NCBI RefSeq assembly: GCF_965363235.1
Contig: NC_134848.1
Coordinates: 60,288,181-60,352,180, forward strand
DNA length: 64,000 nucleotides
Reading direction: 5' to 3'
Source: Mytilus galloprovincialis
Taxonomy: Eukaryota > Mollusca > Bivalvia > Mytilida > Mytilidae
Shown here: piece by piece, positions 1 through 64,000 of the stretch
Position numbering within the stretch: the first letter of the stretch is position 1
Layout: each line of letters starts with the position of its first letter
Notes under the pieces: model-generated
What the model was told of the DNA's origin: nothing
Databases searched by the model: none
What the model saw: the letters and a program-made list of their open reading frames with translations, nothing else
Program-made: the position numbers and the translations under genes

Positions 1-282
1 ATCAAAATGACAATGTTAATAAATTAACAAAGGACTGCCATATATATATAAAGCCAGCTCCAGACCTCAATTAAACTAATTGAAAGATAATGTCTTCATC
101 AAATGAATAACAAACACAAATCCTCCCTGGTGTATTTATTGCTATCATTCATAAAATATTTGTCACTGACAACCAAAAATCGATAATTCAAAATAGGTTC
201 TTTACATACAAATTTCAAAGAAACTCAGGATTCAGCTGGCTCGGGCAAAGTAGCCCTTATAGATGTATTTTGGTATGTTTAA

Positions 283-540
283 TAGATAAAGGAAGATGTG
301 GTATGCGTGCCAATGAGACACTCGACATCCAAATAACAATTTATATAAGTAAATCATTATAGGTTAAGGTAAGGCCTTCAACACGGAGCGTTGGCTCACA
401 CCGAACAGCAAGCTATAAAGTGCCCCAGAAATTACTAGTGTTAATCATTCAAACGGGAAAACCAACGGTCTTATCTATATGAAAACGAGAAACACGTATG
501 AACTACATCAACAGACGACAACCATTGTACATCAGATTAA
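283..540 (-). repeat. Dispersed short repeat, tail subfamily 2
   Basis: It has the landmarks GGAAGATGTGGTATGCGTGCC, CAATGAGACA, GGCCTTCAACACGGAGC and CAAACGGGAAAACC in the same order as the copy at 52795-52990. It shares the same skeleton with the commoner copies at 4091, 8763, 13371 and 49876. The sense strand is taken from the reverse transcriptase relic at 50616-51515, whose 3' tail carries the related sequence. The 282 bases before it hold nothing I recognise. Confidence 0.75.
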
Positions 541-1149
541 CTTCATTTTGGCGAAACACCTCTTCAATTGATTCGGTTCTTATATATACTTCACTTTCAA
601 ATATTCAGTTTTCAGTGTTCTGTAGGTGAATGCTTTACTTGAAATTCAGCATTTTACAAAACCAGAACGATAAGTTGTATGTTAACGTTTCTTATTTTTT
701 TTTTTATTTTTTACCTTTTTAATTTAATCTGGTTTTATTGGCTTTTTTAAACTTAATTTGATTCGAGTGTCTTTGATTAGTCTTTTGTAGACGAAACGCG
801 CGTCAGGCGCAAATAAAAAATTTACACCCGGGTAACTATCTATGAAGAGTTTATGTAGAAACCTTATAAAAATTTCCCGACTCCAGGCTACCGATACTTG
901 ATTTTACTCTTAATTTCGGCGTAATAAGATATCGAAAACCTCCCACATTCCAGATACCATGTAACGTTCATTGGGACACCATGAATTCAGATTTCCTACC
1001 GTACAAATACTTAGAACTGAAATTATTGATACAAGGCAATATACGATCGTCATGCAAACGATAAAAAAAATGAAAACAAAACGTTAAAAGTTACGACCGA
1101 AGCGCTTTTCTGAATCAGGAACGCTCAAAGCTGAATATCTAAGGTCAAC
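541..1149. other. No gene seen; short mussel repeat motif
   Basis: No open frame of note. Around 788-812 lies GACGAAACGCGCGTC, a motif I recognise as recurrent in mussel DNA; its ACGCGCGT core is self-complementary. The rest is AT-rich with poly-T runs. Confidence 0.4.
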
Positions 1150-1292
1150 AATTTATAGCTGACTATGCGGTATGGGCTTTGCTCATTGTTGAAGGCCGTA
1201 CGGTGACCTATAGTTGTTAATGTCTGAGTCATGTTGGCCTTTTGTGGATAGTTGTCTCATTGGCAATCATACCACATCTTCTTTTTTATAAT
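1150..1292 (+). repeat. 5'-truncated retroelement tail
   Basis: Sense-strand copy of the common tail. It begins at TTTATAGCTGACTATGCGG and runs through TGCTCATTGTTGAAGG to the shared terminus CCACATCTTCTTTTTTATA. The common 3' end with a variable 5' end is what truncated target-primed reverse transcription leaves. The following 480 bases hold no gene, only a TTTCGTTTC-rich stretch near 1728-1760. Confidence 0.75.
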
Positions 1293-1776
1293 TAATAAAG
1301 GAAGGAAATTGTTGCTGATTAAAACGTTAAAGATGATCATTAAAGATTTATTCATCTACCGACATGATTGCAGAAAGTAAGAAATAGTAGAGAAAAAAAG
1401 AAAAAGTTGAAATCAAATGAGATAATACAACGTGTATTGAACCATTTTATTGCTTAAAGTCCAGCAGAAAACACATATATACTCAGCCTAACCATACTAT
1501 TTGACCTACTGCGAGTTAATCAGTTTTTACTGTTACTCCTAAAATATGGGTGCTGGGTAAATCATCATGTAAAATGGTCATTATCAGAGCCGTGTGTCTT
1601 GGTTCAAAATGAATTATCTTCTTTTGAGAAATATTTATTTTGTCATCCTATTTTTCACCTCATAGAACTGTCCGTACCTGTGGTTTTATTCTATACATTA
1701 ACTTTTATGTATCAGCATGTTTTCATTTCATTCTGTTTCGTTTCGTTTCACTTTTATTTCGTTTCCCAGTTTACAT

Positions 1777-2194
1777 GTACCCCTCTTTTTGCCCCTTTTC
1801 TATTTTTGATATTTTAATCAAAAGTTAAAATATTAAAATTCTAAATATCGTTTTTAAATTTGATAGTTTAGAAATTTGATCAAAGTTTTAAAATACTAAA
1901 CCTAACGTGCAATTTTGATTATTTCACTTTTTGAATGTTTGTTTTTTTAAACTTTTGATTAAAATATCAAAAATAGAAAAGGGGCAAAAAGAGGGGTACA
2001 AAGTAAAGTTTTGAAATTTTAGATTTTTGGAATTTTGATCAAAGTTTTAAAATATCAAAATTTCAAATTGTGTAAAAGTTTTGAAATTTTGAAATTTTAA
2101 CCAAAAGTTAATTTCAAAACTTTTACACAATTTGAAATTTTGATATTTTAAAACTTTGATCAAAATTCCAAAAATCTAAAATTTCAAAACTTTT
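1777..2194. repeat. Two consecutive foldback inverted repeats
   Basis: The first pair is 1777-1828 with 1951-1999 (GTACCCCTCTTTTTGCCCC against its reverse complement). The second is 2004-2086 with 2110-2194 (TTTTGATCAAAGTTTTAAAA against its complement). The second pair is separated by only about 23 bases, so it forms a near-continuous hairpin. The sequence is almost pure A/T outside the CCCC blocks. The short open frames over this stretch are unlikely to be genes. Confidence 0.8.
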
Positions 2195-2225
2195 TAAAAC
2201 TTTGAATTGATAAGTGTTACACGGA

Positions 2226-4443
2226 CCATGAACACTCATAATATTACTAGGAGGGGGTCATATTTTGTGTTTCCAGAGGAAACATTTTGTTATGTTTCCA
2301 GGGTTTGTCTAGAATTTTTTTTAACTAATTGTCAATGTTTTCCCCCTCCTAATTTATCTCAGAAATTTTTAGTGTTTCCAAGGAACACATTTCATTCTTT
2401 TTTATGTGTTTGGCACGGGGAACACATTTTTTTTTTGTGTTTCCAGACTTGTCTAGTAATTATTGTTTAACTACTTGTTAATCTATAATGATGTCGTCTA
2501 GTATTGGTTTCTCTGCTTCTGAAAGATTTCATTTTCATGTTTTAAGGACAGATTTAATTCTAATCAGTTTCCGTGTTTCCAGGAGGAACATTTTTTCTTT
2601 GTTTCCAGGGGAAAATTTTTTTTAGGGTGTTTCCAAGGGCAATCTATTTTTTTTTGTTTTTCCAGGGGAAACTTTTTTTTTTGTTTTCAGGGGAAACTTT
2701 TTTTTTGTGTTTCCAGGGGAAACATTTTTGTTTGTGTTCCATGGGAAACATTGTTTATGGTGTTTTCAGGGCAAACTGTTTTTTGTGTTTTTCCAGGGGA
2801 AACTTTTTTTATGTTTCCAGGGAAACTTTTTTTGTTGGTGTTTCCAGGGGAAACTTTATTTTGTGTTTCCAGGGGAAACATTTATTTTGGGGTTTCCATG
2901 GGAAACTTTTTTTAGCTGGTGTTTCCAGGGGAAACTTTATTTTGTGTTTCCAGGGGAAACATGTTTTGTGTGTTTCCAGGGGAAACATTTGTTTTGTGTG
3001 TTTCCAGGGGAAACTTTTATTTGTGTGTTTCCACAGGAAACATTTGTTTTATGTTTACATTTTTGTCTAGTAATAATTTTTTAACTACTTACGAAAGATT
3101 TCATTTCATGTTTCCAAGGTACACATTCAATTCTATTTTTTTTTTGGTATTTCCAGGAGAATCTTTTGTTTTTGTTTTTACAAGGGATACATTTTAATTT
3201 GTTGTTTCCAGGGGAAACTTTTTTTGTGTTTCCAAGGGAAACATTTTATTCATTTCAAGCGATGTTTAGTAATTATTGTTTAACTACATGTCAATTTAAA
3301 AAATGGAAGTAAAATAATGCTTTTATAATTATAAAAAAAATCTATGAAATAGCTAAAATACTCAAGAAAGCATTAAAACAAATAATTGTAGACAACCGAA
3401 GCGCTATCCAAAAAGCGTACCAATCAATGGATAAAATACAAATCAGTTTTGGTTTAGTGTCGTTAGTTTAAAAATTTCCCTTGAAACTTTGACAATATGC
3501 TTCCCCTGTAAGAGAAACCAATACTTGGCGACACAATTATAAATTGACATGTAGTTAAACAATAATTACTAAACAACGCTGGAAACTTATAAAAAACAAA
3601 TAAAATGTTTCCCGTGGAAACACAAAAATAAAAATTTTCCCTGGAAACACAAAAAAGCATGTTTCCCCTAGAAACACAAAAAACATGTTTCCCCTGGAAA
3701 CACAAAATAAAGTTTCCCCTGGAAACACCAACAAAATAAAGTTTCCCCTGGAAACACCAACAAAAAAAGTTTCCCCTGGAAACACAAAAAAAAATGTTTC
3801 CCCTGGTAACACAAAATAAAGTTTCCCCTGGAAACACCAACAAAAAAAGTTTCCCCTGGAAACACAAAAAAAATGTTCCTCCTGGAAACACGAAAATTAA
3901 ATGTGTCCCTTGAGAACATAAAAATGATATCTTTCCTAAGAAAACCCATGCTAGGTGACATAATCATAAATTAACAAGAAGGTTAAAAAATAATTACTAG
4001 ACAACTGTGGAAGTACTTAAGAAATGGGTTCCTTGGAAACATGAAAATTGTCTAAGATAACCCCATACTAGGAGGAAGAAAACATTGAAAATATAAAAAA
4101 GAAGATGTGGTTTGATTGCCAATGAGACAACTATCCACAAAAGACCAAAATGACACAAACATTAACAACTATAGGTCACCGTATGGCCTTCAACAATGAG
4201 CAAAGCCCATACCGCATAGTCAGCTATAAAAGGCCTCGATAAGACAATGTAAAACAATTCAAACGAGAAAACTAACGGTCTTATGTTAGTAAAAAAAAAA
4301 ATGAAGTAGTTAATTTCTTTTAGACAAACCTGGAAACATATCAAAATGTTTCCCCTGGAAACACAAAAAAATGTTTCCACTGGAAACACACAAAAAAAAT
4401 GACCCCCAATCCCTTAAAAATATCATGAAATGTTCATAGTTCA
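2226..4443. mobile_element. Large foldback built of GTTTCC..GGAAAC repeats
   Basis: The arms mirror each other. Left landmarks are CATGAACACTCAT at 2228, GGGGGTCA at 2253 and TAACTACATGTCAATTTA near 3284. Their complements lie at about 4425, 4401 and 3540. Both arms carry arrays of GTTTCCAGGGGAAAC separated by T-rich spacers (about 2570-3240 left; 3600-3890 and 4341-4398 right, complemented). The unit itself is an interrupted palindrome. The apparent proteins rich in FPGETF or SRGNF are translations of this array in several frames. A retroelement tail (4091-4302) is inserted in the right arm. No transposase is seen. Confidence 0.8.
4091..4302 (-). repeat. Retroelement tail copy inside foldback arm
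   Basis: Complementary-strand copy starting at ATATAAAAAAGAAGATGTGG and ending past CGAGAAAACTAACGGTC. It interrupts the right arm of the 2226-4443 foldback and so is younger than that element. Confidence 0.85.
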
Positions 4444-4544
4444 TATCTAATAAATATATTCAAACATGAGGATAAAATGTTTGGAAAATTGTCCTAACGG
4501 ATGGAATGACAAACTAGTGATCACTAGTGAATGCAAACTTTAGT

Positions 4545-4860
4545 CAGCTGCTATAAAATCATCACAATAAATTAAATTATATGATTTTTATGACAACACA
4601 TCAAATCATTACACAAAAGTATATTCTCACCATATAAATAATCTTCGATACATTATAATCACTGTATCAAGTAACACAATCTTCATTCACAAAAACACCG
4701 TTTTCCGTTGATGTCAATATCTAGGATGTTATTGTATCCGGAAAGAAGACAAGTCGCCTCACACCAATCGCCCCACTTTTTCACCAACTCGCCACAATTT
4801 TTATAAATTCGCCCATGCAATTTTATGAACCATGGAAGTATTATATTGACCCGTCAATGA
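4545..4860. repeat. Dispersed 2-kb repeat, first part
   Basis: Shares CACCGTTTTCCGTTG, CAATATCTAGGATG and the CGCC-rich block ACCAACTCGCCACAATTTT with 21912-22165. The complement of the same core lies at 34391-34680 and 61620-61865. Just upstream, 4513-4528 is a perfect 16-base palindrome (ACTAGTGATCACTAGT). Confidence 0.8.
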
Positions 4861-4887
4861 AAAGGGTTAAATCCCGATAAATATATG

Positions 4888-5092
4888 AGGGGGGGGGGGG
4901 GGGGGGGGGGGTAGGACCTTTATCGGACCTCCGGGATCGGGTGTTTTTAAGCTCGGGATTTCGGGATTGACCCTTTCGGGATCCGGGAATTATCTTTTCG
5001 AATTTCGGGATGTCGGGATTTAAATTTATTTGAATTCGGGACCTCGGGATTTCGTGTTTTTAAGCCCGGGATTTCGGGATCAGGACCCCCAT
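4888..5092. repeat. Poly-G tract followed by CGGGAT-type repeats
   Basis: About 23 consecutive G residues are followed by irregular repeats of CGGGATTTCGGGA and CTCGGGATTTCG. The motif recurs at 25280-25500 and in complement at 34715-34795 and 35725-35890. The copy of the long repeat at 21912-23035 lacks this block, so it looks like an insertion. Confidence 0.6.
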
Positions 5093-5370
5093 ATATCTTC
5101 TTCTTTGGACCAACAAGGATTTCAATACTGAAGAATTCATGTTGTTGCGCATGCATGATTGGCAAACATTTATAAGATAACTTTATTAGCACTAACACAT
5201 TGACAATAAATGGTTATGGCAACAAATTAAAGTTAAGACAAACTACAATAACATATATATATATACAATGAAGGAGTGACTGGATATTTATGAGAGAAAT
5301 ATATAAAAATAAAAAGAGAAGCATATACATTATAATTACAGAAATCAATTACCTTTTAATAATGAGTTTC

Positions 5371-5741
5371 TCACCAACAGCATTCATTCAAATAGCTGAC
5401 AACAATTTTTAATATTGTTGGGGAATTACTATTTGGAATTGATACAAGCAAGTTATATGATAAAGAAGTTAATTTATTGTTCAATAGAACATTATTTAAT
5501 TTTTTAATGAGGTTATCTCTCACATAGTTATAGGAGGAACATTTCAAAAGAAAGTGTAGTTCATCTTCAATGTCTCCATTGTTGCAGCAAATAATACCCT
5601 ACTCTGCTTTGGTATGATCGCCCTCTTGTGTTTCAATAGATAAAGTATGAGCACTTAACCTCAATCTACATAATGTTGATCTATCACATTTGGATTTGCA
5701 TTGATCAACATACGAGGGCCTACTATTTGGTTTATAGTATA
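5371..5741 (-). pseudogene. LINE C-terminal end (non-LTR retrotransposon relic)
   Basis: The minus strand reads as the C-terminal end of a non-LTR retrotransposon polyprotein. It has a CRLRLSAHTLSIET block, an in-frame stop, then CCNNGDIEDELHFLLKCSSY ending in a terminator at 5371. The Cys-rich motif followed by EDE.HFLL.C..Y is what I know from the region after the reverse transcriptase domain of many animal LINEs. The premature TAG and missing upstream domains make it a dead, 5'-truncated copy. It sits inside the long dispersed repeat (4545-6665) at a point where the 21912-23035 copy has no such sequence. It was therefore inserted after the two copies separated. Confidence 0.7.
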
Positions 5742-5879
5742 TTAAAAAAGTTTATTTTTTTATTTTGATTGATGTCACTCAGTCTCTTGCTTCTGGAAGG
5801 CTATATCGTTGATTCTCTCTTCATTGGGAATGTAATAATGTATTAATCTATATAAATTAATAATGAATAATGTATTAAT

Positions 5880-6665
5880 TTATATAAATTAATAAAAAAT
5901 ATTTAAAGACAATTTAAGCCGGTGTTTGTATATATACAGATCGAAATTGTTATTTTATTAGATTAATGAATTTGGTTTGAATTTGTTTATTTGAGGCTAC
6001 AGATAACAGCTGATGTTAGCTGATCTCTTACATGTCAAAAAAAGCCGCTTATGAAAAGAGAAACTTTGCTATAACCTTACGGTAAGCCGTTGCAACACTC
6101 TTGCAGCAATCTTTTTTAGTTCGCTAGAAGACCTGAAAGCTGTTCATCAGTGTTTGTCGCTAGCATTGAACTTTCAGCAAACAAATGTAAAACGTTTGAG
6201 TTTACCGCAACTTTGCCGCATCTGGCTTTGTCCGTTGGACATGCACACTTCACAATCCTCACATAGAAATATACTAGATCTATTGCTAATAGTATCTGCG
6301 ATATGGACTTAACCACCGATACTTAATCTTGTTCACTGATCCATTAAATGAGGTCGAACCGTCTAGGTCAGTTGTAAACTGTCTGACTGTCATGAGGGCC
6401 TTGCAAGGTAAGCTCATAACAAATATAGTTATCCTATTACCTATAATAAGAGAGAAATTAACATTACAAAAAATCCAAACTTTTTTCTCAAGTAGACACT
6501 TAACCATGAAAGTGAGGTCAAGGACAATAGTCATGTGACAAACGGAAACTTCGTTACATAAGGCACCTTAATTCATACAAAGTATGAAACAACCAGAATT
6601 TCTACCTTCTAAAATATACAGCTTTCAAGTAGTTAGTCAACGCCGCCGCCGCCAGTTCACCATCC
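5880..6665. repeat. Dispersed 2-kb repeat, second part
   Basis: Matches 22270-23035 in order. Shared landmarks are AAGCCGGTGTTTGTATATA, GATGTTAGCTGATC, GAAACTTTGCTA, GCCGTTGCAACA and CTTTCAAGTAGTTA. No coding potential was recognised; open frames on both strands are short and not alike between the copies. Confidence 0.75.
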
Positions 6666-6699
6666 CTATACAGTGTCGAGCTTTCTGAGACAAAAGTAA

Positions 6700-6985
6700 A
6701 CACCTATCAATGATGAGCTGGGAAATCGTAATATAAAGAAGACACATATCTTTGATTGTAGATTGTGTGTTCTCTAGATTCTCATTCTTAAACATGTTAA
6801 AAATAAAGAAAAACACAAAAAGTACAGAATAAGAGATCTAAGAATACTCGCAGTTACCGACAGTTACCGACAGCTAGATTGTAGATCAAAGCCAATAAAA
6901 ACTTACAAAAATATGTTAAATATCAATCAGTACACATCCAACATCCAATGAAGTATTTATTAACAGTCAGAGTAAATATGACCTT
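6700..6985 (-). repeat. Retroelement tail-related repeat
   Basis: Near-identical in order to 31745-31990 (AATATAAAGAAGACACAT, AAGAATACTCGCAGTTACCG, CAGTACACATCCAAC). It resembles the part of the reverse transcriptase relic's 3' tail at 50375-50500. It lacks the GAAGATGTGG terminus, so it is an internal fragment or another subfamily. A small tandem duplication of GTTACCGACA is visible at 6854-6875. Confidence 0.65.
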
Positions 6986-7196
6986 GCAGCGAGTTGTCTT
7001 TTTGGTTTTGTTTTGTTGCTCTGCTCTTTTTTGTCACTTATTATATTTTATAGCTGACTTTAGGTTATGGGGTTTTCTTATTGTTACAGACGCACTGTTA
7101 CCTATACTGGCTAAAATATATTATCTTTAACATGTTTAATACATGAAATATTTATCTAATTAGCAACATAGCCTTATCTTATGCACACTGTTAGCT

Positions 7197-7330
7197 ACAT
7201 GGTGTGTTAGTCACCTCATACGATATATATAGGGTCAGTAAATTCCTTATGGGGTAAGAGCGAAGCACGAATCCCCATATGGAATTTACTGACCCCATAT
7301 ATATCGTATTAGGTCACTAGCACACCGTGT
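7197..7330. repeat. Foldback palindrome with 18-bp GCGAAGC spacer
   Basis: The arms are 7197-7254 and 7273-7330 (ACATGGTGTGTTAGTCACC; GGGTCAGTAAATTCC and complements). The spacer carries GCGAAGC. The same architecture, with different arm sequence, occurs at 26057-26191 (spacer GAGGCGAAGCC) and 59150-59280 (spacer GAGCTTGCGAG). Confidence 0.85.
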
Positions 7331-7370
7331 TTACAACGAATTTTTCTTACCGACTATCTTCACTTGTGGC

Positions 7371-7376
7371 AGTTAG
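7371..7376. repeat. Target site duplication AGTTAG (left)
   Basis: AGTTAG directly abuts the left inverted terminus TATGGAACGCC. It is repeated at 10432-10437 directly after the right terminus GGCGTTCCATA. Confidence 0.8.
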
Positions 7377-7414
7377 TATGGAACGCCACGACTGCCTTAT
7401 GTTAATAATCATCA

Positions 7415-7635
7415 TTATACGCAGTGTGCACAGCATTATATGAAGTGATCACAGCATTATATGTAGTGCTCACAACATTATATGAAGTGATCACAGCATT
7501 ATATGCAGTGCTCACAGCATTATATGCAGTGTTCACAACATTATATGGAGTGCTCACAACATTATATTAAGAGCTCACAACATTATATTAAGTGCTCACA
7601 ACATTATATTAAGTGTTCACAACATTATACGTTTT
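7415..7635 (+). repeat. Tandem array, about 21-bp unit (left end)
   Basis: Roughly ten copies of CACAGCATTATATGAAGTGA and variants such as CACAACATTATATTAAGTGC. The complement of the same array is at 10178-10395 in the opposite terminal repeat. Confidence 0.85.
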
Positions 7636-8636
7636 TTGTTGTATGATGAGATTGATGTATGATGAGATTTATGAATGATGAGATCATTCGGTAAACTTCG
7701 TTTTTTAGCGGAAATTACCGAATCCATAATTGGTAAATTGCGGTAAATCAATGCCCAGCAAACAAATTTAAACATTTATTATTATATATGTGATCCTTAA
7801 GGCAGTATACAATATTTAAAACGGATTGAAATAATTAAATTAAGAAGTATGATCAATTTAACCCAAGTTTATTCCACACCAGGGCATTTTAAACTTATTT
7901 TGAGGATTAGTTTCACCATATTCACAACTTAATATGTATTTATATTTACTAGAACACATCCGTGATATCGCGGGTCTGTGACTGAATTAAAGAATATAAC
8001 TATGCGTAAGCCTTATTTTAGTATTGGTATTGTCATCTGATAAAGTCATGCCGATTATAAGATGAAGTTTTCTCTGCTTTTTACTTTTAACATCTTTCTG
8101 TTTGAACCCGTCGACCTGGAACTTGTCAATTTAATATTGGTATTATTGATTTTGTTTGGAAAACAAAAGTCTCTGGAAAGGAGTATTTTTTAATCAACAG
8201 TTTTGTCCTTTATGTGTTGTGAATAAAATTGAATCTTTGATTCGCTATTTTACGTCTAACAAATTGAAAACTGTACATGCTGTACCTATACGCCTTATTT
8301 TAAGTCCAGATTTTTATTATTCGTATTGTCATCTTAGAAAGTCATACTGATTAAAGTACTACAACCGGGAACAATGTGACAATGATTGAATTAAGTAGTT
8401 TCAACCCTGTGATTACGACCCGTGTATATAGCAAAATCTTAAATACAGCGTTTCGTGGTACTCCTGTCAGATGCGGAACGTACAGATAATGTAATAGTTA
8501 ACAGGTGAATATATTATTGGTATCGATTCGACCCCGAACTTCTTAATTATTGGCAATATTAATTATGTGGAAAACAAAAGGGTCTGGAGTGATGTTATTT
8601 TTAATCAACAGCATGGTACTATATTAGTTATATATA

Positions 8637-9350
8637 CTCTCAGATCAGTACTTATAGTGTCTTTTTATTGTTGGGATATACAAGTACCGGCCCACATGCA
8701 CGTTCACTCTATTTTCTTGTTAGATCATATGTATTTATATTTGTACCCATCTAATGAGTTAATATAAAAAAGAAGATGTGGTATGATTGCCAATGAGACA
8801 ACTATCCACAAAATACCAAAATGACACAAACATTAACAACTATAGGTCACCGTACGGCCTTCAACAATGAGCAAAACACATACCACATAGTCAGCTATAA
8901 AAGGCCCCAATACGACCATGTAAAACAATTCAAACGAGAAAACTAACAAGCCTTTTACAACTGATTTTCATAGTTCTTTCTTATGTTGTTCTGTTACGCC
9001 ACTGTCCCAGGTTAGAGGGAGGATACCAACATCCCGCTAACATGTTAAAACCCGCCACATTTTACATATATGTGGCCGTCCCAAGTCAGGAGGAGCCTTT
9101 ATTTCAGTGGTTGTCGTTTGTTAATTAATGTGTTATATACATGTTAGTTTTTCGATCGTTTGTACATAAATTAGGAATATTTTTCGTTTATCATTTCGGG
9201 GCCTTCTATAGCTGACTATCCGGTATGGGCTTTCCTCATTGTTGAAGGTCGTACTGTGGCCGTTTAGCTGTTTAAAATTTCTGTGATGTCATTTTGTCTC
9301 TTGTGGAAAGTTGTTGCATTGGCAAGCATACCACTTTTATATATATATAT
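8637..9350 (+). repeat. Retroelement tail, split by a later copy
   Basis: Sense-strand tail resembling 29460-29965 (CACTGTCCCAGG, CCAAGTCAGGAG, TTCAGTGGTTGTCGTTTGTT, GCTGACTAT, GGTATGGGCTTTCCTCATTG). It is interrupted after GATGAGTTAA-type sequence at 8762 and resumes at 8949 with the part that follows without a break at 29555. The inserted piece is another copy of the same tail in opposite orientation. Confidence 0.75.
8763..8949 (-). repeat. Nested retroelement tail copy
   Basis: Starts TATAAAAAAGAAGATGTGG and ends CGAGAAAACTAACAAG. It lies inside and opposite to the tail at 8637-9350, giving a clear relative age. Confidence 0.85.
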
Positions 9351-10039
9351 ATGTACCGTGCAAACTGACGAACAAACGTAGTAAACGTTTTATTCATCCC
9401 CACAAACTCAATTTTCATAAGAGATGATAACTTTAAATGAAAATGTTAAACAGGGTCTTGAAAGGGTAAATTTTTCTATGAAAGTTTAAATTTCTATATA
9501 AGACTGCTGATCATATTTAGAAGACAATCTTAGTACTTGCCGTGATAAAAGGCTTGTAAAAAAATGGAATAATTGATGTAAAGTTATGTTTAACACCTAC
9601 AGTGAAATGCTTTAAACTGCATTTTCCATATCTGTTAGATACTTATTCATGTAAAAATGCCAAATTCTGAAAATCGATGCCAAAAATGACCCTATCATAA
9701 CATATATAAGCTAGCGTAATATGGCACCTATGTGTTATAGAAAGCTGACTGTTTTATTTAAAAGGTAATTAAGCTTTTTAAAACTGAGTACGGACTATAA
9801 AGTGGCACCTTGCTAAATTTCTTCAGTAGGAAATGAACTCGAGAATATAGCATACAAATTTTCCTTCGATATTTCATTAAATAAACTTTTTATTATTTAA
9901 CTTACATTTTGCCATTCGTATTTCTTACGACGAACAGAACTACTTCAATCATTCACCTCTCAGTTTCATCTTTTCCTTACTTATTTCAATCAGTCTTAAA
10001 TATTGTATGCTACCTTATGATAACATGATTTTAATAACC
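9351..10039. other. Interior of the AGTTAG element; no gene
   Basis: AT-rich interior with a TA-dinucleotide run at about 9342-9352. No reading frame or known motif was recognised. The terminal repeat begins near 10040. Confidence 0.5.
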
Positions 10040-10177
10040 TTTTAAATTTGTTTGCTGGGCATTACCGTTATTTACCAATTATGGATTCGGTAATCTCCGC
10101 TAAAAAACGAAGTTTACCGAATGATCTCATCATTCATAAATCTCATCATACATCAATCTCATCATACAACAACAAAC

Positions 10178-10395
10178 GTATAATGTTGTGAACACTTAAT
10201 ATAATGTTGTGAGCACTTAATATAATGTTGTGAGCACTTAATATAATGTTGTGAGCACTGCATATAATGTTGTGAACACTGCATATAATGCTGTGAGCAC
10301 TGCATATAATGCTGTGATCACTTCATATAATGTTGTGAGCACTACATATAATGCTGTGATCACTTCATATAATGCTGGGAACACTGCGTATAATG
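10178..10395 (-). repeat. Tandem array, about 21-bp unit (right end)
   Basis: Complement of the left-end array (AATGTTGTGAGCACTTAATA and variants). It lies just inside the right terminus of the 7377-10431 element. Confidence 0.85.
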
Positions 10396-10568
10396 CTGAT
10401 TATTAACATAAGGCAGTCGTGGCGTTCCATAAGTTAGACTAGCGGCCGAACAAAGTGATTATGTCTTCAATATTTAGTACCTACGTTTATTTATCTATGC
10501 AAAAAAAAATCAAAGCGCTGTAAGCGATGAAGGCAGTTAACCAAAAACCAGGCAAACGTAATTATGTG

Positions 10569-10734
10569 CAGTGGCGGATCCAGAAATTTTCATAAGTGGG
10601 GGCCCACTGCCTGCCTAACAGAGGACCTGCTCCAGTCATGCTTCAGTGATTCCCTATATAATCAACCAATTTTTTTTCTCAAAAATGGAAAGGGGGGGGG
10701 GGGGGCACTGAAAAACCCTCTAAATCCGCCTCTG
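10569..10734. mobile_element. Short TIR element, CAGTGGCGGATCC family
   Basis: The left end is CAGTGGCGGATCC and the right end AATCCGCCTCTG. It is flanked by ATGTG at 10564-10568 and 10735-10739, a 5-bp target duplication. The interior (AAGTGGGGGCCCACTG, CTTCAGTGATTCCCTATATA, a poly-G run) closely matches 56527-56686. A non-autonomous member; CAG...CTG ends suggest a hAT-related transposase (inference). Confidence 0.85.
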
Positions 10735-10739
10735 ATGTG

Positions 10740-11100
10740 GCATTAAACATTCATATATTGTACATTTATGTTTATCTAATGAATTAATTATTAAGGCAAA
10801 TAATTTATATGTGATCAAGGTTTCAATAGCAATGAATATATAAATGTATATTTTTTATGGTGAGTCTGCAGTGGTACAAGTTCGCAATGATTGTAGTTGT
10901 TCTAGTTGGTAGTTAACGTGGGTTTTAGTTGACTGTTAGTAGTACGTGTTGACTTAGTACGAACATGTAATAGTATGAATGGACTAGTTTCCCTGTAAAG
11001 AAAACTGAGTATATATAGTACAATAGTTATGCGACACAAATCAGACAAATGTTCACTACTACAAGGATCAAAGGTGAGGTCTGACTGACCAGCCCATAGT
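10740..11100. other. No gene seen
   Basis: Unique-looking AT-rich sequence with a GTAGTT/GTTAGT-rich patch near 10890-10950. No frame or repeat was identified. Confidence 0.4.
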
Positions 11101-11104
11101 AAAT

Positions 11105-11710
11105 GTAATTGATTTGTTATATTGTCTGGTTACATTGTATATGAATATATATGGTTTAGGGGTTGGGATCTCGAGGGTTTTCAAGTTCTCAAACAGGAAG
11201 GGGTAGGGTGACCCCAGGGACTTCCCCTATATTCCATTTGATTTGTTATATTGTTCCATACATGAATATATATGGTTTAGGGGTGGGGATCTCGAGGGTT
11301 TTCAAGTTCTCAAACAGGAAGGGATAGGATGACCCCAGGGACTTCCCCTTTATTTCATTTGATTTGTTATATTGTCCCATACATGAATATATATGGTTTA
11401 GGGGTGGGGATCTCATCGGTTTCCAAGTTCTCAAACAGGAGGGGGTAGGGGGACTCCCCCTATATTTCATTTAATTAGTTATATTGACCCATACATGAAT
11501 ATATATTGTTTAGGGGTGGGGATCTCGACCGTTTCGTAAGTTCCCAAACAGGAGGGGGTGGGTCACCCCATGGAATCCCCTTATATTTCATTTGATTAGT
11601 TATATATATAGTCCCATACATGAATGTATATGGTTGAGAGGTCATCCGTTTCAAAGTTATCAAACAGGAGGGGGTAGAGTGGCCCAAAGGACGCCACCTA
11701 TATATTATAT
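11105..11710 (+). repeat. Tandem array, about 121-bp unit, five copies
   Basis: Each unit has GATTTGTTATATTG, CATACATGAATATATATGG, TTTAGGGGTGGGGATCTC, CAAGTTCTCAAACAGG and CCCCAGGGACTTCCCC. Copies start near 11105, 11230, 11350, 11470 and 11595. Copy 5 is the most diverged, with indels. Minus-strand open frames across it repeat with the unit and are not credible genes. Confidence 0.9.
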
Positions 11711-13370
11711 GATTTGCCTACATTCAGGTAGTTATTTGTGAAAATAAAGTAAGAATCTTCCAGCTACTTTTATAACTGATCCTTCAAAATTGAGAAAAAA
11801 AAATACCCCTTCAAAATTGCAGTAAAATGTTTACACTTTACACATCTTACATGCATTATCAACATTTATCACTGATAAAGAAAATTTAAACTGTGTGACC
11901 AGGAACATATATTGTAAGATATACTGTTCCAAGCTGTCACATTGTATTGGATTTTGACATTAAAATTTGTCAAAAGTGATTTTGAGTTTCTGTTTAAAAT
12001 ATTTTTCTGCTTTTTCTTTCTTTTACATAATTTTATATCTTTTGGTTTTTAATTCTAGTGTTTATATTATTCATTTACCATGCATAGATGTATTTTGTCA
12101 CCTGCCTGGATTCGCCGAAAACCCGGAATTACCCTTATCCGCTTCCGGAATCGGATCCGAAATTGTAATTGTCTTTTCACGGCAGCCATTGTCATTGTGT
12201 TCAAATGTTGTTTTTTGTCAGTCAGATACGATTTTACTCGTATTAACACATTTTTTGTCGGCGATTTTCTGTATATAGCTAGCGATTGAACAAAATTGAC
12301 ATCGCTGTCATGAATAATAATGATTAAAATAAGTTTTGAGATCGTTGATTTGGAGACTTTGGCGAAAAGGTTTGCAAAGCTATTTTTTATTTTCTTTCAA
12401 GTGGAACTGAGACTACTCTAGCTGTGATATAGTTGTCTCAGAGTGGAAGGCCCGTCGGGCGTGGCTAGTAACCAATTCGAAAGTGGAAGGTCGCGGACCT
12501 CGGACCACCGCTAATTTGAACTCCTGCCTCCAAATTGAAAAGATACGAATTTCGTCTTCTAATTTGAAATTGCCGCCAACAGCATGAACAGTTGAACTTA
12601 TTATATAATAGACTACTGACGTAGTTGTACTACGTATTGACGACAAACAATATTCCTACGACTTTTGCCATTTGGGAAATCTTAATTACTTGTCTGAAAG
12701 ATTTTCGGCGATTAAATATTTCGTACAATTGTTTTTTGACATCTTAGCCAAAAGCACAGGCGATAATAAACTACATAAGAATTCCTAATGAGCACTACTT
12801 CCTATGTGCAACTTCAAAACTTTTGGGAAAATCGACGACCATTTAACGTTTTTATGGTAATATTTTTTATATTCTAGAATAAAAAGTATTAAAAAAGTGT
12901 TCAATTAGTTATATATAACATAGTAGCCAGCTAGATAATAACAATGGCAAGTATTTCAGCATTTTTTGGGTAGACCACAAATCTAGGGTGCTCGCATAAT
13001 GCAGATTAACTGCATAAAAATGCAAACGATAACAAGTTGTAGTTGTAAGCTCTAAATTTGATATATTTATACCACTCGTTCTTTAAATGTTCCAATTTCT
13101 GCGTCTGTTGCAACCTTTCAAATTTCTTTTCTGTTTTGAAAGCCCTAGGAAGTAACTCCTAAATGCCAACAACAATGAACAACAAGAACTTGTTAGCTTT
13201 GAATCTGTTTTATCAGAGATCAGAGACATATATGTCTCTGGTTTTATGAATTTATTTTAATCTTTTACCCCCAATTTCTTCGTCTTTGGAACCTTTAGCC
13301 TGTTCCTCAACACCGTGTTGTTTTTTATAAGGGGAAGTGACATCTTTTTTGTTTTGAAAGGGAAATAATT
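11711..13370. other. No confident gene; one perfect 20-bp palindrome
   Basis: Overlapping short frames at 11967-12289 and 12413-12646 show no domain. The stretch 12080-12190 is less AT-rich than its surroundings (CTTCCGGAATCGGATCCG). At 13221-13240 there is a perfect palindrome, CAGAGACATATATGTCTCTG. Its half-site CAGAGACATATA also bounds a TA-rich expansion at 25735-25782. Confidence 0.4.
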
Positions 13371-13650
13371 ATAAAAAAGAAGATGTGGTATGATTGCAAA
13401 TGAGACAACTGTCCACAAGAGACCAAAATGACACAGACATTAACAACTATAGGTCACCGTACGGCCTTCAACAATGAGCAAAACCCAAACCGGATAGTCA
13501 GCTATAAAAGGCCCCGATATGACAATGTAAAACAATTCAAACGAGAAAACTAACGGCCTTATTTGTATAAAAAAATAACGAAAAACAAATATGAAACACA
13601 AAAACAAACGACAACCACTGAATTACAAATCAATTCCTTATTAACCCCAT
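13371..13650 (-). repeat. Retroelement tail copy
   Basis: Begins ATAAAAAAGAAGATGTGG and runs through the usual landmarks to AACAAACGACAACCACTG. It extends about 80 bp further 5' (in element sense) than the copy at 4091. Confidence 0.85.
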
Positions 13651-14270
13651 ATGGTAACTACCCCTATATGGTGACTAACCATATATTTTTAGGACACCCT
13701 ATACTAAATATATATAGTTACCACGTGTAGTCCTTTAACGAATACATATCCCTCTAAATCTATCGGAGGTCAGATAAAATGTTCATACATTTCTAAAATA
13801 GATAATTATGATATATTTATCATTGTTAACTTATCTAAAGGGGCACTAGCTACGAGATATATAAAAATCTAAAGTTTGATTTTTTTTGTTCAATCATTAA
13901 TGAAAGTGAAATAGTGAAATAATAATTTACTTGTATTAGCTAAAATGGTTCAATTTTGTCAAATTAAGCTAATAAATATTGATTATGAGTTATTCACTTG
14001 CAAGTGAATAATTCGACCTCATTAAATCCGTATTCATGTGAACTCTAATTCAACCCCGTAAAAAGAGATGGAATAACGCATGCATTGCCCGTGTATGGTT
14101 ATTTAAAGGAAAAGAATGTCAACATGGAAAGTGAAACAAAGGTAAATAATTTGATTGACTAATTCGATCCACAAACAACTTTCTTATATTTATCATAATT
14201 ATAAAGGTAAAAACGACGATAAACATAAATTTATAATTTAAAAAACAAAATTTAACAGACTTTTAAAAAA
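13651..14270. other. No gene; small inverted repeat at its start
   Basis: ATATGGTAACTACC near 13649 and TATATAGTTACCACG near 13715 form a short inverted pair. The remainder is AT-rich with no frame. Confidence 0.35.
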
Positions 14271-14274
14271 CAAG

Positions 14275-14752
14275 AATGTGTCCAAAGTACACGGATGCCC
14301 CACTCGCACTAGCATTTTCCATGTTCAATGGACCGTAAAGTTGGGTAAAAAATCTAATTTGGCATTAAAATTATAAAGATCATACCATAGGGAGCATATG
14401 TACTAAGTTTTAAGGTGATTGGACTTCAACTTCATCAAAAACTACCTTGACCAAAAACTTTAACCTGCAACTCGTACTTTCATTTTCTATGTTCAGTGGA
14501 CTGTGAAATTGTGGTCAAAAGTCTAATTTGGCTCTTAAATTAGAAAGATCATATCATAAGGAACATGTGTACTAAGTTTTAAGTTGATTGGACTTCAGCT
14601 TCATCAAAAACTACCTTGACAAAAAACTTTAACCTGAAGCAGGACGAACGGACAAACGGACGCACAGACGAACGAACGAACAGACAGACGTACGGAGGCA
14701 CAGACCTGAAAACATTATGCCCCTCTACTATCGTAGGTTGGGCATAAAAACA
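14275..14752 (+). repeat. Bivalve dispersed repeat with GACGAACGGAC tail
   Basis: Two tandem, diverged units of about 180 bp (landmarks TACTAAGTTTTAAG.TGATTGG, CTTCATCAAAAACTACC, AAAAACTTTAACCTG). They are followed by a GACGAACGGACAAACGGACG tract and CATTATGCCCCTCTACTATC. I recognise this arrangement as common in bivalve sequence. The short minus-strand frame at 14579-14794 is a by-product. Confidence 0.75.
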
Positions 14753-14887
14753 GTCAGTCTCTGGCCAAGCCTTTTGACACATTCCCACTGTCACATAATA
14801 TGGTACCTCTCGTGTGAGGGCAGGCTGTAAATTAAAACTAACAAACCCTATAACTCATATATCATATTTAAGAGATTTATAACTAGA

Positions 14888-15316
14888 GTACACAGCTACT
14901 GTTGCATAGGTACTATTTCTGTACTAAAAATCTGTAGTACTGGAAATCTACTTTTAATATTCAGTACTATTTTGTTACTTTAAAATTATTGTAATATTTA
15001 GGTACTTGTATTTTACAGTACTTACTTAATTTGTACTTGAAATTTAGGTACTACAGATTTTTGGTTACTACCGTTACATTTTCAGCATTTTGAGAGTTTT
15101 TCTATTTCAAATCTCTTAAAATTATGATTTTCAAACATGGAATATTGTATAATTTATGTACCAAAATATTTAGTACAAATCAAGTACTGTAAAATACAAG
15201 TACCTAAATATTACAATAATTTTAAAGTAAAGAGATAGTACTAAATATTAAAAGTAAATTTCCAGTACTACATATTTTAGTACAGAAATAGTACCTATGC
15301 AAAAGTAGCTGTGTAC
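14888..15316. repeat. Foldback element ending in GTACACAGCT
   Basis: The arms are 14888-15037 and about 15165-15316. Left motifs are GTACACAGCTACT, GCATAGGTACTATTTCTGTAC and CCTTGTATTTTACAGTACTT-type sequence; complements occur in order on the right. GTAC recurs throughout both arms. The central 130 bases are unpaired. It resembles a non-autonomous foldback transposon; target duplication not resolved. Confidence 0.75.
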
Positions 15317-16080
15317 ATGTCTCTCTGCTATGACTCTGACTGATGTCTTTACTACACAAAATTTACATGTATACATAACATACATAACATTCACAAGCTT
15401 AAGATTTATGGTAAATCGACATAAGTGGTGTGTGTTCGTAAATTTTTATCTCTATATTATGACTTAAGACTGACTCCTCTACCAAACAAAACATACAAAC
15501 ATAATCTAAATAACATTCATAAGGATTAAAAGATTAATCCATACACTGTGTCCAGTCCTTACATGTGCATTTCTGCTATGACTCTTGACTAAAAAAAAAG
15601 TCCAAACACATTCGTTTATAAGGTGTCAGACCACCAATTACTCCCTCCAATTTAGAACGTATGTAAAAGTAGTCCTACTTTGACACAAAATAGTGCTTTT
15701 GATGTCATTGTTTACTTAAACTAACCAACAAATTTGCAGAAATGAAACTTTTGGTGAAAGGGAAATATATATAGACTATTTTGAGCCAAAATTCACTTGT
15801 CTATGAGTTTGCATTAAAAATTCAGGATTAATGCGCTACATTGTACACTAATTTAAGATTTCCAGAAAACCGGGAGTTATTTTGGTAGTACCTGTCTTTT
15901 CAAAATCAGAAATTTGTTACAAGACTTTAAACATTGGTTGAAAATTGGCATGTAGGAAGGTGATACATGTACAATTCAGGATATACCTGGTTTCCTTGAA
16001 GTTAAACTTAAGGTAAAATATTTAGAAAGCTGTGAAAATTGCAAAATTTGGTTGAACAGATAGGGATTTTTAATTGGTGG
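15317..16080. other. Degenerate direct repeats; no gene
   Basis: Diverged repeats of about 115 bp centre on CTCT(G)CTATGACTCTTGACT and ATACATAACATTCA near 15322, 15450 and 15560. From 15600 the sequence looks unique and could be 3' untranslated or flanking DNA of the zinc-finger gene on the minus strand. Confidence 0.4.
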
Positions 16081-16084
16081 TCTT

Positions 16085-16216
16085 CTCATGTGTCTCCGAC
16101 TCTCTGTAACACATGTGTAAGTCAATCCTTTGAACAAATTGTTAATCATATTTGTTAAACTTATGTGGTTTATCTCCAGTATTTGTTATCATATGTCTCT
16201 AGGTGAAACCTTTGAA
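16085..16216 (-). pseudogene. Decayed zinc-finger units beyond the stop codon
   Basis: On the minus strand, past the stop of the zinc-finger exon, the text still contains finger-like pieces. ACTGGAGATAAACCACAT corresponds to the linker TGDKPH, and farther on a shifted stretch ends in RRHMR. Spacing follows the 84-bp finger period with indels. This suggests a longer array once existed and decayed after a stop arose. Confidence 0.6.
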
Positions 16217-17143
16217 TTAATTGTTAACCACATTATTAAAAGTGTGTGTTTTCATGTGTTGTATTAAGGACTGTTCGTGACTAAACTCTTTACCACATTC
16301 TCCACATTTATAAGGTTTATATATCATGTATATAGTATGTATATCCTCATGTCTACGTAAGGTGTGCATCGTACTTAATCCCTTAATGCATACTGTGCAT
16401 TCATGGGGTTTTTCACCAGTATGTGTTCTCAAGTGCCCCTTCAAGCGATTTTCCCTACTGAACCAATTACCGCATTCTGTACATTCATAAAGATTGTCAC
16501 CAGTATGTGTTCTCATATGATCCTTCAAGTGATTACTTCCACTGAACCCTTTATCGCATAATGTACATTTATGAGGTTTTTCTCCAGTATGTGTTCTCAT
16601 GTGCTCCTTCAACTGATTACTCCTACTGAACCCTTTACCACATACTGTACATTTATGGGGTTTTTCACCAGTATGAATTTTCATGTGCTCCTTCAAAATT
16701 TTATTCAAACCAAACCCTTTACCACATACTGTACATTCATAGGGTTTATCACCAGTATGTGTTCTCGTATGCACGTTCAAGTTGCATCTCAAACTAAACC
16801 TTTTACCACATACTGTACATCCATGGGGTTTTTCGCCAGTATGTACTCTCATGTGCTCCTTCAACTGATTGCTCCCACTGAACCCTTTTCCACATACTAT
16901 ACATTCATAGGGCTTTTCACCAGTATGTATTGTCATGTGCTTCTTCAAGTGATTACTTCTACTGAACCCTTTACTGCACACAGTACATTCATAGGGTTTA
17001 TCGCTAGTATGAATTGTCATGTGCTCCTTCAAAATTTTACTCAAACTAAACCTTTTACCACATACTGTACATTCATGGGGTTTTTCAGTATCAGACATCA
17101 TGAATTCTTTGTTTTCTTTGTGAATTGCCATCTTTTGTTTCAT
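16217..17143 (-). CDS. C2H2 zinc-finger protein exon, ten fingers
   Basis: Encodes 308 residues from the ATG at 17143 (MKQKMAIHKENKEF). Ten tandem C2H2 fingers start near residue 23 at the 28-residue period. They follow CxxC-x12-HxxxH with TGEKP or TGDKP linkers, as in DNA-binding nuclear regulators of the Kruppel type. Finger 9 has Leu for the conserved Phe (CIKGLS), and the linker to finger 10 is lengthened (HTIYMIYKP). No KRAB, BTB or SCAN domain is visible, so a partner domain may lie in an upstream exon. The open frame extends upstream to 17236, but a polypyrimidine tract plus CAG at 17160-17162 looks like a 3' splice site. The paralogue at 48338 has the same arrangement, so I chose the ATG just inside the exon. 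DNA target unknown. Confidence 0.85.
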   Translation of the reverse strand: MKQKMAIHKENKEFMMSDTEKPHECTVCGKRFSLSKILKEHMTIHTSDKPYECTVCSKGFSRSNHLKKHMTIHTGEKPYECIVCGKGFSGSNQLKEHMRVHTGEKPHGCTVCGKRFSLRCNLNVHTRTHTGDKPYECTVCGKGFGLNKILKEHMKIHTGEKPHKCTVCGKGFSRSNQLKEHMRTHTGEKPHKCTLCDKGFSGSNHLKDHMRTHTGDNLYECTECGNWFSRENRLKGHLRTHTGEKPHECTVCIKGLSTMHTLRRHEDIHTIYMIYKPYKCGECGKEFSHEQSLIQHMKTHTFNNVVNN

Positions 17144-17159
17144 CAAAATGGCCTGAAGT

Positions 17160-17175
17160 CTGAAATAAGAAAAAA
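17160..17175 (-). other. Probable 3' splice site of the zinc-finger exon
   Basis: The minus strand reads TTTTTTCTTATTTCAG before ACTTCAGGCC. The paralogue has TTTTCTTATTCAG before ACTGCAGGCC at 48310-48322. Conservation of both the intron end and the exon start supports a spliced gene with a 5' exon outside the recognisable sequence. Confidence 0.65.
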
Positions 17176-17571
17176 ATACAAAAATGTAATCATAAAATTG
17201 TGAGAAGCACCCTGTAGGCAAAAAACATATTTGCAATCTCTATATTGCTGGTGCCGGTCAAAAAAGCCATTTCTATAGAAATATGTTATTTAGCTGGTTG
17301 ATTGGTTGTATTATAGTACTATATAATACTTGTAATAATGATAAATAATGAATATTATTATTCAACAAATGGTGTTTAAATAGTTTTACTTATTAATGGT
17401 TTTGATATTCTTAAAGGTACTACTTTAGATTAGTTATATATATATATTAAGTGCCAAAGGAGAAAAATATAGTTCAATGGTTTGTTGTTGAGAACTCGGG
17501 CTGAGAAAAGTGTTCACTTTTTAAAGTATTTAACTGCACAACTGCTCTAATTACTGTCAGTATACTTTGAA

Positions 17572-18055
17572 ATGGATGAGGAGATTAATCCTATTACCAA
17601 TTTTGTTTTGGATGAAAATTTTAAAACTTGGGATGCGTTTGAAACGAAACTGAAACAATATCATGACACAAATTTCATACAGCTATAGATACAAACGCAG
17701 CTCTAAAAAAATGATACATCAAAGCAAAGTTTGCTAACTGCTAAGTTGGATACTGAAATGTGAGGTAAACCTAAAACCCGTAATGGATGGCAATGCGATC
17801 ATATCAAAAGACGACATGAAACTACACCAAATACTTCCAACCAAAATATTGGATGAGAATATCAACATTGCTAGAGTAAAAAAGTATTTCTCACCAGAAG
17901 CATGGCAAACATAAAAGGTTGCCTTATCTTCTAAAACTGAGGAATATTGCAGAATGGAATTGCACAGTATGCGATACAGATGTTCACAAAGCGGCATCAC
18001 TGGTGAGTGATGGCTGCTTGGAGTGGCCTGATTCATCAAAAATGTGTCGGACTTG
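17572..18055 (+). pseudogene. Decayed gene, FAR1/ZSWIM-like start and PHD-like end
   Basis: Three fragments lie in different frames. An opening of 38 codons contains FKTWDAFETKLKQYHDTNF, resembling the N-terminal FAR1-like segment seen in ZSWIM-type proteins. A middle piece reads LPTKILDENINIARVKKYF. A final Cys-rich piece reads WNCTVCDTDVHKAASLVSDG followed by CLEWPD and ends at the TGA at 18053. The last resembles a PHD-like zinc motif of the CxxC...CLEW type. Stops and frameshifts separate the parts. It may be an old retrocopy or transposon-associated gene; assignment is by eye only. Confidence 0.4.
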
Positions 18056-19140
18056 AACATGCTACAAAAACCACTTACTGGATATGTAGAAGCTGTCATT
18101 GTAAATAATAAACTAAAATTGTATGTAATAATTCTATTTATCATATACTTAGCATTGATATGATAGCTTTCATGGCTTTTGCATATGTGTAATGAGTGGA
18201 AGTACACAAGCCATAATTTCCCACATGGGCTGATAACCCATATCAGGTGCATCTCGTGCACAAAACCCATAATAGTGCCTCTCGTGCAAGTTACTTCCGG
18301 TGTTTTCAGTATCGGTTGTTTACTTTTCCATTGTGACGTCAGACATTTTTTTTTTCAAATTTATGGGAACTTTTGTGGGGATAGTTTAGTAGTACTTGCT
18401 ATCAAATGCCAATTGGCAATTATGAACCATTTTATAGTACAACAAACATGGAGTAATGATCATAAAACTCTTCCAAATTTTCGATGTTTCAAAATGCCTC
18501 TATAGCAAATGTTACCAAACATATATGATATATATATTTATCATATACTTAGACTCAATAACATATGATTTTTACCGTATGATAATAGCATTAAATTAAC
18601 GTATATTCCATATTTTTCGAATTGGTGCTTAGCGGGCTGATATGAAAAGTTTATCACATGCTTCGATTGTTATCACATGCCTTTCCGTAACGTTATCACA
18701 TGGCATTCCGGTGATACTCGGCAAATTCCGGAAAATACACCTCAATGCTACGTTTTCAGTGAAAAACATTACAAAGTAGTGTACATTACAAGTTATTTGA
18801 ATACTGGAAAGTATATTGTGTAAAATAATACTTAAAAAAAACAAAAACAAAAAACAAAAAAAAATATTAAATAAATGCATTTTTTTAAAAGTTTCACTGA
18901 AACATAATTTAGAAAGTTACTTTAAAAAAAATTTCCAAACAATTAATGTTCATTATGTATATTGTTGAATCATTTTTTTGTCGATTCGTCTCTGTTGAGG
19001 CATATGATAGAAAGATTTCATATCGAATGTATAAAATTTTGGGTCCGACGTCCGTGAACTTTTCACTCTTTGAACTTCTATTTGGGAACCACGTAAAAGG
19101 ATCAATACATGAATCTGTTATTTTTCTCCATTGTTGAAGC
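18056..19140. other. No gene; scattered half-sites of a foldback family
   Basis: TATCATATACTTAG occurs at about 18137 and 18539 and again at 19299. CATATGATA-type complements lie at about 19000 and 19140. TTATCACATG repeats occur at about 18650-18705. These look like broken ends of the foldbacks listed next. Open frames here show no domain. Confidence 0.4.
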
Positions 19141-19303
19141 ATATGATAAAAAGATCATAACATGTCATTTTTCATATCGCATGTATTATCAACCCTCGGT
19201 CAATATCAGCCCTCGAGCCATGCGGCTCTTGGGATGATATTGAACCTAGGGCTGATAATACATGCGATATGAAAAATGACATGTAATAATCTGATATTAT
19301 CAT
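19141..19303. repeat. Foldback palindrome, CATGTATTA family, copy 1
   Basis: The arms are 19141-19191 and 19250-19303 (CATGTCATTTTTCATATCGC and complement). The central loop contains GAGCCATGCGGCTC. The outer edge abuts TATCATATACTTAG. Confidence 0.8.
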
Positions 19304-19359
19304 ATACTTAGTACAAAATACAGCAATTTTGTATATCTAATAAAGGGTCTTTTTTCCAG

Positions 19360-19450
19360 TCTGTATCACATACCCTGTATCGCATACCCGTATCGCATAG
19401 CTAAACCCGTATCGCATAGCCCGTATCGCATGGCAAAACCCGTATCGCAT
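19360..19450 (+). repeat. CCGTATCGCAT short tandem motif
   Basis: Five to six copies of CCGTATCGCATAGC or CCGTATCGCATGGC, with GTATCACATACC first. The same words (GTATCACATGCC) occur in the arms of the neighbouring foldback at 20168-20310. Confidence 0.75.
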
Positions 19451-20167
19451 GGCTGCGTGACGTCATGTGAAGAACGTCAACTTTTGACCTATCACGTCCA
19501 GTTGCTGTATTTCCTGGCATGAAAGGAAAAAAAATGAGTTCAAACTAACAAAAATGTCCTAGCATTTCAAATAAAATCAATATTTTCCAAAAAAAATAGT
19601 ACCCAGTGACTTCACGAGCGATTTTCATCTATATAAAAAAAAAAGTCATAATAAGATGGAAATATCTAAAGTTTTATTGTTTAGTCTTATTTTTTATGAA
19701 GTCTCTTTTCATTACCTGATGGGTTAAACACAAATGAAAATTTTTACGATTTTAATTTGATTAGAAAAGGTAGCAAACTTTCCAATAAATATTTTTCTTG
19801 GTGTTCACCTCGCCAGAGTTAAAATGAACCAGATCATGAATAATATCATCGCCAAATAAACAATAAAACTTTAAACATTTTACATCTTACGATATTTATT
19901 TTTTGAATATTAATTTTTGTTGAAATATTAGGATAGTATTGTTGGTGGATGCATTTTAATACATTGTCTTAAACGTATATTGAGAATAAAATTTGGTTAT
20001 AGGGGATATTACGATGTGGATATTAAGCAAATAAGGAAGTCTATAAAAAAAAAATTCAGCTGGGAAAATACAGCACAATCACAATGTTCTTTTCTTGCTT
20101 ATAATTTCGGACGATTTAAAAAAAATGGATATCCCATGAATCTGATTCCATTAAAATATATGATAAA

Positions 20168-20310
20168 CAGAATAATACATGGCAAAATCCGTATCACATG
20201 CCGTATCACCCTCGACCAATATCATCCCTTGGGCCTAAAGGCCCTCGGGCTGATATTGATATCTCGGGATGATACGGCATGTGATACGGATTTTGCCATG
20301 TATTATTCTC
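20168..20310. repeat. Foldback palindrome, CATGTATTA family, copy 2
   Basis: The arms share AATACATGGCAAAATCCG and TATCACATGCCGTATCA with their complements. The centre holds GGGCCTAAAGGCCC and CTCGGGCTGATATTG. It is followed by a TA run at 20311-20329. Confidence 0.85.
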
Positions 20311-20335
20311 TATATATATATATATATATGGAGGT

Positions 20336-20764
20336 CACGGGGGGGTTACTTCCTATTATTGGGTATACGGGGATGTGCCAAAAATATGGGTCATAATTTT
20401 GCGAGATTTTATATAAAAATGACCCTCCTTTTAAATGACATCCTATATTAAAATGCATTTACGTTTGATAACTGTATATTGATTTGGGGTATGATCTACA
20501 TATCATATATAAATGTGCTATTGCGAATCTTACATTATTAATGGTCAATTATTATATTAAATTAAATCAATTCATTTGAAAGTTCACCTTTCAAATAAGT
20601 TCCCAAATGAACCCCAGAAATATATAAATATAGGTCATTCTTTCTTAAATATTTATATAACTATAGGTACTGAATTTCAGTGAATGTTATATTAAAATGG
20701 GTACGTTTTTTGAGGCAAAAATGGCACACCCCTACCAAAAAAATATCGAAGTTACCCCCCCGTG
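20336..20764. mobile_element. 429-bp TIR element with 8-bp target duplication
   Basis: The ends are CACGGGGGGGTTACTTC and GAAGTTACCCCCCCGTG. ATGGAGGT is repeated exactly at 20328-20335 and 20765-20772. An 8-bp duplication is the hallmark of classic hAT elements (also P). No coding sequence inside, so a non-autonomous copy. It landed at the edge of the TA run after foldback copy 2. Confidence 0.85.
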
Positions 20765-20902
20765 ATGGAGGTAGTGATGCTGTTGGACAATTATAGTATA
20801 TTTGATTCATAATTTAACTTCTTTATAAAGTTTTTGACTGTTTTAGTTATTGCATTTGTTTATTTGCCTTACATAAAACTATTGTCGGAAGTATATGATA
20901 AA

Positions 20903-21051
20903 GCGATTAATACATGGCCTTTTCCATATCAGCCTGGGTATCATCCCTCGATCCATATCAGCACCTCGACTCCGTCTTGGGCTGATATCATGGATATGGG
21001 GGTCTTGGGATGATACCCAGGCTGATATGGAAAAGGCCATGTATTAATCTC
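20903..21051. repeat. Foldback palindrome, CATGTATTA family, copy 3
   Basis: The arms share TTAATACATGGCCTTTTCC and CAGCCTGGGTATCATCCC with complements. The centre contains GATATCATGGATATGG. Its outer TATATGATAAAG matches the other two copies. Confidence 0.85.
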
Positions 21052-21583
21052 TATGTATTGTAAATATAAAATAAATGTCTTTGACTTTTATTATTTAGAA
21101 CAATTACATAGTACAAGTCTCATTGTTGTTTATCATGTTACAATAACGCTATGTATAAACCATAGCTTCAATAGTTATTGGTACATTCGTAATTAATCAG
21201 GTCCTTACCTAATCATGCATTCCGGCATGTAGTCACCAATGTAACAATAATATTTATTATTGTTACATTTCCATGTAAGCGTAGCCAGTGCCTTAATAAT
21301 ATTGGTACATCTAAGTCATTTTATTTTAAGTTGAAATTGTAAAAAAAATATTTATTTCGTTTCGTTCTGCATTACATCGTTTCACTATTATGGCCCATTT
21401 CATTTCATTTCGATTCGTTTTGTTCCGTTTCTATTTCATTTCGCTCTTTACCATTGTTTACAGTTCCAGAAATAAATATTGTCTCAATACATCATACATG
21501 AAATATTCTGTATGCATTCATTCGTCGTTTGCTTTGTGTTTAAGGTTTGCCTTTTTAATATGTTTTCCAACACGTGTATAATG
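21052..21583. other. No gene; TTTCGTTTC-rich patch
   Basis: ATTTCGTTTCGTTC and related words at 21354-21450 recall the patch at 1728-1760. Small inverted words around TAACAATAATATTTATTATT at about 21243. No domain in the overlapping frames. Confidence 0.35.
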
Positions 21584-21715
21584 ACAGGCACTTGTTTCTA
21601 TCCATGGAGAGACCCACTATCAACGTACATTTACGTTGATAGTCTGGGAAGACCCACTATCAACGTACATTTACGTTGATAGTGGGTCTTCCCATGGATA
21701 GAAACAAGTGCCTGT
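21584..21715. repeat. Near-perfect 132-bp palindrome with internal hairpin
   Basis: The outer arms ACAGGCACTTGTTTCTATCC and complement enclose two copies of the hairpin GACCCACTATCAACGTAC/ATTTACGTTGATAGT. The left half carries a slightly altered, duplicated inner stem (GAGAGACCC versus GAAGACCC). Confidence 0.9.
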
Positions 21716-21744
21716 GCGTGTATTTCATAAATAAATTATATTAT

Positions 21745-21906
21745 CAGGGGCGGATGCAGGAATTTTCGAAAGGGGGGGTGCTAACCCAGGGCACCCAGGG
21801 CAAAGGGGGGTGCAAAACATATGTCCCGATACAAATGCATTGATCGGCAAAAATAAAGGGGGGGTGCGCACCCCCGGAACCCCCCCCCCCCCCGGATCCG
21901 CCACTG
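21745..21906. mobile_element. Short TIR element, CAGTGGCGGATCC family
   Basis: The ends are CAGGGGCGGATGCAGG and CCGGATCCGCCACTG. ATTAT is repeated at 21740-21744 and 21907-21911. The interior differs from the other short copies (GGGCACCCAGGGCAAAGG, long G and C runs), so it may be a different subfamily. Confidence 0.85.
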
Positions 21907-21911
21907 ATTAT

Positions 21912-23035
21912 ATAATTTTATGACAACACATCAAATCATTACACAAAAGTATATTCTCACCATGTAAAAATAAGTTTCGACACATTATAATCACTGTATC
22001 AAGTAACACAATCTTCATTCACAAAAACACCGTTTTCCGTTGGTGTCAATATCTAGGATGTTATTGTATTCGGAAGGAAGACAAAGTCGCCCCACACCAA
22101 TCGCCCACTTCTTCACCAACTCGCCACAATTTTTTAAAAATCGCCCCATGCAATTTTATTAACTAACTCGCCTCAATTATAAATGAAAAGGTAATCCCGA
22201 TAAATATATCTTCTTCTTCGGACCAACAAGGCTCCACTACTGAAGAATACAAGTTTTTGCGCATGCGTGATTGGCAAACATTTCTATATAAATTGATAAA
22301 AATATTTAAAGACAATCCCGATTTAAGCCGGTGTTTGTATATATATATACAGATTGAGATTGTTAGACTAGAGAAAATAGCTCAGTGATGTTAGCTGATC
22401 ACAAAAGCCCATTATGAAAGGTGAAACTTTGCTAGAACCTTGTGGTGAAGCCGTTGCAACAATCTTGAGGCAATCATTTTAGTCCCCAGAAGATTTGAAA
22501 TTAAGTTATTGATCTGTGCCAACCTCGACCTTTTGGCAAACAAATGTAAAAAATTACCGCAACTGTGCCGCATCGCAACTTTGCCCGTTGGACATACACA
22601 CCTAACAATCCTTCCATAAAACTATACAAGACCTATGTATATCGCTAATTAATAGTATTTGGGACTATGGACTTAGCCAACGAAAATTAACCTTGTTCAC
22701 TGATCCATGAAATGAGGTCGATGCCAGGTGTAAACTGTCTGACGGGCATGAGTACCTTGCAAACCGAGGTAGCACATAACAATTATAGTTATCCTATTAC
22801 TCATAATTAACTTCACAAAAAATCCAAACTTTTTTTCAAGTAGTAACTGGACTACGAAAGTGAGGTGGCAAGGACAATGGTCATGTGACAAACGGAAACA
22901 TCGTAACATAAGGCACCTTCATGCAAAGTATGAAGCAACTAGTTCCGTCGTTCTTCCATCTTCTAAAATATACAGCTTTCAAGTGGTTACTCAACGCCAC
23001 TGCCGGTTCACAATCCATATGTCGAGCTTTCTGAG
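21912..23035. repeat. Dispersed 2-kb repeat, second copy
   Basis: Collinear with 4545-4860 and 5880-6665 but without the CGGGAT block and the LINE fragment. It therefore shows the undisturbed order of this repeat. No coding sequence was recognised in it. Confidence 0.8.
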
Positions 23036-23090
23036 ACAATAGACGCAGGCTCGACAAAAATGTCTATCTCTGCAACACTGACGTCCCATG

Positions 23091-25180
23091 ATATATGGGT
23101 CATTTTAAAAAAATGTAGAATTTTGAAATTGAAAAATTTATTAAAAGTAACTTATTCAAACAACCCTCTACATAAGCAAATCAAAACAAACAGTACTTTA
23201 AGAACAACATATTAAAAGATGCAATCTTAATGAACAAGAATATCTTGAAACATTTTTTGATCGGTGGTACAATATTTTGTCTATCCTGTTACCATTTTCA
23301 AAAGAAATTTTGGGTTATTAAGAAAAGGTTTAGATAAAATGTTAAGCTTGTTTTACGTAGCCAATTAGATGGTTTTCAAGAGAATAAACTTCTTAATATA
23401 TTCATTCTGAAAATTAATAGATTATTTGCCAATTTTCCGGGTTGTACTGAAAAATGCCCCTAAAAATTGGTTTTCAAAGGTTGTAAAAATTACCACCAGT
23501 AATGCAAGTCTAAGATAGAAATTTATATTGTTCGGCATTTTTTCACCCTTTCAAACAAACCCAACATCAAGTAAATCCCTCATAATTTAGTTTACTTTTC
23601 TCTTTATTTCATTGGTAACAGGAACGTACGTTTGTGATATATCACTATATAAAAGTCTATCCTGTTACCTTTTTGTCTATCCTGTTACCGATCAGTATTG
23701 TACCTGCAAATGCTTAATTGAGAAGCTTAAGACGTTATAACCTTAAGATGAGTTCAAACAACGAAATATTTCATTCGTTTTGCACCTATATGTTAAGATA
23801 AAAAATTTAACAACGTTTTGGTCTACAATTGTCTATCCTGTTACTGAAACCATAGCAACCATAGTAACAGGATAGACATAGCAGGATAGACAAATTTCTT
23901 CGTTTTTGATTGCTGTTGTTAAATAACTACTCCCTTTGGTGAAGTGATTATGGTTTTCTATTGTGAATTTGGTTTCCAACATGCTATTGCACTTTTTACA
24001 AGCATACTGTTGGTGTAATTAATCAAAACTGTCGGTAACAGTATAGACATGAAAAAAAGTACACTCTTTTTTTTCACTAAATGTCTTGAAATTTCTTTTC
24101 TCTACACTGTCGTTAAAGAAATGAGGCGTTTTAAATGTAAAGATTACTTTTCACTTTTGAAATCAACACTGACTGATTCAATATTCATAGGGAGAATAAT
24201 TTAAGAATGTAGGACAGAAAGTCACAGGACAAAAAGTCACAGACAAAAAGTCACGGACAAAAAGTCACGGGACAAAAAGTCACAATTCATTTTTTCTGAC
24301 TATTTTCTTTGAATAAAAAACGCTTATTTCTACAAAATAATTTTGTATTTCTCTTGAACTATTGTATAAAATCGAACTTTGTAATCAAAATTTATCAAAA
24401 AAATATCAAAGTAAATCAAATAATTGTTAAAAAAACAAAATGTCAAAGTGACTTAGCACTTAAATGGCTTCATGGTGCCAAGAATTCTTTCTTTTGCAGG
24501 ATAAAATTTTAAAAATCATCTTCATTTCTCAAGTATGATGACACATTTCCTTAACTTTAATATGAATATATGTATTAAAAAGTAAATATTTCAAGATATT
24601 TCTCTTAGATATTCAAACAATTAATTGTCAACATATTATTTGTGACTTTTTGTCCTACCAAATTTGTGACTTTATGTCCTGTGACTTTTTGTCCTACCAA
24701 ATTTGTGACTTTATGTCCTGTGACTTTTTGTCCTGTGACTTTCTGTCCGTTTACCTAATTTAACGGCTGATTTAAGTAGCGGTAACATGATAGACACGAA
24801 CCTCCCGTACGCTGATTGAATTTAGTTTGTAGATAATATGTTACATACAATGATAAAGAAGCTACAATTTTTCGTTAGAGTAATGTTAACGTTCTTATAA
24901 AGTCCCTTTTGCATATATCAAGGCGATCAGAAAATTGGAAAAAAATCCTTTGAAATGTGTTTTTCTGACACTGTACGCACACAAATACCCCCAAAATTGG
25001 ACTTAAATGCAGTTTAATCTTATCAAAATAGATGTAAGGTGTGTTTATTATTAATGTTCTGAATCATAAATCCGACACGCTTTCATTTAAACCATTACAA
25101 CTGAAATTTCCATTAGAAATAAAAAAAAATTAGCATGGGTGTGCTGAAAATTCGACATTTTTTGAAAATGACCCATATAT
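23091..25180. mobile_element. TIR element rich in TCTATCCTGTTAC motifs
   Basis: Imperfect inverted ends: ATATATGGGTCATTTTAAAA at 23091 and AAAATGACCCATATAT ending at 25180, continuing inward (AAAAATGT.GAATTTT). Inside, GTCTATCCTGTTACC or its complement occurs near 23279, 23657, 23676, 23831, 23858, 24030 and 24781, some with one or two changes. Its interior also carries a nested foldback (24212-24748). No reading frame with a known domain. A TA target duplication is possible but cannot be told from the TA-rich ends. Confidence 0.65.
24212..24748. mobile_element. Nested foldback of GGACAAAAAGTCAC units
   Basis: The left arm (24212-24283) has five units of GGACAAAAAGTCACA. The right arm (about 24646-24748) has the complement, GTGACTTTTTGTCC, with a CTACCAAATTT spacer. 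The outermost units match exactly (GGACAGAAAGTCACAGGAC). The 360-bp interior is AT-rich with only a spurious frame. Confidence 0.85.
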
Positions 25181-25259
25181 TGACTAAATTGTAAATTGCA
25201 TGCACCAACTCTTGTCAACCTAATCTATTGATAATTGGTCATAATTATGCGATGAACAA

Positions 25260-25505
25260 GTGGGTCTCATTGGGGTCTAAGCGTGACGCGGGATTGCCGA
25301 TTTTTTGTAAGCGTGATCCGTGAAAGTCAAATTATTGTGTCGTGAAAACGGGAAATGAAGTCTAGCGGGACACGGGAAATTACAAAAAAATGAGATTTGC
25401 TTACTTGTATAGACGTTAAGCACAATATTGCGTCTCAAATGGTAACGTCAATTTCTTACTATAGTGTAAGCGGGATACGGGAATCCGACAAAACCATACC
25501 CAACT
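25260..25505. repeat. CGGGAT/ACGGGAA-type repeat block
   Basis: Words such as GACGCGGGATTGCCG, AGCGGGACACGGGAAAT and AAGCGGGATACGGGAA, opening with GTGGGTCTCATTGGGGTC. The opening is matched in complement at about 31320-31345 (CCCCTCAATGAGACCCCC). The two may be ends of one large, much-interrupted element. Confidence 0.5.
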
Positions 25506-25734
25506 ATATATCAGTCCTATTCAGGACCGATAACTCTGTCGATAGATAATATAGGGTATACAATATTGTTTAAATCAGAGCAATCTATAGAAACGTCTCT
25601 GTTGAAATGTATACAATAACATTTTTTACACAAGTTAAACTTTATATCGATTCATAGAATGCCAGGATTTAGCTTAAAATATTGAATAAAAAAAAATAAA
25701 ATAAAATAATAAAATGATATGCAATGAATTTCCT

Positions 25735-25782
25735 CAGAGACATATACATATATATGTGTATATATGTGTATATATGTCTCTG
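25735..25782. repeat. TA/TGTA run bounded by CAGAGACATATA half-sites
   Basis: CAGAGACATATA on the left and TATATGTCTCTG on the right enclose a (TATATGTG)n-like core. It is an expanded form of the perfect palindrome at 13221-13240. Confidence 0.75.
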
Positions 25783-25938
25783 ATTTCCTATAAAATAATT
25801 TTTAAAAATCCATTTAAATTTAAATTTGAATCATAATATTTCTTTAAAATAATTATGGAAACATAAATATTTGAATATCTTTTATATGTTCTTAAAGTTT
25901 ATTATGATACATACTTCTTCTGATTTGACACGGGAAAT

Positions 25939-25972
25939 CTGAGACTACTATAACACTGTTATAATAGTCTCA
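25939..25972. repeat. Small 34-bp palindrome
   Basis: CTGAGACTACTATAACA pairs with TGTTATAATAGTCTCAG with one mismatch and no spacer of note. Function unknown. Confidence 0.7.
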
Positions 25973-26056
25973 GGGAAAATTAAGAAAAGATATTTATTTG
26001 TACATTTATGAAAACTTTTGTATATCATAAAATTTAAACTCTGGTAATACTATTAG

Positions 26057-26191
26057 TTACACAGTGTGCAATTGTCCTAATACGAGAATTTATCGGGTCA
26101 ATAAAATTCATATCGGGTGAGGCGAAGCCAAACCCGATATGAATTTTATTGACCCGATAAATTCCGTATTAGGACAATTGAACACTGTGTG
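26057..26191. repeat. Foldback palindrome with GAGGCGAAGCC spacer
   Basis: The arms include ACACAGTGTGCAATTGTCC, CTAATACGAGAATTTATCGG and TCAATAAAATTCATATCGGG with their complements. The short asymmetric spacer is GAGGCGAAGCC. Same plan as 7197-7330 and 59150-59280. Confidence 0.9.
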
Positions 26192-26361
26192 ACGAATTTA
26201 TCCTGATTTTGTTATATTACATATTATTATATTCAAATTCAATGTTAGGACAATATCAATAAATATATTTTAGATATTAAATAAAAAAATGTGAAAAATA
26301 AAAAAATATTATGACTATAAAGCAACTCAATTGTTTTTTGTTTTTTTATTAGGTCAATGGT

Positions 26362-26418
26362 ATAAGGGAGATAATTCCAATTGACGTAATAAATAAGGGA
26401 GATAATTCCAATTGACGT
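26362..26418 (+). repeat. Direct duplication of a 27-bp segment
   Basis: ATAAGGGAGATAATTCCAAT followed by TGACGT occurs twice in a row, separated by four to five bases. Confidence 0.85.
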
Positions 26419-27739
26419 GATAAAAAATTGTACTGAAATTTATTAGAACAATATCAGCCAATCAAATTGCGAGAAATTACTCTAAATCAGGATAAATGTA
26501 TACACAGGATGTTTAATGTCACCTGGTTGCTTTTGGTTTGCACGTCTACCTGACAATATATTGTTACGTAACATTATAACCCAAGTCAGTCAGAGTTAAC
26601 CTGTTTTGTAACGGGATGAAATTTAATAAAGGTATATAATATTAAGATGTAATAATTGTTGGGCTTTGGGTTTTTTTCTCATCGGATGAAAACATTTTTT
26701 GTTCTATAACACGCCTGGTAAACCATCTAATCTCAACCAAATGGTTGAGACGGAAAAAAGTATTCTGGCACTTCCTGTTGAGCTTTTCTGGTTCAAAATA
26801 TTGAAAATAAACACAGGGTAGGTCGAATTTTCGTCGATTTACTGAAAATCAATGACTTTTTTGTAAAATCGGAGAATGTCATGCCATAGATAAATCATAA
26901 TTGTAACTAATATGTCTCTTCTTGGTTTAAAATATTTTAGATTGAAGTCACAATCACTTTTCTCCTACGGATAATAATGTTTACATTCTTTAAATCCGAT
27001 AGAACTGCTATGATATTAATGACTAGCAAGAAAATATGTCAATTATTTGTGTTTTTTTAGGCTTTACGATAACCACGTCTGTAAATTGCCCAAATATTTT
27101 TTTGTCAAGCCTACTCTGAGCAGAAAAATAAAAAAAAATATATAAATGGTTGAGATATAAAGGTATTGGTTGAGTCTTTCTGTCACGATGTTGAGACTTT
27201 CTGGTTGCGCTGTACTATTCGAGTTTACCTTTTTTTACGGTTAACCTGATTCATGTTTTCTGTCTGTGGTAACATAAAATCTAAATACACTCAGATACAA
27301 TTTTAAGCATTGCCGATAGAAAAATACATGCCTTACAAATATAAATAAGATTATTTTACAATGGTTATTTATTAAATAAATATGATTTGGATGAATTCGA
27401 TTCCCAACAGACATCAAAATTTATTTAATGCCGAAAATGCGTTAAAAATTAGTTAAAAACTAAACAATCGAACAGGTTTATTTTATCGTACACATTATTT
27501 CAGGTAAAAGGTGGTGATAACTTAAATATGAGTAAAAGATGTCATTTTTGTCATTATAATACTTATCACAAAAAAATATGATTCGATTTTAAAATTGCTT
27601 TGTAAGTATTATAAGTGACGTCCAACTTAGTGTAATCACAGGTGTTGTATTGAAATAATTAAAACGTAGATGTTTGTTCACAACTGCATTCAGGGCAAAT
27701 CCTTAATATTTGGTAATATTCAGCAACATTTATATTATA

Positions 27740-28215
27740 ACCCGGGCCCCGTCACACTAGGCCGTGATCGCACTACGATCTCTAAAAATATAATGCTATT
27801 GGCGATCGTAGTGCAGTATGGTCGTGTTACGGTCTTGATGAGGTCTTGGTATTCGTGTTGAGAGTAGCCCACTTTTATTAATTTAAACATGTTCAAAACA
27901 ATCGTGATGCGTTCGTGGCGAAATTAGGTCGCAGTTCTGTTCTAGTCGTAGATTTTTTTAGTCTCGATTACCCAGACGCATATTTAAATATTATCTACTT
28001 TGAAAAATAAAGCGGCTGAATGATCGAGACTACGATTTTTTTTAGCCGTGGAACTGTCAGGATCAGTTCCATGTTGAACTGTGTAAATCGATTCTAGGTA
28101 TAGAACTTACCAATGACCAAATCAGTTCTTGATTAGAACTGTTCTAGCTAGAACTGTCTTAAAAGTGTCAGGAGATAGTTCCACATTTGTCCGCTAGAAC
28201 AGTTCTCCTTCAGAT
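27740..28215. repeat. Short inverted and direct words inside the element
   Basis: CGATCGTAGTGC and its complement GCACTACGATC flank an AT stretch (27768-27812). From 28030, variants of AGAACTGTTCT and CAGTTCTTGATTAGAACTG recur. No frame; purpose unknown. Confidence 0.5.
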
Positions 28216-28807
28216 TATGACAGTTAGAGGTAATCTCCATTGTATGAACATCTCCTTTGCAATTTTTTGAATGAGAATAACTTAAATGAATGAATTTAAT
28301 GATTATCCATTTCTGAATATTAATTCAGGTTTCTTTTGAAATATTTTAAAACTGGATTCGACGTAGGTAAATTGTGGGAGATAGTTAGTTTGAACTCTGG
28401 CCTGGTCAACTTAAATTCTAAAACAAAATGTGTGTGTCTATGCTAAGTATTCGATATCTGCTAAAAACTGTGGTCACACCTTACCAGATAGCTCGAACTA
28501 ACGCCGAAAGGATAAACAAAAGTTTTACATTTACAAAATTTTTGCATCCGTTAGGAGTCCGCGATGTAATGACCAAATAAAACGGACGTGTAATATGCCG
28601 AAAAATGGGGTGGAAGAGGAATAAGAAAAAAAATAATGTCAGAATAAAAAGCCAATAATTTTGCCTGATCATGATTAAGAAGTTGAGCCAAAAATATTAA
28701 TGATACCAAAGAAAACTTACATACCAATAATTGATTTTTCTTACGCGATTTGTCATGTTTCAATTTTTATGTATCCGTTTTATTATCAATGATCTTTCTG
28801 TGTTACG

Positions 28808-29030
28808 ATTTCCAATGATACAACTCTCCACAAGAGACCAAAATGACATATAAAGTAACAACTAGAGGTTGCCGTACGGCCTTCGATAATAAGCAAAGCC
28901 CATACTGCATAGACAGCTATAAAAGGCCCCGAAATGACAATGTAAAGCAATTGTAATGAGAAAACTAACGGCCTTATTGATATATAAAAAAAAATGAACG
29001 AAAAACAAATATGTTGCACATAAAAAAATA
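28808..29030 (-). repeat. Retroelement tail copy, degraded terminus
   Basis: Starts at TTCCAATGATACAACTCTCC without the GAAGATGTGG terminus. It continues through TGCCGTACGGCCTTCGATAA to CGAAAAACAAATATG. More diverged than the other copies. Confidence 0.75.
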
Positions 29031-29289
29031 GATAAATTCTAGCCCTGGAGATGTCAATTACAACATTATTGACGTTAAAGATTCTGTACAAAACTGCATC
29101 TCAAACGCTAGACTTAATCTCCAGCGTCAGAACTTTAATACTAGTACTTAAAAACACAGCTATTTACTATTTAGACTCTATTACAACCAAAGGCCTCTTT
29201 AGAAGCTGCTGTGATAACTACAGACACGATTAAAATGACTGTTGAAATGTCAAACAATATACGGCAAGTTTATGAATTTTGACAGCTGT

Positions 29290-29968
29290 ATATGTAATTG
29301 ATACTAAGCTACACAAGGTCATGTTTTTCTCTGACTGTTTATGACGTCTTTACACTAAATTCATTGGATGTTGGATGTGTACGGATTGATAGTTTAGTCT
29401 TACCTGCAGCATGGTTTTTTTATTAGTTGTTAGTGGCTTTGAACTAGCTGTCAGATAACTGCGAGTACTCTCAGATCTGTTCCTATTGTCTTTTTGTTGT
29501 CGGGATGTTCAAGAACCCGGCCACGTCCAATTGTATTTTTGTCCATCTGATGAGTTAAACCGTTTTCAACTGATTTTTATAGTTCGTTCTTATGTTCTTA
29601 TGTTGTACTGTTATATATACCACTGTCCCAGGTAAGGGGGGATCCCGATAACATGTTTAGCCCCTCCACATTATTTATGTATGTGCCTGTCCCAAGTCAG
29701 GAGCCTGTAATTCAGTGGTTGTCGTTTGTTTGTGTGTTAAATATTGAATCATATTTGTTTTTCGTGATTTTTTTTTTTCATAAATAGGGCCTTTAGTTTT
29801 CTCCTTTAAATTGTTTTCCATTGTCATATCGGGGCCTTTTATAGCTGACTATGCGGTATGGGCTTTGCTCATTGTTGAAGGCTGTACGGTGACCTATGGT
29901 TGTTAATGTCTGTGTCATGTTGCTCTCTTGTGGACAGTTGTCCCATTGGCAGTCATATCTTCCTTTTT
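29290..29968 (+). repeat. Long retroelement tail copy
   Basis: Sense-strand equivalent of the 3' tail at 49876-50560. Landmarks: CACAAGGTCATGTTTTTCTC, ATGACGTCTTTACACTAAAT, GATAACTGCGAGTACTCTC, CCTGTCCCAAGTCAGGAG and GCTGACTATGCGGTATGGG, ending CATATCTTCCTTTTTATAG. Lies inside the 26710-30478 element. Confidence 0.85.
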
Positions 29969-30483
29969 ATAGTTCAAAATTTCATTCACCAGAAGATCTC
30001 AACATTGTTCCAGAATATCTCAACCGATACCAGAAAATCTCAACATGACATACTTTATAACAAATTAAGCATAATGAAATTATATTAGTAAAGAAAAATA
30101 AACTATAATTTTATGTTTATAATGTTTTAGAAAAATAATAATTTACTAATATATATGCTAGTTTATCAATGATATCACTGTCATTTTGTCAATAGCTGAC
30201 TGCGCTGGCCACATTTACCTGCTGGAGAAAAGTCATTACGATGTCATTTTAAATCCTATTCATTTGTGTTATACACGAGACAAACTGTAATTCAAATATC
30301 TCTGGCATGACATTCTACGATTTTACAAAAAACGCATTGATTTTCAGTAAATTGACGAAAAGTCGACCTACCCTGTGTTTATTTTGAATATTTTGAACCA
30401 GAATAGCTCAACAGGAAGTGCCAGAATACTTTTTTCCGTCTCAACATTTGGTTGAGATTAGATGGTTTACCAGGCGTGTATAA

Positions 30484-31317
30484 GGAATGTATAAATATAT
30501 TTCTATAGAAAGATAAAATATACAGAAAACAGGAAAAACACATTTTAAAAAAGAAGAGAAATTTTTTATTGTAAACTATTTTCTGGTAACAGTTTAGCCT
30601 GTATATCTGTCAAAATGAATGTTCCCGTGTCACACTTAAAATAATATTTTCTTTATCAAGAAATTTTGAAATCAATCATATCGAAATGTCACCAAAGAAA
30701 ACAACAGAAATATCAGAGATTCTGAATGAAAATTTAAATATAATCTAGAAAAGTCTTACTATACAAATCCTTGATTTCCATATACATCATCCGCCATTTT
30801 GAAAAATCCCGGAAAATTCCCTTTTTTAAGTCTATATGTTTGACAGAATTTGCCCTGAAATTAAACTGTTTTTAGTAGTATTCTTCGCCAGATATATGTT
30901 TGAATATACTTAATCGATTTGCACAGTTTGTTTTTTTATTTACGGAATTTCTTTATTTGTTGTACATTTCATTTACGGAATTTCTTTATTTGTTGTACAA
31001 GTAGACATGGGTATCGGTAATTTAGCATTGAGTCAACGGAGAAATGACGAGAAAAAGTGCATGTTTTACAACTCTAAAATGACAGACTTTAATCTAAAAT
31101 TAAACTGTTAGGACCAACATTGTTTGATAGAAATATGTTTTGAATATCAAGAATTGATTTGCAAATGTTAGAAAACGGGTCAGGTTTATGAGAAAATTAA
31201 ACTTTATTGAAGCATCTGTGCATTTTATATGGGGAAATATAATACAAAATGGCGGCTAGTATACGTCACAAAAGTGATGTCTAACTTAGTTGGATATGAG
31301 TAAACGGGATCCAGGAT
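30484..31317. other. No gene; 31-bp tandem duplication
   Basis: TTTACGGAATTTCTTTATTT GTTGTACA is present twice in a row at 30939-30999. CAAAATGGCGG at 31247 is followed by AAAGTGATGTCTAACTTAG, which resembles AAGTGACGTCCAACTTAG at 27615. No frame. Confidence 0.5.
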
Positions 31318-31379
31318 CAGAACCCCTCAATGAGACCCCCTAACAAATATACTCCAATCAAACAGCCACGGACATTAGT

Positions 31380-31990
31380 CTAATAAATTACAAGATTGCA
31401 AATGATTATGGACATTATGTTGCACATTTGAGTTTGTATATCAGATTCACATCCTTGAAGATTCGGGGTAATTGAAATATAAACATTATAGCAGACACCT
31501 ATCTATGATAAGCCGTATAGTAAAATCAAGGGTACTTTATTCATATGATTTGTACCACGTGACTTTGGCCCTTTTGATTAAATTACTTCCTTTAGTTTAG
31601 AATTGAAAATACAAATTGCAAATGATTATGTTCCACATTTGAAAATATAGATTGCAAATGATTATGTCATGTATGTTGCACATTTGAGTTTGTATATATA
31701 TCACATCATTGAAGATTCGGGGAAATTGACAGTATACACCTATTTATGATTAGCTTGGCAATGGTAATATAAAGAAGACACATGTATATCTATGATTGTA
31801 GATCGTATGTTCTCTAGAATCTCATTCCTAATTAAAAAAAGAAAGACACCAAGTACAGAATATGAGATCTAAGAATACTCGCAGTTACCGACAGCTATAG
31901 ATCAAAGCCAATAACAACTTGTAAAAAAATATGTTAAATATCGATCAGTCAGTACACATCCAACGTCCAATGAGTTTAGTCTTAAGACAA
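31380..31990. repeat. Diverged direct duplication plus tail-related repeat
   Basis: GATTGCAAATGATTATG, GTTGCACATTTGAGTTTGTA and TTGAAGATTCGGGG occur at 31394-31470 and again at 31650-31725. From 31745 to 31990 the sequence matches 6700-6985 (AATACTCGCAGTTACCG, CAGTACACATCCAAC). Confidence 0.7.
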
Positions 31991-32798
31991 TGTCAGGATT
32001 TATATGATCTTATATAGTGATTCTTATTCTGCAATATTAAGAGGTGTTTGAACTGAAAACTCGTATCCGAGGCTTGTAAGATATCAACTGATTTTAGATT
32101 TTAAGTATTTCGTATGCGTGTTATATATAGAATAACTGATTACCAAATGAACAGTGGCCGAGAGTTTTTTTTTATATTTTAAGACAGCAATTAAGGATAT
32201 TTACTAGCTATAGTACTTAGTGTTTGAACAGTAAACGCTAATGCGAGGGCAGCCAGGAGTGTTGTATATAGAATAATTGCTTACCTAATGAACAGCGGAC
32301 AGTTTTTTTTTTATAGATTTTATGATAACAAGGATCTATAGCGTTTGAACTGAGTGCCCCGTGTGTAAGGGTAAGGTTGCAAATAAAGAAGTACGCTGTA
32401 GAAGCGAAGCTCCTGGCTGTTAGCCGGAGGAAGATAAAGACTAGGTAACAGATAACATATATATATTTTTATTCTCGTAAACCAAAGTACAATGGTACAG
32501 AGACATATACAAATAAATTAACACAGTATAAATTTTAAATACAAATGTAAAATACAGACATTAAGTAATTACCCAGGAGATTCTAGGCATTTATTTTAAA
32601 ATAATTCTTATAAACTTGTACAGATTGTTTATAGTTCAGACGGGTTGCTACCGACTATTCATGAGACCTAGCTTGAAATTTTAAAATATTTGGTCTGTTT
32701 ATAAAATGATTTGTTTCAGGTTACAATGAATAAAACGAATCCATTGATCCCGAGTTTTTTTTTTTAATATACGACCAAAACAATAGATGGAGCGTAAC
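31991..32798. repeat. Two to three diverged units; no gene
   Basis: GTGTTTGAACTG/GTGTTTGAACAG/GCGTTTGAACTG recur at about 32044, 32220 and 32341, each followed by a GTATATAGAATAA..GATTACC.AATGAACAG.GG stretch in the first two. From 32471 the sequence is AT-rich without frames, up to the hAT-type insertion. Confidence 0.5.
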
Positions 32799-33130
32799 CA
32801 AGGCCGTAGCTAGGCATCTTATTTTAGTGAGGCAAAATAATTGAGCCGAGCGAAGCGAGGCTAAATTTTTTTTTGGGAGGTATGAAATGAATGGTGCAAA
32901 ATCCTGCATTCTAGGCATTTTTAGAGAGTTTGATAATGTTTTGAATTTAGACACTTTTTATATAAATTTTTCATATTTTAAGACTTTTACTAACACCAAA
33001 TTTTTAAAAACTTTATTTAAATTTATATGTAAGATAATCATCCAAATATCTCTGATTTGAGTCTGCTGCCAGAACATAGAAAAAACATCGATTCAGTAGA
33101 GTTTGCCACATTTTTCTATGGCCGGTTCAG

Positions 33131-33375
33131 TCAAATCGTTTCAGAATCATAATTTGGTCTGCTGATATCCTTATCGCGATGAACATGGAGCATGGCAAGA
33201 CCGCACAATCTTTCGCCACTCATGCATGCTCTTTTCCAAGTTTTCAGTCGTTTCAGGGCGGTCAATGTTTCTAAAGGTAGCACATTATCATCAACACAAT
33301 GATCAATTTCTTCTTCTAATTCCTTCTCCATCAGCAAATCGGTAGCAGCATCGGTAGTAACAGTTTTGTTTGCAA
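33131..33375 (-). pseudogene. hAT transposase C-terminal (dimerisation) relic
   Basis: The minus strand encodes LKTWKRACMSGERLCGLAML followed by HVHRDKDIS, then a stop. This is the pattern I know from the hAT C-terminal dimerisation region of ZMYM1/hAT-like proteins (xxWLRxxMxxERLxxLALLxIHRD). A TAA lies about 13 codons upstream of the first Met-like codon, and no RNase H fold or BED finger is visible upstream. Host element 32799-34390 has matching hAT-type ends. Likely non-functional. Confidence 0.65.
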
Positions 33376-33874
33376 AAGGGAATTAAGCTTTCCTGTAAGC
33401 ACCATCATACAGTCGCAATTACAAAATATTAAACTCGCTTTTATGCTGACAAAGAGTAGACAAACTAAGGATAGAATGAGATAAGATACATGTATATGAT
33501 TCTATCTATAGAGTAAGTATATACAATATTGGTACAGGGGAATTGGAATGGAGTTTTTGACGTTTACATGTAGTTTCAAATTATTTCTGGAAATAGTTGG
33601 TGGTATTTTAGTTCCAGAATCTATAAATTTAGGGGTTAGCGGTTGGGGTGTCCGATTCCGAAACCCCGAATATAAAGAAACGAAATTCCGTAGTCCCGAG
33701 TAAAGACAAAATCCTGTGTTAAAGGTAGATACCATTCCTCAATAATATCAAATTGGAATATGGGATATTCTTTCAATTTTTTAGGTTAAAGAAACATGGA
33801 TAAAAACTAATCCATGCATTCATGTTTCATATTATTTACATTTTATTTATCTGTAAAGAGAAAGATTAAAGTTC

Positions 33875-34002
33875 GTGAAATGAATACACAGACAGGACTC
33901 CCCCTTGCGATGCCCAGTACTTGATTTGTCAAAAGTGGTGAAACGGAGAAATGAATACGCAGACATGACTGTCCCCTTCCGAAGACCAGTACTTGATTTG
34001 TC
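33875..34002 (+). repeat. Diverged tandem duplication, about 68 bp
   Basis: Both units contain GAAATGAATAC.CAGACA.GACT and end CCAGTACTTGATTTGTC, with several substitutions between them. Confidence 0.85.
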
Positions 34003-34390
34003 AGTCTACTTATCGTTTTTGGATTGTTCTAATGAAGTTATATGCAATATACTCAGACTATATTCACAAAAAAACTAGTTTACTACAGTTATTCCTTCTT
34101 TACCTTCAGTGTCGCTTTTCCTTTTTCTGCAAGAGCCTGTTTTAACTATAAAGATCCATGGTGATTATCGTTACTAGGTTAATGTAATCGAGAAACATCA
34201 CCCGTTGAGATACTGAGTTATATCCAGGAAAAATAGTTTAAAAGGAATGATGACAAGTTATAGAAAAATTAAGGTTGAGACAGAACAACAAATGACTATT
34301 ATATTTATATATATGTATAAAAAAAATAATCAGTGTCGAAATTTTAGTGAGGCAATTGCCTCACTTGCCTCAAGGGTAGCTACGGCCTTG

Positions 34391-34680
34391 GTAACCATTT
34401 TTCATAAGTGGGGCGAGTTAGTTAACATGGTTAACAAGAGTGGCGAGTTTGTGGAGAAATAGGGGCGATTTGGTGTCATGCTTCCGGAAACTGGAACATC
34501 CTAGATATTGACATCTACGGAAAATGGTGTTTTTGTCAATTTGTGAAGATAACATCTTGACACAGTGATGATTATATTGAATATAATGTCTTAAAGCTTA
34601 GAATATTGATATGGTGAGAATATGGTCTTATGTAATGAATTTAGGTGTGTCATAAAAATGATATGATTTATTTAGGTAGC
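34391..34680. repeat. Dispersed 2-kb repeat core, reverse copy
   Basis: Complement of the 4545-4860 core: TGGGGCGAGTTAGTTAACATG, CATCCTAGATATTGACATC and ATATGGTGAGAATATGGTC in order. Its left edge is the hAT-type insertion. Confidence 0.8.
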
Positions 34681-36339
34681 TACCATTTGAGGGGGGGGGG
34701 GGTGGCTAGAGGGGGTCTCATCCCGATTTCCCGGTTTTAATATCAGAAAAATCCCGAAATCCCGGACATATTTTGTTAAAAATCCCAATCCCGATAAACA
34801 AGAAATACCCATTTATTTGTTAAAGAGGTCCTCCACTTTTATTTGCTTTCAATTTGTGCATTTTGACCAAGTTGGGGTATTTGTTTTCTTCAAAATTGCA
34901 GAATGCCATAAATGTTTTTATGATATTCGATTATAGAGAAGACTGTGTCTGTGAAAGTGTCTGTGTAGTAAGGCCAAGAAAAAAATACATGTGTTTCAGG
35001 TAACATCCCCTAAAAAATTAGGATCGGTAGGAAAGCAAAATAGTTTTTTTCAAACGTTTTTGACTGATTCAATGTTATGGGAGAAAAATTCTGACTTTTA
35101 GTTTATAAGTGCTTGTCCACATAACATCCAAAAACCTTTTAAGAGTAGAGTTAGATTATAGGTACTTAAAATTAGAGTAGATATATATAGGGGTACCGGA
35201 AACACATGTGTTTTCTTTTAGGTCTTACATAATCTGACTCTTATTGAAAATATCCAAATCAAGTCTAACTTTTGGGAAGGATTGTAAAGAGGCGTTATGT
35301 TCACGGACAAACGCGAAATACAATTCCAATTTCACGATGAACGAAAAAATAAAAAAAATTGCTTGCACGTTGCCGTTTTTAACAATTTCACAGTGAAGCA
35401 CGAACTTTTTTCACGGAAGGTTGAAATTAAAAATGGCAAAACACGTTGCACGAAAAAAAACCTTTGCCATCCTCTTTGGGTATACTGATCCTCTAAATCA
35501 GAGCGACACTAATACCAAGGAGCTTAGACATTCATCATGAATTTTGGTTAGCAAATCATTTGCGTACAGTGGATATCAAATATGGCACTGGCTACAGTTA
35601 CTTAAAAAAAAAACGAGCAGAAAATAACAATAAGATCTGGATCTACTCTGTTTCTAGATGCGATTCTGATTGAAGTACATTGTATAATGAAAATGGCACT
35701 TTTATCTGTCCAAGGTACAGTTTTTTGTCAATCCCGTTATATTTCAACATAAAAATCCCGATTTCCCATGGCTAAAAACGTGGGTTTCCCGTATTCTGAT
35801 GTTTTTCTATCCCGAATTCCCGATCTTTAAACAAGGCAATCCCAATTTCCCGTTGCTTAAATCGGCCAAATCCCGGCGTCCCGAAAATGGTCTCGCCCCC
35901 CCCTCATTTGATTTTTATGGGGGGGCTAGTCCAAATAATTATGACGTCTTGAAACTCAAAGGCTATTATAATTTTTTTCTTTGATGTCGAAGTAAGGCGT
36001 CAAAGAAAAAAATTATAATAGCCTTTCAAGACGTCATAATTATTTGGACTAGGGGGGGGGGCTAGGATGAAAAATTTTGTCCTGCATTTTTTTTAGCTGT
36101 AATCTCTGTCCTGCCTTTTTATTTTTCACTCTGTTCGGTCCTGCCTTTTTATTTTTCACTCTGTTCGGTCCTGCCTTTTTTTTTTTTAGTTTATCCTGAC
36201 TTTTTTTAACCTAAATTGTCGTCCTGCCTTTTTTTTTTGCAAGTGTCTCATCCTGCCTTTTTTTTTACTCAACTCCTGTCCTGCCTATTTTTTTCAAATT
36301 TCATCCTAGCCCCCCCATAAAAATCAAATGGTAGATCCC
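34675..36339. mobile_element. Poly-G-ended TIR element, TTA duplication (composite)
   Basis: Ends GGTAGCTACCATTTGA and TCAAATGGTAGATCCC, each followed internally by a G/C homopolymer. TTA flanks at 34672-34674 and 36340-36342. TTA duplications (TWA) are typical of PIF/Harbinger. A second element seems nested just inside the left end (GGGGTCTCATCCCGATTTCCC at 34713; complement-like ending GTCTCGCCCCCC at about 35900). The right part has runs of TCCTGCCTTTTTTT. No transposase. The same family occurs at 40927-41206 and 51969-52226. Confidence 0.7.
35921..36057. repeat. Palindrome inside the poly-G element
   Basis: CTAGTCCAAATAATTATGAC and AGGCTATTATAATTTTTTTC are mirrored across a short spacer around 35985-35998. 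The complete copy at 51969-52226 lacks this hairpin, so it is an insertion or an arm duplication. Confidence 0.8.
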
Positions 36340-36558
36340 TTATGAAATACAAAAATACAAATATTTTATTGGCACAAACACCATTTATAGTGAATTATTT
36401 CAGTACATTAAAACAATGAATACATTATAATTAAATATGTTTATAGTTAAGAATCTCAATTCCATATACCAGACATTTTATATATATAAGAACTTGTCAC
36501 TTTCAGAACTTTTAAAGAATTACTATTAATGCAACTTTTAATATTTAGCTCATTTTCA

Positions 36559-36795
36559 GTACATGTTATTATGATTTAATATAATACTCTTTACAGTTTT
36601 AAAGTTTATTCTGTAGTTAGAAATTTTTTCACATTTCAGTAAAAAGTTGTTTTCATCTTCTACCTCACACGATTGAAATATATTATAAACTCATCATTGG
36701 GTTAACCTAAATGTCGCCCTTTTTTAATAGCAAGATTTTGTGCACTCAATCTTATTTTACACAGAGATGACCTTTCTTATTTATTACTTAGAACA
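36559..36795 (-). pseudogene. LINE C-terminal fragment
   Basis: The minus strand has SSLCKIRLSAQNLAIKKGRH and, after frameshifts, CEVEDENNFLLKCEKISNYR before a stop at 36559. This is the same post-RT motif pair (CxIRLSA.NL.I..GR; EDE..FLLKC...YR) as in the relic at 5371-5741 but clearly a different copy. Upstream domains are absent. It lies between the poly-G element and the composite starting at 37006. Confidence 0.65.
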
Positions 36796-37024
36796 TCAAC
36801 ATAAGAACTACGCTGATTTGTACACGTGTTGAAAAACTTATAAAAGGCAAACCTCAAACACCAAATGACAAATGAATGAGGACAATATTTCACCAATTAC
36901 TATATTGGTACTTTTGGAAAATTCAAGTTAAAACTCATTGTCTAATTACCAACTACCTTTTACAAACTTTAAAATGGAAAACCATTTGAGGGATGCCACC
37001 AGCTACGGGGCGCCGAATGGGACT

Positions 37025-38645
37025 CTTGTGATTTTGTACTCAAAATTCAATTTTGTACGGACAAAAGTGAGTTTTGTTCAACAAAAATGAGTTCAGTTTA
37101 ACAAAATTTGTAGCATACTACAAATTTAAAATTTTGTCATACAAAATTCTCTTTCAGTGGACAAAAGTTACTTTTGTCATGACAAAATTCATTTTTGTAA
37201 CACAGACTTTACTTTTGTTACCTAATTTGAAAATTGGGCGACAAAAGTCAATTGTTTAGTTTGGATTCTGAGAACTAATTTGCATACAAAATCGACTTTT
37301 GTGACACAAAATTGCCTTTTGTGCGACAAAATTGCCTTTTGTGAGACAAAATTGACATTTGTGAGACAAAATAGACTTTTGTGAGACAAAATTGACTTTT
37401 GTGAGACAAAATTGACAAAATGGAATTTTGTCTCACAAAATTGAGTTTTGTCTCACAAAAGTCAACTTTGTCTCACAAAACTCAATTTTGTATGCACATT
37501 TGTTTAGTTTGGATTCTGTGAACTAATTTGCATACAAAATCGACTTTTGTGAGACAAAATTCAATTTTGTCAATTTTGTCTCACAAAAGTCAATTTTGTC
37601 TCACAAATGTCAATTTTGTATGCAAATTTGTTTAGTTTGTATTCTGTGAACCAATTTGCGTACAAAATCGACTTTTGTGAGATAAAATTGACATTTGTGA
37701 GACAAAATTGACTTTCGTGAGACAAAATTGACAAAATTGAATTTTGTCTCACAAAATTGTCAATTTTGTCTCACAAGAGTCAATTTTGTCTCACAAAAGT
37801 CAATTTTGTCTCACAAAAGTCAACTTTGTCTCACAAAACTCAATTTTGTATGTAAATTTGTTTAGTTTGGATTCTGTGAACCAATTTGCATACAAAATCG
37901 ACTTTTGTGAGACAAAATTGAATTTTTGTGAGACAAAATTGACATTTGTGAGACAAAATTGACTTTCGTGAGACAAAATTGACAAAATTGAATTTTGTCT
38001 CACAAAATTGAGTTTTGTCTCACAAAAGTCAATTTGTCTCACAAATGTCAATTTTGTATGCAAATTTGTTTAGTTTGTATTCTGTGAACCAATTTGCGTA
38101 CAAAATCGACTTTTGTGAGATAAAATTGACATTTGTGAGACAAAATTGACTTTCGTGAGACAAAATTGACAAAATTGAATTTTGTCTCACAAAATTGTCA
38201 ATTTTGTCTCACAAAATTGTCAATTTTGTCTCACAAAATTGTCAATTTTGTCTCACAAGAGTCAATTTTGTCTCACAAAAGTCAATTTTGTCTCACAAAA
38301 GTCAACTTTGTCTCACAAAACTCAATTTTGTATGTAAATTTGTTTAGTTTGGATTCTGTGAACCAATTTGCATACAAAATCGACTTTTGTGAGACAAAAT
38401 TGACTTTTGTGAGACAAAATTGACTTTTGTGAGACAAAACTCAATTTTGTGAGACAAAACTCAATTTTGTGAGACAAAATTCCATTTTGTCAATTTTGTC
38501 TCACAAAAGTCAATTTTGTCTCACAAATGTCAATTTTGTCTCACAAATGTCAATTTTGTCTCACAAAAGTCAATTTTGTCTCACAAAAGTCAATTTTGTC
38601 TCACAAAAGTCAATTTTGTATCACAAAAGTCGATTTTGTATGTAA
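37025..38645. repeat. 20-bp array with higher-order structure (left)
   Basis: Blocks of GAGACAAAATTGACTTTTGT face blocks of the complement. They are punctuated by TTTGTTTAGTTTGGATTCTG plus TGAACCAATTTGCATACAAA near 37258, 37500, 37625, 37858, 38068 and 38340. That spacing gives a higher-order repeat of about 240-450 bp. The unit contains ACAAAA..TTTTGT and can pair with itself. Long frames such as those reading SQKSILSHKSQFCLTKVNF arise because 20 is not a multiple of three; the peptide repeats every 20 residues. They are not genes. Confidence 0.9.
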
Positions 38646-39449
38646 ATTAGTTCACATAATCCAAAGTTCAAAGGATCCGGAAATTTTTTCACCTAATTTC
38701 GGTCATTTTCATTGGTGCCCCTTTTCAAAAACAGATTGTCAAAATCTCATTACTGCATGAGTATGCTCCTACTCGTAGCATCAACGAACTTGTTTAACTG
38801 TTGCATCGCGTTTACTTCATGATTTATCCTACCATTTTCCTAAAATCGATCAAGAGCAATTAAGGGAAGGCAACAGTTTAAGAATAAAATGATTTTAATG
38901 ACTCAAAATCGTAATTTTCTCAGTCATGGCTTACGTTTCTTTCGATTCTGAAGTCGAAATTCAAACCGGATGTAATGCGACAATACCAAAACGAACAATT
39001 CCGGACTTATTCCCGGGATTAGTTTTGTTTATCAAATTCACGGGAAAACATCGTTTTTTTTAATATTTTACCTTTAATAGTGTAAGAATATTAATGAAAA
39101 TAGTTGCACTTGCTTTATTTAGCAAGAAATCATTTTAAATTTACGATTTAGTCAAATTTGCGGAAGAGAATTTTAGGCATGTGTATCATAGTAAACAAAG
39201 CACGTGTGTTAGTAGTGAAAAAAAATCTTTTTTCTACGTAAATTAAATCAAGTTTTAATTTAATTTTAAATCATAATTGACAATTGTCTTAGCTGAAAAG
39301 TAATTAAATAATGAAGACAGTTGGTATTGAATTTTAATTTCTTCATAATATTAGTTCGGAGCTTGTGATTAATAGCCAGGTGTGAATTAAAAACACAGGT
39401 AAAGAGATTAGCCATCATTAGCCAATAGCTTCCCGAGGCATTAATATAG
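38646..39449. repeat. Duplicated unique segment, copy 1
   Basis: Collinear with 46723-47539 with few differences (for example a 12-base gap after TCATTTTCAT and a 7-base difference at TTACGTTTCTTTCGATTC). It breaks at TATTA 39450-39454, where the first DDE transposon begins, and resumes at 45774. No frame of note. Confidence 0.9.
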
Positions 39450-40010
39450 TATTAGACGTGTTAGAAAAGTCGATACTACTGCTGGCGCTCGTGTTGGATG
39501 AAGATTAATACAATATGATATACAGGGGTCATCTCTAAAAGTTTAAATAATATCTCATATTTTGTTACCTGTATGGGTGTGTTTGATACAGTTGATGTTT
39601 ACCTGCAGCAGTTTTTTAATAAATAACACAGAAGACGATCAAATATCATGTAAAAAAAAGTAAAATAGTTTAAATTTTTATATTTTTTTTTATCAATTAT
39701 CATATTAATCTTGTTTTACGTTTTGTAAACAAATGGTAAAAAGGGCATAGTCGTATAACGCACGACTTCACATATTTACGTTTTTATATTAAATTGTTTA
39801 TTAATATATTCCTTTTTAGCTCACTGATGGTAGAACAGCTGAAAGTAAATTAAAAAGATAGAAAAAATAGTTCAAAACAAATAGCAGAAACAAATATAGA
39901 AACATTAAAATGCACCCCTAACCCCCTCCATCCTCACCCCAGGTCAACTCTTATAAGACCAGAAAACAGGGATTATGATTTCTGTTTCGCTTAACGTTTA
40001 TTAATCAAGC

Positions 40011-41800
40011 CAGGCGCGTAGCTACATTTACGTCAAAACGCCCGGGCGTACACTTGAATTTTGATTAAAAAAACCAAATCTGAATAAAATCAAAAGAACT
40101 TGTTAAATGCACATCAGCCGCGCGCGTGCACTTCTTTCTTCAAAGGCTTGTATGCGAATAAAAGGGACGAAATATACATTTTTTATCCAAATGATATCGT
40201 ATCATATATATATTTGTTCAAATTCTGTAATACTAAAAGTATGAAATTACTGTGAGTTTGGAGTACTTTTCTTTTGTTCAAAGAAATGCATTATATGGGT
40301 TGCGTTCAATATCGTAGCAGCTACATAAATCTGCGTAGGGCTACGTGGATTTTTAAATCTTGACAGCAGCAAGGTTAGCTACACGTTCAGTAGTCAAAAA
40401 TGTATGTAGCCCTTATATATACATGTATGTTACTGCTACAAAATTGAACGCAACCCCGATGAGATTCGATAATTTATGTGGTTTGAACTTTTGTCCAGTC
40501 TTTGATTTATGTCACGAAAAGGGAAATTGGCGACCCTAAATTTTCGTCGGCGGCGTCAGTTTAGTTTCAGTATGTGGTTAAAGTTTTTTAAATATAAAAA
40601 TATAAATAACTTTGTAAAATCTTTGTGAGACTTTACGGAAGTTGCACAGAAACTGTTTATGATCAAAAGATTATCCAGAGCTTAATAATAGAATTAATGT
40701 TTAATTTTCCCGTATTTTATTGAGAAAAGAATTTTTTTTGCAGGTAAAAAGTAGTTACATTTTGGGGTTAATATTTATTATACATCAATTACTGCGTCAA
40801 CTTTGGAAGAAGCTTTATTATGATTAATATTTAAAGCCAAAATTTTGAAAAATAATCGTACATTTTTCAGTACCAAACTGACAGACTTATCTTTACGCAA
40901 TTAACAAACGTCTCGGATTTTGTTAAGGGAGCTACGGTTGATTTTTAGGGGAAAAAGGGGGCGGGGGGGGGGGGGGGGTGCTAGGATGAAAAATGTTGTC
41001 CTGTATTTTTTTTAGTCGTAATCTCTGTCCTGTCTTTGTATTTTTCACTTTTTTTCGGTCCTGCCTTTTTTATTAGTATACCGTTTTTTTTTTATTTTTA
41101 TTTTACATAAATTGACATGCTGTTTTCTTTTTTTCTTTTTTTGCCTAGTTGATCTTTTTGTTTACTCAAAACCCCTGTCCTGTCTATAATTTAAATGGTA
41201 GCTTCCTTAACTTTGAAACCTGCATAGATGGTAATGACACTTGTACAGAGGTCAATATTCCAGATTAAGAAAAAATATCTTAAATAATGATCGATCTTTT
41301 TAACTGCTGTAAAGGACCGATAAATGGATTCACTCTTTGCTGCAAGAAATCCCAGGCGAGAACCAGGGTTCTACAGAACTCTTAGAATGCGAATCATAGT
41401 TAATATTGCACCAGAAAATTTCTGAAAATTAATTATTTCAAGTTCATTAACGATTTTTTGGTTGTTGATAGAATGCTTGGCTCAACAGCTCCTTTTACTC
41501 ATATTTGAAAGTAATTGGTTTGGATGATTTCTCTAAAACCAATGACCGTTAGATTCTAAATTAACACGATGAATAGATTATACGTAAAAAAAAACATTTA
41601 GATTCCGAGCACAGTATAATAATATTGATGATTATTTAGTGACAGGAATCGTATCTCATTCTCGATACAATATTGCTTTCGTGGGCTTTGTCCCCTCACT
41701 TGGACCGACTACCGGCAGGTCCTTAGACTCCTCGCCGAAGTTCGGGCGCTCCTCACCGAATTTCGGGCGTACACGTAAAAATGACCTAGCTACGCCACTG
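40011..41800. mobile_element. CAG...CTG element nested in X
   Basis: The ends are CAGGCGCGTAGCTA and TAGCTACGCCACTG. CAAGC is repeated at 40006-40010 and 41801-41805. Near the right end are CGAAGTTCGGGCGCTCCTC and ACCGAATTTCGGGCGTACAC, a short tandem. No transposase. A poly-G-ended element (40927-41206) is nested within. Confidence 0.85.
40927..41206. mobile_element. Poly-G-ended short element, nested copy
   Basis: The ends are GGGAGCTACGGTTGATTTTT and AAATGGTAGCTTCC, flanked by TTAA on both sides. It contains the G-run and the TCCTGTCTTTTT-type repeats of the family. More diverged than 51969-52226. Confidence 0.7.
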
Positions 41801-41927
41801 CAAGCGTCTTTGATAAGATGGAATCTTTTTACTTTCAAATTTTCTAATTTTTTTTCAAAACCAAGTTTGCAAGCTATTGAAAGAAAATGATAAAATACAA
41901 TTCGTCTCAATTAATTGAATAAGAAGA

Positions 41928-42115
41928 ATGGAAACAGGGATTATGTCAGAAAAACAACAACCAGACCACAATATTTAAAACAACTCCAGGGTCTTCAACA
42001 AGCGAGAAATCCCGCACCCAGCGGAAGTTTTGAGCAGGCCCCGAAAACCTAATGTATACTAGACCAAGAAAATGGACGCCACTTTACACTTCGAAAAACA
42101 GAGATGATGTTTTCC
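41928..42115. repeat. Dispersed repeat R3
   Basis: Similar in order to 58565-58790: GAATGGAAACAGGGATTATG, GTCTTCAACAAGCGAGAAAT, CCCGCACCCAGCGGAAG, GTATACTAGACCAAG. It shares the CAATGAGACAA.AACC.GACCA theme of the retroelement tail but is a separate family. Confidence 0.65.
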
Positions 42116-42445
42116 GTAGCTACAAATTCACACATATATTTTCAATCGACCCTTCGTGTCCCAATTGCATTCGTGTAAATTAACATTCATTTGCATTTAC
42201 GATTTCAATGGTTTTTTGCAATTGTCAACACAAAACTTTATATGACCTGTAAATTAACAATATTGCATCTTATCTTATCTTATATATATATTTAGATTTT
42301 TCAGAATAATTTTAGATTCTTCAGATTTCAAATCAATGCACTAATTCAAACGAAAATATGACTAGGCGGCCGATAATGAGCAAATCACACCCTATATATA
42401 TATAATTCAAACATAATTTCGTTTGAATTATTGTTTCAGGTCATA

Positions 42446-43498
42446 ATGGATATTGCAACTTTATCAGGTTCAATTCCTTCTTTGGTAAATCCACCAGCAG
42501 ACCCATCAGTAATTTTTCAGAATACGTTCAACTCAGTTATGGTAGTTATACACCCTCCCCCAGAACCCACTTTAGATATTTACCATCGGGTGTCTGAAGG
42601 AAGAAATGAAATGTGGCATGGTAGAGATGTATTTTTAATATTTTCAAATCATCGTTACGCATTTTACCGTTCATGTGGGGAAACACCAGAAACTATATTG
42701 CAAATGCTGGGAACAGTTGGGCCAAGGATACACGAGAGTCGTACTGGAAGACCACACAGACTTTCACCTATCAATCGTCTACTGTTAGTTCTGTTATGGC
42801 TCCGTAGTTACCCGTGTTACAATCTTCTTAGTTTACTTTTTGACGTTTCGTCTCATACCGTTTCTATGCACATAAGAGCCCTTATACCAATTTTATGGGA
42901 AATATATTCACCAAATATAGCCTGGCCTAGCCGTCAACAATGGCTTCAGTTACATGGGAACTGGTCAAACATTCCTACTGCTTTGGCAGCCATTGATGGA
43001 ACCTCCCATGCCATATACAGGCCTCAAGTAGAACCGCAGGAGGAATATTACTCTGGACATCGCCATGTTCATTGCATCCATACACAAATTGTAGTGGACA
43101 ATGAAAATCATATCCGCCTTGTTAAAAGTGGCTTTCTTGGCCATCAAAACGATGCTCAACAATTCAATCTGTTACCAAGTATTGGGACTAATTTAGAATT
43201 AGATTTTCCGCCAAATTATGTCATTTTAGCCGATAAAATTTATGCAGATCGTGCACCTATTGTTACTCCATATAGGAGACATCAATTGAGACGGAAAACG
43301 CCGAGGGAAAAAAGAATATGTAAGAAATTTAATAGAAGAATGTCTACATGTCGGGTGTACGTTGAACATGCAATAAGGCGTCTTAAGACATTTAGAGTTG
43401 TTGGAACTTTGTGGAGACATCGCAGAAATGAACTTAATCAAATTGTTGAATTATGTGCTGGACTTGTTGAAAGACAACATGATTTATTTTCGTATTAA
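42446..43498 (+). CDS. HARBI1-like DDE transposase of element X
   Basis: 350 residues, uninterrupted. The C-terminal half fits the DDE_Tnp_4 fold of PIF/Harbinger-type nucleases: AAIDGTSH (Asp184), SGHRHVHCIHTQIVVD, GFLGHQNDAQQF (Asp236), VILADKIYADRAPIVTPY (Asp263) and CRVYVEHAIRRLKTFRVV (Glu307). Asp184, Asp263 and Glu307 are the likely metal-binding triad that cuts and joins the transposon ends. A helix-turn-helix-like region precedes it (residues 105-150, with SPINRLLLVLLWLRSYP). TTTCAG at 42434-42439 just before the ATG looks like a splice acceptor, so a 5' exon may exist; I chose the first ATG after it. The frame opens 15 bases upstream at a TTG, which I do not favour. Intact catalytic residues make recent activity plausible. 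Confidence 0.85.
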   Translation: MDIATLSGSIPSLVNPPADPSVIFQNTFNSVMVVIHPPPEPTLDIYHRVSEGRNEMWHGRDVFLIFSNHRYAFYRSCGETPETILQMLGTVGPRIHESRTGRPHRLSPINRLLLVLLWLRSYPCYNLLSLLFDVSSHTVSMHIRALIPILWEIYSPNIAWPSRQQWLQLHGNWSNIPTALAAIDGTSHAIYRPQVEPQEEYYSGHRHVHCIHTQIVVDNENHIRLVKSGFLGHQNDAQQFNLLPSIGTNLELDFPPNYVILADKIYADRAPIVTPYRRHQLRRKTPREKRICKKFNRRMSTCRVYVEHAIRRLKTFRVVGTLWRHRRNELNQIVELCAGLVERQHDLFSY

Positions 43499-44105
43499 AC
43501 AAATTCCACCCAATTAAACAATGCTTATGTTATAAGACGAGAGCCCACAAAATCTTGTATTTACGTTGGCATATAAGCATCATGCTTTTATCTTATGAAC
43601 AAGGAATATTTAAAAAAAAAATGTTTCGTTATAATATATTGGGGAAAATAATCGTCACTAAATGAGAATAAAACAATAGTTTGAGTTTCCTAGGAGTTAA
43701 GGCGAAGACATACTATATCTTCTTCCTCTAGTGGATTTGCAAGTCATTTAGCATTTGTTGATTCTGAAAAGTAAATAGAAACAAGCATTGCCCCCCTTTT
43801 CAACGAAAAGTAATTAAGATTTTTTTTTTAATAATTTATATATATTCCTTTAATCAAATAATACCAATTGCATGTGTGAATATACTTTTTTCAATATTCC
43901 ACGTGATTAGTTTTAAAAGTCACATACAATGCGTATAAATGTCTTGCTAAAAGTAATTACGCCTTACAGTGTATCAAACACACCCATACAGGTAACACAA
44001 TATGAGAGAGCATTTAAACTTTTGGAGATGACCCCTATATATCATATCGTATTAATCTTCATCCAACACGAGCGCCAGCAGCAGTGTCGACTTTTCTAAC
44101 ACGTC
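43499..44105. other. 3' region of element X; no further gene
   Basis: AT-rich to about 43960, then the right terminal repeat. The complement of AGGGGTCATCTC and TCATCCAACACGAGCGCC are clear. No second ORF was found. Confidence 0.6.
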
Positions 44106-44400
44106 TATTAGACCTTTTCAACATCTCTCGACACCTACAGTTGAGAACGACTACGACAGGTAAAATGTGAGGGGTCGTCTCAAAACTTAAAAAAAATGAA
44201 ATCATTATTGATTTTATCGCTTTCATTGACAATGATACAGCTTTCCTACAGAGTCCAAATAACATGGATTTTTTTAATTTATTATAACGAAAATGATGGA
44301 CTTTAAGTCACATTTCATCTTTTTAGACGTTGAGCTTCTAGCTGTCCTGATGGAATTTGGGAAATGAAAAGAACAAAGCATGTTTAATTGTAGTTGATAT

Positions 44401-44745
44401 TTAATTAATCAATGTTTTATCATAAATATGTCTGTTGATATGAGCGGCAAATGTTTCCACAATGTCTGTTAATTTTGGCTTTGGGTGCCTCCATAATGTA
44501 CTCAATACTTTCTATATTTTCAATTCACCAATTTGGTGTTCCACTTGAATTCTGTATTCACCAATCATGCGATTAAATTTTCTGCTCTTTCTCTCAAATG
44601 TTATGCTTTACAATTAATTTGAGGTGTTGTAAATGGTGTAACTAAAGGATGACGATTTGGATAAACTTTGTCTCCAAGGAGAACACAGTCCTCCTGGAAA
44701 TGCAGCGGATCATTTCTCCCTATTTTGACCCAAAACCTCCCGTAT
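44401..44745 (-). pseudogene. Decayed DDE transposase of element Y
   Basis: The minus strand reads GRNDPLHFQEDCVLLGDKVY then PNRHPLVTPF, a frameshift and stop, then RKFNRMIGEYRIQVEHQIGE, a TAG, and KVLSTLWRHPKPKLTDIVE to a terminator at 44401. The blocks align with ILADKIYADRAPIVTPY, FNRRMSTCRVYVEHAIRRLK and TLWRHRRNELNQIVE of the X transposase, and retain the Asp and Glu positions. The N-terminal half with the first Asp is missing. Confidence 0.75.
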
Positions 44746-45690
44746 GTATGTTCATAGATGAGATAAAAAAAATCTAAAGTACGAAAAAAATTGAAAAAGG
44801 TACAAAACTTTGTTCCAGAAATTGGATTTAGAGAAACAAATTCTGACCCGGTGAAAACAAAACAAAATATAGAAATGACAGTGTATAAATAAAATCAACG
44901 AAATTTCATTAACTTCTTGTAAGAAACCCAAAGGTCATTTTCAAGGACACAATGACGAAGGGACAAGGTATGTTATTTTCGGGACATCAGCCGTTGGTCT
45001 CCAAACCACTGATTAGCAATGTCCATTTTGATTTTGCAATGTCAAATAGCTCTATAGTAATTACTAACAACTTGAAATATAAATTCCATATGCAGGTATG
45101 TAAAAGAAATGCACTGCTTAGATGTTGTAACATTAAAACGAGAAGTCAATTATATTTTTTTTTTCAAAATTCATCATGAACAACCTCAACTCTAGAGAAG
45201 TCCGCCGTTGAAAAAATAGATGTGATATTTTCCTAAGACCTTCAAAATCAATATGTGATTATCCCTCTAGAAATTGAATATGTACATCAACTAAGATGAA
45301 GATCGGTCGAAAAATACCAATTTGGTCGTGTTCACAAATCTGATACGGACGTACGGACAGTTCAGTAAGTATTTTTCATAAATGGAAAATTTCATAAAAG
45401 CTTTTACCCCAACAAATGAACCGTTATTTACATGCGACAAATATTTGGTAAAAGACTCGCTTAATCATAAAATTAAAGAGAAAGCGGATCAGGATGCAGA
45501 ATGGTTGCTGTATTTGTTTTAATCAAGTCAACATAAAATGTCGCGTGAATACATACAAAATAAGAATATTATATGACAGAGACATATATTTATTTATTTA
45601 TTTGGTTGATATATATTCTGAAGCTATATAGTCAAGACAGTATATAACCGCCAATCCAATATGTAACGTATTGATACCCATGATGGTTTT
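44746..45690. other. Interior of element Y; no gene
   Basis: Contains a short plus-strand frame (44952-45179) without recognisable features and a CAGAGACATATATTTATTTA word at 45577. Otherwise AT-rich. Confidence 0.4.
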
Positions 45691-45773
45691 TGTTTTTGAG
45701 ACGACCCATCCATTTTACCTGTAAACTGTAGGTGTCATTAGTCGGTGTCGAGAGATGTTGAAAAGGTCTATTA

Positions 45774-46006
45774 GGAGGGCCCTCAGGATTATAACACTTT
45801 ACTGGAGTGGCAGTTTAATTACATAAAATCGATAACAAAACAAAAATATATGTTTAAAATGGCGATTTGAAACTCAATCTCAACGAAATGACCGAAATTA
45901 TTTCTGTTGAAAAATAAAATTTGACCTAAATCCCAATAAATGATTAGGACTTTTGAGTTTCCAAATCGGTCATGTCTGGCATATATGACCGTTTCCGGAC
46001 CCTGAA
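45774..46006. repeat. Duplicated unique segment, copy 1 continued
   Basis: Near-identical to 47545-47777 (GGAGGGCCCTCAGGATTATA onward, through TGGCATATATGACCGTTTCC). Together with 38646-39449 it completes copy 1 once X and Y are subtracted. Confidence 0.9.
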
Positions 46007-46275
46007 TTGAATTTTGTCTCACAAAAGTCAGTTTTGTCTCACAAAAGTCAATTTTGTCCCACAAAAGTCAATTTTGTCTCAAGAGTTAATTTTGTCTCAC
46101 AAAAGTCAATTTTGTCTCACACAATTGACTTTTGTGTTTTAATTTCCATATCAGGTAACAAAAGTCAATTTTGTATGCAAATAAGTTTATATTTGCATAC
46201 CTTTATGACAAAATTGACTTTTGTCATGACAAAAATGAACTTTGTCTACAAAAATGAATTTTGTGATACCTTACC
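46007..46275. repeat. 20-bp array, second block
   Basis: Units of ACAAAAGTCAATTTTGTCTC, then a diverged part (TTTATATTTGCATACC, ATGACAAAATTGAC). Paralogous to 47778-48050. Confidence 0.85.
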
Positions 46276-46294
46276 GAAAAAATCAGCCTCCTGC

Positions 46295-46560
46295 AAATAG
46301 TTGCTGCAGGTCTGCTGCGAACTTGCTGCAGACTTGCAGCGAACACAGAGTCTGTGTTTGCAGCGTGTTTGCTGCAAATACGCTGCAGGTCTGCTGCAAA
46401 CAATTTACCATGCAAATGAGTGTTTGCTGCAGACCTGCTGCAAACATTTATATGCAATTGAGTGTTTGCGGCAGATCTGCTGCAAACATATTTATGCAAA
46501 TTAATCTTTCTCCTGCGTGTTTGCAGCAGACCTGCTGCCGGTGTTTGCTGCAGACCCTTG
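46295..46560. repeat. CTGCTGCAAAC / GCAGACCTGCTG array
   Basis: Irregular tandem of GTTTGCTGCAGACCTGCTGC and related words. PstI-like CTGCAG cores make it locally palindromic. It sits only in the junction between the two copies of the duplicated segment and is absent after copy 2. Open frames on both strands follow the repeat and are not credible. Confidence 0.85.
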
Positions 46561-46722
46561 AATTTCCAAACTAAACAAATTTGCATACAAAATTGACTTT
46601 TATGATACAAAATTGAATTTTGTCTCACAAAAGTCAGTTTTGTCTCACAAAAGTCAATTTTGTCCCGCAAAAGTCAATTTTGTCTCACAAAAGTCAATTT
46701 TGTATCACAAAAGTCGATTTTG
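46561..46722. repeat. 20-bp array, third block
   Basis: Five to six units of ACAAAAGTCAATTTTGTCTC before the common ATGTAAATTAGTTCACATAA that also ends the first array at 38641-38660. Confidence 0.85.
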
Positions 46723-47777
46723 TATGTAAATTAGTTCACATAATCCAAAGTTCAAAGGATCCGGAAATTTTTTCACCTAATTTCGGTCATTTTCATATAA
46801 CTTAAAAGTTGGTGCCCCTTTTCAAAAACAGATTGTCAAAATCTCATTACTGCATGAGTATGCTCCTACTCGTAGCATCAACGAACTTGTTTAACTGTTG
46901 CATCGCGTTTACTTCATGATTTATCCTACCATTTTCCTAAAATCGATCAAGAGCAATTAAGGGAAGGCAACAGTTTAAGAATAAAATGATTTTAATGACT
47001 CAAAATCGTAATTTTCTCAGTCATGGCTTTCGATTCTGAAGTCGAAATTCAAACCGGATGTAATGCGACAATACCAAAACGAACAATTCCGGACTTATTC
47101 CCGGGATTAGTTTTGTTTATCAAATTCACAGGAAAACATCGTTTTTTTTTAATATTTTACCTTTAATAGTGTAAGAATATTAATGAAAATAGTTGCACTT
47201 GCTTTATTTAGCAAGAAATCATTTTAAATTTACGATTTAGTCAAATTTGCGGAAGAGAATTTTAGGCATGCGTATCATAGTAAACAAAGCACGTGTGTTA
47301 GTAGTGAAAAAAAAATCTTTTTTCTACGTAAATTAAATCAAGTTTTAATTTAATTTTAAATCATAATTGACAATTGTCTTAGCTGAAAAGTAATTAAATA
47401 ATGAAGACAGTTGGTATTGAATTTTAATTTCTTCATAATATTAGTTCGGAGCTTGTGATTAATAGTCAGGTGTGAATTAAATACACAGGTAAAGAGATTA
47501 GCCATCATTAGCCAATAGCTCCCCGAGGCATTAATATAGTATTAGGAGGGCCCTCAGGATTATAACACTTTACTGGAGTGGCAGTTTAATTACATAAAAT
47601 CGATAACAAAACAAAAATATATGTTTAAAATGGCGATTTGAAACTCAATCTCAACGAAATGACCGAAATTATTTCTGTTGAAAAATAAAATTTGACCTAA
47701 ATCCCAATAAATGATTAGGACTTTTGAGTTTCCAAATCGGTCATGTCTGGCATATATGACCGTTTCCGGACCCTGAA
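46723..47777. repeat. Duplicated unique segment, copy 2 (uninterrupted)
   Basis: The same order as 38646-39449 plus 45774-46006, with the junction GTATTAGGAGGGCCC intact at 47539-47553. This preserves the empty TATTA target (47540-47544) of transposons X and Y. Confidence 0.9.
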
Positions 47778-48166
47778 TTGAATTTTGTCTCACAAAAGTC
47801 AGTTTTGTCTCACAAAAGTCAATTTTGTCCCTCAAAAGTCAATTTTGTCTCAAGAGTTAATTTTGTCTCACAAAAGTCAATTTTGTCTCACACAATTGAC
47901 TTTTGTGTTTTAATTTCCATATCAGGTAACAAAAGTCAATTTTGTATGCAAATAAGTTTATATTTGCATACCTTTATGACAAAATTGACAAAATTGACTT
48001 TTGTCATGACAAAAATGAACTTTGTCTACAAAAATGAATTTTGTGATACAAAATTGAAGTTCTCACAAAACAAGTCTGTATCACATAGTTTTGTAAGACA
48101 AAAATGATTTTGTTATGACAGAATTGAATTTTGTACAAAACCACAAGAGTCCCATTCGGCGCCCCG
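47778..48166. repeat. 20-bp array and right terminus of the composite
   Basis: The array decays rightwards into GTACAAAACCACAAGAGTCC and CATTCGGCGCCCCG, the complement of the left terminus at 37006. Confidence 0.85.
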
Positions 48167-48304
48167 TACCGGCACGCTGTCAATTTAGATCTCGAAAAAC
48201 GATAAATTGACAAAAAAGAGTTCTGATACATTTTTGTACATGTGTATGTACTGATTGCAAATATACTTTTGTCATTTGTTTGTCCGCTTCTCACAATTTT
48301 ATGA

Positions 48305-48322
48305 TTATCTTTTCTTATTCAG
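48305..48322 (+). other. Probable 3' splice site of zinc-finger exon 2
   Basis: A pyrimidine-rich stretch ends TTTTCTTATTCAG before ACTGCAGGCCATTTGATG. The preceding TTCTCACAATTTTATGATTA also matches the other gene's intron end. Confidence 0.65.
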
Positions 48323-48337
48323 ACTGCAGGCCATTTG

Positions 48338-49411
48338 ATGAAACAAAAGACTCCAATTCACAAAGAAAAGGAAGAAAAAATGTCTGACACATTTAGTGAT
48401 AAACCCCATAAGTGTACAGTATGTGGTAAAGGATTTAGTTTGAGTAATTACTTATGTAGGCACATGAAAATACATACTGGTGAAAAGCCCCATGAATGTT
48501 CAGTATGTGGTAAGAGGTTTAGTATGAGTAATCCCTTGAAGAAGCACATGAGAGTACATACGGGTGAAAAACCCCATGAATGTACAATATGCGGAAAAGG
48601 GTTTAGTTTGAGTAATCCTTTGAAGGAGCACATGAGAATACATACTGGTGATAAACCCCATGAATGTACAGTATGTGGTAACTGGTTTAGTAGGATTAAC
48701 CAATTGGAGATTCACATGAGAGCACATACTGGTGAAAAACCCCATGAATGTACAGTATGTGGTAAAAGGTTTAGTTTGAGAAGTAACTTGAACGTGCACA
48801 TGAGAACACATACTGGTGATAAACCCTATGAATGTACAGTATGCGGTAAAAGGTTTAGTTTGAGATGCAACTTGAACGTGCACACGAGAACACATTCTAA
48901 TGATAAACCCCATGAATGTACACTATGCGGTAAAAGGTTTAGTTTGAGAAATAACTTGAATGTACACATGAGGACACATACTGGTGATAAACCCCATGAA
49001 TGTACACTATGCGGTAAAAGGTTTAGTAGAAGTATTTACTTAAAGTGGCACAAGAGAATACATACAGGTGACATACCTAATGATTGTACAGTATGTGGTA
49101 AGGGATTTAGTAGGAGTCGGAACTTACTTAGACACGAGCTTATACACACTGGAGATAAACCTTATAAATGTGGAGAATGTGATAAAGAATTTATTCGAAG
49201 GCTTGACTTACAGAGACACATGAGAACACATACTGGAGATAAACCTTATAAATGTGATGTGTGTGGAAAATCGTTTAGTCAAAGTAATAGCAGAAATACA
49301 CATGTTAGAACACACACAGGCGATAAACCTTATGAATGTCATGTGTGTGGAAAAGGATTTAGTCAGAGTAACAACAGAAATACACATTTAAGAACACATT
49401 CTGGTGATTAA
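48338..49411 (+). CDS. C2H2 zinc-finger protein exon, twelve fingers
   Basis: 357 residues from the ATG at 48338 (MKQKTPIHKEKEEKMSDTF). Twelve C2H2 fingers run from about residue 24 to the C-terminus with TGEKPH, TGDKPH or TGDKPY linkers; one linker is SNDKP. Fingers 11 and 12 carry Arg where the conserved hydrophobic residue of the helix is expected (SQSNSRNTH, SQSNNRNTH), which may weaken folding. Several fingers share long identical stretches with the minus-strand gene at 16217-17143 (for example RFSLRCNLNVHTRTH), so the two are recent paralogues or exchange sequence. Presumed nuclear DNA-binding protein. It ends with TGD then a stop right after a linker, as if a longer array had been cut. 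The 5' exon is not found. Confidence 0.85.
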   Translation: MKQKTPIHKEKEEKMSDTFSDKPHKCTVCGKGFSLSNYLCRHMKIHTGEKPHECSVCGKRFSMSNPLKKHMRVHTGEKPHECTICGKGFSLSNPLKEHMRIHTGDKPHECTVCGNWFSRINQLEIHMRAHTGEKPHECTVCGKRFSLRSNLNVHMRTHTGDKPYECTVCGKRFSLRCNLNVHTRTHSNDKPHECTLCGKRFSLRNNLNVHMRTHTGDKPHECTLCGKRFSRSIYLKWHKRIHTGDIPNDCTVCGKGFSRSRNLLRHELIHTGDKPYKCGECDKEFIRRLDLQRHMRTHTGDKPYKCDVCGKSFSQSNSRNTHVRTHTGDKPYECHVCGKGFSQSNNRNTHLRTHSGD

Positions 49412-49640
49412 ACTTTGAATACTTATTTATGTTATGTATGTTACATGTATGTTTGTATATTTTGTGTAGTAAAGGAGTAAGCCAGAGTCATACAGAGATA
49501 AACATTTGTGAACACAGGACACCGGTGATTAATCTTATAGTTATGCATGTTTTGTTTGATATTTTGTGTAGTAAAGGAGTCAGTTAAAGTTATAGCAGAG
49601 ATTTACATTTGTAAACACACACTGGTGATTAACCATAACC
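49412..49640 (+). pseudogene. Two decayed fingers after the stop codon
   Basis: After the stop, TGTAGTAAAGGAGTAAGCCA at about 49466 and TGTAGTAAAGGAGTCAGTTA at about 49567 still follow the finger template TGTGGAAAAGGATTTAGTCA. Each is followed by remnants of the helix and a CACTGGTGATTAA linker. The period is close to the 84-bp finger unit. A third remnant lies at 52650-52740. Confidence 0.65.
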
Positions 49641-49679
49641 TTGTGAATGTTGTGTATGTTATGTATACATGTAAGACAT

Positions 49680-49875
49680 AATAGTGTCCTGTGAAAAAAG
49701 TGTCCACATGGACAGTTTTTGATTGAAATTTGATATTTAATAATGTCCATTGCCATGGAATGGTGTCCCTCAAAAGGACAGATTTTTACTGCTAACAATA
49801 TGAAATAGTGACCACTCACAGGACAAATTTTCACAGTTGTTGCTAGTAAATTGTGTCCTCCAAGGGAAGTAATAC
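49680..49875. repeat. TGTCC/GGACA-rich stretch
   Basis: GTGTCCTGTGAAAAAAGTGTCC, GGTGTCCCTCAAAAGGACAG and CACAGGACAAATTTTCAC make short hairpins. A similar stretch with GTGTCCTGTG-like words lies at 52430-52640 beside another decayed finger, so the two regions may be diverged duplicates. Confidence 0.5.
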
Positions 49876-50615
49876 AAATATAAAAAAGAAGATGTGGTAT
49901 GATTGCCAATGAGACAACTGTCCACAAGAGACCAAAATGACACAGACATTAACAACTATAGGTCACCGTACGGCCTTCAACAATGAGCAAAGAACATACC
50001 GCATAGTCAGCTATAAAAGGCCCCGATAAGACAATGTAAAACAATTCAAACGAGAAAACTGACGGCCTTATTTATATAAAAAAAAAATGAGCGAAAAACA
50101 AATACTAGTATGTAACACATAAACAAACGACAACCACTGAATTACAGGCTCCTGACTTGGGACAGGCACATATACATAAATAATGTGGCGGGGTTAAACA
50201 TGTAAGCGGGATCCCAATCCTCCCCCTAACCTGGGACAGTGGTATAACAGTACAACATAAGAACGAACTATAAAAATCAGTTGAAAAGGGCTTAACTCAT
50301 CAGATGGACAAAAATACAAGTGGATGTGGCTGGGTACTTATACATCCCGACACAAAAAGACACTATGAACAGATCTGAGAGTACTCGCAGTTATCTGACA
50401 GCTAATTCAAAGCCACTGACAACTAATAAAAAAATTATGCATCTACATTTGTAAGACAAAACCATCAATCCGTACACATCAAACATCCAATGGATTTAGT
50501 GTAAAGACGTCATAAACAGCCAGAGAAAAACATGACCTTGTGCAATGCCAAGTTACAGGTATCGACAGATTGTAGATCCCTGAATATGTATATGTATATA
50601 ACATACTAGTAATAA
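49876..50615 (-). repeat. 3' tail of the reverse-transcriptase retroelement
   Basis: On the minus strand this follows the RT frame and ends in the shared terminus. It contains every landmark of the dispersed tail copies (CCTGACTTGGGACAGG, GGATCCCAATCC, CACTGTCCCAGG in complement, GGCCTTCAACAATGAGC). It therefore identifies the parent of the short repeat. Other copies are truncated at different points within this stretch. Confidence 0.8.
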
Positions 50616-51515
50616 TTAGTTAGCTTTTAATTTACTGATAACAAAATCAATATTTATACCAATAAAAACAATATTCAATGATCTTATTACAGTGTTGAAT
50701 AGGAAACCTTTTAGAATAAGTTTATTTAAAGGAGCGACAAGTTTACATGGATCATTTCTCCGGGCACGGTTAACAACATTTCCGTAAAAATGAGGATGTG
50801 CTATTCCATTTGAAATAAGTTTTCTACAGGCACAACCAAACTTCAAAACAAAATCTTTATATCTATGGAAAAAATTAGTAAAGGTTTTAAGTAATTTATG
50901 GTAACGATATCCCTGGTTTAATAATTTACCAGTAATACATAGATTGTGTTCGTTAAAATCAAAAACGTCACAACAGACACCGGCATAGCGAACGAGCTGT
51001 GAAATATAAACACCGTAAGATGGTGCCAAAGGAACATCACCATCTAAAAATGGAAAATTAACAATAGGGAACGAAAAAAAATTGTCTCTTTTGTCGTAAA
51101 TTTTTGTGTGGAGTTTCCCGTTTAAAACCGAACTATCTAAATCCAGGAAAGGACAGTTATTACCGAATAAATTTGATTTATTTAAAGTAAGTTCCTTGGG
51201 GTAAATTTCAGCAGTATATTGAGAAAATTCTTGATTATTTAACGAAAAAATATCATCAAGACAACGGTATGTGTTGTTGAATTTATCAATTAAATGCAAT
51301 TTCGACGGGTCTTTACTGAGTTTAGTCATAAATTGTAATTCGTAAGAGTACAAAAACAAGTCTGTTATAAAGGGGCACAAATTAGTGCCCATGGGGATAC
51401 CTACAACCTGTCAATAAACTTTGTTGCCGAAACGTACACAAATATATATCAAGGAGAAAATTAACAGCTTCAATCATCTCATATATCACACCTCCAGTAA
51501 GTATATCTAGCATGT
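50616..51515 (-). pseudogene. Reverse transcriptase relic (MGTNxxPxxxDLFLYSYE type)
   Basis: A 258-codon open frame (50616-51392) reads MGTNLCPFITDLFLYSYE, CLDDIFSLNNQEFSQY, IYPKELTLNKSN, FLDLDSSVLNGKLHTKIYDK, FPIVNFPFLDGDVPLAPSYG and VYISQLVRYAGVC. I know this series from a widespread animal RT family with MGTN(C)APLLADLF and YIDD...SLNN; I cannot say whether it is Penelope-like or non-LTR. The catalytic YxDD appears as CLDD. Upstream, VNFLLDIY and VRFGNKVY are joined by a frameshift, and a TGA replaces a codon just before QVVGIP. So the element is dead. The N-terminal RT motifs and any endonuclease are missing. Confidence 0.75.
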
Positions 51516-51965
51516 TTACCTATCTCATTTATAGAGAAGAAGGCTTTAAATGAGTTGCAGCAAAGCTCATTACAAAGTTTTATTATTCTTGAATTTTAAT
51601 TAAAATATGAAGGATTGATGAGAAATTGATCAATATACAAATGTAAACAAATAAAGAATGGATGGAAATGAATATAGAGAAATTTAAGTTCTTAGAAATT
51701 CCCAGCATTAATGGTAATGACAATGAAAGAATAACAATAAGAAGGAAGTGTAAAATCAAATATGAAGAACTTTACTATACTAAATATTATGTCAGAGAAG
51801 AAGACAATACAAAATATTGGCCATTGCCCTGAAATATTGACTCTTAATTGGACAGCATTTACAGCAACAGTTGTGAAATATGGTCCATCTGCAGAACAAA
51901 TTTTCGTAGTGAATGTTATTAAAGTGGGAAATCCAAGGAAAATAATACTGAACAACATCTGTTAC
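51516..51965. other. No confident gene; 54-codon frame
   Basis: A frame at 51668-51832 (MNIEKFKFLEIPSINGNDNE onward, ending YWPLP) has a soluble, charged composition unlike the repeat translations. A second frame overlaps at 51762-52007. Neither is recognised; a degraded retroelement 5' part is possible. Confidence 0.25.
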
Positions 51966-51968
51966 TTA

Positions 51969-52226
51969 GGGAGCTACCATTTGACTTTTATGGGGGGGGG
52001 GGGCTAGGATGAAAAATTTTGTACTGCATTTTTTTTTAGCTGTAATCTCTGTCCTGCATTTTTATTTTTCACTCTGTTCGGTCCTGCCTTTTTTTTTTTA
52101 GTTTATCCTGACTTTTTTTTTGTAAGTGTCTCATCCTGCCTTTTTTTTTTACTCAAAACTCCTGTCCTGCCTATTTTTTTCAAATTTCATCCTAGCCCCC
52201 CCCATAAAAATCAAATGGTAGCTCCC
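51969..52226. mobile_element. Poly-G-ended short element, complete copy
   Basis: The ends are GGGAGCTACCATTTGACTTT and complement TTTGATTTTTATGG-type, closing AAATGGTAGCTCCC. TTA at 51966-51968 and 52227-52229. The interior has five TCCTGCCTTTTTT-like units between a G-run and CATCCTAGCCCCCC. TTA suggests PIF/Harbinger mobilisation (inference). Confidence 0.8.
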
Positions 52227-52229
52227 TTA

Positions 52230-52650
52230 TTTGAGTTTGAATTATACATGTATATATAATTCTATTAAAAAATATAGATATGAAGATAGGGATTGCATGA
52301 GTGCCAATGAGACAAAGTTTATGTCAAAGAAACAATTAATTCAAGTTCTTAATTAAAGTAAAATAATTATTGCGTCCAGTAATAACAAGGCAATGGATAT
52401 CATTTAATACTTTAATCTTATCAAAAAATGCCCTGGCAGACACAATGTCCTGTGAAAAAATGTTAACCTGGAGCAATATTATGGTAGTGAATAATGGCCA
52501 TGTTCATGGACACTTTTTCATACCTAAGGACATGTTTTCATAGGAAATTGTGTCCGGGACACATTTAAATAAGTAAATATTATCAAAATGTGTCCGGTGG
52601 ACATTTTTTCATGGAGGACATTATTAAATCATACATACATGTATACGTGT
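52230..52650. other. R3 fragment and TGTCC-rich stretch; no gene
   Basis: GATAGGGATTGCATGAGTGCC and AATGAGACAAAG at 52284-52318 are a fragment of the tail/R3 type repeat. From 52430, GTCC/GGAC words form hairpins as at 49680-49875. Confidence 0.5.
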
Positions 52651-52745
52651 AGATTTTGGCAAGTAAAGGATTCAGTTAGAGTAATACATTAGTAATAACA
52701 GAGATAAACATTTGTAAACACACTGATGAATCACAAAGTTAATCT
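52650..52745 (+). pseudogene. Decayed zinc finger unit
   Basis: AGTAAAGGATTCAGTTAGAG and AGAGATAAACATTTGTAAAC followed by ACACTGATGAATCAC match the order of the finger remnants at 49466-49640. It is separated from them by the RT relic and a short transposon, suggesting that insertions split an old finger array or its duplicate. Confidence 0.5.
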
Positions 52746-52794
52746 ACTATATATATATGCCAACCATTTCATGTAATATAAGTTATGATCATCA

Positions 52795-52990
52795 TAGATA
52801 TAGGAAGATGTGGTGTGAGTGCCAATGAGACAACTCTCCATACAAATAACAATTTAAAAAGTAAACCATTATAGGTTAAAGTACGGCCTTCAACACGGAG
52901 CCTTGGCTCACACCGAACAACAAGCTATAAAGGGCCCCAAAATTACTAGTGTAAAACCATTCAAACGGGAAAACCAACGGTCTAATTATA
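52795..52990 (-). repeat. Retroelement tail, subfamily 2
   Basis: Closest to 283-540 (GAGTGCCAATGAGACAACTC, GTACGGCCTTCAACACGGAG, CCTTGGCTCACACCGAACA). Confidence 0.8.
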
Positions 52991-53689
52991 TATAATAAAT
53001 CTATACATAAAATACAGTATATTGAATGAAAAGGCAGCTTTTTTTACTTTTGATAACAGCAGAGAAGATTGTGCTTAGAAGATTGTTACAGAAAGGAATT
53101 TAATTTTAGAATTTTTCATTACTTAGACAGATTTTCATCTTGCAAATACAGTTCCAAAAGATAAATGACATTGTTTAAGATCGAAAACTTAAAAAAACAA
53201 AAAACTGAGAGCTATCGAAATGTTAATTGATAAAATCATTTTCTAAACAGCGTGGACAACCGCATTACTTATGTTGGTAATAATATTTACTGAATCATTT
53301 ACCTTTAACTTGTTTGTTAGGGGACGACCATTTGATATTCTGGGGGGGGGGGGGGGGGGGGGGGCAGGAGGATTTGTTTTTGATCAGTTATTTATTTTTT
53401 TAAACTAAGAGGACAGATTATTCATTTTCTGCACTATTGAAGCAAGATTTTTCATTTTCATTAAAGCAAGGGACTGATTATTCATTTTCACAACTATATT
53501 TATGATATTCGAAAACATACAATTTTTAAATGATTTGTTTATTATTAATAATACATGTATAGTCAAGTCATTATGTACCATTTAATCAGAATTAATCATC
53601 ATCCTCTGCAGAAATGAATCTTTTATATTCCCAACTGCATATACATGTATTGCATACATACACAGTATTAAAGTTTGGTTGTAACTAGC

Positions 53690-54290
53690 CTCTTTTAAAA
53701 GTAATGACAAATGTATTTCGCCGAGCGGAGCGAGGCAAACAATTTTTTTGAAGGGTTTTGGAGCCACTTTCAAGGCCCAAGAAGCTATAGAACAAATGAT
53801 GCAAAATCATGCTTTCTGGGTGTTCCGAAGACCCTTTCATAATCTGAAAATGCAAGTTTTGTTTTAATCATTTTTTGAAACTATTTTGGTCTCAAAGCAA
53901 AATTTTAACAATTCAGTGTAAGACTTAAGTTAATTCTATGAACAACATCAAAATACCAATGTGCATGATAAAGCAAAAATGGAATTCACATAGTTAAGTC
54001 TGTGGCTGCTGTGGTTTTTTTTAAACTCATGATCAAGTTCGTAAGAAAATTACTATATTACAAAAGAAATGCAACACTAACAGAATACAGAAGGGCAATC
54101 GATGAACAAAAGACAAATAAATAATTAAGAAACATTGATCCCGAAAAAATCAGGGCTACGTCTGAGGGAAAACAGAACTTGCTTCCTGCAAGGCACTCGC
54201 CGTGAACACAATTTGATATGGAGACAATCATTTGGTTTTGAAATTTCCTACATGAGGCATTTGCCTCAATGCAGTTACGGCTCTGTTAAA
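53690..54290. mobile_element. hAT-type remnant related to 32799-34390
   Basis: TCGCCGAGCGGAGCGAGGC at 53718 parallels GAGCCGAGCGAAGCGAGGC at 32841, and ATGATGCAAAATCATGC parallels GAATGGTGCAAAATCCTGC. The right edge GCATTTGCCTCAATGCAG plus TTACGGCTCTG recalls AATTGCCTCACTTGCC plus CTACGGCCTTG. The left terminus and duplication could not be placed. Confidence 0.5.
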
Positions 54291-54762
54291 ATAAAAGTGA
54301 GGTAAGGTTTCTTGAGACAATACAGTCGGAAACCAGGTTGAAATAGAACAAAAGAATCGAAGCTCTTTGTTAGAGAAGGCGATAAATGTTTACTGTATTG
54401 TTTACTATAGTGACAAAATTTTTAAAAGTTAATAGAAACAAACAAAATTGCAATTTTCTTCTCAATTACGAGGTGTTTTATTTTAAAAACACCATTTGCA
54501 TAAGTTTTCAATTTATCTAGTACATAGTTAAGCAGAACAATTAGATATCAAGTCGACGACATGGGTATCTTTCAAGTTGGATGAAGAAAATGCATAACCT
54601 CCGATTTTTATGAAAAAATTACCACGGACGGAAAACATATCAATCTATTAGTTCAGTAATTTTCGTGTCTGCCCTTCCATTATGTGACTGAAGAAAAAAT
54701 TCCAAAAAATGGGTAACAATTGTATCGAAAAGAGAAAATCGAGTGCACCTTTTTATGTTAGG

Positions 54763-54767
54763 GCGTG
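54763..54767. repeat. Target site duplication GCGTG (left)
   Basis: GCGTG precedes the TGTTGTGAA terminus. The same GCGTG follows the other terminus at 56744-56748. Confidence 0.8.
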
Positions 54768-55326
54768 TGTTGTGAAAGTACAATTTACACGACGTAACGT
54801 CATATTTATTCCCGTACTTTCACTTTCCCATTGTTGACGTCAACTTCCGCCGAGCAATTGTTTATATGGTTTTGAAGAGCGAAGTTGATATACACCTCGA
54901 ACGAAGAATAAGAAGATTGATATTTGACTTGATATATATTTTATAAAAGGTAAACAGCATACATTTTACACATTTTACACACTGTATTATTTTACTGATC
55001 TCCGCATCAGGTTCTAAATATATACTTTGCCCTATTTATAGATTGTAGTTTCCCCTGTTTAATATAGCGCGATCGGCAATTCAAACACGTTAACGTTGGT
55101 TGTTCATTTGTTATTATTCATTCGCGTATTCCTGTGTGAATAAACTGTGTTGTATATTTATAGTGTATTATAATAAAGTATTGTATTTTTACATGTTGTT
55201 TGCATATAAACGTAACTGCCGTATAAAGTTGTGGTAATTGTTTAATGAGACAAATACTTGTTGTGAAGCCCATGTATGATTTTACCCGCTCGGACGTTTA
55301 TTCTATAAATAAATAAGTTCACAACA
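54768..55326 (+). repeat. LTR 1, forward orientation
   Basis: Starts TGTTGTGAA and ends TTCACAACA, the perfect 9-bp TG...CA inverted termini expected of an LTR. It carries TGACGTCA at 54835-54842 (a CRE-like palindrome), TATAAAAG at 54942-54949 as a possible promoter, and AATAAA at 55139-55144 and 55172-55177 as polyadenylation signals, in U3-R-U5 order. Confidence 0.85.
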
Positions 55327-55328
55327 AC

Positions 55329-55346
55329 TGGTGACAGCCGTGGGAT
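55329..55346 (+). promoter_or_regulatory. Primer-binding-site-like sequence
   Basis: TGGTGACAGCCGTGGGAT begins two bases after LTR 1. Its complement ends in CCA, as a tRNA 3' end would. Beside LTR 2 only TGGTG remains, so the second junction is truncated. Confidence 0.65.
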
Positions 55347-55375
55347 TAATTTAAAATTCGTGTTATTTAAAGATT

Positions 55376-55955
55376 GCAAAACTTTTCAAAGCAGTTTTTA
55401 GCTTTTGGTTTTGTTTTCTTTGTTCGGAAACTTGTCGTGATATTTTACCGAATTTAAAACTTTTTAAAACTGTTTTAGCTTTTGGTTTTAAGTTCACGTG
55501 ATCCTAAATTTCTAGACTTTGTAGGGCATATTTTGCTTTAGTCTATGAAATTTGTCCTTTTGTCCCGCGTTTCCCGCGTATCAAAACTTTTCAAAGCATT
55601 CATTGGCTTTTGGTTTTGACCCTTTCCCCTTTACTTCGCGTTATTTGATTTCAAAACTTTTCAAAGCGTATTTTGCTTTTGGTTTTGAAATATCGTATTC
55701 GTGTTATTTAAATTTCAAAACTTTTCAAAGCAGTGTTTGCTTTTGGTTTTGAAATATCGTGTTCCGCTGATTTGTAAGGGTTTCAAAACTTTTCAAAGCG
55801 TATTTTGCTTTTGGTTTTGAAATATCGTGTTCCGCTGATTTATAAGGGTTTCAAAACTTTTCAAAGCGTATTTAGCTTTTGGTTTTGAAATTTAACTGTA
55901 GGGCTAGCATTACTTCTATACTTTTTATAGCTGATTTAGCTATTGGTTTTGAAGG
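55376..55955 (+). repeat. Hairpin-unit tandem array in the internal region
   Basis: About eight units of roughly 70 bp, each with CAAAACTTTTCAAAGC and GCTTTTGGTTTTG. The two halves are complementary (CAAAAC/GTTTTG, AAAGC/GCTTT), so every unit can fold. Three central units share TATCGTGTTCCGCTGATTT-type spacers. The 66-codon frame here is a translation of the array. Confidence 0.85.
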
Positions 55956-56019
55956 TGTGTTTTTTTTTTTTTTATATGATCGTTTTCGGTATTTCAATAA
56001 ATATTTCAAATCCACCAGT

Positions 56020-56743
56020 TGTTGTGAACTTATTTATTTATAGAATAAACGTCCGAGCGGGTAAAATCATACATGGGCTTCACAACAAGTATTTGTCTCA
56101 TTAAACAATTACCACAACTTTATACGGCAGTTACGTTTATATGCAAACAACATGTAAAAATACAATACTTTATTATAATACACAATAAATATACAACACA
56201 GTTTATTCACACAGGAATACGCGAATGAATAATAACAAATGAACAACCAACGTTAACGTGTTTGAATTGCCGATCGCGCTATATTAAACAGGGGAAACTA
56301 CAATCTATAAATAGGGCAAAGTATATATTTAGAACCTGATGCGGAGATCAGTAAAATAATACAGTGTGTAAAATGTGTAAAATGTATGCTGTTTACCTTT
56401 TATAAAATATATATCAAGTCAAATATCAATCTTCTTATTCTTCGTTCGAGGTGTATATCAACTTCGCTCTTCAAAACCATATAAACAATTGCTCGGCGGA
56501 AGTTGACGTCAACAATGGGAAAGTGACAGTGGCGGATCCAGAAATTTTCATAAGTGGGGGCCCACTGACTGACCTAAGAGGGGGCCCGCTCCAGTCACGC
56601 TTCAGTGATTCCCTATATAAGCAACCAAATTTTTTCCCAAAAAGGGGGGCCCGGGCCCCCCGGGCCCCCCCCTAAATCCGCCTATGAGTGAAAGTACGGG
56701 AATAAATATGACGTTACGTCGTGTAAATTGTACTTTCACAACA
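56020..56743 (-). repeat. LTR 2, inverted, interrupted by a small transposon
   Basis: The reverse complement of LTR 1 over its full length, with the same TATA-like and AATAAA signals. It is interrupted at 56527-56686. Confidence 0.85.
56527..56686. mobile_element. CAGTGGCGGATCC element inserted in LTR 2
   Basis: The ends are CAGTGGCGGATCC and AATCCGCCTATG. AGTGA at 56522-56526 and 56687-56691. LTR 1 holds the uninterrupted sequence (complement GGGAAAGTGAAAGTACGGG), so the insertion and its 5-bp duplication are directly demonstrated. Very similar to 10569-10734. Confidence 0.95.
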
Positions 56744-56749
56744 GCGTGT

Positions 56750-57530
56750 TTGAGTTGAGTATTTTGTCTTGATATCGTACAAAGTAAGAATATTTCATAC
56801 ATCGTCTCGCTTCAGATTCTATCATTTTTATATATTAAAGCTACAGGTTGACTTTATAACACAAAAAAATCACAGTACTAAAAGATGAAATATATGGGTC
56901 AAGTGAAATACCTATCTAATGAGTCACAAAAACAGAGAAGGTGTGTTCGAATAGCTATTTTTTTAACGACAGTCTTTCAAGTTGGATGATGAAAATGCAT
57001 ATCTTCGAAAAATTCTAATTTTTTGTGTGTGATTACTAGGGTTTATAGTCTTCATACACTTAAAAAATCTAGTCTGCCCTTCCACGAAATATTTAATTAG
57101 AATTTTTTTAAATGTTTATGAATTTTCGAAAATTCCACCTGACAACCGATCAGACAATAGTTTTAAGTTGAATCAATGCAGACAAGATTATTAACTGATG
57201 CTCATTAGCTAGTTGATACATTTGTCTTTTAAAATACAACTGACATATAAGGATCGTAATGGTGCAATGTGGATAAATTTATAGGTTTCCAAGAGCAATA
57301 TTGGTAGCGCGTCATCCCTACAATGGCTTCCATTTCTACGATTGTAAAAATGAACTGGCGTAATGGGGAGATAATTTTGACGAAGTAGACTACTGACTGA
57401 ATATACCTCAATTTAAATGAAATCAATTTTCAGACATTTCAAGTATATTTAAATGATTTTATACTTTTATACTTTTATCTTTAAAAAAAAAAAGATGAAT
57501 TTATGAAGAATCTGGTGCCATCTCATACTT
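56750..57530. other. Interior of the TTA element; no gene
   Basis: AT-rich. CTTTCAAGTTGGATGATGAAAATGCAT at about 56976 is a diverged repeat of 54571-54593 (CTTTCAAGTTGGATGAAGAAAATGC), so the flanks on the two sides of the inverted-LTR unit share a direct duplication. Confidence 0.5.
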
Positions 57531-57701
57531 TCGATTAGACCTGCTGAGTTATTTATTTTCAATACATTGCAAGTCAAGTAATTTATTTTCAAACTACCAC
57601 AGAACAAACCATTTATTTTTGTGATTATCAAGGCTGAGTTATTTATTTTCAAAATCCTCCCCCCCCCCCACCCCCCAGAATATCAAATGGTCGTCCCCTT
57701 A

Positions 57702-58560
57702 TCGGCTATTGATAAGTGTTTTACGCTCATTCAGTTTATCAGAGGCCTTCCGGTGGTGATTTAAATAGAATAAAACAGTAAGTACATGCAGGTGCACGAG
57801 AGAAAAAAAGTATTAAACATTTAAATCACCACACACGGTTCATTCCTCTGCTAGTTATTCGTATTACTAGTATTTTATTAAGGCGTTTAAAATCTTTAGC
57901 GACCCACAGTTTAAATGTCTTTGACACACACGATATGACAACTGGGCGTTACAGACGAACGCTCACCTAACCTGAGCGTGTCAAGAAATGGTATGGTCCA
58001 CGCTGTTATGAAAATGATTCTAATACACTCGAAAATTGGCGAGTTTATAACATCGATAGTAAAGTTGTCCGATGAGTATTTTTTTTATACAAAAAAGACT
58101 TTATTACGGTTGAAACTCTGATTTAAATGAATGAACTTGAACTGAATAGTCATGACATATAAATTTGCTACTGAATATTAGACCAACAAATAAATAACAT
58201 TAATTAATGTACAAATAGCCATGTGCATGTATACTGATTACATAAGCGATAGTATATGACATTGTTATTGCATATTTATAAAACACCAAACGTTTTTTTC
58301 TGACTATAGAGTGGGCGCAATAGGGGGTCCGTTAACATGTTAACAACACCTCGATCTTGGCAAAAACAGTTAACAACAACTGCAAAAATCTGATAACAGT
58401 TAACAAATTGGGTTGATAACAAACCAATTTTATCTCGGATAACAACACCTTGAAAAAGGCCAAAACAGGTTTACATGAAAAGGTATTGCCCCCCTATGGT
58501 ATATATACTATATAGATATTTTCATATTTGTTCGTTGTTGCATCTTTAAAAACACGAGCA
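57702..58560. other. No gene; GTTAACA-rich patch
   Basis: 58318-58498 contains many TTAACA/AACAAC words and is bounded by CAATAGGGGG and CCCCCCTATGG, possibly a small inverted-end element. Elsewhere nothing was recognised. Confidence 0.35.
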
Positions 58561-58564
58561 AATT

Positions 58565-58790
58565 AATAAAATTGAGAATGGAAATGGGGAATGTGCCAAA
58601 GAGACAACAACCCGACCATAGAAAAAAAAAAAAAAAACAACAGCAGAAGGTCACCAACAGGTCTTCAATGTAGCGAAAAGTTTTCCCGCACCAAGAGGCG
58701 TCCTTCAGCTGGCCCCTAAACAAATATATACTAGTTCAGTGATAATGAACGCCATACTAATTTCCAAATTGTACACACGAAACATACTAC
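58565..58790. repeat. Dispersed repeat R3
   Basis: Similar to 41928-42115: GAATGGAAATGGGGAATGTG, CAGGTCTTCAATGTAGCG, CCCGCACCAAGAGGCG and GGCCCCTAAACAAATATATA. Confidence 0.65.
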
Positions 58791-59149
58791 ATGAAAATAA
58801 CTTTAGCAACCCACGCCACTTCTCTTTACATTGACACTGCAATTAAGTACAAACATTGTATTATAAAGACAAACCAAAAATAATTATGACACTGAACGAA
58901 GCATCTCACACACAATCGTTTAAGCAGTTGGAGCTTCAACTTTCTTATTTTTAATTGAATCTCTGATGTGGGAGTGGTACAAATCTGCATAATTATCTTC
59001 ATATTAGTAATTCGACAAATTTTTACAAAGTGTATTTAGTTTGGCAAAATGTTCGCTACTCTCGTCTCAGTCATTCTATATTTTGTTTGAGTTATAAATA
59101 TAGCCTGTTATTTTCACTAATATACTTATCTACCAACCAACCTTGATAA

Positions 59150-59280
59150 TATAGGGTTATTGCATGAATATTGGGGAATATTGTCCCGAGTAGAATTTTA
59201 TATTGCACGAGCTTGCGAGTGCAATATATGTTCTACGAGGGACAATATTCCCCAATATTCATGCAATAACCCTTTTATTG
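59150..59280. repeat. Foldback palindrome with GAGCTTGCGAG spacer
   Basis: The arms include GGGTTATTGCATGAATATTG, GGGAATATTGTCCC and ATATTGCACGAG with complements. Short GC spacer as at 7197 and 26057. Further GCAATA-rich words follow to 59450. Confidence 0.9.
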
Positions 59281-59834
59281 TATAGCAATATAATATTTGA
59301 AAGTATAAATTGGGTTAAACTAAGATTTAGTTGTTGATGACGTCATAAATTTTGATAATTTATTGCACTAGTGCAATATTAGAATTTATTGCACGTTAAC
59401 TTTTGGTTACTTTCTGTGGGGAATATTATATTGCTATGCAATAAATTGAATTACCTGTTCTTAGTCATTCGATTGACAAGGTCAAGTGATTTTTTATATA
59501 CATGTACATGAAAAATGCAAGTGGGAATAAAATTACTACTTTGGTCTTCTTCCGACTGGACGTAAACCATTGCCCTTGCCAAAGTTGGACGTCCGTTTGA
59601 TTGTGCGCGGTATGTATACATCTAGTGATGACGTTTTATCCGATTCATCTGGCAAAGAGAGTGCCACGCTCTCCTCTGCAGGTTAATTTGAACCATTGCA
59701 ACAACTTTTTGAGGGGCCGATGGTGGCCTTTGTCTCAGATTGTTGCAAGGCAAACGTCTGTCCCTATTCAATATACTTTAATATTTCAGTGACAGTCCAA
59801 GTTTCATTGACTTTTTTTCATCCTGGATGGCATC

Positions 59835-61250
59835 CAGGGGCGGATCCAGGATTTTGGAAAGGGTGGGCGAAGTAAATTGAATTTCGCCGAGCGGAGCTAA
59901 AAAACATAAAATACATAAAATAAGTGTACAATGAACTTTTTACACGGTTTCTGAAGTTGGGCATGCATATTTTATAGTTGCTATAAAGTGTAAGGGTCGG
60001 ACATTTTTGATGCCGTATTCTCCCATTATAAATGATTGGATAGATCGAAAGCTATACATGTACTAATATATTTGATGTGGGAGTTGGCAGTAAAAAATGG
60101 ACATGGAAATTTCTCGTTTGTTTATTTAGTAAAACCTCACAATTTATTTGCTGTAAACAAGATAGACGCCGGGCTATCGATGAAATTTACAATAAACCGA
60201 CACGAGATAAGAAACAAACAAACATTTTTTGTCCAAATGTTTGGTTGAAATGTTTCAGCCAACAAGGGAAGTGAGGGTTCCAAATTAACCAAAGTCCGGC
60301 TACGAATGAGTCTGAAAGGACAACGAATTTATGAATAATAGTCGACAAATGGAGACATAATGGCCACACCAAGCAGGCAGATTGCAGTCGGGCCTTGAAA
60401 AATGTATTCAATATATCAGTTCGGCGAAACAAATATTCCGGTCAGATATGGGATTTACATGCAAACCCCGGCAACAAAAAATAACACCCGTTTATTATTC
60501 ATCATGTTCATTTTATGCTAAATAATTATGTTTGAAATTTTTGTTTCTAATAGCAAATAAGTGGACAAAATTATTGTTTTCAATCCAGATATATACGACC
60601 AGAATTTATGATTAAGACAAAAATCAGGGTAAGATTTTTTCTCTCAAACTTCTCAGATCATTGCCCCCTCAAATCAAATAGTCCATACCTTTAAAAGACA
60701 TAAAATCTGTCTAGAGCTTACTGACTGGGGATCATCAGCTATGTTATTTATAGGCTGCCCGAAGGGCCTTTGGGATTAAACATTTTTTTGTAGATAGATA
60801 ATATTGCTATGGAACTTTCACGAGAGTGTAATAGAGTATTACTTTCTGTTTGGTGGAATTATGAAATAGAAGTCAGTATACGTTCATGTTCAATCCTTTG
60901 TTGCTTTGAACATGTTGAAGGTGTCATGCTTGTAACCTTCATCATAAGCAAGTGTTACTGTAATCTGAATTTCAAAATGACTGAATGACAGGTTTTTTTT
61001 CGACGCACTGGTTAACACCGCCGTAGCCGAATCACATGACGTTGACATAACCAATAATATATTACAGTAAATACGAGCAAAAATTATCGTTATAAGTTAA
61101 AAAATGTCGCATAAAAACAAAATATACGGGAAATGGCAAATTTCACGAAGTCTTAGTCTGATTAATAATTTTTACAAAAAAAAAAAAAAAAAAAAATCCA
61201 AGCAAAGGGTGGGCGTACGCCCTCTACACTCCCCTCTGGATCCGCCACTG
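59835..61250. mobile_element. Longer CAGTGGCGGATCC-family element, 1.4 kb
   Basis: The ends are CAGGGGCGGATCCAGG and CTGGATCCGCCACTG. GCATC is repeated at 59830-59834 and 61251-61255. Near the left end is TCGCCGAGCGGAGC, also found in the hAT-type elements at 32799 and 53690. Near the right end are a 22-base poly-A and GGGTGGGCGTACGCCC. The overlapping frames at 60036-60274 show no domain. Possibly a deletion derivative of the autonomous parent of the short copies. Confidence 0.85.
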
Positions 61251-61552
61251 GCATCTATTACAGCTGAGAATTCTATAAAAGTAGTCTCAGATTACAGGAC
61301 CTACCTATTGAGTTTATTGTTGATTGGTTCTCGTCCTGAACATAAATGTTATATTTGCCACTGTACATGAAACAAAAATATAATATTGCAAGTACCTTAT
61401 GAATATGATATCAGAAATAGAAACCGTGAAGTATAACAATAAAGCTGGGGTGTTATTATTTTGATCACTCTCAGGAGGTTTAAGTTTTAACTGATGGGAT
61501 TATTCTCTTGAAAAAGAGATTATTTATTGAAAATATTGTTCAATTGTTTCGT

Positions 61553-61613
61553 GTCAGACTACTAGGGTGTCGGACCAATGGGGTGTCGGACTAATTGGGC
61601 GTCGGACTATATT
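61553..61613 (+). repeat. Short minisatellite GGGTGTCGGACTAAT
   Basis: Four units of about 17 bp: GTGTCAGACTACTAG, GGTGTCGGACCAATG, GGTGTCGGACTAATT and GGCGTCGGACTATAT. Confidence 0.8.
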
Positions 61614-61617
61614 CATT

Positions 61618-61865
61618 TAAAAAGGTGGCGAGTTCATGAAAAGTGGGGCGATTTGGTGTGGGGCGACTTGGCTTACTTCCGGAAACTGGAACATCCTAGA
61701 TATTGACATCACTGACGGAAAACGGTGATTTTGTGAATGAAGATTATATTACTTGATACAGTGATTATAATGTATTGAAGCTAATTTATAGGGTGAGAAT
61801 ATACTCATTTGTAATGGATTGAGGTGTTGTCATGATAATCACTGATATTGTATTGGTTCAAAAAT
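61618..61865. repeat. Dispersed 2-kb repeat core, reverse copy
   Basis: AAAGGTGGCGAGTTCATG, GGGGCGATTTGGTGTG, CATCCTAGATATTGACATC and GGTGAGAATATACTC, in the same order as 34391-34680. Confidence 0.8.
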
Positions 61866-61929
61866 AAGAGATATTACTCTTACAACGTAAAGTCTTCGGT
61901 TCAACAGTGTCAGTTTTAAATCGTATAAA

Positions 61930-62110
61930 CTGTTCAATATCATATACCAAATATCTAAGCAACATCTTGTGAAACAATAATACTGAGAAAGAACAAAATA
62001 AGGCAGAAGAAAAAAAATAATAATTAAAATAAAATAAAAACCAAATGTCTTTCCACATCAAAGAAATTCTGAAAAGATGCTTATTACTTTATACTGATGA
62101 AAATTGAAGT
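61930..62110. repeat. Direct repeat pair, member 1
   Basis: ATCTAAGCAACATCTTGTGAA, AACAAAATAAGGCAGAAG and AAACCAAATGTCTTTCCAC correspond in order to 63795-63930 (ATCTTAACAACATATTGCGAA, AACAAAATTTGAGGGAAG, GTCTTTCCAC). Together with GGGAGATAA words they recall a repeat common near bivalve genes. Confidence 0.55.
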
Positions 62111-62197
62111 GATTTTGATATACTTTTGAGTGAAATAAGGGAGATAATTTGCTTCTTCTGGTGAATCAGATGTCATTTTCAGTCTCATTTGCTAGTA

Positions 62198-62960
62198 CAG
62201 TGTTCTAGCTACAATGTTTGAACAGGGCGCAGCGCCCACTCTTTTTTATTGACGCCAGTACCTTTTTTCTGTCGTTCCTCGGGCGCCCTGCTGTTTTTAT
62301 CACCGAAAATTGTCATTTTTATGCATTAAAATACTGGTAAAATCGTAAATGTTCCATGAACAGGAAGTTCAGCTACCTGTACAAGCTGTCAAATTTAGTG
62401 ACCCATTAAGTGTATGGCTTTACCTGACCATGCTGACGGCTTTGGTGTCAAAAACATTGTTTATTAACACCAATTACCTTAGGTTCAGGTCATAAATAAT
62501 TTGTGAATTCCCAAAAAGTTTTGCATCTGTACTTCCATTAATTGATCTATCAAAAGCAATGATGAATTCCTAAAATTATAACCTGTTGAGAGTCAGCCTG
62601 GTTACCTGGTATGATGACAGCATAGATATAAAACCCATGCACATGGCTATAATATACATGGTGACAGCAACTACAAGACAGCTTAATGATCATGTATAAT
62701 ATTAGACAAATGCTTCCCAAAGAGGGTATCAGCATCATGACCATAGATTTTATAAAGTCAACTATAAAAAAAAAAAATAGTGCCAAAAGACATAAATTAC
62801 ATAACTCCATTTTAACTGAAACTTGATGTTTCAATAATACAAGCTTAAAATTATGTGCTAATTAATTATAAGACTAAAATAAATTTACACATTAAAATTG
62901 CCCTTTTTCTGACTCGCACCCTCCTCTTTTCAAATCCTGGCTAGACATGCTAGAACACTG
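62198..62960. mobile_element. CAGTGTTCTAGC-ended element
   Basis: The ends are CAGTGTTCTAGCTACAATG and CATGCTAGAACACTG. The flanks TAGTA (62193-62197) and TAGCA (62961-62965) fit a 5-bp duplication with one change. GGGCGCAGCGCCC at 62225 is a perfect palindrome just inside the left end. No transposase; the minus-strand frame 62550-62834 lacks features. Confidence 0.65.
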
Positions 62961-62965
62961 TAGCA

Positions 62966-64000
62966 TCTTTCACACTGATTCCAAAAATATATAGTTTTTC
63001 ATATACTAAGCCTTTAAACCAGATAATTGGCCACTTCTGGTTGATCAAAAGTCATTTCTTGTCCTGAGTGATAGGTTAATGTATTTCGATTACAAAATAT
63101 GTGAATTCCAAGTACTTTTTCATGAAAAAAGTGCAAAAATGGCTACTAGCTCTCAAGGTCACTTCTGGTTGACATTTTTCAAGGTCATATGTCACCCAAT
63201 ATTATGTTAAAGGTCATATGGCTTTTAGTTTATAATGAACCAAGTTGAAGTAATAATCAATTAACCTTATAATTAATCATTTCAGGGACAGTAACTCCTA
63301 TAAGATGCAATTGGATTGTTTCATACCAAATTTAACATTTCTTCATACAATAAAACAAACATTTTGCACTTGTTCTTTAATATATATATATCTCTAAAAG
63401 TGTTTGGGAAAATGCAAAAATAAGCAAAAGTCAAAATTTAGAACTTGACCTTGAACTTTGACCTTGACCCTCATTTTCTCAGTTAGAACCTAAGGACTTC
63501 AATTAAATGGTGCCAGAGTTCTACTGATAAAGGTTTATGAGTTAAAGCATACCGACAAATTTATTTTGTAAAGGTAGATAACTCCCATAAAATTTCATGG
63601 AATCGCTTCGATCCAAATTAGGTGAAAATTCCTGAGGAAGTAACGACCAATTAGTAATAGAAATTTTGTCGATATCTTTTTTTGTTACAAAGGAGATGCA
63701 CACATATGATGGACAGTGAATTGGGAGATAACTCCTACAAAGAAAATGGTTCGGCTTAGCAGGGTGAAATTTAAAAGCGCCATACGATACAATATGAGAA
63801 ATATCTTAACAACATATTGCGAAACAAACATTTATGGCATGAACAAAATTTGAGGGAAGAAAAAAAATATAATAATTAAAAACCAATTGTTCAGAGAACA
63901 ATTGAAGGTCTTTCCACCAAAAATAATGTATTCTAATATGAAAGTAGTAAAATTAAGTTTAAAAGGTCATTTCAATCATCAAATGATAGCGTATTGTACG
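62966..64000. repeat. Repeat-rich flank without genes
   Basis: Recurrent AAGGTCATATG and GACCTTGACC words, GGGAGATAACTCC at 63722, and the second member of the direct repeat pair at 63795-63930. No open frame of note. Confidence 0.45.

Follow-up and report, generated by a model that had tools for sequence, protein, structure and literature searches.

A unit built from two long terminal repeats (LTRs) that face each other was inserted into the Mytilus galloprovincialis genome as one piece, with a 5-bp target-site duplication. A second inverted pair with a 5-bp duplication of its own lies at another locus, and for both insertions related host sequences are available in which the site is still empty. 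The positions of the inner junctions can be read directly, and one type of junction is present at two loci of different LTR lineage. How does a retroelement come to be inserted with its repeats inverted? We consider it probable that these are dead-end insertions of wrongly made LTR-retrotransposon cDNA: aberrant reverse transcription would have produced a head-to-head molecule with two U3 ends, which was then integrated in the ordinary way. The window is the 64,000-nucleotide stretch C11:60288181-60352180, and the genome searched is the 1.385-Gb assembly of 331 contigs.

The inverted unit and its empty sites

Positions 54768-56743 of the window hold a 559-bp LTR, then a leader, then a second LTR in reverse (Table 1). 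A first-pass annotation had described facing arms with TG...CA ends, both 559 bp long and differing at about one position. The facing arrangement and the ends are as described, and the left arm has that length, but the right arm measures 724 bp and holds a MITE that had gone unmentioned; once the MITE and its 5-bp AGTGA duplication are removed, 559 bp remain. When the MITE is counted as a gap, one mismatch remains between the arms over 559 positions, and there the A of the left arm is private to that arm in an alignment of 21 LTR sequences. The inverted identity extends 7 bases inward past the LTR (ACTGGTG / CACCAGT), a stretch that covers the 2-base spacer and reaches 5 bases into the primer-binding site. 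That site, seen in the first pass as a primer-binding-site-like sequence two bases inside the left LTR, proves to be of the tRNA-Leu type and follows an AC spacer. The MITE belongs to a family with 1279 first-look candidates in the genome, 40 of which were scored.

Table 1. Features of the inverted unit and of its direct-LTR relatives; positions are those of the window unless a locus is named.
Feature	Position	Strand	Remarks
Target-site duplication GCGTG, left copy	54763..54767	.	Single GCGTG in 6/6 empty sites compared
LTR arm 1, 559 bp, TGTTGTGAA...TTCACAACA	54768..55326	+	Homologous to LTRs of direct-pair and solo copies
Internal TTGTTGTGAA, LTR positions 491-500, complementary to LTR 3' end TTCACAACAA	55258..55267	+	
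AC spacer and primer-binding site TGGTGACAGCCGTGGGAT	55327..55346	+	16/18 bases vs complement of tRNA-Leu(AAG) 3' end
Parent-family non-coding leader, nine hairpin units	55347..56014	+	Ends abruptly where parent continues
CACCAGT, first 7 inner bases of second LTR, joined to leader	56013..56019	-	2-base overlap CA
LTR arm 2, inverted, 559 bp plus MITE and MITE duplication	56020..56743	-	
160-bp MITE, later insertion into arm 2	56527..56686	.	AGTGA at 56522-56526 and 56687-56691
Target-site duplication GCGTG, right copy	56744..56748	.	Single GCGTG in 6/6 empty sites compared
gag features, aspartyl protease, Tpt1/KptA-like domain	L011:2345-6405; L017:2436-6570; L016		

Could the second arm have been created during assembly, by a fold-back read or a mis-joined repeat? 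The locus is known here from assembled sequence alone. The MITE lies in arm 2 only, which argues that the arms are two physical copies and not an assembly fold-back; the mismatch between the arms, and the target duplications and empty sites at both inverted pairs, also speak against an artefact, which we regard as highly improbable.

The left flank of the unit is a high-copy host repeat (2448 first-look candidates; the 40 scored include the window). Six of the 39 other copies listed were examined, and all six read through the insertion point with one GCGTG. Filled and empty sites differ by the 1,976-bp unit, including the later MITE, and 5 bases; the unit and its 5-bp duplication were therefore added. 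The GCGTG 5-mers at the two edges had been pointed out in the first pass, and the empty sites are a stronger proof of a duplication than the chance of 0.002 that a random pair of 5-mers from the window agrees. The earlier claim of integration in one piece stands to the extent that an inverted unit bounded by a 5-bp duplication is missing from the empty sites, and this is the case at two independent loci.

The second locus, L009 (C6:58.519 Mb), has two identical inverted arms of 545 bp (0/545 differences) and is flanked on both sides by GTTCT. U3 is outermost in both pairs, and their duplications differ (GTTCT against GCGTG). The left flank of L009 matches an older host repeat. The five longest matches reaching the insertion point, diverged copies with 77-79% identity on the left and 85-87% on the right, all read through with a single TTTCT there. 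Between the L009 LTR and the window arms there are 14-15 substitutions and 2 gaps, but only 2-3 substitutions separate the L009 LTR from the direct-pair element L011. As judged from these alignments, the two inverted pairs arose independently and from different LTR lineages, since the arms are near-identical within each pair and 14-15 substitutions apart between the pairs.

Alternatively, a normal direct-LTR element might have been altered where it stood, whether through inversion, nested insertion or gene conversion, and the LTR family does include direct pairs from which this could start. Such a rearrangement, however, would need an exact break at the boundary between LTR and duplication at two unrelated loci, as well as loss of the body, and the empty sites show only the unit and 5 bp added. 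We consider this origin very unlikely.

The LTR family and its coding capacity

The first-pass annotation had proposed a genome search with the 559-bp LTR. This search gave at least 55 matches (the best 40 of 56 candidates were scored) at 32 loci including the window, by our own grouping of matches into loci, and all 32 were compared. Two of the 32 are complete inverted pairs, a lower bound for the genome; among the remaining 30 are truncated and rearranged copies as well as solo LTRs and direct pairs, so that solo, direct-pair and inverted-pair forms were all recovered, along with 5-bp duplications. The combination of TG...CA ends and a duplication of fixed length is that of an LTR retrotransposon. 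Exact 5-bp duplications flank the two inverted pairs and nine other copies: the solo LTRs L014, L015, L018 and L026, the interrupted LTR L028, the direct pairs L011, L012 and L016, and L022, a mini-element consisting of an LTR and a partial LTR. The flanking ends of L020 agree in 4/5 bases, and the 5-mers compared at L019 and L023 do not agree. No duplication was seen at the ends compared of L017 and L029, which are near full length, or of the other remaining copies, many of which are truncated or have a single LTR only. The LTRs of L011, L012 and L016 are in direct orientation; those of the window unit and L009 are inverted. Several family copies have a G-rich tract upstream of the 3' LTR.

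Some copies have unusual forms. At L022:1067-1744, the LTR and partial LTR are in direct orientation between the 5-bp duplications, with only about 34 leader bases separating them, and L034:1978-2821 likewise combines an LTR with a partial LTR in direct orientation. At L039, nine bases (ACTATTTGT) after the LTR might be a further fold-back, in a stretch too short and too old to decide. Five further places matching the LTR interior were recorded by location only (C12:28.706, C7:57.836, C7:57.910, C6:23.986 and C12:9.5275 Mb).

The primer-binding site of L011 and L012 is complementary to tRNA-Leu(AAG) over 19 contiguous bases, as in LTR retrotransposons. A variant of this site with 16/18 matches is found in the window and in four of the six other copies compared (L016, L017, L021 and L029). 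A degenerate pattern for the tRNA-Leu end has 176 exact places in the genome, 100 of which were listed, and at 3/3 loci tested from these places ARAGORN predicts tRNA-Leu(AAG). For the window variant, no tRNA was found in the genome with the T-loop pattern used; a shorter pattern of the variant gave 7 places, 5 of which are LTR copies and the other 2 of which have no tRNA gene by ARAGORN. The pattern places also include two tandem arrays of tRNA-Leu ends. One, at C2:59.07-59.18 Mb (L073-L075), has a period of about 1.28 kb, and its three loci tested gave predictions of tRNA-Leu(AAG) and tRNA-SeC. The other, at C10:4.87-4.90 Mb, has a period of about 1.34 kb and was seen as pattern places only.

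Has the inverted form propagated as a lineage, as the first pass had entertained? A search with the leader, in which 10/10 candidates were scored, found only the window crossing its inner junction, and no second copy of that junction, which the earlier annotation had suggested seeking at other loci, turned up in it. In addition, the 19 other aligned LTR sequences differ from the window arms at 14 positions or more. Neither result supports a propagating lineage. A search for such a lineage with CACCAGTTGTTGTGAACTT, for exact matches only, gave 8 places at 7 loci, two in the window and one at each of six others, and the idea was rejected.

These data also bear on whether the unit is a retroelement at all. 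A DNA transposon of the fold-back type, with long terminal inverted repeats, would have the inverted 559-bp repeats and the hairpin-rich middle that are seen here. Yet the same repeat serves as direct LTRs in elements that have gag features, a protease, a G-rich tract and a tRNA-type primer site, and it also occurs as solo LTRs with 5-bp duplications. The complete inverted pairs, two among the 32 LTR loci compared, do not amount to a family of inverted-repeat transposons, and an origin as a DNA transposon is hardly credible.

What do the direct-LTR relatives encode? L011 has open reading frames (ORFs) of 621 and 709 codons, and L017 of 560 and 838 codons. Pfam searches placed a zinc knuckle in the first of the two L011 ORFs and gave a gag match in L017 that is weak and falls below the curated cut-off; L011, L016 and L017 all have an aspartyl protease. 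The protease is followed by PF01885 (Tpt1/KptA, RNA 2'-phosphotransferase), which is a full domain in L017 (E 1.7e-57) and partial in L011 and L016. The L017 domain resembles the solved tRNA 2'-phosphotransferase 1 (7yw3, E 1.3e-51). Selection was considered as a sign of Tpt1 function and discarded: relative to L017, nonsynonymous and synonymous codon changes number 28:8 in L011, 28:11 in L029 and 17:8 in L016, which is near neutral by eye and gives no proof.

Five pieces each of L011 (E up to 0.001) and L017 (E up to 0.5), together with three ORF stretches of L016, were searched with Pfam for reverse transcriptase and integrase; neither was found, and no RNase H was reported. L029 was compared by DNA only. 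The failure to detect reverse transcriptase or integrase in the pieces searched makes it likely that the enzymes are supplied in trans, in line with what had been proposed for the integrase in the first pass. Across the genome, PF01885 gave 38 matches, with 50 candidates scored. At C14:7.14 Mb (L062, L070; C14:7140181-7147000), a Tpt1-like domain lies between a zinc-knuckle gag and a protease, and after the protease come a reverse transcriptase, RNase H, an integrase zinc-binding domain, integrase core pieces that are below the curated cut-off, and a PHD finger. We take this to be an autonomous gypsy-type element with Tpt1 among its gag-pol domains. In the stretches compared, it has no LTR pair and no similarity to the window LTR that would mark it as an autonomous helper with the same LTR. 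At L061, the stretch compared contains gag, Tpt1 and protease.

Inner junctions and the proposed mechanism

The LTR continues inward as LTR+ACTGGTG in the window and as LTR+AC at L009 and at another locus, L010; at all three, the first inner junction lies no more than 7 bases from the LTR 3' edge. On the other side of the window junction, parent sequence runs to about 687 bases from the LTR edge and then passes into CACCAGT with a 2-base overlap. At the centre of L009, what comes after the LTR and AC is complementary to the inside of that LTR (TATTTGTCTC...). The sequence turns back symmetrically around GTTA-ATT-TAAC, with the same fold-back extension on both arms, and a 113-bp piece is repeated in tandem.

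Besides L009, the exact L009-type junction is found at one other locus, L010, with four places in all. The L010 copy is rearranged: it is also joined at LTR position 239 and within gag, and its ends have no matching duplication. Its folded LTR shows 9 mismatches in 323 positions and one gap against its own 3' LTR, 9/318 and four gaps against L017, 10/321 against the L011 5' LTR, and 11/320 and three gaps against L009, counts that hardly discriminate. The variants TTATCATT, TACTTTTAC and TTCTTTAAAT, by contrast, are common to the folded LTR and the 3' LTR of L010 and, by eye, occur in no other aligned LTR. On account of these shared private variants, the same junction probably arose twice, at L009 and L010 separately.

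A candidate for the site of turning back is TTGTTGTGAA, which has one occurrence in the window LTR interior. By chance, such a 10-mer appeared in 43 of 20,000 base shuffles of the LTR interior. A 12-mer containing it is exact in 19 of the 22 other loci checked and absent from L013, L018 and L021. We propose that TTGTTGTGAA served as a self-priming site at L009 and L010, and not in the window copy. When the 3' part of the L009 LTR plus AC is folded as single-stranded DNA, the terminal bases are predicted to pair with the internal TTGTTGTGAA, leaving the final C alone unpaired, in both the minimum-energy and the centroid structure. It is from this predicted unpaired C that the sequence at L009 and L010 runs into the complement of the template. 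The 200-nt L009 fold overall is no more stable than shuffles (z -0.14); the terminal stem alone supports the model. Under this model, the L009 inner junction is the product that would be expected from self-priming of plus-strand strong-stop DNA.

A cDNA made by standard reverse transcription has one U3 edge and one U5 edge, and in retroviruses plus-strand strong-stop DNA extends to the LTR 3' edge and through whatever part of the tRNA is copied. If the inverted pairs are dead-end insertions of aberrant cDNA, as we favour, the 3' end of plus-strand DNA (U3-R-U5 and 0-5 bases of the primer-binding site) would prime on plus-sense element DNA, either on itself or on a sister molecule, in place of the normal second transfer. 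This would yield a head-to-head duplex bounded on both sides by U3 edges. Both edges would be accepted by integrase and the duplex inserted as an ordinary cDNA is, creating a 5-bp target duplication and requiring no unusual step. A snap-back product, being a hairpin, would have to be copied once more before it was a linear duplex, a difficulty that would not arise if two strands primed each other. We infer that joining took place inside the cDNA, before integration, and that plus-strand strong-stop DNA was the primer. From the second independent case it seems that the copying enzyme occasionally turns back on itself prior to insertion.

Several observations count against this mechanism. The overlap at the window junction is 2 bases (3 if the tRNA-copied site is in the arm), and end joining would give the same. 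The second turn-back of L009 lies inside the LTR and is accompanied by the tandem duplication. L010 has further joins away from the LTR edge, in addition to its unmatched ends.

Alternatively, two incomplete cDNAs could each give one U3 end to the same integrase complex, after which the host would join the inner ends in the chromosome. Two-ended integration of separate donors by retroviral integrases is known in vitro, and the asymmetry of the window junction (about 687 against 7 bases from the LTR edge) and its 2-base overlap would suit this route. For the window copy, two integrated cDNA ends followed by end joining are possible. The symmetric centre of L009, with its extension on both arms, is however explained more easily by self-copying, and the L009-type junction is seen again at L010. 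Overall, joining in the chromosome seems to us unlikely.

A stronger version of self-priming holds that the LTR carries a turn-back switch, its internal 10-base complement of its own 3' end, and that head-to-head cDNA is a regular, integrable side product. We think this quite unlikely; if true, such insertions have two inward-facing LTR promoters, and the long hairpin RNA to be expected from them could silence the parent family.

Relation to known elements and properties of the unit

The LTR family, which may belong to the Ty3/gypsy superfamily, resembles a non-autonomous gag-protease form of such elements in its TG...CA LTRs, 5-bp duplications and tRNA-Leu primer site, and the direct-LTR relatives do so in their G-rich (polypurine-like) tract, zinc knuckle and aspartyl protease. 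It differs in that the window LTRs are inverted and the coding body is absent, and in that no reverse transcriptase was detected in the pieces of L011, L016 and L017 searched. Inverted terminal repeats on a retroelement recall the DIRS-type retrotransposons, which use a tyrosine recombinase and make no target duplication. In contrast, the window unit has a 5-bp duplication and a primer-binding site, duplications and empty sites are present at two loci, and no tyrosine recombinase domain was among the Pfam hits of L011, L016 and L017. TRIM and similar elements are short and non-coding, with LTRs and a primer-binding site, as is the window unit; their LTRs are direct and they form families, whereas the LTRs here are inverted and no family of the inverted form was found.

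The closest likeness to the proposed mechanism is found in the self-primed, or snap-back, reverse transcripts of retroviruses, in which the 3' end of the cDNA folds back and is extended. The difference is that products of the window type were apparently integrated and inherited. The literature titles and abstracts searched mentioned neither integrated inverted-LTR copies nor Tpt1 in LTR elements. The two clean U3-ended insertions imply that in vivo the machinery moving this LTR family is able to work with two U3 edges, and that a fold-back cDNA can become heritable. Inverted-pair sites are natural records, at nucleotide level, of errors in reverse transcription, and they make the self-priming model testable. 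LTR annotation software that expects direct repeats probably misses such units.

The leader between the arms is shared with the relatives, and in L011 and L017 it is non-coding and precedes the first long ORF. Its nine hairpin units, of about 44 nt each, occupy window positions 55373-55955. The predicted RNA fold has a z of -9.04 against 20 shuffles, and 5/16 pairs have changed on both sides; the hairpin units are possibly a packaging signal. As its far end lacks a sense-oriented R region, the window unit should not retrotranspose by the normal route. Transcription from either LTR would proceed into the inverted arm, and the RNA could form a hairpin of up to about 559 base pairs.

An Rfam search of window positions 52000-60000 gave 0 matches at the gathering score. 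Elsewhere in the window, 37032-38639, 46010-46723 and 47781-48135 hold arrays in which a palindromic unit of about 20 nt (ACAAAATTGACTTTTGTGAG type) recurs. By eye, the ORFs at 42380-43498 and 50616-51410 resemble a Harbinger-type transposase and a Penelope-like reverse transcriptase, respectively.
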